A stretch of DNA of 64,000 bases from positions 372,001 to 436,000 of the forward strand of contig JALHMI010000002.1 in NCBI GenBank assembly GCA_022844125.1, written 5' to 3'. How positions within the stretch are numbered: the first letter of the stretch is position 1; every line of letters begins with the position of its first letter. The position numbers and the translations under genes are program-made. The DNA is from Pirellulales bacterium. GTDB lineage: Bacteria > Planctomycetota > Planctomycetia > Pirellulales > PALSA-1355. Under the pieces are notes generated by a model. The model searched no databases and was not told the origin of the DNA. It worked only from the letters and a program-made list of their open reading frames with translations. Of this stretch, positions 1-64,000 are shown piece after piece.

Positions 1-1
1 C

Positions 2-262
2 TACTGGTACTACGCCACGCTCGCACTGCACCAGACACAAGGCGAAGCCTGGCGGCGCTGGAACGAAGCCCTGCAGACGAAGCTCTTGGCCACGCAGCGG
101 CACGACGGCTCCTGGGCCGGCAGCTGGGATCCCGACCCGGTTTGGGGACGCTGCGGTGGCCGGGTCTACAGCACCTCGCTGTGCACGCTGTGCCTGGAGG
201 TGTACTACCGCTACCTGCCGCTATACGAGACGGCGAGCATCGAGGGCGGACCGATTCGGTAG
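2..262 (+). CDS. C-terminal end of a prenyltransferase/squalene-oxidase-repeat protein (5' truncated by window)
   Basis: An open frame enters from the left edge and stops with TAG at 260-262, leaving 86 visible residues. They contain a QRHDGSWAG segment followed by RVYSTSLCTLCLEVYYRYLPLY, the Trp/Gly and Tyr/Leu pattern of alpha-toroid prenyltransferase/squalene-oxidase repeats. In planctomycetes such repeats end large secreted or membrane proteins of unknown substrate. The start and N-terminal domains lie outside the window, so the full architecture cannot be given. A second protein of the same fold is encoded at 6637-7695. Confidence 0.7.
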   Translation, partial: YWYYATLALHQTQGEAWRRWNEALQTKLLATQRHDGSWAGSWDPDPVWGRCGGRVYSTSLCTLCLEVYYRYLPLYETASIEGGPIR

Positions 263-380
263 CTGTGCCCCGGCGCTTGCCCGGGCGGCCGAGTCGTTTC
301 GGAAACTACCGGTCTAATCGTTGCAGATTCCCTGTTCGAACGCCCCTTCAGTGAGGGAGCGGCTGACCGTTCACGGCGGT

Positions 381-408
381 TTGACACGGGCTTTCTGGCC
401 AGTAAAAT
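381..408 (+). promoter_or_regulatory. sigma70-type promoter upstream of the tatA pair
   Basis: TTGACA (381-386) and TAAAAT (403-408) are separated by 16 bases, a near-consensus arrangement. The predicted start near 415 leaves a leader of about 115 nt before the first TatA start at 530. A perfect TATAAT also occurs at 478-483 but has no recognisable -35 at the right distance. Confidence 0.55.
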
Positions 409-529
409 TGAAGGTACGGTTGATTCACCGCATCTGCGTCCGGACGCTGCGCTGAAACGACACGAAGCTTCCAGCCGTATAATCCTTCTGGCTTCGGTCC
501 TTCCCACCCCACACATGCAGGGCGCTACT

Positions 530-745
530 ATGTTCGGAATTGGAAACGCGGCCCCCCAACTGTTCGCCTTCCTGGGCGGTATCGGCACGACCGAACTGCT
601 CATCATTGGCTTCATCATCCTGATTCTGTTCGGCAGCCGGCTACCCAGCGTCATGCGTTCGCTGGGTCAGGGTGTCACCGAATTCAAGAAGGGTGTGCAA
701 GGCATCGAAGACGAAAAGGACGAGCGGACCAGCGAGAAGGTCTAG
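530..745 (+). CDS. tatA: Sec-independent translocase subunit TatA (first copy)
   Basis: This 71-residue protein is the pore-forming or recruiting subunit of the twin-arginine pathway, which exports folded proteins across the cytoplasmic membrane. An N-terminal segment with GTTEL leads into a hydrophobic helix (LLIIGFIILILFG), then the FGSRLP hinge and an amphipathic helix with the TatA-typical FKKG. The charged tail is short. The start at 530 is preferred over the in-frame ATG at 515 because AGGG sits about 9 bases before it. A second TatA-like gene follows 97 bases downstream. No tatC is present in the window. Confidence 0.88.
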   Translation: MFGIGNAAPQLFAFLGGIGTTELLIIGFIILILFGSRLPSVMRSLGQGVTEFKKGVQGIEDEKDERTSEKV

Positions 746-842
746 CGAGCAACCCTGGTAATCGCCCGACCAGTTGGCCGATGGATGCTGTCGGCCTGGG
801 ATAGTTCTCAGTCAAGTTCAGAGAAGCGTGGGAGAAAGTGCC

Positions 843-1139
843 ATGCCATTCGGAATCGGTCCGGCAGAGATGATGATCCTGCTGGTAATCGGCGTGCTGC
901 TGTTCGGTAAGAATCTACCCACCGTCGGCAAGCAGCTCGGCCGCAGCCTGATGGAATTCAAAAAGGGCCTCAGCGACATTCAGAGCGAGGTTAATGCCGC
1001 GGCCTACAGCGACCCCGTCAAACCGAGCAAGCCACAGCGCTACGCGGCCGAAGAGTACGACGAACCCACGGCCCCCAAGTTCGAACCGCCGACGCAGGCC
1101 CCCACCGAAACCACCGCCACGCCTTCCAGCACGGCCTGA
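843..1139 (+). CDS. TatA/E-family translocase subunit (second copy)
   Basis: This 98-residue TatA-family protein begins MPFGIGPAEMM, has one membrane helix (ILLVIGVLLFG), the FGKNLP hinge and an amphipathic helix with FKKG, then a Pro/Thr/Glu-rich tail of about 45 residues. The hinge and FKKG match the first copy, but the tail is longer and acidic, so the two paralogues may not be interchangeable. An in-frame ATG at 774 exists, but the GGAGAAAG ribosome site directly precedes 843. It is probably co-transcribed with the preceding tatA. Confidence 0.86.
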   Translation: MPFGIGPAEMMILLVIGVLLFGKNLPTVGKQLGRSLMEFKKGLSDIQSEVNAAAYSDPVKPSKPQRYAAEEYDEPTAPKFEPPTQAPTETTATPSSTA

Positions 1140-1291
1140 GCTTCAAACTCTGCCGCCCGCGCGATAAGATCGTGCGACTGGGATGATTCGGGCCCTGCTT
1201 TCTGCTGGAGATCGGTTCTCCGTCGCAGATCTTTCATCTCAATCGGTGCGGCATACGCCGCGTTCGGGCCGCAAGGAATGCGGGAATCGCA

Positions 1292-2008
1292 ATGGGCGAA
1301 GCCAAGAGTTCGGTCGAAGAAATCCGCCGCCGATTTGATGCCGATGTGGAGCGGTTCTCGAATCTTAATACCGGCCAGTCCGCCACGGTCGATGCGCCCC
1401 TCGCGATGTCCCTGATCGCCGAAGCGGCCGCGAGCGTCACGCCTAAAGCGCGTCACATCCTGGATGTCGGCTGCGGTGCTGGCAATTACACGCTGAAACT
1501 GCTCGAGCGTCTGCCGAACCTCGACGTCACGCTCATCGACCTGAGCGCTCCGATGCTCGAGCGGGCGATAGAGCGAGTCCAGCCGGTCACGACCGGCGTC
1601 ATCACCGCGCGGCAGAGCGACATCCGCGAAATGGACTTGCCGGAGAGCGGCTATGACATCATCCTGGCCGCGGCCGTGCTGCACCACTTGCGCACGGACG
1701 GCGAGTGGTGGGACACGTTCAAGGCGTTTCAGCGGGCGCTGCGGAAGGGTGGTTCACTGTGGATCTTCGACCTGGTCGAAAGCTCGCAGCCGGCGATTGA
1801 AGTGCTGATGCGGCAGCGCTACGGCGCGTACCTCGTCAGCCTGAAGGACGAAGCCTATCGCGACGCGGTGTTTGCCTACGTCGCCAAGGAAGACACACCG
1901 CGCCCGCTCGTCGAACAGCTCGACCTCTTACGTGCCGTGGGCTTCAGCCAGGTGGACGTACTGCACAAGAACGGTTGCTTCGCGGCGTATGGCGCGGTGA
2001 AGGCGTAG
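1292..2008 (+). CDS. class I SAM-dependent methyltransferase
   Basis: This is a 238-residue soluble protein. Motif I is clear (ILDVGCGAGNYTL), the acidic motif II residue follows in VTLIDLSAPM, and AAAVLHHL occupies the post-IV position of ubiE/bioC-like methyltransferases. The C-terminal part has the FDLVESSQ and VGFSQVDVLHKNGCFAAY strands. The substrate cannot be told. It lies 283 bases upstream of the Gly-rich protein and just before tRNA-Val, with no obvious operon partner. Confidence 0.85.
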   Translation: MGEAKSSVEEIRRRFDADVERFSNLNTGQSATVDAPLAMSLIAEAAASVTPKARHILDVGCGAGNYTLKLLERLPNLDVTLIDLSAPMLERAIERVQPVTTGVITARQSDIREMDLPESGYDIILAAAVLHHLRTDGEWWDTFKAFQRALRKGGSLWIFDLVESSQPAIEVLMRQRYGAYLVSLKDEAYRDAVFAYVAKEDTPRPLVEQLDLLRAVGFSQVDVLHKNGCFAAYGAVKA

Positions 2009-2060
2009 AACGGGCCGGTTGCGATGCTGGCTTTTGGCCGATAGAATTGAAAGTCTAGCC

Positions 2061-2134
2061 GGGCGGCTAGCTCAGTTGGTTAGAGCGCCATCCTCACACG
2101 GTGGAAGTCACAGGTTCGAGTCCTGTGCCGCCCA
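2061..2134 (+). tRNA. tRNA-Val (anticodon CAC)
   Basis: A 74-nt cloverleaf. The acceptor stem is GGGCGGC with GCCGCCC and discriminator A. The D arm is GCTC...GAGC. The anticodon stem CCATC/GGTGG holds a loop reading CTCACAC, giving anticodon CAC. The T arm ACAGG/CCTGT carries the TTCGAGT loop. The 3' CCA is not encoded. No duplicated 3' end that would mark an integration site was seen nearby. Confidence 0.95.
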
Positions 2135-2522
2135 TTTTCTTCGCGGCAGCGAATTAATCGCACGCGGACGACTGCGATCGGCAGTTGTCCTTTCTTGTTC
2201 GCTGCTTCTAGTTGCGAGCTCTCTTCGAATTCGGTCCTGTCGAGCCAGGCATACGCCTTCTGTGGGGCGTGGTCCTCTTCGAGCCAGCCTGCGCATTTTC
2301 TGACTGCTCGTCTGATGCGCTGAACGCTTAGCCATCGCCTGTCGCGCAGTGCGCGGCCCGCTGGGTTCACGTACGAACACCCCCCCGCCCAAAAACGGCC
2401 GAATTCTCCGCCGGCACTAGATGTGCGGGGCACTTACCACTATCCGGAATAGTGCATGGCCGTACCGCTGTTCAGGCGCGCGGTCGACCTAACTCGCATT
2501 TTCAGAGTAGAGGACATTCGCC
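2135..2522. other. intergenic region, no gene seen
   Basis: These 388 bases lie between tRNA-Val and the Gly-rich TPR protein. Frames open on the minus strand run back across the tRNA and encode no recognisable protein. A short hairpin CACTAT-CCGGA-ATAGTG lies at 2438-2454, about 70 bases before the next start, and could be regulatory. No convincing promoter was found. Confidence 0.5.
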
Positions 2523-4022
2523 ATGAGAATCTTTAAATCATCACTCATCACAACCTTGATCGCCGGCCTGCTGCTGTCGGCGATTCCGTTCGAAAACGCT
2601 TTCGCTCAACGCGGTGGAGGCAATCGGGGCGGCGGAGGTGGACGAAACGCCGGCGACGGTGGAGGCAATCGGGGCGGCGGGGGTGGACGAAACGCCGGCG
2701 ACGGAGGTGGCAATCGCGGAACCGGCGGTGGTCAGCGCAGTTTTAGTGGGGGCCAAGGCCGTAGCGGCGGACGCAGTGACACGAGACGCAGTGACATGAA
2801 TCGTGGTCCTGCGGGTCCGACTCGTTCCGACAGCAGGCGCAGCCCTGACCGAGGTCAGCGGGGCAACAACCAAGTGAACCGGGGCGATGGGCAGCGCCCC
2901 CGCGATACCGGACGCTCGGTCGACGGCAACCGCGACTCGCGCAGCTTCACCGAACGGAACTTCGACGCGGAGCGCTCTCGCACCAGCAACTATCGCGGCG
3001 ATAACTACGCTCGCGGTGACCGCGACGGTAGTCGCCGTGGTGACTTCGATCGCGGCGACAACAATCGCAACCGAAGGGACTTCGATCGCAGTCGTTACAC
3101 CGGTTCCAATCGTGGCAACTTCAACCGCAATAACTGGAACTCGGCCTTCTTCGGTCCGCGAGGCGCGTTCGGAAATACGTATCTCGGTCGCGGCGGATCA
3201 AACTACGGCAACTACGGCCGCGGCTACGGATACGGAGGTTGGAATGGCTACGGCGGTTACGGCCTCGGCTACGGTCGCTATGGTGGATACGGATTCCTCC
3301 CGTTTCTTAGTGGCCTCGGGCTTGGCTACGGACTCGGCGGTTACGGCTTAGGTTACGGTGGCTATGGACTGGGGTATGGCGGATTCGGTACGGCGTATGA
3401 CGGCTATTACAGTCCGAGTTACATACAGACCGTGCCGCAGACGATCACGTCGGACGCGCAAGCCGCGCCACCGGCCGACACATCACCCGCCAGCGGAACT
3501 GATTTTGCCGCACTCGGCGAATCTGAATTTCGCGCAGGCAATTATCAGGCGGCCATGATGGCGTTTCGCCACGCGCTCGTCGATGAGCCCAACAACGCCG
3601 GCTTGATGCTGCTGATCAGCCAATGTCTGTTCCAGATGGGTCGGTGGACCGAGGCCGCCGGCGCGACGGAACTGGCAATGGGCGCTCTCCCGGAGGACAA
3701 GTGGGGGACGGTTGTCGAAAACTATCCGCAACTGTACGGAAACATCGAGGACTACACGCGGCAGCTCAAGGAGCTTGAGAGCGCAGTAAGCCAGGATCCC
3801 AGTAACCCGGCGCTGCGATTTCTCATCGGCTACCACTTCGGATACTTGGACTATCCACAGCAAGCAGTGCGAGAGTTGCGCAAGTCCGTGGAGTTGGAAG
3901 GTCGCGATCCGGCCGCTCGCCGGCTGCACGATATCTTCGCTGCGAAGATTGGGGCTCCCACAGTTGGACCAGTTCCGCAGGCACAAGGGGGCACCGAACC
4001 AGGAGCCGGTACGGGTAGCTAA
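2523..4022 (+). CDS. secreted Gly/Arg/Tyr-rich protein with C-terminal TPR domain
   Basis: This is a 499-residue exported protein. It has a signal peptide (residues 1-28, ending NAFA), a Gly/Arg/Asn/Asp low-complexity region (about 30-200) with two exact-length 15-residue units, and a Gly/Tyr-rich stretch built on YGGYGLGYG (about 215-300). The C-terminal domain (about 325-475) shows TPR patterns such as FRAGNYQAAMMAFRHALVDEPNN. The AGAGG ribosome site precedes the start. The low-complexity part is probably disordered and cell-surface or periplasmic, with the TPR part as interaction module. A strong terminator follows the stop, so it is probably monocistronic. Exact role unknown. Confidence 0.75.
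   Translation: MRIFKSSLITTLIAGLLLSAIPFENAFAQRGGGNRGGGGGRNAGDGGGNRGGGGGRNAGDGGGNRGTGGGQRSFSGGQGRSGGRSDTRRSDMNRGPAGPTRSDSRRSPDRGQRGNNQVNRGDGQRPRDTGRSVDGNRDSRSFTERNFDAERSRTSNYRGDNYARGDRDGSRRGDFDRGDNNRNRRDFDRSRYTGSNRGNFNRNNWNSAFFGPRGAFGNTYLGRGGSNYGNYGRGYGYGGWNGYGGYGLGYGRYGGYGFLPFLSGLGLGYGLGGYGLGYGGYGLGYGGFGTAYDGYYSPSYIQTVPQTITSDAQAAPPADTSPASGTDFAALGESEFRAGNYQAAMMAFRHALVDEPNNAGLMLLISQCLFQMGRWTEAAGATELAMGALPEDKWGTVVENYPQLYGNIEDYTRQLKELESAVSQDPSNPALRFLIGYHFGYLDYPQQAVRELRKSVELEGRDPAARRLHDIFAAKIGAPTVGPVPQAQGGTEPGAGTGS
2616..2705 (+). repeat. two tandem 45-bp units inside the Gly-rich gene
   Basis: Units at 2616-2660 and 2661-2705 each start GGAGGCAATC and encode a 15-residue Gly/Arg/Asn unit. They differ at only a couple of positions, which suggests recent duplication and possible length variation between strains. 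Confidence 0.8.
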
Positions 4023-4048
4023 AGTCCACCGCAGCTTGAGTTTCGAAG

Positions 4049-4089
4049 GCCCATGCCCCACCGCGATCGGGGCGTGGGCTTTCTTTTTT
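4049..4089 (+). terminator. rho-independent terminator after the Gly-rich TPR gene
   Basis: The stem GCCCATGCCCC/GGGGCGTGGGC has 11 pairs with one G-T wobble and a 9-base loop. It is followed by TTTCTTTTTT and begins 27 bases after the stop codon. Confidence 0.85.
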
Positions 4090-4220
4090 GCCACGATCGT
4101 GCCGTCCAGGAGCATCAACTCTCCCTCAATCGGTGGCATTTCTAACTTGAAATGAGTAGTCCGCAGGCATATGCTGTCGGCGAAATCTCGTGACGAACGA
4201 CACCCTGGATGCCTGCCGCT

Positions 4221-5069
4221 ATGTTTCGCTTCACCTCGCGCCTAACCGTGTGCATTCTGTTGTTGATGCTGGCGGCTTCGTCGGCCAGCGCCGTTCCGGT
4301 AACGACGGGACTCAAACTGTGGCTCGACGCCACCAACGGCGTCACGACCTCGGGCGCCACGGTAACTGGATGGTCCGACTTGTCTGGCAACGGCCATGAC
4401 GGGTCGTATGACTCGGGTGCGCCACAACTCGTACCCGGCGCAATCAACGGACTTCCTGCCATTTCGTTCAATGGGAACGGCGATCACTTCGCGCTCGCGG
4501 GCGGGCAGGTGCTATCCAGCGATAGCTTCACGGTTTTCGCAGTCGCGGTCGACACCGGTCCGGAAGAAGGCGACGCTAGAGAGATTTATTCGAACTGGGA
4601 TGGCGCCAATTCCTGGCCCTCGCAGTTCTTGGGCACTGCGTTCGGTGACGGCGGTACCAGAACCATTCGCTTTACGGATGGCTTGAGTGCTGTCGACGTA
4701 CTGAGCACGCCCGGCTCGCCGTTCGTTTCTTACGGCGTTTACGTCGGCGGGGTGAATGCAGATGTCTACCTCGACGGAGTTCTCGTCGGCTCGAATCCTC
4801 AGAACAGCGACCCGGCCGACGCGCTTAATCCGAATGGCCAGCGCGACATCACCACGCCGTCGTTCATCGGCCGCCAGGGAAGCTTCGATGGCGAGTACTG
4901 GCAAGGCTACATCGCGGAAGTGCTGGTCTACGACGGCGCTCTGTCGTCAGAAGATCAGGCACTGGTGGCTGCTTATCTTCAAACCAAATGGGTGCCAGAG
5001 CCCGGTAGTTTCCTGCTCGCCGCAGTCGGAATTCTGGGTTTGCTGATTTATCGACGCCGCAGCCGATAG
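4221..5069 (+). CDS. PEP-CTERM protein with LamG/concanavalin-like domain
   Basis: This is a 282-residue exported protein. After the signal peptide (about 1-24) the sequence KLWLDATNGVTTSG...WSDLSGNGHD opens a LamG-like jelly-roll domain, with NGLPAISFNG and FIGRQG...WQGYIAEVLVYDGALS further on, as in many marine planctomycete and verrucomicrobial proteins. The C-terminus is a sorting tag: VPEPGS, a hydrophobic helix (FLLAAVGILGLLIY) and RRRSR. By family knowledge this is processed by an exosortase, none of which lies in the window. An in-frame ATG at 4209 is an alternative start; neither has a clear ribosome site. Confidence 0.85.
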   Translation: MFRFTSRLTVCILLLMLAASSASAVPVTTGLKLWLDATNGVTTSGATVTGWSDLSGNGHDGSYDSGAPQLVPGAINGLPAISFNGNGDHFALAGGQVLSSDSFTVFAVAVDTGPEEGDAREIYSNWDGANSWPSQFLGTAFGDGGTRTIRFTDGLSAVDVLSTPGSPFVSYGVYVGGVNADVYLDGVLVGSNPQNSDPADALNPNGQRDITTPSFIGRQGSFDGEYWQGYIAEVLVYDGALSSEDQALVAAYLQTKWVPEPGSFLLAAVGILGLLIYRRRSR

Positions 5070-5260
5070 TCTGCGCCGCTGAGTAAGCACTTAAGCTGGC
5101 TGCCGGTAACCGTCCTAAAATGTTTGCCCCGTTGCGCGCGGACGGCTATCCTCGTAGGCGTATCTCTCCCACCTTGCCGGTTCGGCCGGTGGAGTTTGCC
5201 CGGGCTGCAACTTCTGGAATCGGCCGAAACACCTGCCCTTTGAAGTCGGAGTTACGCCTC

Positions 5261-6622
5261 GTGTTTCGTACGCTGCTATTTCTCTCGTGTGTGGCTCTGG
5301 CGTTTCCCGCCATTGCCGCCGAACCGCTGCGTGTCGGTACATTCGACGTCGATGCCTCGCCGCCGATCGGCAGCCCCCTGGCGTACGATCCGACGGCGGG
5401 CATTGAAACCGCGCTCAGTTGCCGTGGCGTGGTTATTCTCGGCGCTGAGAAGCCCATCGTGATCTGTGCGCTCGACTGGATCGGCGTTGCCAATGATGGC
5501 CAACGCCTCTTTCGCGAAGCGCTTGCCGAAGCGGCGGGCACGGATCCTTCACGCATTGCCGTGCATGCCTTGCACCAGCACGACGCTCCGCGGTGTGATT
5601 TTTCCAGCGAAGCCCTGCTCCGGCAGGAATTCGGCCTCAGCGGCGCCGGGTTCGATCCGGTCTGGGCAAAGGACGTGATCAAGCGTGCGGCCGACGCAGT
5701 TCGTGTTGCGACGCGAGGCGCCTCGACCGTCACCCACCTGGGCCTCGGCCAAGGCGAAGTGCAGATGGTCGCGTCGAATCGCCGCATCCTGGGACCAGAC
5801 GGCAAGGTGCAGCACATTCGCTGGTCGGCCACGAAGGATCCCGTAGCACGCGAATTTCCGGCCGGCACGATCGATCCGCAACTCAAATTGATCAGCTTTT
5901 GGAATGGCGATGTGCCGGTGGCGGCGATCTCGTTCTATGCCACGCATCCGCAAAGCTACTATCGCACCGGCCTCGCGAATCCTGACTTCCCGGGCCTTGC
6001 CCGCAATGCCTGGCAGGCCGAGACAAAAGTACCGCTGGTGCACTTTAACGGGGCTGGCGGAAATGTCACTGCGGGCAAGTGGAATGACGGGGCGACCGAG
6101 AATCGGAAAGTACTTGCAGGCCGCGTCGCGGAGGGAATGAAAGCGGCCTGGGAAGCCACCAAACGAGAACCGATCACGGCCGGGCAGGTAGCCTGGAAAG
6201 TGGAACCCGTTGCGCTGCCACTCGCTCCGGACATGAGCGAGGACGAGTTGCGAAAGAGGGTCGACAACTCGGCGGCCAAGCCAGGAGATCGCTTTTCCGT
6301 GGCACAAGATCTGATCTGGTTCCAACGCTGCCAGCGCGGCGAGAAAGTTGACATTGGCTGTTTGTCGTTGGCCAATGCGCGCGTGCTGTTCATGCCGGGG
6401 GAGTTGTTCGTGGAGTATCAACTCTGGTCGCAGGAGGCCCGGCCCGATTTGTTCGTGGCGATGGCCGCCTATGGAGAATACGGCCCTGGTTACATCGGAA
6501 CGAAGATTTCGTACGGACAGGGAGGCTACGAGACCGGCCCCGGCGTTTCTCACACGGCGCCCGAGGTCGAAGATGTGCTCCTGGAAGCGATTCGCAAATT
6601 GCTCGACGCACCCGCCAGATAG
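5261..6622 (+). CDS. secreted neutral/alkaline ceramidase-like protein
   Basis: Read from GTG at 5261 this gives 453 residues beginning with a signal peptide (LLFLSCVALAFPAIAA) and then GTFDVDASPPIGSPL, the typical opening of the neutral/alkaline non-lysosomal ceramidase N-terminal family. The metal-binding-type VHALHQHDAP motif and a FNGAGGNVTAGKWNDG segment follow. GGAG lies about 9 bases before the GTG. An upstream in-frame ATG at 5120 would add 47 residues before the signal peptide and is disfavoured. Planctomycetes carry many such proteins and their true substrates are mostly untested. The next gene starts 14 bases downstream, so the two are likely co-transcribed. Confidence 0.75.
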   Translation: MFRTLLFLSCVALAFPAIAAEPLRVGTFDVDASPPIGSPLAYDPTAGIETALSCRGVVILGAEKPIVICALDWIGVANDGQRLFREALAEAAGTDPSRIAVHALHQHDAPRCDFSSEALLRQEFGLSGAGFDPVWAKDVIKRAADAVRVATRGASTVTHLGLGQGEVQMVASNRRILGPDGKVQHIRWSATKDPVAREFPAGTIDPQLKLISFWNGDVPVAAISFYATHPQSYYRTGLANPDFPGLARNAWQAETKVPLVHFNGAGGNVTAGKWNDGATENRKVLAGRVAEGMKAAWEATKREPITAGQVAWKVEPVALPLAPDMSEDELRKRVDNSAAKPGDRFSVAQDLIWFQRCQRGEKVDIGCLSLANARVLFMPGELFVEYQLWSQEARPDLFVAMAAYGEYGPGYIGTKISYGQGGYETGPGVSHTAPEVEDVLLEAIRKLLDAPAR

Positions 6623-6636
6623 CAGGGAGAGTTTCG

Positions 6637-7695
6637 ATGAGTTGTCGCGCGATCTGTTTGATCACCCTGTCGTTGGCGACTGCCGCCAGCAGGGCCCCGG
6701 GTGGTGAACCATCGCCTCCCATTGCCGTGACACTGGCGAATGTCGAAGCGCCCGCGGAGAACAATTCCGAGGAACCACTGGCGGCGACTTTTTCTGCGCA
6801 TCAGGCGAAGCATTTTCTTGATTCCTCTTCTCTGGCCTGGCAAAAGCAGCGCGACTGCATGACTTGCCACACGAACTACCTGTACCTGCTTGCCCGCCCG
6901 GCTTTGGGCGCGGACGACGAAGCCCATCAAACCGTTCGAAACTACGCCGAAAAGCTCGTGACTGATCGCTGGCCGAACCAAGGTCCGCGGTGGGATGCTG
7001 AAGTCGTGATGACGGCCATGGTGCTGGCCTATAACGATCGGCTCACCAGCGGTCGGCTGCATCCGACGACGCGCACGGCGCTCGATCGGATGTGGGACGT
7101 GCAGGGTGAGAAAGGCGGCGTGAGCTGGATCAATTGCGAGTGGCCGCCTTTCGAGAGCGACGACGAGTTCGGGGCGACCATGATCGCCCTGGCCGTTTCG
7201 GTGGCCCCCGAGTCATATGCCGAGACGCCTGCCGCACAGGCCGGCATCGAGAAGCTCAAGCGGTACCTGACGGAAACCAAGATGTCCACATTGCATCATC
7301 GCGCGATGCTGCTTTGGGCCGATACGCACAGGCCAGGTTGGCTGACCGCGACCGAACGGGATGAGGTGTTGAGCGAGATACTCTCGCTTCAGCATGAGGA
7401 CGGTAGCTGGAGCATTGCGACGCTCGGCAACTGGGAGCGCGAAGATAGTTCGCCGCAAGAGGTCGCCAAGGGAGACGGTTATGCAACGGGACTGGCGATC
7501 GTACTTGCCCGAGCGTCCGGCATTTCGGCCGACGATGATCGGCTCAAGCGCGGAATCGCCTGGCTCAAGTCCAATCAACGCGCAAGTGGCCGCTGGTTCA
7601 CGCGCTCGCTACATAAAGACAGCCGCCACTACATCACACACGCCGGCAGCAGTCTGGCGGTGATGGCAATCACGGCGTGCAATGCGATGGATTAA
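6637..7695 (+). CDS. exported squalene-cyclase-like alpha-toroid protein with a CxxCH motif
   Basis: This is a 352-residue protein with an N-terminal signal-like segment. A single CMTCH motif (residues 74-78) fits covalent haem c attachment if exported. The rest is an alpha-alpha toroid of prenyltransferase/squalene-oxidase type, with repeat signatures such as LSLQHEDGSWSIATLGNW and IAWLKSNQRASGRWF. The cyclase DxDD acid motif was not seen, so terpene cyclisation is unlikely. GGGAGAG precedes the start. It sits 14 bases after the ceramidase-like gene and 18 bases before the aldo/keto reductase. Confidence 0.72.
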   Translation: MSCRAICLITLSLATAASRAPGGEPSPPIAVTLANVEAPAENNSEEPLAATFSAHQAKHFLDSSSLAWQKQRDCMTCHTNYLYLLARPALGADDEAHQTVRNYAEKLVTDRWPNQGPRWDAEVVMTAMVLAYNDRLTSGRLHPTTRTALDRMWDVQGEKGGVSWINCEWPPFESDDEFGATMIALAVSVAPESYAETPAAQAGIEKLKRYLTETKMSTLHHRAMLLWADTHRPGWLTATERDEVLSEILSLQHEDGSWSIATLGNWEREDSSPQEVAKGDGYATGLAIVLARASGISADDDRLKRGIAWLKSNQRASGRWFTRSLHKDSRHYITHAGSSLAVMAITACNAMD

Positions 7696-7713
7696 GGACG
7701 CCTTGAAACTCAC

Positions 7714-8718
7714 ATGCAGTTGCGACCCCTGGGCCAGACAGGAATCGAGATAGCGCCAATCGCCTTTGGCGCAGGCCCGGTGTCGCAGCTCCTGATCGGC
7801 GACGAGCGAACGCAGCAGTGCGCTACGATCCAGCGAGCCGTCGAACTTGGCGTTAAATGGTTCGACACGGCGGCAACGTACGGCGAAGGAAGGTCCGAAG
7901 AGAGCCTGGGCCTCACACTCCGGACGCTTGGACTACAAGAGCAGGTGCAAATTGCGACCAAGGTGCGGATCATGCCCCACGACCTCGGGCGGATCCGGGA
8001 GGTCGCGCGCGCATCCGTTGCGGCCAGCTTGCAGAGGTTGCGGATCGACAAGATTACGCTGCTGCAAGTTCACAATTCGATCACGGCGCAAACCGGCGAT
8101 GAACCCACGTCGCTGTCACCTGCTCAGGTGCTCTCGCCGGGCGGCCTGTTGGAAGCTCTCGACGAAATCCGTCGCGAGGGACTTGTCGAACACCTGGGGC
8201 TCACAGGCATCGGTCAGCCAGCGGCGCTTGGCGAAGTCATTGCCAGCGGGCAATTCGCCACGATTCAGACGCCATACCACTTGCTCAACCCCTCGGCTGG
8301 TGCCACTGCGCCGGCCAGTTTCAGCGAAACGAACTACGGCAACGTCATCGCGGCGTGCCATCGCCAGGGAATGGGAGTCTTCGTGATTCGTGTGCTGGCC
8401 GGCGGAGCACTCGCCGGCAAGCCGCCCAGCCTACATACGTTCAAGACGCCATTCTTTCCGCTAGCACTCTTCGAGCGAGACCGCGCCCGAGCTGAGAATC
8501 TGAGTGATGTTCTGCCGCCAGAGATCACCCGCGAAGAAGCCGCTGTTCGCTTTGCGATCAGCCATCCGCAAGTGACGAGCGCAATCGTTGGGTTTGCCTC
8601 GCCGCAAGAGGTTGAATGCGCCGTGAGCTTCGCCTATCGTGGCCCGCTGGAGGCCGAACTCGGCGCGCGGCTCATGCATTTTGCGTGGCAGTCGTCGAGC
8701 AACTCGAACTCCTCTTAG
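7714..8718 (+). CDS. aldo/keto reductase
   Basis: This 334-residue soluble NADPH-dependent oxidoreductase has the (beta/alpha)8 AKR fold. The opening LRPLGQTGIEIAPIAFGAGPVS is typical. The catalytic tetrad can be placed: Asp and Tyr in WFDTAATYGEGRSEESLG, Lys in QIATKVRI and His in LLQVHNS. The cofactor end appears in ITREEAAVRFAISHPQVTSAIVGF. It starts the block AKR - MFS transporter - hydroxyacid dehydrogenase - methyltransferase on one strand, suggesting uptake and reduction of a sugar-like or carbonyl compound, which is inference. Confidence 0.9.
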   Translation: MQLRPLGQTGIEIAPIAFGAGPVSQLLIGDERTQQCATIQRAVELGVKWFDTAATYGEGRSEESLGLTLRTLGLQEQVQIATKVRIMPHDLGRIREVARASVAASLQRLRIDKITLLQVHNSITAQTGDEPTSLSPAQVLSPGGLLEALDEIRREGLVEHLGLTGIGQPAALGEVIASGQFATIQTPYHLLNPSAGATAPASFSETNYGNVIAACHRQGMGVFVIRVLAGGALAGKPPSLHTFKTPFFPLALFERDRARAENLSDVLPPEITREEAAVRFAISHPQVTSAIVGFASPQEVECAVSFAYRGPLEAELGARLMHFAWQSSSNSNSS

Positions 8719-8802
8719 CACACTGGAAAAGGCGCATCGCTTGGCTGCTTCCCAAAGGATCGTGGCCGCCTCGGAACAAGCTGGGCAAACAAAGGGGCGT
8801 AA

Positions 8803-10185
8803 ATGACCGATTCCACTGCGGCGAAAGTTGCCTCAACCGATGCCGGCACTGTGGTCGAGCTCTCGTCAGCGAATCGCTGGTTGGTGCTGGCCGTTGCCTT
8901 TGGCGCCTGGATGTTTGCGGGCATGTCGATCTCGCTCTTCGTGCTGATTTCTCGTCCGGCGATTATCGACATGCTGGGCAATGTGGTCGCCAGCGATCAG
9001 CTCGAACGCACTGCCGCGCAGTGGTTCGCCTGGTATCAGTGTGCATTTCTCCTCGGCGCCGCGGCCGGTGGTTGGATCTTCGGGGCCATGGGCGATTCCC
9101 GCGGCCGCACGCTCGCCATGGGATACAGCGTACTTTGCTATTCGCTCCTGACGGGAGCCGCTTATTTCGTCGAAAATCCGTACGTGCTCTGGGGCTTCCG
9201 ATTTGCGGCCTGTTTGGGAATCGGCGGCGTGTGGCCGAACGCGGTGGCGCTGGCGGTCGAAGGACTTCCCAATGTCTCGCGGCCGCTATTGGCCGGACTG
9301 ATGGGCACCGCCGCCAACGTGGGCTTCGTGTTGCTTGGCGTCATCTGCTTTGTGTTTCCGATCACGCCCGAACACTGGAGGTGGGTGCTGCTTGTAGGCA
9401 CCGCTCCAGCCATCCTCGGTGTGATCACACTGGCGATCGTGCCCGAATCGCCGCGGTGGCTGGCGGGGCGTCTTGCAGCGCAGAGCAGCGATTCCAAGTC
9501 GCAGCCGGTGCGCGAAATCCTGCGTCCGCCGCTGTTGAGCCGGACCATCATCGGTATCTGCCTGGGTGGGATTCCGGTCATCGGCACCGCGGCGAACGCA
9601 AACTGGCTGGTCCCCTGGGCCGATCAAGTGGCCGCAGCGCGGACCGTGGACGTCGCGGCAGCACCAAAGGCCGCCAGTGCACCGCTGGACACGCCGCCCG
9701 CGAAACCCAAGAACGATCCGCGGCTCAAGGCCAAAACGCAGATCCTGCGTTCCGGCGGCGCCGTGTTCGGCAGCCTGCTTGGCGGTTGGCTGGCTAGTTT
9801 ACTGGGTCGGCGACTGACCTACTTCTTGATCAGCCTCGCGACGTTTCTCACCAGTTCTTACATTTACAGCTTTCTGACACCAGATGATCCGCTGTTCGGC
9901 ACCTTCGCGTTCCTGCTTGGCTTCGTTGGCGTCACGTACTTCGGCTGGCTGCCGCTGTACTTGCCAGAACTGTTCCCCACGCGTGTGCGCGCAACAGGTA
10001 CCGGTGTCACATTCAACTCGGGACGCATTCTAGCCGCCATCAGCGTGCTGGGAGCCGGGGTGCTGGCGGGCTTGTTTCACGGAGACTATGGACGGGTCGG
10101 AACCTTCACCGGGCTTGTCTATGTCGCTGGCATGATCGCGATCTGCTTCGCGCCCGACACAAGCAAGAATCGGCTGGAGGATTAG
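8803..10185 (+). CDS. MFS transporter
   Basis: This 460-residue inner-membrane carrier has about 12 hydrophobic segments. The loop 2-3 signature appears as GAMGDSRGRTLAMG, and PESPRWL after helix 6 recalls the sugar/metabolite:H+ symporter branch. The central loop is enlarged by an Ala/Pro/Lys-rich stretch (about residues 285-315). A second conserved loop reads GGWLASLLGRR. AAAGGGG precedes the start. The gene ends 3 bases before the next start, so the two are probably translationally linked. Substrate unknown. Confidence 0.88.
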   Translation: MTDSTAAKVASTDAGTVVELSSANRWLVLAVAFGAWMFAGMSISLFVLISRPAIIDMLGNVVASDQLERTAAQWFAWYQCAFLLGAAAGGWIFGAMGDSRGRTLAMGYSVLCYSLLTGAAYFVENPYVLWGFRFAACLGIGGVWPNAVALAVEGLPNVSRPLLAGLMGTAANVGFVLLGVICFVFPITPEHWRWVLLVGTAPAILGVITLAIVPESPRWLAGRLAAQSSDSKSQPVREILRPPLLSRTIIGICLGGIPVIGTAANANWLVPWADQVAAARTVDVAAAPKAASAPLDTPPAKPKNDPRLKAKTQILRSGGAVFGSLLGGWLASLLGRRLTYFLISLATFLTSSYIYSFLTPDDPLFGTFAFLLGFVGVTYFGWLPLYLPELFPTRVRATGTGVTFNSGRILAAISVLGAGVLAGLFHGDYGRVGTFTGLVYVAGMIAICFAPDTSKNRLED

Positions 10186-10188
10186 ACC

Positions 10189-11046
10189 ATGCGCGAGGTC
10201 GGAGTCATTGGGTTGGGGCTGCTCGGTTCGGCCATTGCGGAACGGCTGCTCACGGCCGGCCACCTCGTGGTCGGCTTCGACGTGTCTGAGTCGCGTCGCG
10301 CAGCGCTGCAGCACCTTGGCGGAGAAGTCGCAGCTTCCAGCGCCGCGATAATCACGCGCTGCAGTGTGGTCCTGTTGAGCCTGCCCGATTCGAAGATCGT
10401 CGCCGAGGTAGTCAACTCGTCCGCCGAATCACTGCGGCCCGGAATGTGGATCATCGACACCTCGACCGGCGATCCGGATCACGCAGTTTCGCTATCCGAT
10501 CGTCTGCAGGGGCATGGCGTCGAGTATCTTGACGCGACGGTGTTGGGTTCCAGCGTCCAAACGCGCGACGGTCAGGCGGTGGTGATGGTCGGGGCTTCCC
10601 AGCAAGCTTTCGAAGCCTGTCGTGAACTGATGGGCTGTTTTGCTCACAAGGTGCTTCACGTTGGTCCGCCAGGAAATGGTTCGCGGATGAAGCTCGTGGT
10701 CAACCTGGTCTTGGGCCTGAACCGCGCTGCGCTTGCCGAAGGACTGGCACTTGCTCGACTGCTGAAACTGGATGGGACCACAACACTCGCCATCCTGAAA
10801 GCCGGGGCCGCCTACTCCGCGATCATGGATACCAAGGGTGAGAAGATGCTCACGGGCGACTTTTCACCGCAGGCCCGGCTGTCGCAGCATCTCAAGGACG
10901 TACGGCTGATACTCGAAGCCGCCGCGCGAACCGGCGGAACGCTCACCTTGTCTGACGCTCATCGCAAACTGCTCGAGAAGGCCGAAGCGGCAGGCTACGG
11001 CGAGCTGGACAATAGCGCGATACTCAAGGCCTACGACGCGCCATGA
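10189..11046 (+). CDS. NAD(P)-dependent beta-hydroxyacid dehydrogenase (3-hydroxyisobutyrate dehydrogenase family)
   Basis: This 285-residue protein has an N-terminal Rossmann domain starting VGVIGLGLLGSAIAERLL with the GxGxxG motif. LDATVLGSS matches the family substrate-binding region, and the catalytic Lys is in SRMKLVVNLVLGLNRAALAEG. The C-terminal domain is helical. Homologues include 3-hydroxyisobutyrate dehydrogenase and tartronate semialdehyde reductase; motifs alone do not separate these. Its 3-base spacing to the MFS gene suggests that it acts on the transported compound or a product of it. Confidence 0.88.
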   Translation: MREVGVIGLGLLGSAIAERLLTAGHLVVGFDVSESRRAALQHLGGEVAASSAAIITRCSVVLLSLPDSKIVAEVVNSSAESLRPGMWIIDTSTGDPDHAVSLSDRLQGHGVEYLDATVLGSSVQTRDGQAVVMVGASQQAFEACRELMGCFAHKVLHVGPPGNGSRMKLVVNLVLGLNRAALAEGLALARLLKLDGTTTLAILKAGAAYSAIMDTKGEKMLTGDFSPQARLSQHLKDVRLILEAAARTGGTLTLSDAHRKLLEKAEAAGYGELDNSAILKAYDAP

Positions 11047-11081
11047 ACTGATTCATCACCGCGGAATTCCCTGACGTTGCA

Positions 11082-11876
11082 ATGTCCGAGAAGCCCATCA
11101 GTTCCTACACGTTTGGCGATTCGACCATCGCAGCCGAGCGGTTGCGAATCCTGGCGGAAATCTTTGAGCCCAGTACACGAGAGTTCCTTGAAACCCTCAT
11201 GGACCGCAGGCCCACACGCATCGCCGATCTGGGCTGCGGTCCCGGTTACACGACCCGGCTTTTGGCGCAAATTTTTCCGCAGGCCCAACTCGTAGGAATC
11301 GACAGTTCTCGGGGATTCATCGAGCTGGCCGATAAAACCGCGCCGCCCTGCGTGCGTTTCGTCGAAGGAGATGTCGCCTCTCCGCTTTCGAGCGGGCCAT
11401 ACGACCTGATCTATGCCCGATACTTGCTACCGCATCTGAGCCACTATCACTCCGCGGTTTTGCAGTGGGGCAACTGCCTTTCCGTGGGTGGCGCGATTGC
11501 CAATGAGGAAAACGACTGGATTGAAACCAATCAGCCAGCCTTTAGGACCTATTTCGAGATGGTCGCGGCGATGCTCGCCGATCGCGGCCAGCGACTGGAC
11601 ATCGGGGCCGAACTCGAAGCCATCAACGACTGGCAGCCGCTTCTCAAGTTCTCGAGCCAGCTTGTGCCGATTCGCGTGCCCGAGCCGAATGCGGCGCGGA
11701 TGTTCGTGCCGAATCTGGATGTCTTCCGTCAGCAGCCGTATATCCAAAAGAATCACGAAGAGGCCGAGATTCAACGCCTGAAGGCCGACGTTCTCGCGGT
11801 CATTGAACGCGGAGATCCTTCCCGGATGGTGACCTTCTGGCGACGACGTATTGTTTGGCTGCGACCAGCCTCTTAG
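11082..11876 (+). CDS. class I SAM-dependent methyltransferase
   Basis: This is a 264-residue protein with motif I IADLGCGPGYTTRLL, motif II LVGIDSSRGF and YDLIYARYLLPHL at the motif IV position. No substrate-specific signature is recognised. It follows the dehydrogenase by 35 bases on the same strand and may be the last gene of that block; the next gene begins 51 bases on with its own AGAGGTG ribosome site. Confidence 0.85.
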   Translation: MSEKPISSYTFGDSTIAAERLRILAEIFEPSTREFLETLMDRRPTRIADLGCGPGYTTRLLAQIFPQAQLVGIDSSRGFIELADKTAPPCVRFVEGDVASPLSSGPYDLIYARYLLPHLSHYHSAVLQWGNCLSVGGAIANEENDWIETNQPAFRTYFEMVAAMLADRGQRLDIGAELEAINDWQPLLKFSSQLVPIRVPEPNAARMFVPNLDVFRQQPYIQKNHEEAEIQRLKADVLAVIERGDPSRMVTFWRRRIVWLRPAS

Positions 11877-11927
11877 ACTGACTCGAACCACTGTCCAACC
11901 ACAAATCCGATCTGTAAGAGGTGTGTC

Positions 11928-13289
11928 ATGCGTCCGTCTCAAGCCATCCTGGCGGCTGTCCTTGTGCTCGGTCAGGTGGCCACAACGCACGCTCACTTCC
12001 TGTTTACGCGCATCTGTCCGCCCGCCGAAGGCGGACGATTCGCCGAGGTCTACTTCAGCGAATACGCTCGGGCCGGCGATCCGCGCTACATTGCCAAGGT
12101 CGCGCCGGCAGAGTTTCAAGTGCAAACATCGCCGGGGCAATGGCGCGCACTGCCAATGCGCCGGCTCGATGATCGACTGCGAGCCCATTTGCCGACTACA
12201 GGCCCGCTGGTCGTGGCCGGTAAGCTCGACTACGGCGCGCTCGATCGGCCAGGTTCGCCCACGTTTCTGCTGCGGCACTATTCCAAAGCGGTGGCAGGCA
12301 CCGCCGACGAGCTGAACTCCATGGCGCCTCTGAGCGCTCCGATCGAACTGCTGGCCAAATTCGGGGCGGATCGCGTCGTGCTCACAGTAGTCCAGGGTGG
12401 CCGGCCCCTCGCCGACACGCGTGTGGATATTGTCGATGCGGACCTCGTGGGTGAGGAACTCAAGACGGACGCGAAGGGGCAGGCGACATTCACGCCTACC
12501 GCGTCAAGCTTGTACTGCATCTACGTTGGGCACACGATTCCAACCGGCGGAGAGTACGCCGGCAAGACATACTCTGAGATTAAGCAGTTTGCCACGCTGT
12601 CGTTTGAATGGCCGCTGGTCACCGGCCCCGACGACCAGGCAATCGCCCTGTTTGAAGACGCCGTCGCGGCACGCGCTACCTGGGAGAATTTCCCCGGTTT
12701 CTCGGCCGAAATCGCCGGCGACCTGGATGGTCGTCCATTCTCTGGAACCGTGACCGTGGCGGCAGATGGCGAAGTGGAGGTCGATCTCGGCGAGGATGCG
12801 GCGATGGCCACTTGGGTCGACGACCAACTCGAGTCGATCACGATGCATCGCGCGGCCGGTCAGGCGAGCGATGCTGCGAAAACCCGCCGACCGAAACCGG
12901 CTATTCGCTTCGCCGACAGTCAGACTGACCACCCACTGGGGCGGCTCGTGGCCTTCGAAGGTGGCCAGTTCGCGTCCAGTTACCGTGTGAAAGATCGCCA
13001 GCTGGCAACGGTCAATCGGCTGATCGACGGGGAAAATGTGACCATCTCCGTACTCGAGAACGAGAAAAACGCCGACGACAAGTTTCTGCCGCGCGCTTAT
13101 ACGGTACAGGCCTGGGATGAAGCCACAGGCGTGCCGACTCGCACGGAAACGGTACGCGACTTGTGGGCGCGCGTTGAAGTGTGGGATCTGCCGGCTGAAC
13201 ACACCGTCACGAGCGCTTCAGCCGACGGCTTCAGCGTGCGAACTTTCCGATTGTCGAAACACGTCGTGGCCAAGAGGAAGACGCAGTAG
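11928..13289 (+). CDS. exported DUF3386-type protein with DUF4198-like N-terminal part
   Basis: This is a 453-residue exported protein. The signal peptide ends at THAHF, so the mature chain would begin at or near His. Residues about 25-230 resemble DUF4198-type beta domains, with a carboxypeptidase-regulatory-like strand set (RPLADTRVDIVDADLVGEELKTDAKGQATFTP read in parts). Residues about 245-445, containing ARATWENFPGFSAEIAG, RDLWARVEVWDLPAEHTV and FRLSKH, fit DUF3386, a family of unknown function found in cyanobacteria and planctomycetes. An N-terminal His after cleavage could bind metal, as in copper-binding proteins, but this is speculation. Confidence 0.65.
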   Translation: MRPSQAILAAVLVLGQVATTHAHFLFTRICPPAEGGRFAEVYFSEYARAGDPRYIAKVAPAEFQVQTSPGQWRALPMRRLDDRLRAHLPTTGPLVVAGKLDYGALDRPGSPTFLLRHYSKAVAGTADELNSMAPLSAPIELLAKFGADRVVLTVVQGGRPLADTRVDIVDADLVGEELKTDAKGQATFTPTASSLYCIYVGHTIPTGGEYAGKTYSEIKQFATLSFEWPLVTGPDDQAIALFEDAVAARATWENFPGFSAEIAGDLDGRPFSGTVTVAADGEVEVDLGEDAAMATWVDDQLESITMHRAAGQASDAAKTRRPKPAIRFADSQTDHPLGRLVAFEGGQFASSYRVKDRQLATVNRLIDGENVTISVLENEKNADDKFLPRAYTVQAWDEATGVPTRTETVRDLWARVEVWDLPAEHTVTSASADGFSVRTFRLSKHVVAKRKTQ

Positions 13290-13330
13290 TGGCGCGAAAG
13301 TTGCCGAAGCCGTGTCCACCTGCGAGCTAC

Positions 13331-13358
13331 TTGACAAAGATGTGATTGTCGATACCGT
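13331..13358 (+). promoter_or_regulatory. candidate promoter inside the 13.3 kb intergenic region
   Basis: A perfect TTGACA (13331-13336) is followed after 16 bases by TACCGT (13353-13358), which keeps the most conserved T1, A2 and T6 of the -10 box. It lies after the stop of the DUF3386 gene and before a strong terminator. The overlapping inverted repeat ACCGTA/TACGGT (13354-13373) could be an operator or RNA hairpin. Confidence 0.4.
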
Positions 13359-13364
13359 AAAGTG

Positions 13365-13448
13365 CAGTACGGTCCGCCAAGATCAGGCGCGCCCAGAATC
13401 GTCCAAGATGGACCCAACGCAGGGAAGTACTGCGTTGGGTCTTTTTTT
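13365..13448 (+). ncRNA. candidate small RNA between the DUF3386 and YTV genes
   Basis: If the promoter at 13331-13358 is used, transcription would run from about 13365 to the strong terminator at 13411-13448, giving an RNA of roughly 80 nt with no good ORF. This is inferred only from promoter and terminator placement; the terminator may simply serve the upstream gene. No known RNA family was recognised. Confidence 0.25.
13411..13448 (+). terminator. strong rho-independent terminator
   Basis: A perfect 12-bp stem (GACCCAACGCAG/CTGCGTTGGGTC) with a 7-base loop is followed by seven T residues. It begins 122 bases after the DUF3386 stop codon. Confidence 0.92.
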
Positions 13449-13552
13449 GTCGATGAACGACAGCGAGCAGGGAACGCCCAACACCTTTTGATTTCCACCC
13501 GAGGGCATTACGGTTCACTAACAGCCTTGCATAGGCAAAGCAGGAGGAGACT

Positions 13553-15544
13553 ATGCGTCGCGTTCACCGCTTCAGGTTTCTACTCGTTCCCGTGCTGACG
13601 GCGATGCTCGCTCAGCCAGTCGTCGCCGGGCGATGGCATCGCGGTCACCGCGGCGGCGGCGGATGCGAGTCGGGGTGCAGTTCACCCTGCGGCTCGACTT
13701 CCTGCGAGACGGTCTATCAGACTTGCCAGCGGACGATCATGGTGCCCGAAACCACCATGGAAACTCGCACCGTGCAGGTCGTGGAACGCCATCCCGAGCA
13801 ACGCACCCAGAATTACACGGTCTACCGCCGAGTACCCGAGACTCAAACGGTCGAGTATCAGGTAACCGTGCCGAAATACGAGAAGCGCACCCGCGAAGAG
13901 CAATACACGGTGAATCGCCCCGTGATGGAAACTCGCACTCGGATGGTCTGCGAGACTCTCCGTCGGCCTGAACAGCGGACGCAGCAGTACACGGTCTACA
14001 AACAGGTGCCCGAAACACAAACGGTCGAGTACCAGGTATCCGTCCCAAAATATGAGAAGCGAACTCGCGAAGAACATTACACGGTCAACAAGCCCGTGAT
14101 GGAAACACTGACTCGCACGGTGACCGAGAACCACTGCCGTCCGGAGCAGCGTACGCAGGAATACACCGTCTACAAGCAGGTGCCCGAGACGCGCACGGTC
14201 GAATATCAAGTCACTGTGCCCAAGTACGAGAAGCGCACCCGTGAAGTGCACTACACGGTCAATAAGCCCGTGATGGAGACGCTCACCCGCACAGTGACCG
14301 AAACCCACTGCCGCGCGGAACAGCGGACGCAAGAGTACACCGTCTACCGACAGGTTCCCGAGACGCGCACCATCGAATATCAGGTGACGGTGCCCAGATA
14401 CGAGACTCGCACCCGCGAAGTGAACTATACCGTTCACAAGCCGGTCACAGAGACGCGTACCGTCAACTACACGGTGATGGTCCCTCACACCGAAACGGTC
14501 AGCGAAACGCGCCGCGTGTGTCGCATGGTTCCTGAGACGCAAACTCGGACGGTTTGCGAGGACCAGGGGCACTGGGAAGTTTCTCGCACGCCATACACAG
14601 TAGGTTGTGGTGAATGCGCCCGAACATGCTATCGCACGTGTTCGCAATGGGTACCCAACGTGGTGACCCGCGAGGTGCAGTGCACCGTCATGCGTCCGCA
14701 AGTGGAAGAGATCCCCTACGAGCGGCAAGTAACCGTGTGTCGGCCCGAAACGCGGACTCGCGAAGTGCAAGTCTGCCGGATGGTCCCTGAACAACAGACC
14801 CGACAGGTCGAATACACCGTTTGCACGCCGGTTCAGGAAACCCGCACCCGCGAGGTAACCACCTGCCGCACGGTGCCAGAGCAATTGACTCGCAGCTACA
14901 CGGTGCAAGTACCCTACACAGTGCAGAAAGAAGTGCCGTACACGGTGTGCAAGATGGTCGCCGAGCAGCGCACCCGGCAGATCGAGTACACCGTTTGCAC
15001 GCCGGTTCAGGAAACCCGCACCCGCGAGGTCACGACTTGTCGCGTCGTGCCCGAGCAGAGAACTCGGACCTTCACCGTGCAGGTGCCTTACACGGTGCAA
15101 AAGGAAGTCCCGTATACGGTCTGCAAAATGGTCGCCGAGCAGCGCACCCGGCAGATCGAGTACACCGTCTGCACGCCCGTGCAGGAAACCCGCACCCGCG
15201 AGGTGACCACCTGTCGCACGGTCCCCGAGCAGAAGACGCGGACGTACACAGTGCAGGTGCCTTACACCGTCCAGCGAGAAGTGCAGTATCAAGTGTGCAA
15301 GATGGTGCCCGAGCAGCAGATTCGACAGATCGAGTACACCGTCTGCACGCCCGTGCAGGAAACGCGCACGCGCGAGGTAACCACCTGCCGCACCGTTGCC
15401 GAGCAGAAGACTCGGACCTACACGGTGCAAGTACCGCGCACCGTCACCAAGGAAATCCAGGTGCCGGTCTGCCGCATGGTTCCCAAGACCGTGACCTACC
15501 AGGTTCCGGTTCACGTGCCGGCCAAGGGCAATTGTTGTACCTGA
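13553..15544 (+). CDS. YTV-repeat surface protein
   Basis: This 663-residue exported protein has a signal peptide (about 1-26), a Gly/Cys-rich patch (CESGCSSPCGSTSC) and then repeats dominated by YTV, VPETRT, EYQV and RTREV, the hallmark of the planctomycete-specific YTV family. Two blocks each hold four units of exactly 58 residues (about 80-311 and 410-641), joined by a more diverged Cys-containing region. Cys recurs in each unit of the second block (EYTVCTPV, TTCR, YTVCK), so disulfide cross-links in an extended fibre or wall structure are plausible. AGGAGGAG precedes the start. Function unknown; cell-envelope localisation is inferred. Confidence 0.85.
   Translation: MRRVHRFRFLLVPVLTAMLAQPVVAGRWHRGHRGGGGCESGCSSPCGSTSCETVYQTCQRTIMVPETTMETRTVQVVERHPEQRTQNYTVYRRVPETQTVEYQVTVPKYEKRTREEQYTVNRPVMETRTRMVCETLRRPEQRTQQYTVYKQVPETQTVEYQVSVPKYEKRTREEHYTVNKPVMETLTRTVTENHCRPEQRTQEYTVYKQVPETRTVEYQVTVPKYEKRTREVHYTVNKPVMETLTRTVTETHCRAEQRTQEYTVYRQVPETRTIEYQVTVPRYETRTREVNYTVHKPVTETRTVNYTVMVPHTETVSETRRVCRMVPETQTRTVCEDQGHWEVSRTPYTVGCGECARTCYRTCSQWVPNVVTREVQCTVMRPQVEEIPYERQVTVCRPETRTREVQVCRMVPEQQTRQVEYTVCTPVQETRTREVTTCRTVPEQLTRSYTVQVPYTVQKEVPYTVCKMVAEQRTRQIEYTVCTPVQETRTREVTTCRVVPEQRTRTFTVQVPYTVQKEVPYTVCKMVAEQRTRQIEYTVCTPVQETRTREVTTCRTVPEQKTRTYTVQVPYTVQREVQYQVCKMVPEQQIRQIEYTVCTPVQETRTREVTTCRTVAEQKTRTYTVQVPRTVTKEIQVPVCRMVPKTVTYQVPVHVPAKGNCCT
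13790..14485 (+). repeat. four 174-bp tandem units, first block of the YTV gene
   Basis: Units start at 13790, 13964, 14138 and 14312, each encoding 58 residues opening with (H/R)(P/A)EQRTQ and containing YTVY and VPKYE or VPRYE. The spacing is exact. Confidence 0.85.
14780..15475 (+). repeat. four 174-bp tandem units, second block of the YTV gene
   Basis: Units start at 14780, 14954, 15128 and 15302, each encoding 58 residues opening MV(P/A)EQ and containing EYTVCTPVQETRTREVTTCR. A partial fifth unit begins at 15476. The second and third units are nearly identical at DNA level over their first 65 or so bases. Confidence 0.85.
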
Positions 15545-15572
15545 GCTTGGGTGCCGAACGTCAACGGAATCT

Positions 15573-15611
15573 AGGGCCCGCGGGCGAACTGCTCGCGGGC
15601 CCTCTCTTTTT
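15573..15611 (+). terminator. rho-independent terminator after the YTV gene
   Basis: The outer stem AGGGCCCGCG/CGCGGGCCCT is extended by three more pairs around a GAACT loop, then CTCTTTTT. It separates the YTV gene from the convergent cstA. Confidence 0.85.
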
Positions 15612-15622
15612 GCACCGCCCGC

Positions 15623-17734
<2,112 letters not shown>

Positions 17735-17765
17735 GTGGCGGGAAACTCCTAGGGTAGATCGGCCG

Positions 17766-17782
17766 ATGTGAACCCTTCACAT
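17766..17782. promoter_or_regulatory. palindromic operator at the cstA promoter
   Basis: ATGTGAA-CCC-TTCACAT is a perfect inverted repeat with 7-base arms and a 3-base centre. It resembles CRP/FNR-type sites (TGTGA...TCACA) but with a 5-base rather than 6-base centre between those halves. It touches the -10 box and covers the likely transcription start, a position typical of repression. Confidence 0.5.
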
Positions 17783-17810
17783 ATTAGCCCAGGACGAGCG
17801 GCCTTGTCAG
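17781..17810 (-). promoter_or_regulatory. cstA promoter
   Basis: On the minus strand CTGACA (17810-17805) and TAATAT (17786-17781) are separated by 18 bases. The predicted start lies about 40 bases upstream of the cstA start codon. Confidence 0.5.
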
Positions 17811-17856
17811 AGCGGTTCGCTGGGCAAGCAACGCACTTCTTCTATGGTGCGGGCAG

Positions 17857-17898
17857 AAAAAAGGCGGCGAGCCATTCGGTAAGGAACAACTCGCCGCC
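17857..17898 (-). terminator. rho-independent terminator after hppA
   Basis: On the minus strand a perfect 9-bp stem GGCGGCGAG/CTCGCCGCC with an 18-base loop is followed by TTTTTT, about 35 bases after the hppA stop. Confidence 0.88.
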
Positions 17899-17933
17899 CT
17901 TGAAGTCTCCAGCAATTGCCGGACAACCGGCGA

Positions 17934-20597
<2,664 letters not shown>

Positions 20598-21249
20598 GCG
20601 ATAACTTCCCTCAACTGCTTTTCTCTTGGTTCGTTCAAACGTTCACATATAGATTGGTCGCCGCATCGGCAATCGAAAGTTGCCCTGCGCGGGGAGTCTG
20701 GTGGAGCAGCCAGGCATGGATCGAGCCCTGGCAGAAGTTAGGGCGTGCGTCAGCGCGGTTCGCAAGTGCTGCGACAGGCTTACAATTTCGAAGCCCCCAA
20801 AGCATCAGCAGCCGCCTCTTGCCCAGCTCGACGATTCGCGGCTCCCGCTGAAAGAACTCTGCCAGGAGAGTCCGTGGGCGGGTGTCGCGACTCTGCCGGA
20901 CAGGTAAAGTCCTTCGGAGCGATACGCAACGGGTGCCCCGGCCGCGTCCGACGGCCTGAGGGCGTCAATGGCCGGGGCGAATCGCCTCAGCCCTCGAAAA
21001 GAGACCTGCTGCCACCCCGCGCAATCGAGAAAGCGAAAAATGTAAGTCAATCGGCGCAATCTGTCAACGGGAAGCAAGTTGCGACCAATTCTCGCGGTCT
21101 TGAAGCCGCCCTCCGGCCCGATGCCGATGTGCCGCCTTGTCGGACTTCGTGTGCCGATTGCATCGCCTGTTGCTCAAACAGGCCCCGGACCTAGAATTCG
21201 GTGCTGCGGGGAATCACCCGGCGATCTGTTGCACGCTAAGGAATCAGGC
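20598..21249. other. 652-bp intergenic region with an inverted repeat
   Basis: This is the divergent gap between hppA and the M50 protease gene. Open frames here (for example 20745-21194 plus, 20805-21077 minus) have no recognisable domain and overlap one another. GCCCCGGCC (20935-20943) and GGCCGGGGC (20970-20978) form a perfect 9-bp inverted repeat 26 bases apart. Near the hppA end, the minus strand carries TATATGTGAAC and two TGAACG repeats. No known structured RNA was recognised by eye. Confidence 0.5.
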
Positions 21250-22137
21250 ATGCCTAACTCCGACTATCCCTACCCGACCGCTCGCCCGGACGAAGAGCCG
21301 CTCATTCTGGCCGAGGTGGTTCCAACCGACGTGGCCGAGGTCGAACGAACGCACGAGATCCCTTGGACGCCGATCCTGCTGTTTATTGCGTGCTGCGCGA
21401 GCACATACTTCGTCAATGGCCCAATCTATGCCATGGCCGTGATGGGCATCCTGGTTTGCCACGAGGCAGGTCACTACATCCAGGCCCGACGCTATGGCGT
21501 GCCCGCCAGCCTCCCGTACTTCATTCCGATGCCCTTCAGCCCGATCGGAACCATGGGGGCCGTGATCGCTATGCGCGGTCACATGGGCAATCGCAAAGCA
21601 CTTTACGACATTGGCATCTCGGGGCCGTTGGCCGGATTGGTTCCGACAATTCTCTGCACCTATGCCGGGCTGGCATTATCCCATGTCGAACAGATTCCGC
21701 CCAATGCCCGCCTGTTTCAGTTCAATGAACCGCTGTTGTTCCAATGGATCTCCCAACTCTTCTTCGGCCCGCTGCCGGAGAACTCGGTCATCATCGGACA
21801 TCCATTGGCGATCGCCGGCTGGGTGGGCATGCTCATCACCGCGCTCAACCTGATCCCAATCGGTCAGCTCGATGGCGGACACATCCTCTACGCGCTCTTG
21901 CGAGGCAAGGCGCACCTCGTGGCCTGGATGCTGATGATTGGCGCAGTGGTTGGGATGGTCGTTACGCAGCAATACGGCTGGATGCTGATGCTCGTCCTGC
22001 TCTACATGATGGGGCCGTCTCACCCGCCGACTGCGAATGACGAAATGCCGCTCGGGACGGGACGCGTGATTCTCGGCTGGCTCACCCTCGCCTTCGTGAT
22101 CGTGGGCTTTACGCCGACGCCTTTTACCGTGTCCTAG
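21250..22137 (+). CDS. site-2 protease family (M50) intramembrane metalloprotease
   Basis: This 295-residue membrane protein has the zinc site HEAGH (residues 71-75) and the third ligand in NLIPIGQLDGGH (LDGG at 207-210), both in hydrophobic helices. There is no PDZ domain. The layout fits the S2P/FtsH-associated or sporulation-factor-like branch of M50 rather than RseP. An in-frame ATG at 21079 would add 57 residues of non-coding-like sequence; the start at 21250 follows AAGGAA. It converges with smc, the two stop codons being 26 bases apart. Substrate unknown. Confidence 0.88.
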   Translation: MPNSDYPYPTARPDEEPLILAEVVPTDVAEVERTHEIPWTPILLFIACCASTYFVNGPIYAMAVMGILVCHEAGHYIQARRYGVPASLPYFIPMPFSPIGTMGAVIAMRGHMGNRKALYDIGISGPLAGLVPTILCTYAGLALSHVEQIPPNARLFQFNEPLLFQWISQLFFGPLPENSVIIGHPLAIAGWVGMLITALNLIPIGQLDGGHILYALLRGKAHLVAWMLMIGAVVGMVVTQQYGWMLMLVLLYMMGPSHPPTANDEMPLGTGRVILGWLTLAFVIVGFTPTPFTVS

Positions 22138-22163
22138 CGTATGCAGATCCTTCGCAGTTCGAT

Positions 22164-25100
22164 CTATGCCGCCTGCGTCTCGTCGCTCTCCGATGGTTCA
22201 TCATCGCGCACGTTAAGAATCTCGCCCGTCTCACTGACGTCCTCGAACCGCACGCTGACGCGCTTAGAAATGCCCGACTCCTGCATCGTGACGCCGTACA
22301 GCGTGCTGGCGCAGGTCATGGTCTTCTTTGAGTGCGTGACCACGATGAACTGTGAAGTCGTCAGAAACTCCTGAAGCACACCGATAAAACGCTCGATGTT
22401 CGCTTCATCCAGCGCAGCGTCCACCTCGTCCAGTACACAGAACGGACTCGGCCGGCTGCGGAAGATCGCGAGCAAGAGAGCGACACAAGTCAACGTTTTC
22501 TCGCCACCGCTCAGGAGCGAGATGCTCCGCGGTTCCTTACCCGGTGGGCGAGCGACGATCTCGATGCCGCTGTCGAGAACGTCCATGCCCTCCTCCAGAA
22601 TGATGTCCGCCTGGCCGCCTCCGAACAGCTTGCGGAACAACCCCTGAAAGTGCTCGCGGACGACTTCCAGCGTATCGGCGAAAAGCCGCCGGCTGTCGGC
22701 GTTGATCTTGTTAATGATCGCCTCGAGCGATCCTTTGGCGCTCGACAGGTCCTGGTGCTGACCGGAGAGCAATGCAAACCGGGCCTCGAGCTCGTCGAGC
22801 TCGTTCAGCGCGTCGAGATTCACGCCGCCGATGTTGTTCAGCTTGCCGCGCAGCTCGTTGATCTCGCGGTCAACCTCGGCTCGCTCGGCCAGTTCCTCGG
22901 CCGAGGGTTCGTGTTCTAGCTCGGCCAGTTCAATCCCGTAGTCCTCGCGCAATCGATCGGCCAGCGTCGTTCGTTCGTGACGCACTTCGCCCGCGGCCAG
23001 ATCCTGGGCGTGCAGCTTTGCTTCCAGCTTGCGGACTTTGCCTCGTACGCGCTGCGCCTCGGCCGACAGGTCGCCCTTCCGCTGGCGCAACTCATCACGC
23101 CGGGCGAATTGGCGCCCGGACTCGGCGGCCATGGATTCTTTGCCAAGATATAGCTCGGCCAATTGCGACTCCGCCCGCAGGATGTTGCGCTCGGCATCGC
23201 GCAGTCGCTCGAAACTTACTTCAAGCTGCGACCGGCTGTCGGCCAGAGCCCGGCCGCGTTCCTGATGATCGCGTTCGAGCTGTCCCCGCTGGGTCCGCAG
23301 GTGGGCGAGTCGCTGCTCACTCTTGACCACTTCGATCTTCGTGGAGCCTGCCTCGCGACTCGCTCGTGTTCGCTGTTGTTCGAGGGCGGCGATGTCCTGC
23401 CCACCACGTTGAATGCCAGCTTCGAGCTCGCCCACCGCGGCTTCCACAGCCGCAAGTTTTTCCTGTAGCTCGGCGAGCCTGGCAGTTGCCTGCTGAAACT
23501 CGTCCGCAGCCGCCGCGACTTCGGCTTCGGCAGCCGCCTGCTGTTTTTCCAGCTGTGTCGCCCGCTCCTCGGCCGAGCGCACCGCCGATCGGGCATGGGC
23601 CTGCTGCTCGCTGAGCGTACGGAGTTCCGACACAAGCTGCCGCAACTCGCTCTCTTGACTCTCGATCTGGGCGTCGAGCCGTGAACAATGCCCGAGTTGT
23701 ACGGCGATTTGTTCGGCAATCTCTGCGAGTTGCCGTTCGAGCACCCGCAATTCGCTCCGCCGCGAGATCAATCCCGTGGTTGAGTGGCGCGGTCCGACGT
23801 GCAAGGTACCGTCCGCGTCGATCAGTTCCCCGGCTTGCGTGACGAATCGCAATCCGCGTCCCAAGCCTTCGGAAAGTGCGATCGCATGGTCCATCGTCTG
23901 AACGATCCAGGTCCGCGACAGCAGTTGCCGCGCTAGCGGCTGAAACTCGCCGCTGCAATCCACGAGCTTGTCGGCTCTGGCGATCACGCCAGGCTGTGCG
24001 TAGATGTCGACCACGCCGCCGCTGCTGCCTGAGCCAATGGCGTCGAGTGCGACGATTCCCACGCGGCCCGCCAGTTCAGCCTCGACCAGATATCTCAACC
24101 AAGGGGTACGATGAGTGACCACCAGGCACTGGGCCATTTCGCCAAGCGCCACTTCCACCAGGGGCGCTACTTCGAAGGTAACTTGCAGCCGATCAGCCAC
24201 CAGTCCCCGAACCTCTGAGAGTGGGCCGGAGGCCGCATTTTGGGCCTCGGCGAGCAACTGTTTGACGCCGCTGCTAACGCCTTCCAGCCGTTTCTCCAGT
24301 TCGTTCAGTACCGAAGCTCGCTCGGAAGCGCCGGACGAGCGTTCGCGCAGGTGCGCCAGGTTCTGGTGGGCTTCTGCAGCCTCGGCCCGATGCCGCGATA
24401 GCAGCGTCTGCAACTCGTCGACCGCGGATTGCTTACCCTCGCATTGGACGGCGAGTTCCTGCGCGGTCTCGTGCAGGGTCTGCAATTCAACCGAAAGTGC
24501 GCCACGCGCGGCCACAATCTCAGCAAGCCGGCGTTCGCCCCGCGTGCGAATGGCTTCGCTCGCAGCGACCTTGGACTGCACTGCACTCGTTTCACTGGCA
24601 AATGCCGAAGCCGCTCGGACCTGATCCAAATGCCGCGACCGCCGGCGTTCGTTTTCGGCGCGAGACTCATCAAGCTGCACGGTCAGTTGCGTTAGACTAC
24701 GCTCCTCTTCGGCCAGCCGCCGGGCAATCTCGCGGTGCTGCTCCTCGGCCATCGACAGGTTTTCGTCGATCTCGGAAATCTGTTGCTGCAAATCGACTGC
24801 CCGCGTGCTCATTGATGTGAGCTGCCGACGGTAGCGGGTGATCTCCTCTTCCAGGTCGCGACATCGGCGGCGCTCGTGTTCGATGGACGACTCGTGCGCT
24901 GCGATGCGCTCGCGATTTTGAGCGATGCGAGCCTCGCAAGTGCGAATCTCGTTATCGGCCTCGCGGACCGTGCCATCCAAGGCGAACGCCTCGGTTTCCA
25001 GCGTTTCGGCCTGCGCCAACAGGATCACATTCTCTTCGCTGAGTTCCCGCAGTTCGGCTTCCAAGGCTTCCAGCCGTATCGTGAGCTTTCGCCAATCGGC

Positions 25101-25790
25101 CGCGCCAATCTGCGTGCGCAGTGCCTGCAACCGGTCGGAGTACTCTTTGTACTTGCGGGCCTTGCTCGCCTGCAGCCGCACCGCGCGCACCCGGCTGTCG
25201 ACTTCGTCGATGATGTCCGAAAGCCGCAGCAGGTTCTGGTCAACTCGTTCCAGCCGCCGCAGGGCCTCGATCTTCTTGCTTTTGAAGCGGCTGATGCCAG
25301 CCGCCTCTTCAAAAATCAACCGCCGGTCGCGCGGCGAAGACTGCAGCAAAACGTCAACTTTACCCTGTTCGATGACGCTATACGCTTCCGTGGCGATGCC
25401 TGTTCCGGCGAACAGGTCGCGAATGTCGCGGAGCCGGCAGGGCTGCCGATTGATCAGGTACTCCCCTTCGCCGCTGCGATACACGCGACGGGTGATGTGT
25501 ATCTCGGGAGCGTCGACGGCCAGGAGTCGACGCGAATTGTCAAATGTCAAGGTCGCTTCGGCTGAATTCAGCGGCTTTCGCGAAGCCGAGCCATTGAAGA
25601 TGACGTCGGCCATCTCTTTCCCACGCAGGCTCTTGACGCTCTGCTCGCCAAGCACCCACTTGATGGCGTCGACAATGTTGCTCTTGCCCGAACCATTGGG
25701 TCCGACAACCACCGTGATGCCCGATGGGAACTCGAGCCGCGTTTTGTCGGCAAAGCTCTTAAAGCCGACGAGTTCGAGCGCCTTCAGCAT
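22164..25790 (-). CDS. smc: chromosome segregation protein SMC
   Basis: This 1208-residue ATPase compacts and separates chromosomes as a homodimer, usually with ScpA and ScpB. The N-terminal head has Walker [10 protein letters not shown] (about 32-40) and the Q-loop region VIEQGKVD. Two long coiled coils flank a hinge of about 130 residues (about 510-640). The C-terminal head has the signature [11 protein letters not shown] and Walker [16 protein letters not shown]. Length is normal for bacterial SMC. The downstream tail is short. scpA and scpB are not in the window. Confidence 0.96.
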
Positions 25791-25977
25791 AAGAGATTTT
25801 GTTGGAAGGACTTGGGAGCAATACGGGCGGACAGTTCACCGCGGCTCGCTGGAAGAAAATTCCCCCGTGCAACTCGGGAATTGCCGCGGACAGGTCCATT
25901 CTACCAAGAAGACCCGACCGAGGCTGGACCGGAATCGCGGGTTTTTGCCGCGTTTCCGTCGTAAATCTCGCCGGATG

Positions 25978-27699
25978 CTAGCGGGCGGATTTTCGCTTCC
26001 GACCCGGAAACAACTCCGGCAGCGGGTTAGCCGCCACGATCTGCGGTTCGGACTTCTGAGCCGCTCCTGCCAAGGGTTCCACCACATCGGACTCGGCTTC
26101 GCGCTGCTGGTAGATGCGATCCTCTTCCGGAAGCGCGTCCACTTCAAACCGAGCGTCCAGTGCCCCCGAGGTTTTGGCATGCTGGAGTGCCTGGACCACG
26201 TCGGGATACGTTCCGCCGAGTTCCACGATCGCCCGGATCACTTCGTCGAGTTTCGTGCTGACGACGCGCTTCTGATCAGGTTTACCTGGTGCGAAGCGGC
26301 TGACGGTCACCTTGCCGGCCACGCCCTTGACCATGATCTGCTTGCCGGCGTCCAGGATGAAAGGAGCCTTGAGCGTCTGCTCATGCCCGAAGACCACAAC
26401 CTCTGGCCGGTAGCTGCGAGTGACATGCACCATCGCCGGTCCGCTGGTGTTCAAGACGTGGTAGCCGAACTGCCCGCCCAGGTTCTCGCCACGAATGGCA
26501 GGGTCGTTCGGATTCATTGCCCAGATCGCCCGGAACGCTCCATAACGGGTCTCGGAACTCGCAACTTCCAAGAGTTCAAACAACGCGTCGCGGGCCGACA
26601 TATCGACCATGGAACTCAATGCGGCCAGAGCGAACGCCCGGAACGTCGGCTCCTCGCGAGCGGCACGAGCGAGCGGCGCGGCGGCCCGACTGTCATCCAA
26701 GTACGCCAGTGCTTCGGCCGCATAAAAGCGGACCTCCGGATCGGCATTCTCGACCCCTTTGGCTAGCGACTCGACAGACTTGCGTCCGATCGCTTCCAGC
26801 CGGAGTGCGGCCGTTGCCGCGGAGATCGGATCGAGCAACTGGCGTTCGAGCAATTCGATACGCAGCGCTTGCTCGGCCGGGGACTCTTTCAGCGGAATCG
26901 CCCGCACCACGCGAATGTATCGGGCAATGTTGTCCTTATAGCGGGGATGGACCTTCAGGTCGATCCGCTCATCGGTTTTGGGAGTCGCAACGCCCTGCTT
27001 GATGCCGCGATGGAACGTGTGGAAGCGTGCATTGATGACCTGCCCCACTTGGGCCGCCAACCGCACGGATTTGTCTTCGGGGCCGATGAACAAGCCAAGA
27101 TCGCGTGATCGAGTAGCGATGCCGCCGCCCAGCACTTTGCCGCGTAACAAGATTGCTCGGTCCTTTTCGCCGTCGGCCGATGGATCAACCAGGATCGGAC
27201 CTTCGCCCACAGCGAGTGGATGGCCTTGACGGATGGCACCACCGAGGACCGCCATTTCGGTCAGTCGCGTCTCCATCAGCCAGCCGCCACGAAGACTGGC
27301 CGCCTCGCTATGTGATGGCACCTTGACTTCGATGTCGAATTTGTCCCCTTTTTGAACGCCAGGGGGCAATTGCCCTTTCACCAGGATCATCGCGGTCGAG
27401 GGCGAGGCCAAAAGCTGATTGGGATTCTGCACGCCGATCGTCTGCAACTCGTGCAGAAGTGCCGCTCGCTGCGGCGACGGCGCGGGATCTTCGCCGGTGT
27501 TGTCCAGACAGGTCGCCAGCGCGATCGCTTCCACCGCCACGTAGTTGTGACCAAAAGGCCGCGCCACCGAGCCGACAAGCTTTGTGTCGACTTCCAGAAC
27601 GTCCGCAATGCCTTCAGGGCTCTGTGAGCGCAGATTGGTCCCGGCGCATCCAGAGAGCGCAAGCGAACTGACCAACAGCCAAGCGTAGCAAGGCTTCAT
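25978..27699 (-). CDS. lipoprotein with FlgI-like (flagellar P-ring) domain and HEAT repeats
   Basis: Read from ATG at 27699 this gives 573 residues with a lipoprotein signal (LSGC, Cys18). Residues about 45-240 resemble the flagellar P-ring protein FlgI: VQNPNQL..., LPPGVQKGDKFDIEVKVPS and EAASLRGGWLMETRL match the family's GD.iDv.vss.GDA.SLrGG.L pattern. HEAT-type helical repeats follow at about 300-410 (VESLAKGVENADPEVRFYAAEAL, LARAAREEPTFRAFALAAL), then a C-terminal beta-rich part. No other flagellar gene is nearby, and FlgI proper is not a lipoprotein, so a role apart from flagella, such as a periplasmic ring or secretion-related structure, is possible. An in-frame ATG at 27783 is less likely because it would bury the lipobox. 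Confidence 0.65.
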   Translation of the reverse strand: MKPCYAWLLVSSLALSGCAGTNLRSQSPEGIADVLEVDTKLVGSVARPFGHNYVAVEAIALATCLDNTGEDPAPSPQRAALLHELQTIGVQNPNQLLASPSTAMILVKGQLPPGVQKGDKFDIEVKVPSHSEAASLRGGWLMETRLTEMAVLGGAIRQGHPLAVGEGPILVDPSADGEKDRAILLRGKVLGGGIATRSRDLGLFIGPEDKSVRLAAQVGQVINARFHTFHRGIKQGVATPKTDERIDLKVHPRYKDNIARYIRVVRAIPLKESPAEQALRIELLERQLLDPISAATAALRLEAIGRKSVESLAKGVENADPEVRFYAAEALAYLDDSRAAAPLARAAREEPTFRAFALAALSSMVDMSARDALFELLEVASSETRYGAFRAIWAMNPNDPAIRGENLGGQFGYHVLNTSGPAMVHVTRSYRPEVVVFGHEQTLKAPFILDAGKQIMVKGVAGKVTVSRFAPGKPDQKRVVSTKLDEVIRAIVELGGTYPDVVQALQHAKTSGALDARFEVDALPEEDRIYQQREAESDVVEPLAGAAQKSEPQIVAANPLPELFPGRKRKSAR

Positions 27700-27926
27700 G
27701 CCGTGCCCCGATCTTTTCGTTAATTGCCGATCGGCTGCGCAGGTGCATCCATGCACGCACCAGCTCGCGCCAAATCGGATCATCCCTCGATTATTCGCTC
27801 GAACGAGCGGCTCGGTAAAAGGACGATTTCGACGAGGGCGGGAGATTAGAGATCGCCAGAATCCGGGTCAAGGCCGGTTTCTGGCCAACTGCCGAAACTT
27901 TGTTCCGGCGCCTCGCGGCCACCAAA

Positions 27927-28166
27927 TCAGGGTGGGTCATATCCGCCTCTGCAAAACGGGTTGCAGCGCAGGATCCGATAGACACCCAACCAGAAGCCTC
28001 GCCAGACCCCGTATTTCTCCACCGCGCCAATCATGTAGTGACTACAAGTGGGCTGAAAGCGGCAATTGCGACCGATGAACGGGCTGAGCGTGAGCTGGTA
28101 CAGCCTGACCACGGCGATCAACAGCCGAGAGGGCCAGCTCGAAATTCGCGACCACAAATGCTGCAT
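27927..28166 (-). CDS. yidD: membrane protein insertion efficiency factor YidD
   Basis: This 79-residue protein has an N-terminal amphipathic segment and the family core YQLTLSPFIGRNCRFQPTCSHYMIGAVEKYG, read in parts, with conserved Cys residues, then RILRCNPFCRGGYDPP. YidD supports membrane insertion by YidC. It lies 27 bases after rnpA, a near-universal neighbourhood, although yidC is not in the window. Confidence 0.95.
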   Translation of the reverse strand: MQHLWSRISSWPSRLLIAVVRLYQLTLSPFIGRNCRFQPTCSHYMIGAVEKYGVWRGFWLGVYRILRCNPFCRGGYDPP

Positions 28167-28193
28167 GCGAAAATTATCCGGCGTCGTCAGCCT

Positions 28194-28577
28194 CTACCCC
28201 AGGCGTTTGGACGCGCGTTTGCTCAGCCGTACTAGCGAGGCCTGTGCCTCGGCAAGCACAGGTTTGCCCAGTCGAGGCACGATCACGAGGTCGACGGCGG
28301 GGAGTTCCGCCTGCGTAAGTCGGAACGCCTCGCGCAGGATGCGCTTCCATCGATTGCGTTGGACTGCCCCTCCGTGCTTCCGCGAAACCGAGAGCCCGAG
28401 CCGCGCGTAGTTTCGGCCGCTTTCGCAGACAAACACCAGTAGTCGCTCGTCGGATGCCGAGGCCTTGCGATCGTACACCCGCTGAAATTCGGCGGTCGAG
28501 CGAATGTGCTGGTGCGGACGAAAGCGAAAGCTTCGGCTCTGCAAGTCAGGTGTAATTCGCTCGTCGGTCATACACAT
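28194..28577 (-). CDS. rnpA: ribonuclease P protein component
   Basis: This 127-residue basic protein is the protein subunit of RNase P, which matures tRNA 5' ends. The RNR region appears as AVQRNRWKRILREAFR, preceded by ARLGLSVSRKHGGAV. The start ATG shares a base with the stop of the preceding membrane-protein gene (TGATG), implying translational coupling. The usual upstream rpmH is absent; a dnaJ-like gene and a small membrane protein occupy that place. Confidence 0.95.
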   Translation of the reverse strand: MCMTDERITPDLQSRSFRFRPHQHIRSTAEFQRVYDRKASASDERLLVFVCESGRNYARLGLSVSRKHGGAVQRNRWKRILREAFRLTQAELPAVDLVIVPRLGKPVLAEAQASLVRLSKRASKRLG

Positions 28578-28882
28578 CAGCTAGGGCCATCGCCGGGTGA
28601 ATCACTCTTGCGATCGAAGAGCGGTTTTCGATACCAGGCGTCTTCGTACCGCGGAGTTGGCCCATGCGAGCGACGAGCCTCGCGCATGACATGCCTGCCG
28701 CCCAGGATCGCCAATGCCACAAGCGCCATGCCCACGAGCACGAGCCCTAGCAATGCCATTAGCACGATGGCCCGATTCTGCGGCGAGAGCCGCGTCAACA
28801 GCGGCTGCCCCTCGGATTCGGCCCAGGCCAGCGACGCGGCCGCGAGTGAGCTGATTTGCCAGACAGCCGCCAGCCTCACCAT
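28577..28882 (-). CDS. small membrane protein between dnaJ-like gene and rnpA
   Basis: Read from ATG at 28882 this is 101 residues: a signal-like hydrophobic start ([17 protein letters not shown]), a short linker, one strong membrane helix ([23 protein letters not shown]) and a basic tail containing [13 protein letters not shown]. The start overlaps the dnaJ stop (ATGGTGA) and AAAGGA lies 6 bases upstream; the stop overlaps the rnpA start. These overlaps on both sides support expression. A longer in-frame start at 28957 would run deep into dnaJ and is disfavoured. No family recognised. Confidence 0.7.
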
Positions 28883-29856
28883 TTCAGGTCCTTTCGCGGG
28901 TCCTGGGGATGCTCGCTCGCGGCATGCTCGTCGAGCTTCTTGATCAGCTCCAGGCACTCCTCGTCGAGCGGCGATGGCAGTACGATTTGAATCTCGGCAT
29001 AGAGATCCCCGGCCACGCCATCTCGCCCGGCCACGCCGTGCCCCTTGATCCGCAGCTTCTTGCCGCTCGAACTCCCCGCGGGCAAGCGGAGCGAGATCGT
29101 CCCCTTGGGAGTTGGCACGTCCACTTTGGCGCCCAGTGCCGCTTCGGACAGCGTCACCGGCACACGAACTTCAAGATCGTTGCCGCGCCGCGTGAACCAC
29201 GGATGCGGAGCGACGTGAATCGTGATCAGGATATCGCCGGGCGTGCCCCCTGGAACGCTTTCTCCCTGGCCGCGCAGACGAATCTTCTTGCCATCCTCGA
29301 TGCCCGCTGGAATCTTGACGTTGAGCGTCTCGACTTTGCCTCCGTCGCGGCGCAGCGAGATCTGTGCTTGCCCACCCAACACTGCGGTTCCGAAGGGTAC
29401 TTCGAGCTCTGTGGCGAGGTCGGCCCCGCGCATCTCCTGCGGCTGCGCTCGCCGCTGCCCTCGACCACCGCGACGGTACTGTCCGAACAAGTCGCCAAAC
29501 GGATTGCCCTCGTATTCGGCCCCGCCACCGCCGCCAAAGCGGCCAAACAGCTCACTGAAATCAACTTCCTCGCCGCCAGGTCCCGTGCTCCAGGTACGTC
29601 CCCCACGCGGGCCCCCGCCCGCACCGGCGCCCATCTGTTCGAAACCGCTACCGTACTGATCGTACAACTTGCGCTTCTCGGGATCGTTCAGCACGTCGAA
29701 CGCCCGTTGTAACTCCTGGAACTTGGCCTTCGCCGATTGATCGTCGGGATTGACGTCCGGATGATACTTTCTGGCCAGCTTACGATAGGCCTTTTGAATA
29801 TCCGCCGCGGACGCGCCGCGGTCGACGCCCAGGATTTTGTAATAGTCTTCAGCCAT
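28876..29856 (-). CDS. DnaJ/CbpA-type J-domain co-chaperone (no zinc finger)
   Basis: This is a 326-residue protein. The J domain is at the N-terminus ([15 protein letters not shown] with HPD), followed by a Gly/Phe-rich linker (about 75-140) and two C-terminal beta domains ([40 protein letters not shown]). No CxxCxGxG zinc-finger repeats are present, which makes it CbpA-like (class B). It stimulates DnaK ATPase by family knowledge. The start at 29856 places DYYKILG at the N-terminus; an upstream start at 29961 adds 35 unrelated residues. It heads the overlapped run to rnpA and yidD. Confidence 0.92.
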
Positions 29857-29915
29857 TCCGTTATCGTTCGGAGTTGTCGGTCGAATCGGGGGGGTATGGA
29901 AAGCGGAGCTATGCC

Positions 29916-29945
29916 ATTTTACGGCTGACTGACGGAATCCAGCAA
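29916..29945 (-). promoter_or_regulatory. possible promoter of the dnaJ-like/rnpA/yidD operon
   Basis: On the minus strand TTGCTG (29945-29940) and TAAAAT (29921-29916) are separated by 18 bases. The -10 is good and the -35 weak. The predicted start lies about 50 bases upstream of the dnaJ-like start codon. Confidence 0.3.
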
Positions 29946-30035
29946 GCCGCTCGCAAGGCACGCGGTAATTGTCCCACGTGCTACCCTTGAAACATACCCC
30001 GCAGAAGCTTTCGCCACACCACCGGAATAACCGCT

Positions 30036-31544
30036 ATGTTTCGCACGTCGCTCGTGCTGCTGGCCGTCTGGGCGGGAGCGATCCATGTCGCGGCCCACGC
30101 CGCATCAGGTCCCGGCGGCGTATTCGAGATCGAAGTCGTTGACCGCCAGACGCGAGAGCCGCTGGCCTGCAGGATGCACCTGGCGAATGCGGCCGGCAAG
30201 TCGCTCAAGGCGCCGCGCGTGCCATTCTGGCACGACCACTTCACCTTCGACGGCAAGATCTCATTGAAACTCCCCAAGGGGGATTACGATTTCACGATCG
30301 AGCATGGCCTGGAATACGCTCCTCAGACAGGCCGGTTCACGATGGACAACTTCTCGAAGGACAAGAAAACTTTCGAGCTCGACCGCTTCGCCGACATGGC
30401 CGCCGAAGGGTGGTGGAGTGGCGAAATTGACATCGCGCGACTCGCTGTCGATCTGCCGCTGCTGATGCGTGCGGAGGACCTGCACGTCGCCACGCTGATC
30501 ACCTGGCCCGGCCGCGAGGTACTGCTGCCAAGTGGCTTTGATCCAGCGAGCACCCTGGTTTCGTTCGATAAGAACCGGTTCGTGCATGTCGGAGCCGGGA
30601 TCGACGCCCGAGACGGAGGCACGCTGCTGCTGTTGAATCTGAACGAGCCGCTGGCGCTCGAGTCACTTGCCACGCAACTCGGTGCGCTGGAACAAACCAA
30701 GGCCAACGAAGGCTGGGCCGACGCACGTAGCGCCGCCGACTGGGACCTGCCGCTGTGGATTGCTTCCGGCAAACTCGATTCCGTGCAGGTGCTCAACAGC
30801 GATATTCGTCGCAGCACCGAGAAGGGGAGTCGACCCAAGAAGCAAACCGGCAAGCCGCGCGATGAGTTGGAGTTCAGCGGCGTTGACGGCCAGGGGCGCT
30901 GGGCCGAGGCGATTTATTATCACCTCCTGAACTGCGGCCTCCGGATTCCGCCTACCGCCGGCAGCGGCTCTGGCGAGTTTGCCAACCCGCTAGGTTTCAA
31001 CCGGATGTACGTGCACGTCGAGGGGGAGCTGACCTACGACCGCTGGTGGGAAGGCGTACGTGCCGGGCGAGTCACGATCACCAACGGTCCACTGCTGCGA
31101 CCACTCGTCGAAGGCGAACTGCCGGGCTTCGTGTTCCGCGCCGAGGCGGGACAGCAGATCGAACTGGAAATGGCGCTTAATTTTGCCAGTCGAGACGGCG
31201 TGGCCGCCATCGAGGTGATCAAAGACGGCCGGATTGCTCACTCGATTCCCACGCCCGAGTTCATTCAAGCTGGCGGAGCCCTGCCAACCGTAACGTTCGA
31301 CCAGAGCGGCTGGGTTCTGATTCGGGCGGCGGCTAACGTCCCCAACGGCCATCGTCTCGCAATCACGGCTCCCTACTATGTCGAAATCGGCAGCCAGCCC
31401 CGGATCAGCAAGAATTCGGCCGAATTCTTTCAAGACTGGGTCAAAGAGCGAGCCGCCGCGATGAAGTCGGCTCCCAATGCCGCGGAACACGACAAGGCAG
31501 TCGCCTTCTGGCAGGACCTGGTCGATCGGGCCAACGCCCCCTGA
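30036..31544 (+). CDS. exported CehA/McbA-type metallohydrolase-like protein, ligands apparently lost
   Basis: This 502-residue protein has a signal peptide (about 1-22), an N-terminal beta domain (GGVFEIEVVDRQTREPLACRMHLAN, read in parts) and a larger domain with GWWSGEIDIAR (about 125-135) followed by LPLLMRAEDLHVATLITWPG. In active planctomycete relatives the corresponding segment usually reads GDLHVHR and supplies metal ligands; here both His are absent, so the protein may be a non-catalytic homologue. This comparison is from memory of the family. It converges with nadE so tightly that the two stops form TGATCA. Confidence 0.6.
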   Translation: MFRTSLVLLAVWAGAIHVAAHAASGPGGVFEIEVVDRQTREPLACRMHLANAAGKSLKAPRVPFWHDHFTFDGKISLKLPKGDYDFTIEHGLEYAPQTGRFTMDNFSKDKKTFELDRFADMAAEGWWSGEIDIARLAVDLPLLMRAEDLHVATLITWPGREVLLPSGFDPASTLVSFDKNRFVHVGAGIDARDGGTLLLLNLNEPLALESLATQLGALEQTKANEGWADARSAADWDLPLWIASGKLDSVQVLNSDIRRSTEKGSRPKKQTGKPRDELEFSGVDGQGRWAEAIYYHLLNCGLRIPPTAGSGSGEFANPLGFNRMYVHVEGELTYDRWWEGVRAGRVTITNGPLLRPLVEGELPGFVFRAEAGQQIELEMALNFASRDGVAAIEVIKDGRIAHSIPTPEFIQAGGALPTVTFDQSGWVLIRAAANVPNGHRLAITAPYYVEIGSQPRISKNSAEFFQDWVKERAAAMKSAPNAAEHDKAVAFWQDLVDRANAP

Positions 31545-32384
31545 TCAGGTTCCCCAATCCCGCGGATAGCGGAAGTCGCGGTCCATCGTGCGATTGGTGA
31601 GCTTCGCGATCACGGGGAGTCGCCGCTTGTACTGATTGCGGCGTACCATCCGCACCACGCGTTCCACAAATTCGGCGTCGAACCCCGCTCGGACCGCCTG
31701 AGCCGGTTGCCAGCGCCGATCCACGAGCAGCACCAGCAGCCGGTCGACCTGGTCGTAGCTGAAGCCCAACTCGCCCTCGTCGGTCTGGCCCACCCAAAGA
31801 TCGCCGCTGGGGGCTTTGTTGAGAATCGCCGCCGGCACTCCCAGGTATTCGGCGAGTTGCCGAAGCTGCGTCTTATAGAGATCGCCAATCGGATTGATTG
31901 CCGAAGCCAGATCGCCAAACTGCGTTCCATAGCCCAGGAGCAATTCGGTTTTGTTGCTGGTACCGACCACCAGCCCCTCGAACGCCGCGCTTTGATCGTA
32001 CAGCACGGTCATGCGTTCGCGAGCACACTTGTTGGCCAGCCGCATTTGCGTGATGCCCGGCATCGCGGCGACATAGGCGTCAACCTGCGGTGTGATCGGC
32101 ACATCCAGCGATTGCATTCCCAAATCAGCGACGACCGCGGCGCTGTCGCGGCGGGTCTCCTCACTCGAAGTCTTGTACGGCATCGTGACAGCCAGCACGT
32201 TCTCCGGCCCCATCGCTCGCACGACGAGGTACGCGACGACGCTCGAATCGATGCCGCCGGACAGGCCAAACACCGCCCGGCGAAATCCGGTGCGATGAAT
32301 CTCGTTGCGGACGAACCGCGTGAGGATTTCGGCCACAAGCTCGGGATTGATCACCAGACCGGCGGCGCCGAGGTCAGGATTCAT
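31545..32384 (-). CDS. nadE: NAD(+) synthase, synthetase subunit
   Basis: This 279-residue enzyme adenylates nicotinate adenine dinucleotide and amidates it to NAD. The PP-loop SGGIDSS is at about 42-48, followed by family segments VVGTSNKTELLLGYGTQFGD and KAPSGDLW. The glutaminase domain often fused at the N-terminus is missing; instead a nitrilase-type gene overlaps the start by 11 bases upstream. The two products probably form a two-subunit glutamine-dependent NAD synthetase. Ammonia-only use cannot be excluded. Confidence 0.9.
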   Translation of the reverse strand: MNPDLGAAGLVINPELVAEILTRFVRNEIHRTGFRRAVFGLSGGIDSSVVAYLVVRAMGPENVLAVTMPYKTSSEETRRDSAAVVADLGMQSLDVPITPQVDAYVAAMPGITQMRLANKCARERMTVLYDQSAAFEGLVVGTSNKTELLLGYGTQFGDLASAINPIGDLYKTQLRQLAEYLGVPAAILNKAPSGDLWVGQTDEGELGFSYDQVDRLLVLLVDRRWQPAQAVRAGFDAEFVERVVRMVRRNQYKRRLPVIAKLTNRTMDRDFRYPRDWGT

Positions 32385-33285
32385 AGCGCCTCCGCTTGAT
32401 CCGCCGCAGCTCTTCGATGGTCATCAGCAGTTGTTCGTCGCGCCCCAGTGGCGTAATCAGCCGCTCGCGGCGCAACTCGGCCAGGTCGCAATCCACCAGC
32501 GTCAGGGCTTCGTCGAACTGCGGCGCCTGGGCGATGATCCGCCCGTCGGGCCCCACGGCCATGCTATTGCCGAAGAAACACAGACCGTCTTCGAACCCGA
32601 CACGATTCACGACGATCACCAGCGCACCTAGTAGCTGCGAAAATGTGCGGGCCAACAGTTCGTAAGTCTCTGCCGTGGCAATCCGCGAGCCATTTACACC
32701 ACGGGCCGGCGAGTTGATGATCCACAAGAGCACATCGACTTCTTCGGCCTGCATGATGGTCGCGCTGGACACGTGCCAGAAGTCTTCGCAGATGACGATT
32801 CCCACGCGGCCAAAACGTGCTGTCTGGAACGCCTGAAACCGCTTGCCTGGCGAAAAGTATCGCTGCTCTTCGAACAGCCCATAGGTCGGCAGGTAGACCT
32901 TGCGATGGACGTGCAGGATGCTGCCGGCCTCGGCATAGAAGGCGGCGTTATAGAACTGGTGTCCCGCGCCTTCCTCGACAAACCCAGCCACGAGCGACAT
33001 GGGCTCCGCCGTCGCGATCAACCGGTTGATCTCCGGACTCGCGCGTTCCAACGCCACCTCGGGCACCATGTCGCGGAGGAAGTACCCCGTGAGCGACAAT
33101 TCGGGAAAGACCACCAGATCGGCCGATTGCTGCCGTGCCGCGGCGATCTGCTGCTCGTGCAGTTCCAGATTCTGGTGCCGATCGCCCAGCCGCGGAGCGA
33201 TCTGTGCCAAGGCAACGCGCAATACTCCGGGAGCCGAAGTTTCGGCGGAACTGGAAGCAGCGGCGGTGTCAGGATCCGATTTCAA
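32374..33285 (-). CDS. carbon-nitrogen hydrolase (nitrilase fold), probable glutaminase subunit of NAD synthetase
   Basis: This is a 303-residue protein with the nitrilase triad in place: Glu62 in FPELSLTGY, Lys129 in HRKVYLPTYGLFEE and Cys166 in VICEDFWH. The motif ..KVYLPTYGLFEEQRYF is characteristic of the glutaminase domain of fused NAD synthetases. The gene overlaps nadE by 11 bases, giving the same order as the domains of the fused enzyme. It most likely releases ammonia from glutamine for NadE. Another nitrilase-family amidase role is less likely. Confidence 0.85.
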   Translation of the reverse strand: MKSDPDTAAASSSAETSAPGVLRVALAQIAPRLGDRHQNLELHEQQIAAARQQSADLVVFPELSLTGYFLRDMVPEVALERASPEINRLIATAEPMSLVAGFVEEGAGHQFYNAAFYAEAGSILHVHRKVYLPTYGLFEEQRYFSPGKRFQAFQTARFGRVGIVICEDFWHVSSATIMQAEEVDVLLWIINSPARGVNGSRIATAETYELLARTFSQLLGALVIVVNRVGFEDGLCFFGNSMAVGPDGRIIAQAPQFDEALTLVDCDLAELRRERLITPLGRDEQLLMTIEELRRIKRRRYES

Positions 33286-33387
33286 CTTTGCAATTCACAA
33301 GGAGAATATTGATCGAGGTTACAGTAAGCTTCCGCCGCGCCCAGCGAGGTGTCAAGCTGCCAAAGACTCATCTCGCACCAATGCAAA

Positions 33388-33424
33388 GCGGCCGCGCCGG
33401 ATGCCGTTCATCCGGCGCGGCCGC
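33388..33424. terminator. 16-bp perfect hairpin after the His-rich gene, terminator-like
   Basis: GCGGCCGCGCCGGATG and CATCCGGCGCGGCCGC pair perfectly around a CCGTT loop. On the minus strand it follows the stop of the His-rich protein gene by about 30 bases and is trailed by only TTTGCATT, a weak T tract. It may terminate transcription or stabilise the mRNA end. Confidence 0.55.
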
Positions 33425-33457
33425 CAGCGAAACTTTTCAAGCGAGGACCTCAGTCGC

Positions 33458-34471
33458 TTACTGTACTGCGGTCTCGCTCTGCGGCGCGGCGGCCGGAGCC
33501 GTCTCCTCCGCTTCGTTTTCGCTCGGCTCCTTCGCATAGCGGGCCAGCGTCCAGGTGCTGGTCTGGCCGTTCTCGAAGTGGGCCGCGGTGGCGCCAGTCT
33601 GCTGCGTCAGGTTCGCGAGCGAGGTCTCGAACGTGACCTTACCGTTGTCACCAAAGGTGAACGCCACCTGCTGGGTCTTTTTGTTCACTGCGCCGCGAAT
33701 CGGCTGATCGTGATCCGTCAGCAGGTCGTAGTAAGTACCACGCACCTGGCCGGCCTTGCTCACGGCAAGCTGCACCATGGCGCTCGCCTCGTGCTGGCCC
33801 TCTGGCGCGAGCGAGAACACACCCAGCGGCAGGAACGAGGTGTCCTTCGGCGGATCGTTCTTGCCTTCAGCGATCAACTGCTTCGCAGCAGCAATCTGTT
33901 CGGGAGTAATCGGCGACAGACCCGTCTCGGTTTCGTTCGACTGATTCTCCTCGGGCTCATTCGACTGCGTATCGTCGTCGGCGTTCTCCTCGGCGTTGCC
34001 ATTCGCCGAGTCATCGCCTTCCGGCTCGGTTGTTTCATCCGAAGTCAGGTAGTTGTCGACCGTGCCGTAGTTGCCGTAGTAAGGCTCAACCGCGTCGAGA
34101 CCCAACCAGGCAGCCGTCGCGCCAAACGTGGCGACAGCCCAGGGGTTGCCCCAACCCCAACCGCCCCAGCCGTAGCCCCACGCGCCACCGTGGCGGCCGT
34201 ACCAGCCGTGCGAGAACGGCCGGTTGTGGTGAGCCCAGTTCGAGTGGTGGTAATGGTGGTGGTCACCGTGATGCGAGTGGGTGTGGCTGTGGTGGCCGGT
34301 GTGGTGATGGCTGTGGCTGCCGTGGTGCGAACGGCCGCCATGATGGCCGCCGCCGTGGTGTCCCCCACCGTGATGGCCGCCGCCATGTCCGCCGCCGCGA
34401 GCCAACACTGGTGCCGTGGACAATCCCAGGACCGCAACCACGGCCAACAAAAACCCCAAAACCTTGTTCAT
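33458..34471 (-). CDS. exported His/Gly-rich protein, paralogue of the next upstream gene
   Basis: Read from ATG at 34471 (GAGGG upstream) this gives 337 residues. After a signal peptide (about 1-25) comes a GGHHGG repeat and His-rich stretch (about 26-82) likely to bind transition metals, then FSHGWYGRHGGAW and NPWAVATFGATAAWLGL. An Asp/Glu/Asn-rich linker (about 140-185) leads to a C-terminal domain from FLPLGVFSLAPEG to TWTLARY. The last two parts match the neighbouring 34558-35493 product, so the pair arose by duplication. No family name is recognised; a periplasmic or surface role is inferred. Confidence 0.75.
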   Translation of the reverse strand: MNKVLGFLLAVVAVLGLSTAPVLARGGGHGGGHHGGGHHGGGHHGGRSHHGSHSHHHTGHHSHTHSHHGDHHHYHHSNWAHHNRPFSHGWYGRHGGAWGYGWGGWGWGNPWAVATFGATAAWLGLDAVEPYYGNYGTVDNYLTSDETTEPEGDDSANGNAEENADDDTQSNEPEENQSNETETGLSPITPEQIAAAKQLIAEGKNDPPKDTSFLPLGVFSLAPEGQHEASAMVQLAVSKAGQVRGTYYDLLTDHDQPIRGAVNKKTQQVAFTFGDNGKVTFETSLANLTQQTGATAAHFENGQTSTWTLARYAKEPSENEAEETAPAAAPQSETAVQ

Positions 34472-34557
34472 GGAACCCTCGAAAGTTGAAAATGAAAAAC
34501 GCTGGCTGTTCCATTGATGGTCGAACCCGCGTTGATGAGTGACGTAAAGTGTGCAAA

Positions 34558-35493
34558 CTACTGTGGCGGAACCACCGGCGCTGACGTGGACGCCGGGACG
34601 GGCGTCACGGTTTGGCTCTCGAAGCGAGCCAAGTGCCAATCGCTCGCTTCGCCGCCCGCGAACCGCAGACGGATACTGCCATCCGGTCGGGTCAGGCTCA
34701 CAAGCGCCGCTTCGAACTCGGCGGCGCCGGGCGCAGTGATTTTGAACGTCGCGAGTTGCGTGTGCTTGTCCAGCGAACCGCTGACCGGCGACGTCGTGCC
34801 AGTTACGACGTCAAAATAATTGCCTGCAATCTCGCCTTGTTTGCTAAGCGCCAGTTGCAATAGCGCGCTGGGGTCTTGAGCACCGGCCGGACCAAGCGCA
34901 AACACGCCGAGCGGCAAAAACTCTCCCGCGGGCTGTGTCTTGTCGGCGGATTCCGGGTCGAGCGTTTCGCTGGTATGTACTTGTTCTGCGGCCGTCGCAC
35001 TTGCTGCGGGCGCGACGCCGACCCAAGCCGTGGCAGCGGCGATCGAGGCAACCGCCCAGGCATCGGCATGGGGGTGCGTGAACTGCCACGCCCGGGGATG
35101 ATCGGCATACCAGGCTGGTGAGAATGGTTCGTTGCCGGCGAATTGCGCGCGAAGCTCGGCGCGCGAGGCCATGTCCGCACTTGCAGCCTTCAGCCCCGCG
35201 TCAGCATTCGGCAACTGCGGTACCGGCGCTCCGGCCTGACCCAGAATGGACTCCAGCGCCCCCGAGTCGATGGCCTGCTGCAGTTTCCCGCCCAGGTTCT
35301 GCAATCCCTGGCCGAGTTGGCGATTGGGCCGTGCGGCGCCATTTGCGTTAGCTGCGCTCGGTCCAGGATTGTTCGCACGCGGGCCCCCCAGCCGGCGTTC
35401 ACGCAATCGGCCGCCAAGCTGAGCCATGGCATCCGCAGTCAACAAACCGAGCATTAAGGCCGCCGCGAGCAAAGCCACATTGCGCGTGCGCAT
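34558..35493 (-). CDS. exported protein, paralogue of the His-rich neighbour
   Basis: Read from ATG at 35493 (GGAGAG upstream) this gives 311 residues: signal peptide (about 1-24, ending AMAQ), a Leu/Gly/Arg-rich segment (LGGRLRERRLGG), an amphipathic region, then FSPAWYADHPRAW and DAWAVASIAAATAWVGV, and a C-terminal domain FLPLGVFALGPAG to DWHLARF. These align with the downstream neighbour over about 190 residues, but the His-rich tract is absent. The genes are 86 bases apart and probably co-transcribed. Function unknown. Confidence 0.75.
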   Translation of the reverse strand: MRTRNVALLAAALMLGLLTADAMAQLGGRLRERRLGGPRANNPGPSAANANGAARPNRQLGQGLQNLGGKLQQAIDSGALESILGQAGAPVPQLPNADAGLKAASADMASRAELRAQFAGNEPFSPAWYADHPRAWQFTHPHADAWAVASIAAATAWVGVAPAASATAAEQVHTSETLDPESADKTQPAGEFLPLGVFALGPAGAQDPSALLQLALSKQGEIAGNYFDVVTGTTSPVSGSLDKHTQLATFKITAPGAAEFEAALVSLTRPDGSIRLRFAGGEASDWHLARFESQTVTPVPASTSAPVVPPQ

Positions 35494-35644
35494 GGATCTC
35501 TCTCCGGATCTGCCCCCGCCGGCGGTCGACCAGCGACCGGGCATGAGCGGTGGGGTACTGGAAGCCTAGCTTACCGGGCGAATGGCAAGCCGGAGGGGCA
35601 GAATCCCCGAAGAAAACGCGTTGGACGGCAGCGCTACGTCGACC

Positions 35645-36457
35645 TTACTCGCCCAGAGTGTGGCGAATCGCTACGGCCAGGTCGCGCCGGGTGGTCGGTG
35701 AGTATTCGAGATCGAACCAGATGACCTTGCCCGACGGGTCCAGCAGGTAGCTGCGTGGAAGCTTGCCGCTCGCCACCTGAGCGAGAGCCTGGCGATCGGC
35801 ATCGACCAACACCGGATAGCTCGCTCCGGCGTTCTTTGCCAATTCGGCGGCCTGGGTGGCCCCGTCACCGCAATTCACTGCAACCACGGCCAAGCCCTTG
35901 TCACCGAAGCGAGGCAGGTAATATCGGTTCAGATCGGAAAGCTCTTCCAGGGCCGTCGGCTGAGTCTGGTCCCAAAATACGACCAACGTCAGCCTGGGTC
36001 CGTAGAGTTCCGTGAGTGATCGCTGCTGGCCAGCCGCGTCAGGCAGTTCCAGGTTGGGAAACAGATCGCCTACCTTGACCTTGCACATCGCGGCATGCTG
36101 GTCGCTGAGCACAACCTTCGGCATCGAAAGCTCAGCCAGTGGCAACCGGTCGAGCGGCAGCGGCGCTTCGGACGCGGGCAGTGGCGCCGGGGGCGCCACC
36201 GCTTGAATTGGCTGCTTCGCCTCCGGCTCGGTGGGTATGTCGAGCGAAGGTGCCTCCACATGGCTCGCGTCGGCAACCTCGATTTCTGGCCGTGTCGCTT
36301 GAGTGCCGTCAGGAGCGTCAATCGCAGCAGGTGCTTCAACACGATCTGCCGGAGGCTCCGACTTAGTGCATCCGCAGGCCACGAATACGGCGGCCGCTGA
36401 ACAGGCTGCCAGGAACTTAGTCCCCAAGCTCTCGAACTTCAGATTGCCGCATCGCAT
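35645..36457 (-). CDS. lipoprotein with thioredoxin/AhpC-TSA-like domain lacking the CxxC active site
   Basis: Read from ATG at 36457 (GGAGGCGAG upstream) this gives 270 residues with a lipoprotein-like N-terminus (VFVACGC) and a Pro/Glu/Ala-rich linker (about 35-115). A redoxin domain starts at KVGDLFPNLELPDAAGQQ. Where TlpA-like proteins have WCxPC it reads FWDQTQPTAL (161-170), with no Cys, so thiol exchange is not expected. Later segments (GLAVVAVNCGD, YPVLVDAD, PRSYLLDPSGKVIW) confirm the fold. It follows aspS by 120 bases on the same strand. Role unknown, perhaps binding or structural. Confidence 0.75.
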   Translation of the reverse strand: MRCGNLKFESLGTKFLAACSAAAVFVACGCTKSEPPADRVEAPAAIDAPDGTQATRPEIEVADASHVEAPSLDIPTEPEAKQPIQAVAPPAPLPASEAPLPLDRLPLAELSMPKVVLSDQHAAMCKVKVGDLFPNLELPDAAGQQRSLTELYGPRLTLVVFWDQTQPTALEELSDLNRYYLPRFGDKGLAVVAVNCGDGATQAAELAKNAGASYPVLVDADRQALAQVASGKLPRSYLLDPSGKVIWFDLEYSPTTRRDLAVAIRHTLGE

Positions 36458-36577
36458 CAGGCTCGCCTCCAAACGGCCAGTTGCACGGACCCCACGCCAG
36501 CGGTCCGCGTCCATTGCCGCTTATTCTCGCGGGATTCGCGCGGGCGTCAACGGCCTGGGCCAGGGGCGGTCGGCACG

Positions 36578-38356
36578 CTAGCGGGGCGCAGGATCACGAA
36601 TCTGGATGCCTAATTCCCGCAACTGCCGGGCATCGACACGACCCGGCGCTTCGGTCATCAGGTCTGTCGCCTTTTGTGTCTTGGGAAACGCGATACAGTC
36701 GCGAATGTTGTCGAGCCCACCAAAGATCATCACCACCCGGTCCAGACCCAGCGCGATGCCGCCATGCGGCGGCGCGCCGAACGCCAGCGCGTCGAGCAGA
36801 AATCCGAATCGCTCCCGTTGCAGTTCGGGCGAGATTCCGAGTAGTTCAAACGCCTGTTGCTGGACTCCCGGATCGTGAATTCGGATCGTGCCGCCGCCGG
36901 CTTCAAAACCATTGATTACAAGGTCATATGCCTGTGCGCGACATTTGCCGGGGTCGGTCTTGAGCAGCTCAATGTCCTGAGGCCTGGGCGATGTAAACGG
37001 ATGATGCATCGCGGCCCAACCGCCTGTCTCCTCGTCCTTGGCAAACATCGGAAACTCGACGATCCAGGAGAAGTGCTTCGACTTTGGATCGTACAACTTC
37101 AAATCCACGCCGAACCGCTTGCGCAGCCCATACAGGGCCTTGCAACTGACCTCGAAGGTATCGGCAACAAACACCAGGAGATCGCCCGGCTCGGCCTGCA
37201 TCCGATCGGAAATCTGCTGGAGGATCTCGGGGCTGAAATTCTTGGCGATGGGCGAGGCGAGCGTGCCGCCGTCCTCGACCTTGAACCAAGCCAGGCCCTT
37301 AGCGCCAAAGTCCTGAACGATGAAGTTAGTGAGCTCATCAATCCCTTTACGCGAGTAAGCGGCAGCGCCACCTTTGGCGTTGATACCGCGGACCTGGCCC
37401 CCTTCGTCGGCCGTAGCGCGGAAGACCCGAAAATCGCACTTGGCCGCAATGTCCGTCAGATCGACGATCTCCAGTCCGAAACGCAGGTCCGGCGCGTCAT
37501 GACCATAGCGCTCCATCGCCTCGTCATAGGTCATGCGTGGCAGCGGCAATGATAGATCGATCCCCAGGATTTCTTTCGCCAGCCGGGCCATCAAACCGTC
37601 GATCAGGCTGATGATGTCTTCAGCCGTGACGAATGACATTTCGACGTCAAGCTGAGTGAATTCCGGCTGCCGATCGGCCCGCAGGTCTTCGTCACGAAAG
37701 CAGCGTGCGACCTGCACGTAGCGATCGTAGCCCGCAATCATCAGAATCTGTTTGTAAAGCTGCGGTGATTGCGGCAGCGCGTAAAAGCTGCCGTTGTGAA
37801 CGCGGCTGGGCACCAGGTAATCGCGAGCACCTTCGGGCGTACTGCGACCGAGCATCGGAGTTTCGACGTCAAGAAAGCCGTGTTCGTCAAAGTACTTCCG
37901 CATGCCAATGGTGATGCGATGGCGCAGTTGCAGCGTGGCCTGCATTTCCCCGCGGCGCAGATCCAGATAGCGATACTTGAGCCGCAGATCCTCGTTCGGC
38001 AGTTCCATGCCGCCCGGCTGAAAAGGCGGCGTCTGGCTCTTGTTCAGCAGCAAGAGTTCGCTGGGACGAACCTCGATTGCACCTGTCGCGATCTTCGCGT
38101 TCACTGTCCCTTCCGGGCGAGCCGCGACCTTCCCGCGGACGCTGATCACGAATTCGCTCCGCAGCGAGCGGGCAAGCTCCAGCGTTTCGCGGCCCACGTC
38201 CGGGTCGAACACGATCTGGGTCTTTCCGTACCGATCGCGGAGGTCGATAAAGATGCCGCCCCCGTGGTCACGGTAGCTATCCACCCAGCCGCAAAGCGTG
38301 ACCTGCTGGCCGATGTGCTGCGATCCTAGTTCGCCGCACGTATGAGTCCGCAACAA
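36578..38356 (-). CDS. aspS: aspartyl-tRNA synthetase
   Basis: This is a 592-residue class II synthetase of bacterial type. The N-terminal OB fold (LRTHTCGELGSQHIGQQVTLCGWV in parts) binds the anticodon, the catalytic core has RYLDLRR and the tRNA/ATP motifs, a GAD insertion lies at about 290-410, and motif 3 is GIALGLDRV. The start is TTG; AGAGGAG lies about 10 bases upstream and the usual family N-terminus MLRTHTCGEL begins exactly there. It is an essential translation gene. Whether it also charges tRNA-Asn cannot be told by eye. Confidence 0.96.
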   Translation of the reverse strand: MLRTHTCGELGSQHIGQQVTLCGWVDSYRDHGGGIFIDLRDRYGKTQIVFDPDVGRETLELARSLRSEFVISVRGKVAARPEGTVNAKIATGAIEVRPSELLLLNKSQTPPFQPGGMELPNEDLRLKYRYLDLRRGEMQATLQLRHRITIGMRKYFDEHGFLDVETPMLGRSTPEGARDYLVPSRVHNGSFYALPQSPQLYKQILMIAGYDRYVQVARCFRDEDLRADRQPEFTQLDVEMSFVTAEDIISLIDGLMARLAKEILGIDLSLPLPRMTYDEAMERYGHDAPDLRFGLEIVDLTDIAAKCDFRVFRATADEGGQVRGINAKGGAAAYSRKGIDELTNFIVQDFGAKGLAWFKVEDGGTLASPIAKNFSPEILQQISDRMQAEPGDLLVFVADTFEVSCKALYGLRKRFGVDLKLYDPKSKHFSWIVEFPMFAKDEETGGWAAMHHPFTSPRPQDIELLKTDPGKCRAQAYDLVINGFEAGGGTIRIHDPGVQQQAFELLGISPELQRERFGFLLDALAFGAPPHGGIALGLDRVVMIFGGLDNIRDCIAFPKTQKATDLMTEAPGRVDARQLRELGIQIRDPAPR

Positions 38357-38512
38357 AGCCGCATCTCCTCTGGCCGCATTCGCCGGCCATTCTGTCGAAA
38401 GCTTTCAGCCCTGAAATAAGCCGCCCATCTTACTCTAGACCATCCGCCGCCGGAAAGGTGATCGCGACTGTGCGCCACAGTGGCGGCATGGGGGGCAGGT
38501 CTGAAAACGAAG

Positions 38513-38546
38513 AAAGCCGCCTCGAATCGTGGTTCGAGGCGGCTTT
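38513..38546 (-). terminator. terminator after the PEP-CTERM gene
   Basis: AAAGCCGCCTCGAA and TTCGAGGCGGCTTT form a perfect 14-bp stem with a 6-base loop. On the minus strand it lies 28 bases after the stop and continues into CTTCGTTTTC. Confidence 0.85.
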
Positions 38547-38573
38547 GAATTGGTTGACCAATGATTTCGCTAA

Positions 38574-39311
38574 CTAGCCGTTACGACGACGACGCCAGCC
38601 CACCAGGGCCAAACCACAGGCACCCAGTGCTCCCAAGGCCACCGAAGACGGCTCGGGTACAACCGTGTAATTGTAAATGACGGTCACCGTACCAACGGCA
38701 TCGGTTGACTGGTTGTTCGAACCATTGCCGCCGCCACCGACAAACGCCTGGAACGTCGTCGTTGTGAAACCAAGCGTAAATGAACCGGTGGTGTCGTAAG
38801 GAACGATGCTGTTAGCACCAACCAGTCCAGAGTCGCCCGTCGCATTGATTGCCGGCGGTGCATAGTTGATCGTTTGGCCCGCGCCGTAAAGAACTGGGCC
38901 GGTGTCAATCAGATCAATATCGCCGTTGATGCCGCCATTAAGAAACAACTGGAAGTCCAGACTGGCCTTGTCCACGTTCGGGGCAGTGCCCACGACGCCA
39001 AGGTTTGAGTAGGAGATATACGAGAACGTCTGGGAGTTGTTCGCGTCATTGTTCGTAACGGAGAGGGATTGAAGGGTCTCCGTCACTTCAATGCGCAGAC
39101 CAACGCTCGTCAGAACCGCACCAAATGGTGCACCAGAGCTTTGGAAATAGTCGAAAGTCCCGGTTCCCAGCGAACCTGTGATATCCGTCGGAGTCAACGG
39201 CATGCTGAATGTCTGCACGACCTGTGCAGCATGCAGCGGCGCAGCAATCAGAATGATCGGCGAGAGGAGAAGAAATGACAGGCGAAAACCCGTCAACGAA
39301 GTTCGATTCAT
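38574..39311 (-). CDS. PEP-CTERM protein with choice-of-anchor-E-like domain
   Basis: This is a 245-residue exported protein. After a signal peptide (about 1-28) the domain starts VVQTFSMPLTPTDI and shows alternating strands such as LTSVGLRIEVTETLQSLSV and a YNYTV end, resembling the choice-of-anchor E type. The tail is VPEPSS, a hydrophobic helix (VALGALGACGLALVGW) and RRRRNG. AAGGAGGG precedes the start at 39311. The gene stands alone between a promoter and a strong terminator. Anchoring would need an exosortase from outside the window. Confidence 0.85.
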   Translation of the reverse strand: MNRTSLTGFRLSFLLLSPIILIAAPLHAAQVVQTFSMPLTPTDITGSLGTGTFDYFQSSGAPFGAVLTSVGLRIEVTETLQSLSVTNNDANNSQTFSYISYSNLGVVGTAPNVDKASLDFQLFLNGGINGDIDLIDTGPVLYGAGQTINYAPPAINATGDSGLVGANSIVPYDTTGSFTLGFTTTTFQAFVGGGGNGSNNQSTDAVGTVTVIYNYTVVPEPSSVALGALGACGLALVGWRRRRNG

Positions 39312-39395
39312 GTGCGGCCCTCCTTCTAAAAGTGCACAAATCAATGACATGGCGGCGAGTCGCGCAGGCTGGTCGCGCCACTACCAGCGAAGCCG

Positions 39396-39423
39396 AGTCT
39401 AACCGAAAAGCGCAAAGCGTCAA
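39396..39423 (-). promoter_or_regulatory. promoter of the PEP-CTERM gene
   Basis: On the minus strand TTGACG (39423-39418) and TAGACT (39401-39396) are separated by 16 bases. An AT-rich stretch lies just upstream, as in UP elements. The predicted leader is about 80 nt. Confidence 0.5.
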
Positions 39424-39537
39424 TCCTTTTCCGGATGTAAATTATGTATTGTATATGCACACGCGAGCTGGACTTAGGCCCACGTTGCGGTATTTTCATG
39501 GCGATTTTGAATGTAATGCCCTTGGTCGTCCCATGCA

Positions 39538-40491
39538 TCACGGCAGGGATGCCTGCCAAATTTCTTCCGCAACCATCTGAGGTTCCCCCCCGCCGGGTAC
39601 CGGCCGGCACTCGCTCAGGCTGCGAAACCAGGTCATCTGCCGTTTAGCGAATTGCCGCGTGCCTAGCTTCACGAGAGCGATCGTCTCCGAAAGCTCACGA
39701 TCGCCGCGAAGATGCTCCAAAACCTCGCGATAACCGACGGCTTGGCCGGCAGTCCGCCCAAACGCCCCCTGAGTGACCAGCAACCGCCGAACTTCATCGA
39801 CCAGACCCGCGGCGAACATTGCGTCGACCCGGCGGTCGATCCGCTCGACAAGTTCCTCCCGCGGCCAAGTCAGCGCGAATACCCGGCACTCATTGGCCGG
39901 TCGCGCTCGCTCAAACTGCTGCTGGAGTCCGGAAATGGTCTGGCCGGTTTTCAGATGGACTTCGAGAGCCCGGATCACACGCCGTCTGTCGCGCGCATGC
40001 AACCGCCGAGCGCTGGCGGGATCAACCGCGGCCAGTCGTTGAAGAAGGGCTTCATTCCCTTCGCGGTCGGCGTAACTCTCCAGTTCACGGCGTAGCTCCC
40101 AATCCGCCGGTGGGCCTTTAAAGATGCCCCGTAGTAGGGCCTTCAAATAAAGCGGCGTTCCACCCACAAATAGCGGCTTTCGCCCGCGCGACGCGATCTC
40201 GGTCACCACCGTTTCCGCCGCCGTCACGTATTGCGCAACGCTGAATTCCTCGTGCGGCTCGACGAGGTCGATCAGGTGATGCATTACGCCGCCCCGCTCC
40301 GCGATCGATGGCTTTGCCGTTCCAATGTCCATCCCGCGATAGATCGCCATTGAATCGAGCGAGATAATTTCGGCGTTCAGACGCTTTGCCAGCGCCACAC
40401 CGACCGCAGTCTTGCCGCTGGCCGTAGGACCGGTCAAAAACCAGCAATCGGCGGGAGTATCGTAAGCTTGTGACACGCTTGAGTTAGCCAC
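39538..40491 (-). CDS. miaA: tRNA dimethylallyltransferase
   Basis: This 317-residue enzyme adds dimethylallyl to A37 of tRNAs that read UNN codons. The P-loop is FLTGPTASGKTAVG, followed by AEIISLDSMAIYRGMDIGTAKP in parts, the DSxQxY/YRxMDIGTAKP signature of MiaA, and LFVGGTPLYLKALLRG. Length is typical. It is transcribed divergently from hisE. No hfq is adjacent. Confidence 0.95.
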   Translation of the reverse strand: MANSSVSQAYDTPADCWFLTGPTASGKTAVGVALAKRLNAEIISLDSMAIYRGMDIGTAKPSIAERGGVMHHLIDLVEPHEEFSVAQYVTAAETVVTEIASRGRKPLFVGGTPLYLKALLRGIFKGPPADWELRRELESYADREGNEALLQRLAAVDPASARRLHARDRRRVIRALEVHLKTGQTISGLQQQFERARPANECRVFALTWPREELVERIDRRVDAMFAAGLVDEVRRLLVTQGAFGRTAGQAVGYREVLEHLRGDRELSETIALVKLGTRQFAKRQMTWFRSLSECRPVPGGGEPQMVAEEIWQASLP

Positions 40492-40582
40492 CGATGAGCG
40501 ACTTGTCAGCCTAAGTTCAAGGTTCTAGGATGCCTGGAATCCTAGCCGGCACAACCTCTAGCCGTAAGGCAGCTTGACGAAC

Positions 40583-40969
40583 ATGCCCTCGACCGACCCC
40601 ATCCTGTCCCAGCTCATGGCGGTGATCGAGGACCGCAAACGCACGCTGCCCGAAAAATCGTATACCACCCGGCTGTTTGAGGGGGGCGTGCCCAAGATTG
40701 GCGCCAAGGTACTCGAAGAGGCTGCCGAGGTAGTCGAGGCCGCGGGTGAACCTGGCGATCCCGGCCGCGATCATACCGTGCGTGAGGCGGCCGACGTGGT
40801 GTATCACCTGCTGGTTTTATTGGCCCAGCGCGACATTCCCCTAGCCGCCGTCGAAAACGAGCTGGGCCGCCGGTTTGGCATCTCCGGCCTCGACGAGAAA
40901 GCCTCGCGAACCGCCTCTGAAGCGTCGGATACAACCGCCCAAAAACCCGCCAGCGACTTCCCCTCATGA
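40583..40969 (+). CDS. hisE: phosphoribosyl-ATP pyrophosphatase
   Basis: This protein of about 128 residues removes pyrophosphate from PR-ATP, the second step of histidine synthesis. It is an all-alpha NTP pyrophosphohydrolase with the metal-binding KVLEEAAEVVEAA and REAADVVYHLLVLLA motifs. HisE is separate from HisI here. The start may be TTG at 40574 or ATG at 40583; the latter is chosen. It overlaps hisG by ATGA. A variable Ser/Ala-rich tail follows the core. Confidence 0.94.
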   Translation: MPSTDPILSQLMAVIEDRKRTLPEKSYTTRLFEGGVPKIGAKVLEEAAEVVEAAGEPGDPGRDHTVREAADVVYHLLVLLAQRDIPLAAVENELGRRFGISGLDEKASRTASEASDTTAQKPASDFPS

Positions 40970-41817
40970 GCAATTTGCGGATCGGCGTTCCCAGCAAAGG
41001 CCGCTTGGCCGAATTGGCCGGTGACCTGCTCAAAGAGGCGGGTCTCAGTTTTCGTCGGCAAGAACGAAGCCTGTTCGCGCGATGCAAAGAAATCCCGGTC
41101 GAGATCACCTTCCTGAGAACGGAGGACATCCCGGTGCTCTGTGCCGAGGGCGCGCTCGACATGGGCATCACCGGCGGCGATTTGGTGGCCGAAAGCGGCG
41201 TTGAACTCATTTCGCGCCTCGACCTCGGCGTCGGAGACTGTCGCCTGGCGGTTTGTGTTCCCGACGATAGCGCGATCGATTCGCCCGCACAGCTCGATGG
41301 CAAGCGGGTCGCGACCAGCTTCCCCCGAGTCACCGAACAGTATCTGGCAGAACGCAACGCGAAAGCTCACCTGGTGAATCTGTCCGGGTCCGTCGAGATC
41401 ATGATCGCCCTGGGAGTCGCCGACGCAATTGTTGACCTGGTGGAGACTGGCAGCACCTTGGCTGCCAACCGCTTACGGATTCTAGCCGAGGTAGGCCGCT
41501 ACCAGACCGTGCTGGTGCAGAACAAGTCCTGCAAGCACCTGGAACTTGCCGATCGCGTCGTCCGCCGCCTGGAAGGTGTCGTGATTGCCCGCAGCTACTC
41601 GCTGCTCGAATACAACGTGCCGCGGGCCAAACTTGCGCAGGCTGAGAAGATCACCCCGGGCTTCAATTCGCCGACGATCAGCGCCCTGGAGGATGCCGAA
41701 TGGTGTGCCGTGCGCGTCATGGTTCGCCGAACGGAAGTAATCGACATCATGGAACAGCTCGAAGCGCTTGGCGCATCGGCGATCCTGGAAACGCGGATCA
41801 CCAATTGCCGACTCTAA
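40966..41817 (+). CDS. hisG: ATP phosphoribosyltransferase, long form
   Basis: This 283-residue enzyme catalyses the first step of histidine synthesis. The sequence opens LRIGVPSKGRLAE, with EDIPVLCAEGALDMGITGGDL and the PRPP-binding VADAIVDLVETGSTLAANRL in the middle. The extra C-terminal part (about 210-283, LEDAEWCAVRVMV) is the ACT-like regulatory domain of the long HisG form, so feedback inhibition by histidine without HisZ is expected. It overlaps hisE by four bases. Confidence 0.96.
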   Translation: MSNLRIGVPSKGRLAELAGDLLKEAGLSFRRQERSLFARCKEIPVEITFLRTEDIPVLCAEGALDMGITGGDLVAESGVELISRLDLGVGDCRLAVCVPDDSAIDSPAQLDGKRVATSFPRVTEQYLAERNAKAHLVNLSGSVEIMIALGVADAIVDLVETGSTLAANRLRILAEVGRYQTVLVQNKSCKHLELADRVVRRLEGVVIARSYSLLEYNVPRAKLAQAEKITPGFNSPTISALEDAEWCAVRVMVRRTEVIDIMEQLEALGASAILETRITNCRL

Positions 41818-41841
41818 ACGGTCAGCACATGAAGCTTCCTG

Positions 41842-42987
41842 CTAGACTGGTTGATTCAGATACTCCGGGGTGCTCAGCAAAGCCGCCGCGACCTCGGTGG
41901 AATCGAGCAGATTGTTGGTTAGTTGATTCACCCAGAATTCCAGCCCGGCGCTATCTGGCAAGCGACTGTAAAAATCATCGTAGTACTCGAAAAGCAGGTT
42001 CAAGTAACGTTCACGCGTGGTTGCGAGTTGTGTCGCGACCATCTCGCGAGTCAACTGCCCTGAGTTGAGTTGATCCAGCCAGAAGTTAAAGCCGATCGTG
42101 TCGGGCGTACGGCCGAAGAGATCCGAATATGCCGCTGTCAGGAACTGATCGCTCGTCGGGTTATTGAGTCGGTACTCTTCAGTGGATAGGAATGCAGCGA
42201 TCACTGCCGATTCGTCCAGGCCTGCCAACATCTGATTGATCCAGAAAGCCCGTCCAGCCGGATCGGGGTCGCGCTCGAAGAACCGTTCGTAGTAGCCGTC
42301 GACCTGGATCGATCGGTGTTCGAACGATCTCCACAAATCTGACGCCACCTGCTGGGTACTCACACCGTCGACCAACTGGTCGAGCCAATGTGTAATTCCT
42401 GCGGCTTCTGGCGAGCGCTGCAGAATATCCTGGTATAGATTGCGAACGAAATCGACGCGTTCGTCGTCGTACAGCAGTGTAAAGGTGTTCGGCGTGGGAT
42501 CGATATTCGCCCCGCCGTCCGCCAGGCTGCCATCATCCACGACCTGAAAGGTGAAAACCGCATACGGAATTGCTTCGACTCCAGAAGTGGAGTATGCGAG
42601 TTCACCGGCCAGAACGTCTTCGACTGGAATTATTTGCCCAACGGCAACACCGGAGCCGTACGCAGTTAGAAATCCCTGGGCAGGCAAACTCGCGAGTCGG
42701 ATACCGTCGAAATTGTCCGGAGGGGTATCGAAGGGGTCGGAAAATGGAAAATCATCCGGAGAGAAGGAATAGTTCGTCCCTTGCATAAATGCTTGGCCGT
42801 CTGCCCCCACGGGAGCAGAATTCGCCACCAGCGGCTTGGCCTCGTCGAGCCGTTCAACTTCGAAGACAGTTGCCGGAGCCGCAATCGATGGGCTCGCGGA
42901 TAAAACCGTTCGCTCTTCGAGGGCTTCCGCGCAAAGCTCGCTAGTATCTGAAAGTGCCCTCCAGAATTGGTGCGATCGCGAGCGCAT
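41842..42987 (-). CDS. surface protein with LEERTVLSA signal, one cadherin-like segment and DUF4214 repeats
   Basis: This is a 381-residue protein. The N-terminus lacks a normal signal peptide but has EALEERTVLSA (about 21-31), the LEPR-type motif of planctomycete surface proteins. A single Ig/cadherin-like segment follows (APVGADGQAF to TPNTFTLLYDDE), of the kind usually repeated many times in giant surface proteins. The C-terminal half holds about four DUF4214-type units, for example FVRNLYQDILQRSPEAAGITHWLDQL and AYSDLFGRTPDTIGFNFWLDQL. GAGGAGGC precedes the start. Probably extracellular or S-layer-related; partners unknown. Confidence 0.78.
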   Translation of the reverse strand: MRSRSHQFWRALSDTSELCAEALEERTVLSASPSIAAPATVFEVERLDEAKPLVANSAPVGADGQAFMQGTNYSFSPDDFPFSDPFDTPPDNFDGIRLASLPAQGFLTAYGSGVAVGQIIPVEDVLAGELAYSTSGVEAIPYAVFTFQVVDDGSLADGGANIDPTPNTFTLLYDDERVDFVRNLYQDILQRSPEAAGITHWLDQLVDGVSTQQVASDLWRSFEHRSIQVDGYYERFFERDPDPAGRAFWINQMLAGLDESAVIAAFLSTEEYRLNNPTSDQFLTAAYSDLFGRTPDTIGFNFWLDQLNSGQLTREMVATQLATTRERYLNLLFEYYDDFYSRLPDSAGLEFWVNQLTNNLLDSTEVAAALLSTPEYLNQPV

Positions 42988-43266
42988 GATTGCCTCCTCA
43001 GCCGCTGAACAACGTTGCGCAGACTGTTCCGTGTAACCAAGCTCGCTTAGAGGCAAACCGCGTGCCGAGCGACACTGATGGACCGTGCGCGTTCCCAGAC
43101 GACGCGAAGTCTCTTACTTGCCGTTAGGAGGTGGACTGGCCCAGGCGAAAGACGGAGTCGAATCGGCGGCCGTGACGGAAGCAGCGTGCTCGCGAAACGA
43201 CATGCCCGCCTGTGTGGAGATCACACTCGCGGCCGGAACAACGGCGACGGACCGTGGAGAAGTTCC

Positions 43267-44091
43267 TCAGATCGCGGAATAGTAACGGCCCACGATTTCC
43301 GGATTGCCTTCCTCAGGCTTGGCGTACCAAACATTGAGGATAGTGTTGCGGGCTTCCGCTTCGACTCGCAGCGTGGTGCGGCCGTGCCAACTCCTGTACC
43401 TGAGTGTGTTCAGCACCACGAAGGCATATGCCATGTTCGGAAGAAAAGGTGACTGTTTCACGATTTCAAATCCCCGCGGCTCGCGCAGATACGCGAAAGG
43501 ACTCCAATTGCGGCGATAGAACTCGGTTCCCAGGTTTGGCCGACGATTGTCGGACGGCAGCGCGATCTGCATCGTCACCACCTGGCGGCGTGAATCGGTG
43601 TGCGGATTCATCCGGTAGCCCTTCGTCTCTCGATAGAGTTCCGGAAGCGCATACCCGGGCGTGCGGTCGGCATCTGCCCCGTTCGTGCCATAGCGTTGCG
43701 CAAGTCCCAAGGCCAGCCGGCTGAAGACGGCCAGCTTAAACTCCGGAGAGCCGAGCGCATCACGGACCGCCGACCACAACGCACGCTGCCGGTGAGCCAG
43801 TTGCGAAATGAAATCCTCGGTTAGGCCAAACTTGCCGCGATTGCTCACCCCGCGCTGGGCATGCCGCTCATACGACACCGGCGTGTACAGTGACGGATCG
43901 GGTAGCGAAGCGAGCATCTCCCCGTAAATCTCGTCGGGAAACAGGCCTTCGACCAGAAAGTGAGGAAACGGCTGCTCGTCCAGCCAGGCCCGATCGACGG
44001 CCTCGACCATGTGCTTGATGGCCGTGCGGCGAATCTCCTCGCTCAATGGGTCGACGGACAGCAGGACGGGACGGACTTCTCCGGCCGACAT
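43267..44091 (-). CDS. 2OG-Fe(II) oxygenase family protein
   Basis: This 274-residue soluble protein has the Fe site HTD in MNPHTDSRRQVVTMQIAL and a distal His in RSWHGRTTL, with a basic residue shortly after for 2-oxoglutarate. The N-terminal FPHFLVEGLFPDEIYGEMLASLP resembles prolyl-hydroxylase-like oxygenases that act on sugars or small substrates. No operon partner. The PH-domain gene is transcribed divergently 216 bases away. Substrate unknown. Confidence 0.72.
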   Translation of the reverse strand: MSAGEVRPVLLSVDPLSEEIRRTAIKHMVEAVDRAWLDEQPFPHFLVEGLFPDEIYGEMLASLPDPSLYTPVSYERHAQRGVSNRGKFGLTEDFISQLAHRQRALWSAVRDALGSPEFKLAVFSRLALGLAQRYGTNGADADRTPGYALPELYRETKGYRMNPHTDSRRQVVTMQIALPSDNRRPNLGTEFYRRNWSPFAYLREPRGFEIVKQSPFLPNMAYAFVVLNTLRYRSWHGRTTLRVEAEARNTILNVWYAKPEEGNPEIVGRYYSAI

Positions 44092-44307
44092 GGATTCCTC
44101 ACTGCGCTTAAGCGATAACTGATCCGGGGTTCAGGCGGCGGAAATGTACTGGCCAGGGGCGATTGCCGGAAGATCAAGTTGTTGCCCACCAGACCACCTG
44201 CCGGCAACTCTCGGGAGCCCTGGATGGGCCGCTGGCGGTTTGTTAACCTATGGGCTTCTCGCAGGCCGTTTAGCCTTGAAGGAACCCGACCTTTGGCCAC
44301 CCTTGTC

Positions 44308-44793
44308 ATGAAGCAACCCGTTGCCGGCGTAACTCCTCCCGCGACTCGTGAAGTCACGGTAATGACCGTTTGGCCGACGCTAGCAGCGTATCCGGCCGGC
44401 CGACTGATTGGCCGTTTGTGCAGCATCCCGATCGGTTTCGGTATCTTCACGCTTGGCAAACTGATGGCGCTCGCCTTGATCCCGTTTGCGATCGGCCTGT
44501 ACGCCTTCTCCCTGCTCCCCGGCATCCAGCGCCGCTACACGCTGACGAATCGCCGAGTTGTCGTGCAAGCTGGCTTGCGAGCAGTTGAAGAACGCTGGGT
44601 GGACTTCGACCGCTTCGACTCGATCGATGTTGAGGTGTTGCCGGGGCAAGAATGGTATCCGGCAGGCGACCTGGTGTTCCGCAGCGGTCAGGTCGAAACC
44701 TTCCGCCTGCAGGGGGTCTCTCGACCCGAAACCTTCCGGCGTACGTGCCTGGGAGCGCGACGTGGCTACCTTGGCGCTGCGGCCAGCCAATAG
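44308..44793 (+). CDS. membrane protein with bacterial PH domain
   Basis: Read from ATG at 44308 this gives 161 residues: a short N-terminal tail, one or two hydrophobic segments (LCSIPIGFGIFTLGKLMALALIPFAIGLYAF, read in parts) and a compact beta domain with RRYTLTNRRVVVQAGL, the hallmark of bacterial PH (bPH2/YdbT-type) domains. An upstream ATG at 44179 has no supporting ribosome site. Converges with the pcp gene. Function unknown; a membrane adaptor role is guessed from the family. Confidence 0.75.
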   Translation: MKQPVAGVTPPATREVTVMTVWPTLAAYPAGRLIGRLCSIPIGFGIFTLGKLMALALIPFAIGLYAFSLLPGIQRRYTLTNRRVVVQAGLRAVEERWVDFDRFDSIDVEVLPGQEWYPAGDLVFRSGQVETFRLQGVSRPETFRRTCLGARRGYLGAAASQ

Positions 44794-44814
44794 CTTCCGC
44801 CCAGGCTCGGGCCA

Positions 44815-45417
44815 CTAAACGCCCTGTGCCATTTCGTTGAGAAGAAGGCGCAGTCCTTGTGCTGTCACACCGACCGGCAGCGAGGCGGCCGGGTAAGTCT
44901 GCGACGCGGTTTGCGTCACGTCGAGCGGCACGTGCACGAACGCGCTTTGCGTTCTGAGGGCCATCTGTTCCGTGAGATAACACGAGAAATACAGCGTCGC
45001 GTTGCAAAGAAAGGTGCCCGCGTGATACGAGACGCCCGCCGGCACGCCCGCTTCGCGGAGCATCAAGGCCCAATCGCCGAGCGGCAGTGGACTTTGGTAC
45101 GCGGCCGGACCTCCTTCGAGAAGTGGGCGATAGTCTTCTGGAGCTTGTCTCGACGAGCCGCCCACGTTGATCGCCAGCGACTCGAGCTGCAGTCGCGTAG
45201 AACCGGGCGCCTGCCCCAAATGCAATGCGTAATCGAAATTGCCGGCTAGGTCTTTGGCTAACCGCTGCTGGACTTCAGCCAGATCAACGGGATAAAGCCG
45301 AGTTGTGATCGCGGGCTCGTCCGGCAGATCGTGTGTCAACTGGACGAGCGAAAGCCAACTGCTGTTGGCCGACCAACCATCGTACGGCTCGAACGCCGTG
45401 ATAAGCACGCTCGTCAT
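44815..45417 (-). CDS. pcp: pyroglutamyl-peptidase I family cysteine peptidase
   Basis: Read from ATG at 45417 this gives 200 residues starting SVLITAFEPYDGW, the usual C15 opening. The catalytic triad is visible: Glu79 in RLQLESLAINV, Cys138 in GTFLCNATLYFS and His162 in FVHVPLD. Such enzymes remove N-terminal pyroglutamate. The region after LHLGQAPGS departs from the strict family GR motif, so specificity is not certain. It is divergent from the acyltransferase gene. Confidence 0.88.
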   Translation of the reverse strand: MTSVLITAFEPYDGWSANSSWLSLVQLTHDLPDEPAITTRLYPVDLAEVQQRLAKDLAGNFDYALHLGQAPGSTRLQLESLAINVGGSSRQAPEDYRPLLEGGPAAYQSPLPLGDWALMLREAGVPAGVSYHAGTFLCNATLYFSCYLTEQMALRTQSAFVHVPLDVTQTASQTYPAASLPVGVTAQGLRLLLNEMAQGV

Positions 45418-45632
45418 GCAATGTTGTCCTGACGCGATTGATCGAATCGCCTGTCGAGAATCGTAGCCTGCGAGATGGTGGGGGCACAACTGCCCGCATC
45501 GGCAATCGCGCGCATATTTCGGCACTCAGCGATTATTCGCCGGAAACCCCGCGTTCATTTACAGGAGCCCCGTCGGGCCCGATAATCGAGCCTGCTTCAA
45601 GCTCAAAGACACCGGCCAGGTCGACCTCACAC

Positions 45633-46835
45633 ATGAGTACGCAGGACGCACATCCGCTCCCCCCGCGGCTGGTTTCCCTCGATGCCTTTCGTGGCTTCAC
45701 GATGCTGGCCATGGCCTCGGGCGGCCTCGGACTGCATCAAGTCGCCAACCGCATGATCAAATCGGGAAGCGACACTCCATTCTGGCACACGGTCGCGTAT
45801 CAGTTCGAGCACGTCGAGTGGGTCGGCTGTGCGGCTTGGGACCTGATCCAGCCTTCGTTCACATTTATGGTCGGAGTGGCCATGGCCTACTCCTGCGCCA
45901 GCCGTGCGGCGCACGGGCAAACCTGGGGGCAAATGCTCCGCCACGCCGTCGTACGCTCGTTCGTGCTGGTGGCATTGGGCATTTTCCTCCGCTCGCGCGG
46001 CCAGCCGCAAACCTACTTCACCTTCGAGGACACACTCTCGCAGATCGGCCTGGGTTACACCTTTCTCTTCTTGCTGTGGAATCGCCCGACCTGGGTGCAA
46101 CTCGCGGCGGCGTTTGGCATCCTGGTCGGTTATTGGGCGCTGTTCTACTTCTATCCGCTCCCGCCCGAGGGCTTCGACTACAGCTCGGTCGGCGTGCCGC
46201 CCGACTGGCAGCACTTGGACGGAATCGCCAAGCATTGGGATAAGAACACCAACGCGGCGCACTACTTCGATGTTTGGTTTCTGAATCTCTTCCCGCGCGA
46301 AGTACCCTTTGTCTTCAATCGCGGCGGCTATCTGACCCTGAGCTTCATTCCCACCCTGGTCACCATGATCTTTGGCCTCGTATCCGGCGAGATGCTCCGC
46401 ACCGGCTGGAGCAACGGCCGCAAGCTTGCGATCCTGGTGCTCGCCGGCGCCCTGGGCTTGGCCGCCGGCTGGGGACTCGACTACGCCGGCATCTGCCCCA
46501 ACGTCAAAAAAATCTGGACGCCAAGCTGGACGCTGTTCAGCGCCGGTTGGGCACTGCTCATCCTGGCCGCCTTCTTCGCCGTGGTCGACATGCTTGGCTT
46601 TCGCAAATGGACCTTCCCGCTGGTCGTGGTCGGCATGAACTCGATCACGATGTACTTCCTGGCCGAAGCCGCGGCCGGCTGGTTTGCCGCCTCGATCCGC
46701 ACGCATTTCGGCGATCGCCCGTTTACGATCCTGGGTGAAACCTGGGAGCCGTTCCTTGCGAGTTTTTGGGTTCTGCTGGCGATGTGGCTGTTTCTGTACT
46801 GGCTCTACCGTCAGCGCATCTTCATCCGGATCTAA
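45633..46835 (+). CDS. HGSNAT/DUF5009-type membrane acyltransferase
   Basis: Read from ATG at 45633 this gives 400 residues with about 10 membrane helices. RLVSLDAFRGFTMLAMASGG opens the protein, as in the heparan-alpha-glucosaminide N-acetyltransferase and DUF5009 families, with DLIQPSFTFMVGVAMAYS and PFPLVVVGMNSITMYFLAE-type segments later. These transfer acyl groups across the membrane to sugars. The in-frame ATG at 45438 adds an unlikely Ser/Pro-rich leader. The MEMO gene starts 3 bases after the stop. Substrate unknown; an envelope amino sugar is plausible. Confidence 0.8.
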   Translation: MSTQDAHPLPPRLVSLDAFRGFTMLAMASGGLGLHQVANRMIKSGSDTPFWHTVAYQFEHVEWVGCAAWDLIQPSFTFMVGVAMAYSCASRAAHGQTWGQMLRHAVVRSFVLVALGIFLRSRGQPQTYFTFEDTLSQIGLGYTFLFLLWNRPTWVQLAAAFGILVGYWALFYFYPLPPEGFDYSSVGVPPDWQHLDGIAKHWDKNTNAAHYFDVWFLNLFPREVPFVFNRGGYLTLSFIPTLVTMIFGLVSGEMLRTGWSNGRKLAILVLAGALGLAAGWGLDYAGICPNVKKIWTPSWTLFSAGWALLILAAFFAVVDMLGFRKWTFPLVVVGMNSITMYFLAEAAAGWFAASIRTHFGDRPFTILGETWEPFLASFWVLLAMWLFLYWLYRQRIFIRI

Positions 46836-46838
46836 TCC

Positions 46839-48110
46839 ATGTCGCTCGAACGTCCGCGTCTCCGCCGGTTGGAAAGCTTTCCCGTCAATCAATCGTCTGG
46901 CGAGGTGGTGTTTGCGCTGCGCGACCCCGAGGGCTTTGGCAACTCCGTGGTCCTGCCGCACGCCGCGGCCCTGCTGGCCTCGCTAATGGACGGATCGCGC
47001 ACGCTGGGCGAATTGGCCAGTGCCTTTGAAGCTCGTACGCGTGAGTCAGTCGACCTGGCGGACATTGAGCAACTGGTTCACGATCTGGATGATCGAATGC
47101 TGCTCGACACGCCGCGCTATCGCGCCCGCTGGAAGCAGGAGCTGGAATTCTTCCTAAACAGCAAAACTCGCCCCGCGATGCATGCCGGCAAGGCCTATCC
47201 GGCCGATCCGCAAGCACTGCGCGCGGAACTGACGACTCTGTTCGCTACTGGCAATGGCCCGGGCACCCCCGGCGATCCACCCGCCGAGGGCAACGCCACG
47301 GCCGGCCTCGTGGGCATTCTCAGCCCGCACATTGATCTCCATCGGGGAGGACCGACATTCGCTTGGTCCTACAAGCGACTCGTCGAAGAAAGCGACGCGG
47401 AACTATTCGTGATCTTTGGCACCGCACATACGCCGATGAGCAACTTATTTTGCGTCACTCGCAAGGACTTTGAGACGCCGCTTGGCACTGTGGAGACCGA
47501 CCGCCAGTTGGCCGCGCGATTGACGGCGAATCTGACGGCCACGCCAGGTGGCGCGGAGCTCAACCTGGCCGCCGACGAGCTCGTGCATCGCTACGAACAC
47601 TCGCTGGAGTTTCAGGCCGTGTTCCTGCAGTTTCTGCTCGGCGGGCGGCGCCCCTTCAAGATTCTGCCGGTGCTTGTCGGTTCATTTCACCAGTTCATGC
47701 GCGATGGAACCAAGCCGATCGACTCGCCCGCGGTACGTGCCTTTGTCGCCGCGATGCGGAAGACGATTGAAGCGTACGGGAGGCGCGCGTGCTACATCTC
47801 GAGCGGCGATCTCGCTCATATCGGCCAGCGGTTCGGCGATCGATCGCTATTGAATGCCGCTCGCTTGGAACGGTTGGCCGCCGACGATCGGGCTCTACTG
47901 GAAGCCACTTGCCAACCCAGCGCCAACGCCATGTTCGAGCACGTCGCCAAGGAGAACGACGCGAATCGAGTGTGCGGCGTTTCGCCGACCTACACGATGC
48001 TCGAAGTGGCTCGACCAAAGCGTGGTGAGCTGCTCAAGTACGATCAGGCCGTGGAACTCGATGGCACCGCGTGTGTGAGCTTTGCGAGCGCGGCATTCTA
48101 CGACAATTAG
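46839..48110 (+). CDS. MEMO1-family (AmmeMemoRadiSam B-type) protein with N-terminal extension
   Basis: This is a 423-residue protein. Residues about 115-420 are a MEMO1 domain, related to class III extradiol dioxygenases: AMHAGKAYPADP, GILSPHIDLHRGGPTFAW (His164, His168), RYEHSLEFQAVFLQFL and YISSGDLAHIG give the usual ligands. Residues 1-100 form an extra alpha/beta or winged-helix-like region (LLASLMDGSRTLGELASAF, DIEQLVHDLDDRMLLDTPRY). Partner genes of the AmmeMemoRadiSam system (AMMECR1, radical SAM) are not in the window. Biochemical function is unsettled. Confidence 0.85.
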   Translation: MSLERPRLRRLESFPVNQSSGEVVFALRDPEGFGNSVVLPHAAALLASLMDGSRTLGELASAFEARTRESVDLADIEQLVHDLDDRMLLDTPRYRARWKQELEFFLNSKTRPAMHAGKAYPADPQALRAELTTLFATGNGPGTPGDPPAEGNATAGLVGILSPHIDLHRGGPTFAWSYKRLVEESDAELFVIFGTAHTPMSNLFCVTRKDFETPLGTVETDRQLAARLTANLTATPGGAELNLAADELVHRYEHSLEFQAVFLQFLLGGRRPFKILPVLVGSFHQFMRDGTKPIDSPAVRAFVAAMRKTIEAYGRRACYISSGDLAHIGQRFGDRSLLNAARLERLAADDRALLEATCQPSANAMFEHVAKENDANRVCGVSPTYTMLEVARPKRGELLKYDQAVELDGTACVSFASAAFYDN

Positions 48111-48212
48111 GCCCCGGCGCTCGTCGCGCGCCTGCGGCAGTGCTTTCCCTCCCTGTGCCTTTGCCTTAGAATCCTGGCTTTGGCACGCCAGTGGCCCCAG
48201 AGGCGGTGACTT

Positions 48213-49481
48213 GTGAGCGGCAATAGAATCCACATCATCGGCATCGGCGACGACGGACTGGCCGGAGTTACCTCGCAGGCCAAGACCCTCATCGACAACG
48301 CGCAGGTTCTGGTCGGCGCCGAACAAGCTCTGGCCCGAATTCCCGTCACGAAGGCCGAACGCGTCGTCGTGGGCGGCAACCTCGACGAGACCCTCGATCG
48401 TATCGCCTCGGCAAGCGGTAAACGCGTCGTTGTCCTGGCCTCGGGCGATCCGCTGTTCTATGGCGTCGCCCGGTACTTGTGCGACAAGCTCGGCAAAGAC
48501 CGTTTCGATGTGATGCCGCACGTGAGCAGCATGCAATTGGCCTTCGCCCGCGTGAAAGAAAGCTGGGAAGAGGCGTACCTGACCGACCTTGCCAATCGGC
48601 CGCTCGATCAGGTGCTGGAAAAGATTCGCTCGGCGCAAAAAGTCGGTCTTTTCACCAGCGATGTGGCCCCGCCGCGGGCCGTAGCCAAAGGGTTGCTCGA
48701 ACGCCGAATCGATTACTTTTCAGCTTATGTCTGCGAGAATCTCGGCTCGCCCGACGAGCGCGTCACGCAGGGCGAACTGGCCGAAATAGCCATGCAGGAC
48801 TTCAGCCCGCTAAACGTCATGGTTCTCATTCGCCGCCCGAACGTGCCCGACCGGCCGAGCGAGGCGATTGGCCGCAGGCTGTTCGGGAATCCCGACGAAG
48901 CATTCTTGCAGTCGAAACCGAAGCAAGGATTGCTCACACCCTCCGAAGTGCGCTCGATGGCGCTGTCGGAGCTGGATTTGGGACCAACGAGCATTGTGTG
49001 GGACATCGGCGCGGGTTCCGGTTCCGTGGCCATCGAAGCGGCGCAAATCGCCACCGGCGGCACGGTGTACGCGATCGAAATGGATCCGCAGGATCACGAA
49101 CTGATCATCACCAATGCCGAACGCTTTGGCGTGAGCAACCTGGTGCCCGTGCTCGGCCGCGCTCCGGACGCTTGGAAAGAACTGCCCGAGCCGGACGCAA
49201 TCTTCGTCGGCGGCAGCAGTCGCGAAATCAGCCGCATCGTGGAATCGGCCTACGAACGGCTTCGAGCCGGTGGGCGATTGGTGGCCAACGTCGGCAGCAT
49301 CGAGAGTCTCTCGGCCGTCCATGCCTCATTGGCGCGCGTCGCCAAGGATGTCAACGTCTGGATGATCAACGTCGCACGCGGCACGTATCAGCTCGAACGC
49401 GTCCGATTCGAGGCCCTCAATCCCACGTTCCTGCTGGGCGTGGTCAAGCCGGGCAAGAGTCCAGAGCGGAAGTCGCCGTGA
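48213..49481 (+). CDS. cobL: bifunctional cobalt-precorrin C5- and C15-methyltransferase/decarboxylase (CbiE-CbiT, CobL-type)
   Basis: This 422-residue enzyme acts in cobalamin synthesis: it methylates C5 and C15 of the corrin ring and decarboxylates the C12 acetate. The N-terminal CbiE part ([27 protein letters not shown]) spans about 1-205. The CbiT part (about 225-415) has the SAM motif [16 protein letters not shown] and YAIEMDP. The start is GTG with AGGCGG upstream. No other cobalamin gene or riboswitch is nearby. The stop overlaps the next GTG. Confidence 0.92.
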
Positions 49482-50248
49482 ACGCAGTCGAATATCCACA
49501 ACTCGACGTGCTCGCCGTCGGCGCTCATCCCGACGATGTCGAAATCGCTTGCGGTGGGACGCTCGCAATGCTCGTAAAGCAAGGCTATAAGGTCGGGATC
49601 ATCGACCTGACCGACGGCGAGCCCACTCCGGGCTCGCCCGGCCCTGAAGTGCGGCTGGCCGAGGCCAAGGCGGCGGCCGAAGTCCTCGGCGTGCATGCCC
49701 GCATCCAACTCGACATGCCGAATCGGCGACTGTTCGATTCGTTCGAAGCGCGCGTGGCGCTGGCCAAGGAGTTTCGCCGTTACCGGCCGCGCCTCGTGCT
49801 GGGATTCGGCGACAAGACGCCGCTCGCTTCGCCCGATCACTGGCAGGCAATGCAGATCACCGACGCCGCGATCTTCTACTCCCGCCTTACCAAGTGGGAT
49901 GAGCACTTCGACGGCTTGCCGGTGCACACCATTTCGGCCCACCTGTATTACACCCTGGGGTTCACCTCGCTTACGCTACCACTCGCCGCGGGTCACCTGG
50001 TCGTCGATATCGGCGAAACCATCGATACGAAGATCAAGGCCGTCCGCTGCTACGCCACGCAGTTCCCCAAGGCCAAGGAACACATCTTCGAACGCATTCG
50101 CGCCAGCGCCATGCATGACGGCATCTCGGCCGGCTACGACGCGGGAGAGCTGTTCGCCGCCACGCGCACGCTCGGCACGCGAGATCTCGTGCACTTCCTG
50201 TTCGGCCAGACACCGGCGGACGAACCTCGCAAACCGCCCGTGCGCTGA
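49478..50248 (+). CDS. PIG-L (LmbE) family deacetylase, BshB1-like
   Basis: Starting at GTG 49478 (GTGA overlap with the CbiET gene) this is 256 residues. [22 protein letters not shown] carries the zinc motif [27 protein letters not shown] and PNRRLFDS follow closely the bacillithiol deacetylase BshB1 pattern. [21 protein letters not shown] and [21 protein letters not shown] complete the fold. It removes N-acetyl from a GlcNAc-type conjugate by family knowledge. Bacillithiol synthesis is possible, but bshA and bshC are not in the window. An open frame extends upstream to 48479 but overlaps the CbiET gene entirely. Confidence 0.85.
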
Positions 50249-50251
50249 TCA

Positions 50252-51244
50252 TCAGAGCGATCGAAACTCGCGCAGCGCGGCCAGCACGACTTCCAAGTCC
50301 GCCGGCAACGGCGCCACGAACTCGAGTTCCTTGCCCGTCTCGGGATGCGCAATCACCAGTCGCCGGGCGTGGAGCGCCTGACGGGCCAGCACGACGGTAT
50401 CGTCCTCGGGTTTTCCGATTAGCTCGCCGCGCGTCAGCACCGCGCGACCCCCATACAGCCGGTCGCACAGCACCGGGCAACCGATGTATCCTAGATGCAG
50501 ACGAATCTGGTGCGTCCGGCCACTCTTGGGGAGCACGCGGTAACTCAGAAATCCGCGAAACCGCTCGACAACTTCATAGAAAGTCTGGGCCGGCTTGCTG
50601 ATCGCCTCATCGCGGCGAATTGCCATCTTCTCGCGCTGGTAAGGATGCGGACCAATCGGCTGGTCGATCGTATCCCGATCGCGATCGTTGCGGCCGACGC
50701 AGATGGCGAAGTACTCTTTTTCGAGCGTGCGCTGCTCGAACTGTTCCGACAGACGCATGTGCGCGCGATCGGTCTTGGCTACCACAATCACTCCGCTCGT
50801 GTCACGATCCAGGCGATGCACAATGCCCGGACGCGACGGGCCGCCGGTGGTGCTCAGGTTATCGAAATGAAACCGCAGCGCCGCGGTAAGCGTGCCGTTC
50901 CAGTGTCCCCGGCCGGGATGAACGACCATTCCCGGGGGCTTGTTGATCGCCGCGATCTGGTCGTCCTCATATAGCACTTCGAGCGGAATGTCCTCGCCCG
51001 GCGGCGCTTCGCGCGGAAGCTCCGGCAGAAAGATCTCGATCTGCTCACCACCTTGCAGCTTATGGGCGGCCTTCACGCGGCGACCATCGAGCTTCACGCC
51101 TGCCGCATTGATCACTTTGCGCAGCAAGACGCGGCTGTACGTGGGAAACTGCGAGACCAGAAAAACGTCGAGCCTGGTATCCGCCGCTGCGGCCGGCACA
51201 ATCAGTTCGCGCGGTTCGCTGGTGAGTTCTTGTTCGCCGCTCAT
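50252..51244 (-). CDS. rluD: 23S rRNA pseudouridine synthase, RluD type
   Basis: This is a 330-residue protein. An S4 RNA-binding domain (RLDVFLVSQFPTYSRVLLRKVI in parts, about 24-70) precedes the catalytic RluA-type domain with INKPPGMVVHPG and HRLDRDTSG containing catalytic Asp146. Later motifs are KEYFAICVG and GRTHQIRLHL. The S4 domain and motif spacing favour RluD. It converges with the deacetylase, stops being three bases apart. Confidence 0.93.
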   Translation of the reverse strand: MSGEQELTSEPRELIVPAAAADTRLDVFLVSQFPTYSRVLLRKVINAAGVKLDGRRVKAAHKLQGGEQIEIFLPELPREAPPGEDIPLEVLYEDDQIAAINKPPGMVVHPGRGHWNGTLTAALRFHFDNLSTTGGPSRPGIVHRLDRDTSGVIVVAKTDRAHMRLSEQFEQRTLEKEYFAICVGRNDRDRDTIDQPIGPHPYQREKMAIRRDEAISKPAQTFYEVVERFRGFLSYRVLPKSGRTHQIRLHLGYIGCPVLCDRLYGGRAVLTRGELIGKPEDDTVVLARQALHARRLVIAHPETGKELEFVAPLPADLEVVLAALREFRSL

Positions 51245-51281
51245 CGGTGCACTTTACATTTCGCGGCGAGCGGCACGCGCG

Positions 51282-52163
51282 CTACTGGGGTGTCTCGGTT
51301 GCTGGCGCAGGTTCGCCCGGCTTTGCTTCTTCAGCCGGCGCCGACTCGGCAGCCGCAGCATCAGCCCCCGGATCTGCCGGTGCGCTCTCGCCTTCGCCGG
51401 CCTTGTCAGCGGCCGGCTCGATTCCCAAACTGGGAAGGCTTGTTGCAGGATCCGAGAGCGATGACGGCACTTTCAGCGTGCCCGCATCCGGCTCCTTCAA
51501 GAAGTCAGGGCGAGCGCCGGGCGTTCCGGGTTCGCCGGTTAAAGGCGCGGGCGGCTCGTACTTGGCCAGCCAGTCGTAGAACGCCTTGGTGCCGTGTTCG
51601 TCGAGTTTAGTCACCCGCTCCTTTGCGGCAGCGGCGAATGGTCCGTTGGGAAATTTTTCTGCAAGCTCGGAATAGGCGGCTCGAGCCTTTTCCAGATCTC
51701 CCATCGCCTCATAACTTCGCGCCAACCCGTATCCAGCTCGCTGCTGAATCGCCGGATCATTTACCGATTGCAGCGCGCGGAACGTCTCACTGGCTTCACG
51801 CAATTGCTCGCTGGCAGCGGTGCGATCGGTGAGCAGGCGATTCGTACCTGCATCGAGCTTCCAGTCAGCAAGCGTCAATCGCGCCATGCTCGCCACCGTG
51901 CTTCCGGCATTCTGCTGGGCGATGTCTTCCAGCAGTTGCTCGTCGCGAGTGCCTGTGCTCACGGCCTGCATGTATTCGTCCCAGGCCACGGCCGACTGCG
52001 ACGCGTTTTGCACCGAGATGTACCACCACGCCAGCCCGATAAATAGCGCTGCGATAATGGCCGCCAGGACGCCGCGTCCGTAAGGTTTCACCCGCTCGGC
52101 TCCCTGAGCCAGCGAGCTTGCCAGGACGTTCGTCTCCAATTCGTGACGTCGCTCCGTCTTCAT
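51282..52163 (-). CDS. single-span membrane protein with TPR-like periplasmic domain
   Basis: Read from ATG at 52163 (GAAGG upstream) this gives 293 residues: a short cytoplasmic tail (MKTERRHELETNVLASSL), one membrane helix (VLAAIIAALFIGLAWWYI), an alpha-helical domain with TPR patterns (YGLARSYEAMGDLEKARAAYSELAEKFPNGPF) and a Pro/Ala/Glu-rich low-complexity tail of about 90 residues. The topology recalls YfgM/BamD-like proteins, but identity is not certain. The ORF extends upstream to 52295 without further support. Confidence 0.7.
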   Translation of the reverse strand: MKTERRHELETNVLASSLAQGAERVKPYGRGVLAAIIAALFIGLAWWYISVQNASQSAVAWDEYMQAVSTGTRDEQLLEDIAQQNAGSTVASMARLTLADWKLDAGTNRLLTDRTAASEQLREASETFRALQSVNDPAIQQRAGYGLARSYEAMGDLEKARAAYSELAEKFPNGPFAAAAKERVTKLDEHGTKAFYDWLAKYEPPAPLTGEPGTPGARPDFLKEPDAGTLKVPSSLSDPATSLPSLGIEPAADKAGEGESAPADPGADAAAAESAPAEEAKPGEPAPATETPQ

Positions 52164-52322
52164 TCGGGTGCCTTCGCCTAGTGGGGCAGCGCGAGACGGC
52201 GGCCAATCCGTGCACGCGCACGACCTTGCCACCATAGGGTTTACGAACCCGAAGTATAGGGCTGCCCGGCAAATGGGGTCAAGGCCGGACGGCACGCCCC
52301 CGATTTGTAAGAATGCTGCGAA

Positions 52323-52892
52323 TTAGAGCGGGCGGCGAGGCAGTTCGCGGCAGTACGGCGGCTGTTCAGCTTTGGGGAGCGGCTCGTCGAAGTCTTCAGC
52401 CCACATTTCGCGTTCCGCCTCGCTGGCATAAAAGCGCAGCCAGATCGTCGGATCGCCCCCCATATCGGCACAATCCCAGTGCAAATAGTTCGAGAGCGAG
52501 TCGATCTTCTTTTCCTTGCAGGGGAGAATGTCGCGATAGATCAGGCAGTACAGTTCGCGGTCGGTCAGGTGGTCGGTGAAGTCAAGCACGATTCGCCGTT
52601 CGAACAATTTGTGAATCGTGTCCCACAGCGACTGATGCAACTGCAGATCGTCGAGCGTGTCCGGCAATGCCAGCTGCAACTCGGGCTCGAACCACTGCGA
52701 GATCGGCAGGATCGGCGCTCGTTCCCAGGCCAGCATCGACGCGAGAAACTCGTTCTCCATCGGCGTGGGCAGCTCGGCGACGTTCACGCTGCGAATGGCC
52801 TCGTCGAAATACGGCTCCAATTCGTCGCGCAACTCCGCGTTGCGCAGCAGGTGTTCGACTTCGTCAGGAAGCGGCTTGTGATTGGTGGACAT
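52323..52892 (-). CDS. conserved planctomycete-type hypothetical protein
   Basis: Read from ATG at 52892 this gives 189 residues: a soluble, acidic protein rich in Trp and aromatic residues (ISQWFEPELQLALP, LHWDCADMGGDPTIWLRFYA, EMWAEDFDEPLP). DRELYCLIYRDILPCKEKK is a striking conserved-looking segment. No signal peptide, membrane helix or family recognised. The gene is divergent from the large FAD/Fe-S gene. Codon use resembles that of its neighbours, supporting coding. Confidence 0.65.
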   Translation of the reverse strand: MSTNHKPLPDEVEHLLRNAELRDELEPYFDEAIRSVNVAELPTPMENEFLASMLAWERAPILPISQWFEPELQLALPDTLDDLQLHQSLWDTIHKLFERRIVLDFTDHLTDRELYCLIYRDILPCKEKKIDSLSNYLHWDCADMGGDPTIWLRFYASEAEREMWAEDFDEPLPKAEQPPYCRELPRRPL

Positions 52893-53090
52893 CGCGGTGA
52901 ATTCAGCCTTGAAGCAGTTGGCGTGGGAGTCCGAACAGAGAGAGGCTTGGCCGTGGCATTTTCTCGACATGAAGACCGATGAATTGGCCTCCAGCTTTTG
53001 ACTCTAACAACAATCGATGAGCGATCAAGTATAATCACGGCAACCTCTTGTGCCCCGCCGTGCCAGCAGCGCAACACGATCGTTAAAGCC

Positions 53091-56057
53091 ATGAATCTCC
53101 CGCCCGCACAATCGGTACAACTGGCAAACTCCCTTAAAAAGCGCCTCGATTGCGAAGTTTTGCTCGACAATCATTCAAGAGCTCTCTACAGCACGGACGC
53201 CAGCGTCTATCAGATCATGCCGCTCGGCGTGGTGCTGCCGCGAACTCATGACGATGTGGTGGCCGCGCACCAGTTCGCTGCCGAAGAAGGCCTGGCGATC
53301 ATTCCTCGCGGAGGCGGCACCAGTCTTTCTGGACAATCGATCGGCGCCGGACTGATCATCGATTTCAGCAAGTACATGCGCGCCGTCGACATCGATCCCG
53401 CTTCGATGACCGCGCGCGTCCAGCCCGGCGTCGTGCTCGACCAGTTCAACGCGGCAGCCGCGCCGCACGGATTGCAGTTTGGGCCCGACGTGGCCACCAG
53501 CAGCCGCGCGAACATCGGTGGCATGATCGGCAACAACTCGGCCGGCGCGCGCTCGATCTGGCAGGGAAAGACCGTCGACAGCGTGATCTCGCTGGATCTC
53601 GTCCTGGCCGACGGCAGCACGGCGACGTTCGGCCCCCGCACCCCGCAGGAACTTGCTCTGGATCAACAGCGCGATGACCTGGCGGGCAACTGCGTTCGTG
53701 AAGTGGCTCGCATCGTCGCTGAGAATCGCAGTCAGATCTACGACCGTTTCCCCGCCGTGCTCCGCCGCGTGAGCGGGTACAACCTCGACGAGTTCGTGCC
53801 CGAGTGCCGCGAGCGGCTGCCGCATCCGGTGCTGATCGCCGGAGCGCGCCAGCGCGAAGCAAGGATGTATCCGGGCGCAACGTTCAACCTCGCGAAGCTG
53901 CTCGTCGGCGCTGAAGGCTCGCTCGGCACCATTACCGAAGCGCTCGTGCATCTGCTGCCGCTCCCCAAGGTGCGTTGCGTCATCGTGCTGCACTTTGAGT
54001 CGATGCAAACCGCCGTCGCTTCGGTGAATACGATTCTCTCTTGCGAGCCATCCGCCGCCGAACTGCTCGATGGGCTCATTGTTCGCATGGCCCGCCAAAG
54101 CCTTGAGTATCGCAACTACCTGAACTTCGTCGTCGGCGAACCCGAATCGCTGGTGCTCGTCGAGTTCAACGGCCAGGATCAGGCAGCAGTCGAGGCCAAG
54201 GCCGCTCTACTCATCGAACGACTGCGCGGACAGCAGGGCCTTTTCCACATCCTACCGGCGATGGAAAAGTCGCTCTGCGACCATGTGTGGGCCTGCCGCA
54301 AGGCCGCCTTGCCCCTGCTGCTTGGCCTACCAGGCACGCGCAAGCCGGTCGCCTTTGTCGAGGATGCCGCGGTTGCGCCCGAGCATCTGCCGGCATTCGT
54401 CGAGCGGTTCTGTGAGATCATGGCCCGCCACGACACCGACGGTGCGTTCTATGGCCATGCCTCGGTTGGCTGCTTACACATTCGCCCGATGCTCGACCTC
54501 CGCAAAGCGGAAGACATCAAACGGTTCGAGCAAATCTCTGCAGAGGTCTGCGAGCTGGTCGTCGAGTACGGCGGCGCGATGAGCGGGGAGCATGGCGACG
54601 GACTGGCCCGCAGCTATCTTAACGAACGCCTGTTTGGCCCAAGACTCTATCAAGCCTTCAAAGAAGTGAAGCGGGCCTTCGATCCGGAACATCGGCTGAA
54701 CCCTGGCAAAGTGGTGGACGGGCCAAGCCCGGCGGAGAACCTCCGCTACGGCACGCAGTATCGCACGCTGGACGTGCCCACCGTGTTCGACTACTCGCGT
54801 GAGGGTGGATTTGCTGCGGCCGTCGAACTCTGCAACGGTGCTGGCGTCTGTCGGAAGCTACAGACCGGCACGATGTGTCCCTCGTTCATGGTCACGCGCG
54901 ATGAGGAACACAGCACGCGCGGTCGGGCAAATGCCCTGCGGCTGGTGCTGTCAGGTGCGCTGCCCAAGGAAGAACTTACCGGCGAGCGAATGTTCGAAAC
55001 GTACGACCTCTGCCTGGGCTGCAAGGGCTGCAAGGCTGAGTGCCCATCGAACGTCGACGTGGCCAAGCTCAAGATGGAGTTCTTGCACAGCTACCACAAC
55101 GAGCATGGTACGCCGCTCGGCGTCCGGCTCATGGCCAACGCCGCGGGCCTGAATCGTCTCGGCTCCGCATTCGCCCCGCTTTCGAATTGGATCACCCAAT
55201 TGCCCGGCGCAGGCTGGCTGGCATCGCGGGTCATGGGCATCGATGCCCGCCGTCCCCTACCCCGCTTCGAACGCCAGCACTTTCGCAGGTGGTTTGCGCG
55301 CACACACCAGCCGGAGGCGACTCGTGACCGAAAAGCCAGTGCTCCGCGCGGGCCCATCGTGCTGCTCGATGACTGCCTCACGAGCTACTGCGAACCAAGG
55401 GTCAATCGCTCGGCGGTGAACGTTCTCGAGGCGGCCGGATACGAAGTGCACCTGGCCGGACTGAACTGCTGTGGCCGCACCTGGGCGTCGAAAGGCATGC
55501 TCAAGGAGGCCCAGCATCTCGCGCGACAAAACATCGCCAGACTGCTCCCCTGGGCCCGGCAGGGCGTGCCGATCGTTGGCTGCGAACCGTCTTGCATCCT
55601 AATGCTGGCCGATGAGTATCGTGATTTGGTACCCGGTGAAGAAGCCGAGACGGTCGCAGCGCAGGCGGCCCTTGTCGATTCGCACCTGCTCCGCGCTGGG
55701 GTTGAGTTGAAATTCAAACCCGCCGTGCAGAAGATCGTTCTGCACGGACACTGCCATCAGAAGGCGCTGGTCGGCGCGGGCGAGACGCTGACCGCACTGC
55801 GGGCGATTCCCGGCGCAGCAGTAACGCTGGTCGATTCGGGCTGCTGTGGCATGGCTGGCTCGTTCGGCTACGAGCACTACGACATGAGCATGGCGATTGG
55901 CGAACGCGTGCTGTTTCCCACGGTCCGCAATGCGTCCGGCAGCACGATCTGTGCTCCCGGGTTTTCCTGCCGACACCAGATCGAACATGGCACGGGGCGA
56001 AAGGCCGCACATCCGATCGAAATACTGGCAGCTCACCTCGTCTATGAACGCCGTTAG
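53091..56057 (+). CDS. FAD-linked oxidase with Fe-S and CCG domains, D-lactate dehydrogenase-type
   Basis: This 988-residue protein starts best at ATG 53091. The PCMH FAD domain has IPRGGGTSLSGQSIG (72-86), the FAD-oxidase C-terminal domain runs to about 540 with GHASVGCLHIRP and GGAMSGEHGDG. Two 4Fe-4S motifs start at Cys581 (CNGAGVCRK...MCPSF) and Cys641 (CLGCKGCKAECP). Two CCG cysteine-rich motifs follow at 793-794 and 918-919. It is a fusion of GlcD-like and GlcF-like modules, as in quinone-linked D-lactate dehydrogenases (Dld-II) or D-2-hydroxyglutarate-type enzymes; the substrate cannot be fixed. An in-frame ATG at 52998 adds 31 residues. Confidence 0.92.
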   Translation: MNLPPAQSVQLANSLKKRLDCEVLLDNHSRALYSTDASVYQIMPLGVVLPRTHDDVVAAHQFAAEEGLAIIPRGGGTSLSGQSIGAGLIIDFSKYMRAVDIDPASMTARVQPGVVLDQFNAAAAPHGLQFGPDVATSSRANIGGMIGNNSAGARSIWQGKTVDSVISLDLVLADGSTATFGPRTPQELALDQQRDDLAGNCVREVARIVAENRSQIYDRFPAVLRRVSGYNLDEFVPECRERLPHPVLIAGARQREARMYPGATFNLAKLLVGAEGSLGTITEALVHLLPLPKVRCVIVLHFESMQTAVASVNTILSCEPSAAELLDGLIVRMARQSLEYRNYLNFVVGEPESLVLVEFNGQDQAAVEAKAALLIERLRGQQGLFHILPAMEKSLCDHVWACRKAALPLLLGLPGTRKPVAFVEDAAVAPEHLPAFVERFCEIMARHDTDGAFYGHASVGCLHIRPMLDLRKAEDIKRFEQISAEVCELVVEYGGAMSGEHGDGLARSYLNERLFGPRLYQAFKEVKRAFDPEHRLNPGKVVDGPSPAENLRYGTQYRTLDVPTVFDYSREGGFAAAVELCNGAGVCRKLQTGTMCPSFMVTRDEEHSTRGRANALRLVLSGALPKEELTGERMFETYDLCLGCKGCKAECPSNVDVAKLKMEFLHSYHNEHGTPLGVRLMANAAGLNRLGSAFAPLSNWITQLPGAGWLASRVMGIDARRPLPRFERQHFRRWFARTHQPEATRDRKASAPRGPIVLLDDCLTSYCEPRVNRSAVNVLEAAGYEVHLAGLNCCGRTWASKGMLKEAQHLARQNIARLLPWARQGVPIVGCEPSCILMLADEYRDLVPGEEAETVAAQAALVDSHLLRAGVELKFKPAVQKIVLHGHCHQKALVGAGETLTALRAIPGAAVTLVDSGCCGMAGSFGYEHYDMSMAIGERVLFPTVRNASGSTICAPGFSCRHQIEHGTGRKAAHPIEILAAHLVYERR

Positions 56058-56153
56058 AGGTTTGCCGGTAGACGCAAGAATCTGGATGGGATTTTGCTCC
56101 TCAGCCGGCTTACAAACTGGGCAGCGGCACAAGTTCAGATTGAGCAGTCCCCC

Positions 56154-56723
56154 CTACTGAGGAGCGTCTTCCCGCCCGGACGTGAGCGTCTCGAATTGCA
56201 GCCCTTCGCCGGCCATTTTCTCGACGAGCCGCTCGCGGACTTCACGCAGCCCCAGCAGAAATGGCTCCGCTTGATCTCCGTACGCTCGCATCGCGTACTG
56301 CTGCGAAACCAGTCCTCCGCCCGGACGCTTCTCATAGCGAAACACGTTGAACTCCACGAATGAAGCATCCTCCGGCCAGACGACGAAATCGAGCACGACC
56401 ACGCCTGTTTTAGGATTCTCGATTACGGCGCTCGGAGACTGCGGATACTTCTGCTTGAGCTCTTTGATCGTGGCCGTGGCGTAGGCCACGGGGTCGTCCA
56501 GACTGCTGAAGCTGCGAATCGCGGCCAGCCGAGTCCAGCGGTCGAGCTTCTCGCCCGCGGGCAGATACTCCTTAATCGTCGCACCGGGATCCTCGCCTTC
56601 GAAGGCCAGCCCCAAGGTTTCGCCGTTGAACTGCACTTTCTCGTTCGCATTGGCGCGCTGCTCATCGGCGGCGAGCGAACTTGTCAGACAAGCGAACGCA
56701 ACAAGAGCGGCAAGCAAGCGCAT
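56154..56723 (-). CDS. exported protein of unknown function
   Basis: Read from ATG at 56723 this gives 189 residues with a clear signal peptide (RLLAALVAFACLTSSLAA). The mature part has KVQFNGETLGLAFEGEDPGATIKEYLPAGEKLDRW in pieces, then a beta-rich region (PKTGVVVLDFVVWPEDASFVEFNVFRYEKR) and an amphipathic helical tail. No family recognised. It follows rpiB on the same strand, 140 bases downstream. Confidence 0.65.
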   Translation of the reverse strand: MRLLAALVAFACLTSSLAADEQRANANEKVQFNGETLGLAFEGEDPGATIKEYLPAGEKLDRWTRLAAIRSFSSLDDPVAYATATIKELKQKYPQSPSAVIENPKTGVVVLDFVVWPEDASFVEFNVFRYEKRPGGGLVSQQYAMRAYGDQAEPFLLGLREVRERLVEKMAGEGLQFETLTSGREDAPQ

Positions 56724-56863
56724 CGTGTGAGACCTCGCGAGATCGTGGCAGTTCTTGAGTTGGCTAGGGGGATTTGGCCCCGCCACAACTCTAGGCCACT
56801 TCGCGATCGTACGCCCTGGAGGCCGCGATTCACGCGAGAATCGCGGCAAAACACCGTGCCCTA

Positions 56864-57319
56864 TTACGGCGCCCCCGGATGCTGCCGCTCAATCTCGGAA
56901 ATCTTCTCGACGCGGCGCGCATGGCGACCACCTTCGAAATCGGTTTTCAGCCAGATCTCTACCATCCGATCGATGAGCCGCTCGCCGAGCATATCGGCCG
57001 ATAAACACAGCACATTCAGGTCGTTGTGACGGCGGCTCATCTCGGCCGTTAGATCGTCGTGGCAGGGAGCCGCGCGCACACCGGGAAACTTATTCGCGGC
57101 AATGCACATGCCAATGCCGGTGCCACAAATCAGAATGCCGCGATCAACCTTGCCGCTACTTACGTGACCGCCCACCACTTGTGCGATATCAGGATAGTCG
57201 ACACTTTCGGCCGAATGCGGCCCGACGTCGACAACTTCCTGATTCAGACGATTCAGCAGGTCGATCACCTTGCTCTTGATGACGAAGCCCCGATGATCGC
57301 TGCCAACGGCAATACGCAT
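56864..57319 (-). CDS. rpiB: ribose-5-phosphate isomerase B
   Basis: This 151-residue sugar-phosphate isomerase (RpiB/LacAB family) interconverts ribose-5-P and ribulose-5-P. It opens MRIAVGSDHRGFVIK, with the catalytic Cys region GILICGTGIGMCIAANK and HDDLTAEMSRRHNDLNVL. GGTGGAG precedes the start at 57319. It lies 56 bases downstream of the Sua5/phosphatase fusion, reproducing the ywlC-ywlE-ywlF neighbourhood of Bacillus. Confidence 0.94.
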   Translation of the reverse strand: MRIAVGSDHRGFVIKSKVIDLLNRLNQEVVDVGPHSAESVDYPDIAQVVGGHVSSGKVDRGILICGTGIGMCIAANKFPGVRAAPCHDDLTAEMSRRHNDLNVLCLSADMLGERLIDRMVEIWLKTDFEGGRHARRVEKISEIERQHPGAP

Positions 57320-57375
57320 AAAATTTTCTCCACCTGGAGTGCCATCGCGGTGCTGCCGCGGCGGCACGAACTCTT

Positions 57376-58497
57376 TTACAAATCTAGCTCGGCAACCCGG
57401 CGCTCAAGCTGCGCCTTGATCTGAATCGCACATGTTTCGTAGTACTCCAGCGGCCCGCCGATCGGGTCGGCGATGTCCGACTGATCCAGCGACAGTACAG
57501 CGGTTCGCTGCAGTGCCTCGGGCCAGTGCGAGGCGATTGCCTGCCGATGCGCTCGGGTCATTGTCCAGATATGATCCGCCTGTCGCACGAGCTGGGCGGT
57601 TAACGGCTGCGACTCGTGATCAGCCAGTTCGAGCCCCATCTTGGCCATGACCTGCACGCCTTCGGGGCTTGGACGGGCTCCCATCATGGCCGACAGCCCC
57701 GCGGACATCACGATCACCCCGCGATCTTCAACCTCCGTCGGCTTGCACCCCAGCCGTTTGGCGATCATTGCTCGGCACATGACTTCCGCCATCGGGCTGC
57801 GACAGGTGTTGCCCGTACAAACCAGGACAATCATCAGGCTGGAAAGCCGCCGCAGCGTTGGTTCAGGAACGACCCCCGCTCGCACGATCTCAAACTTCTT
57901 GCCGTCGACGCGCACGACGCTCGAGGGCTGTCCCAGCCGGCTTTGGCCATCGTTCAAAACCAGGTCGACGTTACCGCCCATCGTGGTCAAAACTTGTTCG
58001 GCGGTAATCGGCTCCGGACCTCCGCTCATGTTGGCGCTCGTCAAAACGATCGGTCCGACCAGCATCCGCAAAATGTCGAGCACCATCTGATGGGCCGGAA
58101 CTCGCAAGCCGATTGTCCCGCCAGGACAAACCACCTGCTGAACGGACTTGGGGAGCCGTCTTACCAGGCTTTCGGGATGGCAATCGCCCGCCACGATCGT
58201 CACGGGTCCCGGCCAGCAGCGACGAGCCAGCCGCTGGCCCAAGGGGCTCAGATCGGGCACATAGTCCAGAACGTCGTCCGAGCTGCGGATGGCTAATGCC
58301 AGGCCCTTGCTGGCGCTTCGGGCCTTGGTTTCCATAACGCGAGCCACGGCCGATTCGCTCAGCGCGCTGGCGGCCAGGCCATAGACGGTCTCCGTGGGCA
58401 GCGCAACCAGCTTCCCCTCGGTCAGGGCCTGTACGGCCCGGTGCACCACGTCGCGCGCGTCATCGGCGCTCCGGATATCGATCACAAGGGGGGGCAT
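57376..58497 (-). CDS. fusion of threonylcarbamoyl-AMP synthase (Sua5/YwlC) and LMW protein (arginine) phosphatase (YwlE type)
   Basis: This is a 373-residue two-domain protein. Residues 1-220 are a YrdC/Sua5 domain making threonylcarbamoyl-AMP for tRNA t6A37, with ALPTETVYGLAA, KARSASKGLALAI and PIVLTSANMSGG. Residues 222-373 are a low-molecular-weight phosphatase: P-loop VCTGNTCRSPMAE (Cys227, Arg233) and general acid Asp344 in DPIGG. Thr231 in the loop is the residue that, in YwlE, favours phosphoarginine, so a protein-arginine phosphatase is likely. The frame stays open upstream to 59391, antisense to the MoxR gene; the start at 58497 gives the family N-terminus. Confidence 0.9.
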   Translation of the reverse strand: MPPLVIDIRSADDARDVVHRAVQALTEGKLVALPTETVYGLAASALSESAVARVMETKARSASKGLALAIRSSDDVLDYVPDLSPLGQRLARRCWPGPVTIVAGDCHPESLVRRLPKSVQQVVCPGGTIGLRVPAHQMVLDILRMLVGPIVLTSANMSGGPEPITAEQVLTTMGGNVDLVLNDGQSRLGQPSSVVRVDGKKFEIVRAGVVPEPTLRRLSSLMIVLVCTGNTCRSPMAEVMCRAMIAKRLGCKPTEVEDRGVIVMSAGLSAMMGARPSPEGVQVMAKMGLELADHESQPLTAQLVRQADHIWTMTRAHRQAIASHWPEALQRTAVLSLDQSDIADPIGGPLEYYETCAIQIKAQLERRVAELDL

Positions 58498-58866
58498 ACG
58501 GCAAGGGCTCCGTCTGCCGCCCAGTTGGCGGCCACTTCCATGAGAAATGATGGGGACGCTGGCTGTAGGAATACGGTACTGGCAAGGCGGTTGAGAACGA
58601 GCCCCCGCTGCGCCGCCGGCAGCCTCCTCCCGCTTTCTTGGCTCACCCTGCGTCAGAGGGTGTCTCGCGCGATCGACCCGCCCAGCGAGCCGGTCTGCGC
58701 TTCGAGGCCTCGAACGTAATAGATTACTATAGAGCTTGTTAGGAGCGGTGACAAGCAATTCCCAAAGGCACGCAAGCGAGTCCGCCGGCAATCGGATAGG
58801 ATGAAATCCACCTGCCTCGCCTGGGGGACAGGAGTTCTCTGCCAGCCGGCCAAAGGTTCCCGATCT
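58498..58866. other. divergent intergenic region with regulatory palindrome
   Basis: These 369 bases separate the Sua5 fusion from the moxR-type operon. No gene is seen. Toward the moxR side lie a 14-bp palindrome, an AT-rich dyad and a possible -10 box, described separately. Confidence 0.5.
58701..58730 (+). promoter_or_regulatory. palindrome and possible promoter of the MoxR operon
   Basis: TTCGAGGCCTCGAA (58701-58714) is a perfect 14-bp palindrome. GTAAT-AG-ATTAC (58716-58727) is an adjacent dyad and TACTAT (58725-58730) a possible -10 box. The palindrome lies in the region a -35 box would occupy, as expected for a regulator-binding site. The start codon is 137 bases further on. Confidence 0.4.
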
Positions 58867-59871
58867 ATGAACGTCGCCGAAGACATGCAAAGGCGGGCTG
58901 AGCAGTTCATCGCTCGCTATGGCGCCGTACGCGAAGAAATCGGCCGGGTAATCGTCGGCCATCACGACATCGTCCACGGCATCCTCACCTGCCTGTTCGT
59001 CGGTGGGCATTGCCTGCTTGAAGGCGTGCCAGGTCTCGGTAAGACCCTGCTTGTGCGAACGCTGGCCAAAACGCTCGATCTCGACTTCTCGCGGATCCAG
59101 TTCACTCCCGACCTGATGCCGGCCGACATCCTGGGCACCAACATGGTGATGGAGTCTTCCGACGGCAGGCGTTACTTCGAGTTCCAGCGGGGCCCAATCT
59201 TCACCCAGATCTGCCTGGCCGACGAAATCAACCGCGCCACGCCCAAGACACAAAGCGCGATGCTGGAGACGATGCAAGAGAGCTCTGTCAGTGTCGGCGG
59301 TCACGTGTACGAACTGGAACGGCCGTTTTTCGTGATGGCCACGCAGAACCCGATCGAGCAGGAAGGAACCTATCCACTGCCCGAGGCACAACTCGACCGC
59401 TTCTTTTTCAAGCTAGTCGTCGGCTATTCGACGCGCGAGGAACTGGGAACAATCGTCGATCGCACCACGCGCGGCGAGCGGGTCGAAGCTCGCAAGGTGA
59501 TGGATGGGCCCGAGATTCTCCAGTGGCAGCAGCTCATTCGCGAAGTGCTCATCGCCCCGCATGTGCAGGACTACCTGGTGCGGCTGGTACTGGCCACGCA
59601 TCCCGAGGGTCCGCTGGCCCCGGCCGTCACGAACCAGTATCTGCGCTGGGGCTCAAGCCCTCGCGGAGCACAAGCCATCGCCCTGGCTGCCAAAGTTCGA
59701 GCGCTGCTCGAAGGCCGCTATAACGTCAGCTTCGAAGACATCCGGCGTGTGTATCTACCGGCTCTGCGACATCGCGTGATCTTGAACTTCGAAGCCCAGG
59801 CCGAGCAAATCGACACCGACCGGGTGTTGCTCGAAATCCTGGAAAAGGTGCCCGAGAAGGCGGAAGCCTGA
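58867..59871 (+). CDS. MoxR-family AAA ATPase
   Basis: This 334-residue chaperone-like ATPase has Walker A LLEGVPGLGKTLL, Walker B CLADEINRATPKTQSA and the sensor segment MATQNPIEQEGTYPLPEAQLDRF in parts, all MoxR-typical. The C-terminal lid is helical. The start at 58867 is preferred over 58801. MoxR proteins work with VWA-domain partners, here encoded by the next two genes 22 bases downstream and in tandem. Confidence 0.94.
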   Translation: MNVAEDMQRRAEQFIARYGAVREEIGRVIVGHHDIVHGILTCLFVGGHCLLEGVPGLGKTLLVRTLAKTLDLDFSRIQFTPDLMPADILGTNMVMESSDGRRYFEFQRGPIFTQICLADEINRATPKTQSAMLETMQESSVSVGGHVYELERPFFVMATQNPIEQEGTYPLPEAQLDRFFFKLVVGYSTREELGTIVDRTTRGERVEARKVMDGPEILQWQQLIREVLIAPHVQDYLVRLVLATHPEGPLAPAVTNQYLRWGSSPRGAQAIALAAKVRALLEGRYNVSFEDIRRVYLPALRHRVILNFEAQAEQIDTDRVLLEILEKVPEKAEA

Positions 59872-59893
59872 CGCGGCTGAGGGTGAGCATCGC

Positions 59894-60787
59894 ATGGCCA
59901 CGGATACCACCCCGCTGCTTTCGCCGGCATTTTTGGCGCAGCTCGAACGCCTCGAGCTCGTGAGCCGCAAGATCTTTCGCGGCCGCTTGAAAGGCGAACG
60001 TCGCAGCACACGCAAGGGTCAGAGCGTCGAATTCGCCGACTTTCGCAGCTACGTGCCGGGCGACGATCTGCGGTTCATCGACTGGAACACTTATGCCAGG
60101 CTCGACCGCCTGTTCCTCAAGATGTTCTTCGAGGAAGAGGATCTGCACTTTTACGCCCTGATCGACGACAGCGCGTCGATGGGTTTCGGCACGCCGACCA
60201 AGCTCCGCTACGCGGCTCAACTCGCCGCCGCGCTCGGCTTCATCGGCCTTATTCGTTCGGACCGCGTGCGCATCGAAACGATCAGCCAGCCCGCTGGTCA
60301 ACCTGGACCGGTTTACCGCGGACGCGCCAGTAGCTGGCGACTGCTGGATCAACTCGGGCAGCTGTCCGTTGCCGAGGATCCCTTGCCGCTCTGCCAGGGG
60401 ATCAAGAACTTCTGCGTCCGCAACACGGGCAAGGGCATCGTCCTCGTCATTAGCGATCTGCTCGACAAGCAGGGCTATCAAGAAGGTCTGAAGTATCTGC
60501 TTTCGCGACAGATGGACGTCTATGTCATCCAGGTGCTCTCCGCCGAGGAACTCGATCCGGAACTGGTGGGCGATCTGAAGCTGGTGGATGTCGAGGACCA
60601 GGACATTGCCGAGATCAGCGTCAGCCCCGCTCTGCTCAGGCGCTACAAGCACACGCTGGCGGCCTTCACCAGCGCAGCCAAGGAGTTCTGCACCCGCCGC
60701 GGCATGAGCTACCTGCTGGCCGGCAACCAGGTGCCCGTCGAACAGCTGGTGAGCAGTTACTTGCGCACGCGAGGCCTGGTGCGCTGA
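59894..60787 (+). CDS. DUF58 domain protein
   Basis: This is a 297-residue soluble protein. The DUF58 core includes SVEFADFRSYVPGDDLRFIDWNTYARLDRL in parts and a VWA-like fold with DDSASMGFG (MIDAS DxSxS) and IVLVISDLLD. It is the usual second gene in MoxR operons and may act as adaptor or substrate of MoxR. The stop shares a base with the next start (TGATG). Confidence 0.9.
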   Translation: MATDTTPLLSPAFLAQLERLELVSRKIFRGRLKGERRSTRKGQSVEFADFRSYVPGDDLRFIDWNTYARLDRLFLKMFFEEEDLHFYALIDDSASMGFGTPTKLRYAAQLAAALGFIGLIRSDRVRIETISQPAGQPGPVYRGRASSWRLLDQLGQLSVAEDPLPLCQGIKNFCVRNTGKGIVLVISDLLDKQGYQEGLKYLLSRQMDVYVIQVLSAEELDPELVGDLKLVDVEDQDIAEISVSPALLRRYKHTLAAFTSAAKEFCTRRGMSYLLAGNQVPVEQLVSSYLRTRGLVR

Positions 60788-62748
60788 TGACGTTCATCAA
60801 CATGCTCACCTGGTGGCAGTGGATGGCTCTGGCGGCGGTGCCGCCAGCCATCGTGCTGTTGTATTTCCTGAAGCTCAAGCGCACGCCGCTGGAAGTTCCC
60901 AGCACGCTCTTATGGCGAAAGTCGATCCAAGACTTGCACGTCAACAGCATCTGGCAGCGACTGCGAACCAGCCTGCTGCTACTACTGCAGCTGCTGCTGG
61001 TGGCCCTGGTGATGATCGCCTTGGTACGCCCTGGCTGGAGCGGCAGCCGACTTAAGGGAGACCGCTTTGTCTTCCTGATCGACAACTCGGCGAGTATGCA
61101 GTCGCGCGACGTCGCGCCCTCGCGCCTGGAAGAAGCCAAACGCCGGGCCGGCGAACTCATCGACCAGATGGGGTCCGGCGACGTGGCCATGCTCGTGAGC
61201 TTTTCCGATGCCCCGCGCGTCGAGCAAGTCTTCACCGACAACCGCCGCGAACTCAAGCGGCAACTCCAAGCCATCAGGCCGACGGAACGGCGAACTTCCG
61301 TCGAAGAAGCCCTCCGCGTGGCCGCCGGCTATGCAGTTGCCCAGGGTCTGGGCTCAGAGGCAGGGCCAGCTCCTGACAGGCAACCTGCCACGCTGTACCT
61401 CTTCAGTGACGGCAGGTTTCCCGACGTGAAAGACGTCAAGCTCGGCCGACTGAACCCCGTGTTCGTGCCAATCGGCTTGCCCGCCGCCGAGAACGTCGCA
61501 ATTACCTCGTTTACCACGCGCCGCCGAGAGAATGACGAGACAAAGCTGCAAGCCTTCGGCCGAGTTCAGAATTTCAGCACCGATAAGCGAACGATCGACG
61601 TGGAATTGTATCTCGACGACGCTCTACTGGATTCTGCCCGGCTGGAAATCGACCCTCGCGATTCCACAGGCGTGGTTTTCGAACTCGGAGACATCTCCAG
61701 CGGCGTCCTGCGCCTGACGACTCGCGCGGGGGGCGCGCTGGCCGTCGACGATCAGGCTTGGACCGCTGTCGATCCGCCTCGCCGCAGTCGAGTCTTGCTG
61801 GTGACGGCAGGCGACCAGGCACTCGAACTGGCCGCGGCGACGGCCAGCGCCAAGGAGATCGCTGATGTCGATGTGCAATCGCCGGCATTTCTGGAAACCG
61901 ACGACTGTCGCAAACGCGCCGCGTCAGGATATTGGTCGCTGGTGATTTACGACAACTGTGCGCCGCCCGAGATGCCGCAGGCCAATACTTTCTTCATCGG
62001 AAAGTTGCCACCTGGTGGCGAGTGGCGTGCTAAGAGCGAATCGCCCGAGCCCAGTCCGCAGATCATCGACGTGGAGATCACGCATCCCTTGATGCAACTG
62101 ATCGATCTGGGAAATGTACGGTTTGCCGAAGGATTAACACTGATTCCGCCGCCAGGCAGTTCGTCCTTGATTACCACCTCGACCGGCCCACTGCTGGCGA
62201 TTTCTCCGCGCGGCACGCGTCAGGATGCGGTGCTTGGCGCCACGCTTGTCGGCGCCGATGAGAATGGCGAGCGGTTTGCCAACACGGACTGGCCGCTCCG
62301 CATCAGCTTTCCGGTGTTCGTCCTGAACACGCTTCGATTTCTCACGGGAACCGAAAGTACCGGCGCCGGCGTCACGGTTCAACCGGGCCAGCCCGTCAGC
62401 TTGCCGGCAGCCGCGGGATCCGGCGCCACGACCATCCAGACACCCACCGGCCAGAAGGTCGTACTTCCCGCCGATGCGGAACGCCGCCAGTTCACCGAGA
62501 CGGGTCGAATCGGCCCGTATCGCATCGAGGAACCCGGCCAGCCCTTGCGACACTTCACGGTCAACCTTTTCGATAGTGCGGAAAGTGACATCGGGTCCCG
62601 CGACGAAGTCCGGTTGGGCCTCGACGAGGTGACCGGTCAGGCAAGCTGGGCGGGGGGCCGGAGCGAGCTCTGGCGATGGCTTTTGTGCGCGGTACTAGGC
62701 GTTTTATGCCTGGAATGGTACATATATAATCGTCGCGTCTACCTGTGA
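60787..62748 (+). CDS. BatA-like VWA-domain membrane protein
   Basis: This is a 653-residue protein. It begins with two hydrophobic segments (WMALAAVPPAIVLLYFL and LLLLLQLLLVALVMIALV) around LKLKRTPLEVPSTLLW, the BatA N-terminal domain. A VWA domain follows with MIDAS DNSAS (99-103) and LYLFSDGRFPDV. A beta-rich region runs to about 610, and a C-terminal membrane helix (LWRWLLCAVLGVLCLEWYIY) closes it. It is predicted to be an inner-membrane partner of the MoxR and DUF58 proteins. The further Bat genes often found in such operons are absent. Confidence 0.9.
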   Translation: MTFINMLTWWQWMALAAVPPAIVLLYFLKLKRTPLEVPSTLLWRKSIQDLHVNSIWQRLRTSLLLLLQLLLVALVMIALVRPGWSGSRLKGDRFVFLIDNSASMQSRDVAPSRLEEAKRRAGELIDQMGSGDVAMLVSFSDAPRVEQVFTDNRRELKRQLQAIRPTERRTSVEEALRVAAGYAVAQGLGSEAGPAPDRQPATLYLFSDGRFPDVKDVKLGRLNPVFVPIGLPAAENVAITSFTTRRRENDETKLQAFGRVQNFSTDKRTIDVELYLDDALLDSARLEIDPRDSTGVVFELGDISSGVLRLTTRAGGALAVDDQAWTAVDPPRRSRVLLVTAGDQALELAAATASAKEIADVDVQSPAFLETDDCRKRAASGYWSLVIYDNCAPPEMPQANTFFIGKLPPGGEWRAKSESPEPSPQIIDVEITHPLMQLIDLGNVRFAEGLTLIPPPGSSSLITTSTGPLLAISPRGTRQDAVLGATLVGADENGERFANTDWPLRISFPVFVLNTLRFLTGTESTGAGVTVQPGQPVSLPAAAGSGATTIQTPTGQKVVLPADAERRQFTETGRIGPYRIEEPGQPLRHFTVNLFDSAESDIGSRDEVRLGLDEVTGQASWAGGRSELWRWLLCAVLGVLCLEWYIYNRRVYL

Positions 62749-62877
62749 CCGCCGGCCATTCTGGCGGCGACTTAGGTGCTGCTTATCTCTCCCCAATCCA
62801 ACCTTGCCCCAACGAACAGCGTGTAGCCGCGGGCGCATGTTTAATTGCCTCTGCCGGATCGCACTTAGGAGTAACCC

Positions 62878-63609
62878 ATGATTCGCAAGGCGCTGGTGGC
62901 CCGCGATCCCAAGAAGTCGCCGCGCCGCCGCAAGCGAATTCTCAAGCTGGTCGAGAACGATCTGATCAATCGCGTCAGCTATGATCAGTACCGCGACAAG
63001 GTGCGCGATGTCTATAGTGGCCCTCAGGGAGCATTTCTGGCGACGGCCAGCTTCCTGTCGCTGCACATTCAACTCGGCGACAAATTGCTCCGCCAGCGGC
63101 GCTTCGACCTCCGCGGCGTGAAGAGCATTCTGGACGTCGGCAGCGGCGCCGGTCAGATTGCCAAGCATCTGCTCAGGTACGCCGATCCAGGCACCCAGAT
63201 CACTTGTTGCGACTTGTCGCCCGAGATGCTTCGTCGCGCTCGAACTCGCCTGAAGAGCGACCGCCCGAGCCACGTCTCGGCCGATCTCGCGCGGTTGCCG
63301 TTCGCTAATGAAAGCTTTGACTGCGTGACTTGTGGTTATGTCCTCGAGCACCTTCCGGATCCGCGTCCGGGTCTGGCCGAGGTTTCGCGCATCCTGCGAC
63401 CCGGGGGACGCATGCTGCTCCTGACCACCGAGGACAATTTCTCGGGCGCCTGGACAAGTCGTCTGTGGTGCTGCCGGACGTACAACCGTCACGAACTCAA
63501 ACGCACCTGCGATGAGCTAGGGCTCATCTGGAAGAACGAACTCTGGTTCACGCGGATGCACAAGCTGCTCAAAGCGGGTGGTATCTGCGTCGAGATTCAG
63601 AAGCAGTAG
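62878..63609 (+). CDS. class I SAM-dependent methyltransferase
   Basis: This 243-residue protein has a basic N-terminus (PKKSPRRRKRILK) and the core motifs ILDVGSGAGQIAKHLL, ITCCDLSPEML, CVTCGYVLEHLPDPRPGLAEV and LRPGGRMLLLTTED, close to the UbiE/COQ5-like group. TAGGAGT precedes the start. The basic N-terminus may touch RNA or lipid, which is a guess. Substrate unknown. Confidence 0.86.
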   Translation: MIRKALVARDPKKSPRRRKRILKLVENDLINRVSYDQYRDKVRDVYSGPQGAFLATASFLSLHIQLGDKLLRQRRFDLRGVKSILDVGSGAGQIAKHLLRYADPGTQITCCDLSPEMLRRARTRLKSDRPSHVSADLARLPFANESFDCVTCGYVLEHLPDPRPGLAEVSRILRPGGRMLLLTTEDNFSGAWTSRLWCCRTYNRHELKRTCDELGLIWKNELWFTRMHKLLKAGGICVEIQKQ

Positions 63610-63634
63610 CTCGACGTGGATCGATTCTGTTCGC

Positions 63635-64000
63635 TTACTCGAGCAACAGCCAGCGCTGTTCGCGATTCTCGGCCACAATCTGGCGAATTGCCGCTTCCTG
63701 GTTCTCAAGCGCTTGCTCCGCGGAAGCGTATACCCGGCGGTCGGCAATTCCGTGGGCAAACCAGGGCGCGTCGGTGAGAATTTCCTGCGTGAGCTGCTGG
63801 TGGACCAGAGTCTTGCCATCCGCTTGTCGCTGGAAATGGGTGACCATCGCATATTGCCGCAGCCGCAGGCTAGGCTTGGTGAGCGTCACGTCCGAGAGAA
63901 TCTGGTCCGGGTCGATATGGACCGTTTGCCGAAGTGTGATTTCCTGTTCGCCGACATAGGGGTCCTTCGTGCGCACCTGCAGCGTCCCTTCGAGGCCAAG
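63635..64000 (-). CDS. C-terminal part of an unrecognised protein (start beyond window)
   Basis: The minus-strand frame is open from the stop at 63635 to the window edge, giving about 121 residues. It reads through a GTG at 63976 but continues upstream (LGLEGTLQVRTKDPYVG), so the true start is outside. Segments such as LRQTVHIDPDQILSDVTLTKPSL suggest a beta-rich region, followed by a helical tail with QALENQEAAIRQIVAENREQRW. No family recognised. Converges with the methyltransferase. Confidence 0.55.
   Translation of the reverse strand, partial: LGLEGTLQVRTKDPYVGEQEITLRQTVHIDPDQILSDVTLTKPSLRLRQYAMVTHFQRQADGKTLVHQQLTQEILTDAPWFAHGIADRRVYASAEQALENQEAAIRQIVAENREQRWLLLE

Follow-up and report, generated by a model that had tools for sequence, protein, structure and literature searches.

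A Sua5/TsaC – YwlE-type phosphatase fusion beside rpiB in a Pirellulales genome, and its relatives in Planctomycetota and Omnitrophota

Gene and domain organization of the locus

The window, i.e., the whole stretch of 64,000 nucleotides of a Pirellulales bacterium that was analyzed (contig JALHMI010000002.1), carries on its minus strand a gene that joins a Sua5/TsaC domain to a low-molecular-weight (LMW) phosphatase domain, with rpiB downstream. The features are the following:

58508..58511 (−): GGAG, likely ribosome-binding site, 10 nt ahead of the ATG (sequence reading)
57376..58497 (−): Sua5/TsaC – YwlE-type phosphatase fusion gene, 373 aa, a single frame with two Pfam domains
57874..58431 (−): Sua5/TsaC (YrdC) domain, residues 23-208, of the short type that lacks the C-terminal SUA5 domain (PF01300, Sua5_yciO_yrdC, 156.8 bits; TIGR00057, 143.6 bits)
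58318..58326 (−): KxR half of the TsaC catalytic tetrad, K58-A-R60 (alignment; tetrad according to PMC9654439 and PMC3223725)
58030..58038 (−): SxN half of the same tetrad, S154-A-N156 (alignment; same sources)
57406..57831 (−): LMW phosphatase domain, YwlE type, residues 223-364 (PF01451, LMWPc, 80.7 bits, over cut-off; YwlE matches in the PDB; trees)
57796..57819 (−): P-loop CTGNTCRS, residues 227-234, with Thr231 at the pArg/pTyr selectivity position, i.e., YwlE Thr11 (sequence and alignment with YwlE; role of Thr11 from PMC8001253)
57463..57468 (−): Asp344-Pro345, general acid, i.e., YwlE Asp118 (alignment; constant in 112 fused domains)
56864..57319 (−): rpiB, ribose-5-phosphate isomerase B, 151 aa, 56 nt downstream of the fusion (TIGR01120, 175.7 bits, cut-off 138.65)

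The open reading frame runs from an ATG at 58497 to a TAA at 57376-57378 (373 codons), both domains being in-frame, and no in-frame stop occurs over the whole gene (57376-58497). The score of the Sua5 half exceeds the TIGR00057 cut-off (123.2). A MoxR-like gene lies upstream in the opposite orientation. The AlphaFold2 model of the fusion is a single compact, well-packed two-domain protein (mean pLDDT 97.2, pTM 0.91).

An earlier note on this DNA, made from the letters, had described one protein uniting Sua5 and a phosphatase, placed next to rpiB and carrying a Thr in the P-loop CTGNTCR. This description is borne out: the domains share a frame and are separated by a linker of ~12 residues, rpiB is on the same strand and over its cut-off, and the Thr is Thr231. 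A frameshift, or an assembly or sequencing error at the domain junction, is ruled out since the two-domain frame is conserved in 111 distinct planctomycete genomes.

Distribution of the fusion and of its rpiB neighborhood

The phylum-wide genome search found Sua5/LMW relatives in 189 of 199 planctomycete genomes. The presence of the fusion in other planctomycetes, raised in the earlier note, is established: a single-ORF fusion, with a linker of about 12 residues, was confirmed by DNA reading in 111 of the 199 sampled genomes, many of the genomes surveyed being incomplete. RpiB is directly downstream in 71 of the 109 planctomycete fusion loci with sufficient flank and in 32 out of 32 Omnitrophota loci. 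The same fusion is found in Candidatus Omnitrophota (L211, L213, L214, L218), in one genome of Aerophobetes (L215) and in an unplaced bacterium (L259). Two Bacillota loci (L238, L257) encode fusions of a long Sua5 with YwlE, which apparently arose independently.

Among the 117 Omnitrophota genomes, 81 have a full-length one-piece match (3 of these with internal stops), and 16 further genomes have separate adjoining genes, often overlapping, in the order Sua5, phosphatase, RpiB. Both states thus coexist in this phylum, i.e., fusion and adjacency alternate while RpiB stays alongside. Switches between the fused and the split state took place several times (about 12 changes). The order Sua5-phosphatase-rpiB, which had been read as a copy of separate genes, does recur unfused in Bacillota and Omnitrophota.

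In one planctomycete clade (L170-L176, L220) the phosphatase half is gone and RpiB now adjoins, or lies close to, a short Sua5 that stands alone. This clade nests within the fused clade (97 SH-aLRT). Its sampled members retain the arginine kinase McsB, and an LMW phosphatase was undetected in most of them, which speaks against McsB and the fused phosphatase being necessarily linked.

The fusion could be a by-product of an old tsaC-ywlE-rpiB operon, i.e., the stop between two neighbors was lost and the halves remained uncoupled. The genes side by side and often overlapping in Omnitrophota, their ordered counterparts in Bacillota, the repeated switching between states and the grouping of RpiB with the two others without obvious pArg or t6A logic are all consistent with such an origin. 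On the contrary, the fusion is kept across much of two phyla and has arisen again, independently, with another type of Sua5, and lineages that lost the catalytic tetrad still keep a folded Sua5 half (see below), which a neutral merger would not require. Taken together, a mere by-product is rather improbable, although it is the most serious of the alternatives. A search of open-licence papers found none on the fusion or on planctomycete arginine phosphorylation.

The Sua5 half: intact in the window, decayed in some lineages

In the alignment, K58, R60, S154, N156 and the other conserved residues of the window's Sua5 half are intact. The C-terminal SUA5 domain is absent, the phosphatase occupying residues 223-364, and the half thus belongs to the TsaC sub-type. 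The genome encodes two more long Sua5 proteins with intact KxR/SxN, plus HypF (L322 C15, L323 C13, L325 C10). The co-occurrence of TsaC and Sua5 variants has been called rare and unstable (PMC10321239). A role of the fusion as the sole TsaC of this genome is ruled out by the two long Sua5 proteins; hence the fusion need not be the t6A enzyme here. It may be the sole TsaC in other genomes, most fusion genomes having given only one match.

KxR and SxN are both lost in 15 of the 111 planctomycete fusions. By alignment, these positions are lost too in two further Pirellulaceae relatives (L005, L007), i.e., about 17 cases in total, and the losses correspond to about 7 events on the phosphatase tree. 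A further Sua5/LMW-like match was obtained in 14 of the 15 genomes with a motif-less fusion vs. 34 of the 96 others (Fisher p 2.3e-5), where «further match» means any Sua5 or LMW relative of the query and is a proxy for a second Sua5. Phylogenetically independent pairs (dead Sua5 vs. second match) nearly all agree, but only ~4 are supported (p about 0.125); with so few events the Fisher p overstates the association. The second match is a long Sua5 with an intact tetrad in both dead-Sua5 genomes that were read (G152, L180; G155, L326).

The fusion of Neorhodopirellula pilleata, a member of Pirellulaceae (P0002, L205:3001-4311), illustrates this decay: KxR/SxN are missing and a low-complexity insertion interrupts the Sua5 half, while the phosphatase is intact. 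Its predicted fold is nevertheless confident and matches both Sua5 and YwlE structures. Since the catalytic residues of the phosphatase never change whereas the Sua5 tetrad is repeatedly lost, the phosphatase is the partner that stays constant, and the Sua5 half is capable of turning into a pseudoenzyme. The assignment of this half to tRNA t6A synthesis, made in the earlier note, thus stands in part: the window protein has all four tetrad residues and passes the TIGR00057 threshold, but two other Sua5 proteins are available in this genome and, catalytic residues being lost in some lineages, t6A synthesis is not the constant function.

It may be asked whether the Sua5 half of the window's genome has itself already left t6A synthesis and become a sensor, a scaffold or a dead enzyme, TC-AMP being made by the two long Sua5 proteins. 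The intactness of these proteins and the tetrad losses in related Pirellulaceae such as N. pilleata point that way; on the other side, the complete set of conserved residues and the TIGR00057 score of the window protein make it doubtful.

The phosphatase half: relationship with YwlE

The best PDB sequence matches of the phosphatase domain are YwlE structures (4pic, 1zgg, 4kk3). C227, R233 and D344 of the fusion align with C7, R13 and D118 of YwlE, and these three positions are unchanged in 112 out of 112 fused domains in the alignment. The equivalent of YwlE Phe120 is Ile in the window protein; among the 112 fused domains it is Ile in 54, Phe in 23 and Tyr in 13. In the fusions of some planctomycetes (L064, L077, L092, L102, L207) the P-loop reads CTGNTDRS or equivalent, i.e., the second P-loop Cys is replaced by Asp; the corresponding residue of YwlE, Cys12, is a redox partner.

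The choice between Thr and Ile at the P-loop position PX5 (YwlE Thr11) steers the preference for pArg vs. pTyr (PMC8001253). At this position the 112 fused domains have Thr (83), Ser (13), Leu (7), Ile (5), Arg (3) or Met (1), and canonical solo tyrosine phosphatases (PTPs) of planctomycetes have Ile. As 29 of the 112 domains are without Thr, pArg specificity is not to be assumed for every fused domain. In Omnitrophota (L290-L321) Ser is mostly found (CTGNSCRS), whether the domain is fused or not.

In the trees, the fused domains group with YwlE and are separated from Ile-type PTPs (SH-aLRT 99 when PTPs serve as outgroup; 88/85 in a second tree), apart from ArsC as well, the branches inside the fused group being weakly supported. 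With Foldseek the domain matches YwlE at TMt 0.83-0.90; Wzb-type PTPs fit the model equally well and the structure search does not separate YwlE from Wzb. No arginine-phosphatase model of NCBIfam was matched, the only NCBIfam matches being tyrosine-phosphatase and ArsC models, below cut-off. Apart from the fused one, the genome has a single LMW domain, that of an arsenate reductase (ArsC); the fusion thus holds the sole LMW phosphatase here that is not of the arsenate type. The arsenate reductase gene (L042, C1:20667) has as neighbors a gene resembling arsenite methyltransferases and one for a WYL-type regulator.

By its P-loop, DP motif and position in the trees, i.e., on sequence criteria, the phosphatase domain belongs with YwlE and not with Ile-type tyrosine phosphatases, and it probably removes phosphate from arginine. 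The earlier proposal of a pArg-favoring, YwlE-type enzyme is therefore retained for its affinity, on which alignment and trees agree, although the structure fits Wzb-type proteins equally well; it is not retained as a specificity common to all fusions.

McsB, McsA and ClpC

A McsB-type kinase had been predicted for this genome. It is found on another contig (NF002194, 470 bits, cut-off 385), adjoining McsA, and the genome also encodes a ClpC whose N-domain has both GTEH motifs. The kinase is likewise present in the relatives, with 187 of 199 genomes in planctomycetes and 113 of 117 in Omnitrophota; since it is near-universal in both phyla, finding it in a single genome carries little weight. 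For the same reason the presence of McsB is uninformative as a test of coupling within a phylum and was discarded as such.

McsB was detected in all 17 genomes to which YwlE-type loci (fused, adjacent or solo) had led vs. 5 of 36 for Sua5-only loci, a contrast that is supportive but no proof, as the two groups differ in phylogeny. Three Verrucomicrobia that lack the fusion have McsB as well. The co-occurrence of McsB with YwlE-type phosphatases is thus largely at the level of the phylum. In the McsB profile survey Lysinibacillus gave a strong match. The genome named as Bacillus subtilis control gave no PF00217 or PF02861 match; B. subtilis is known to have mcsB and clpC, and the copy searched may lack the mcsB/clpC operon.

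That the phosphatase is an ordinary phosphotyrosine or general phosphatase, its Thr incidental and the fusion unrelated to McsB, is unlikely: the replacement of Thr by Ser, Leu, Ile, Arg or Met in roughly one fused domain out of four, the sub-threshold PTP and ArsC matches and the equal fit of Wzb structures speak for it, but Thr prevails where canonical solo PTPs have Ile, the best PDB matches and the trees point to YwlE, and McsB, McsA and ClpC are in the same genome.

Proposed function

The preferred reading, to which a probability of roughly 60% is given, is that of a two-domain housekeeping protein in which a YwlE-orthologous phosphatase joined to a TsaC-type synthase would be brought to the t6A machinery or controlled by Sua5 ligands. 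The following steps are proposed: (i) Cys227 would attack the phosphoarginine that McsB, helped by McsA, put on proteins; (ii) Asp344 would serve as the acid and Thr231 would favor pArg over pTyr; (iii) removal of pArg would rescue tagged proteins from ClpCP; (iv) the N-terminal TsaC-type half would make TC-AMP for TsaD.

The functional link between t6A enzymes and pArg, which the gene order had suggested, is published for B. subtilis: TsaD is arginine-phosphorylated and its ClpCP-dependent stability is set by McsB and YwlE (Ogura, PMC7546277). TsaD uses the Sua5/TsaC product. The most likely reason for the fusion may thus be the delivery of the phosphatase to the t6A machinery, TsaD being a McsB/YwlE/ClpCP client in B. 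subtilis, or else its control by ligands of the Sua5 half (threonine, ATP, TC-AMP). The residue that probably corresponds to R282 of B. subtilis TsaD is a conserved Arg in the TsaD of the window's genome. Arg is also found there in Thermotoga TsaD and is thus not diagnostic.

An always intact phosphatase next to a tRNA half whose residues are sometimes lost suggests that the Sua5 half is now also a partner or sensor domain of the phosphatase. A more specific version is put forward tentatively, as a possibility with clearly less than even chances: the Sua5/TsaC half would have taken on the role of a client-docking or metabolite-sensing module of the phosphatase, so that removal of pArg degradation tags answers to the supply of threonine, ATP or TC-AMP or is directed to the t6A machinery; in Pirellulaceae such as N. 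pilleata and in several other lineages it would persist as a pseudo-TsaC devoid of the tetrad, joined to a phosphatase that is always intact.

Protein arginine phosphorylation has been studied almost solely in Gram-positive bacteria. A complete-looking set of kinase, activator, unfoldase and phosphatase is now placed in Planctomycetota and Omnitrophota, and the fusion ties the phosphatase covalently to the enzyme feeding TsaD, a client of the pArg system in B. subtilis. Should the Sua5 half guide the phosphatase or act as its sensor, a single molecule would connect proteolytic tagging with the fidelity of translation, and the dead-Sua5 lineages would be a ready natural experiment.

Comparison with known systems

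The window domain shares with YwlE of Bacillus and Geobacillus (4kk3, 4pic) the LMW-PTP fold, CTGNTCRS, the selectivity Thr, the DP acid and a genome containing McsB and ClpC. It differs in being the C-terminal part of a Sua5/TsaC protein, in having Ile for Phe120 and by its sequence (~33% identity).

HypF and TobZ also contain a TsaC-like domain within a larger protein (PMC10321239, PMC9654439). In their case, however, YrdC is joined to a Kae1-like transferase, and a phosphatase partner is unmentioned in these two papers.

As in the TsaC/Sua5 L-threonylcarbamoyladenylate synthases (TIGR00057), the YrdC fold and the KxR/SxN tetrad are intact. On the contrary, the window protein is devoid of the SUA5 C-terminal domain, has a phosphatase after a ~12-residue linker and coexists with two further long Sua5 proteins.

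The LMW phosphatase 4egs of T. tengcongensis, labeled RpiB in the PDB, is another YwlE-like phosphatase tied to RpiB; its label presumably indicates a join to RpiB, not to Sua5.

In Bacillus, ywlD (mntP) sits between ywlC and ywlE, and the Lysinibacillus locus L239 has a gap of ~670 nt. The window has the same three genes in the same order as ywlC – ywlE – ywlF (rpiB) of B. subtilis, separate versions being found in Bacillota (L227, L241, L267) and in Omnitrophota; the difference is that in the window the first two genes are fused.
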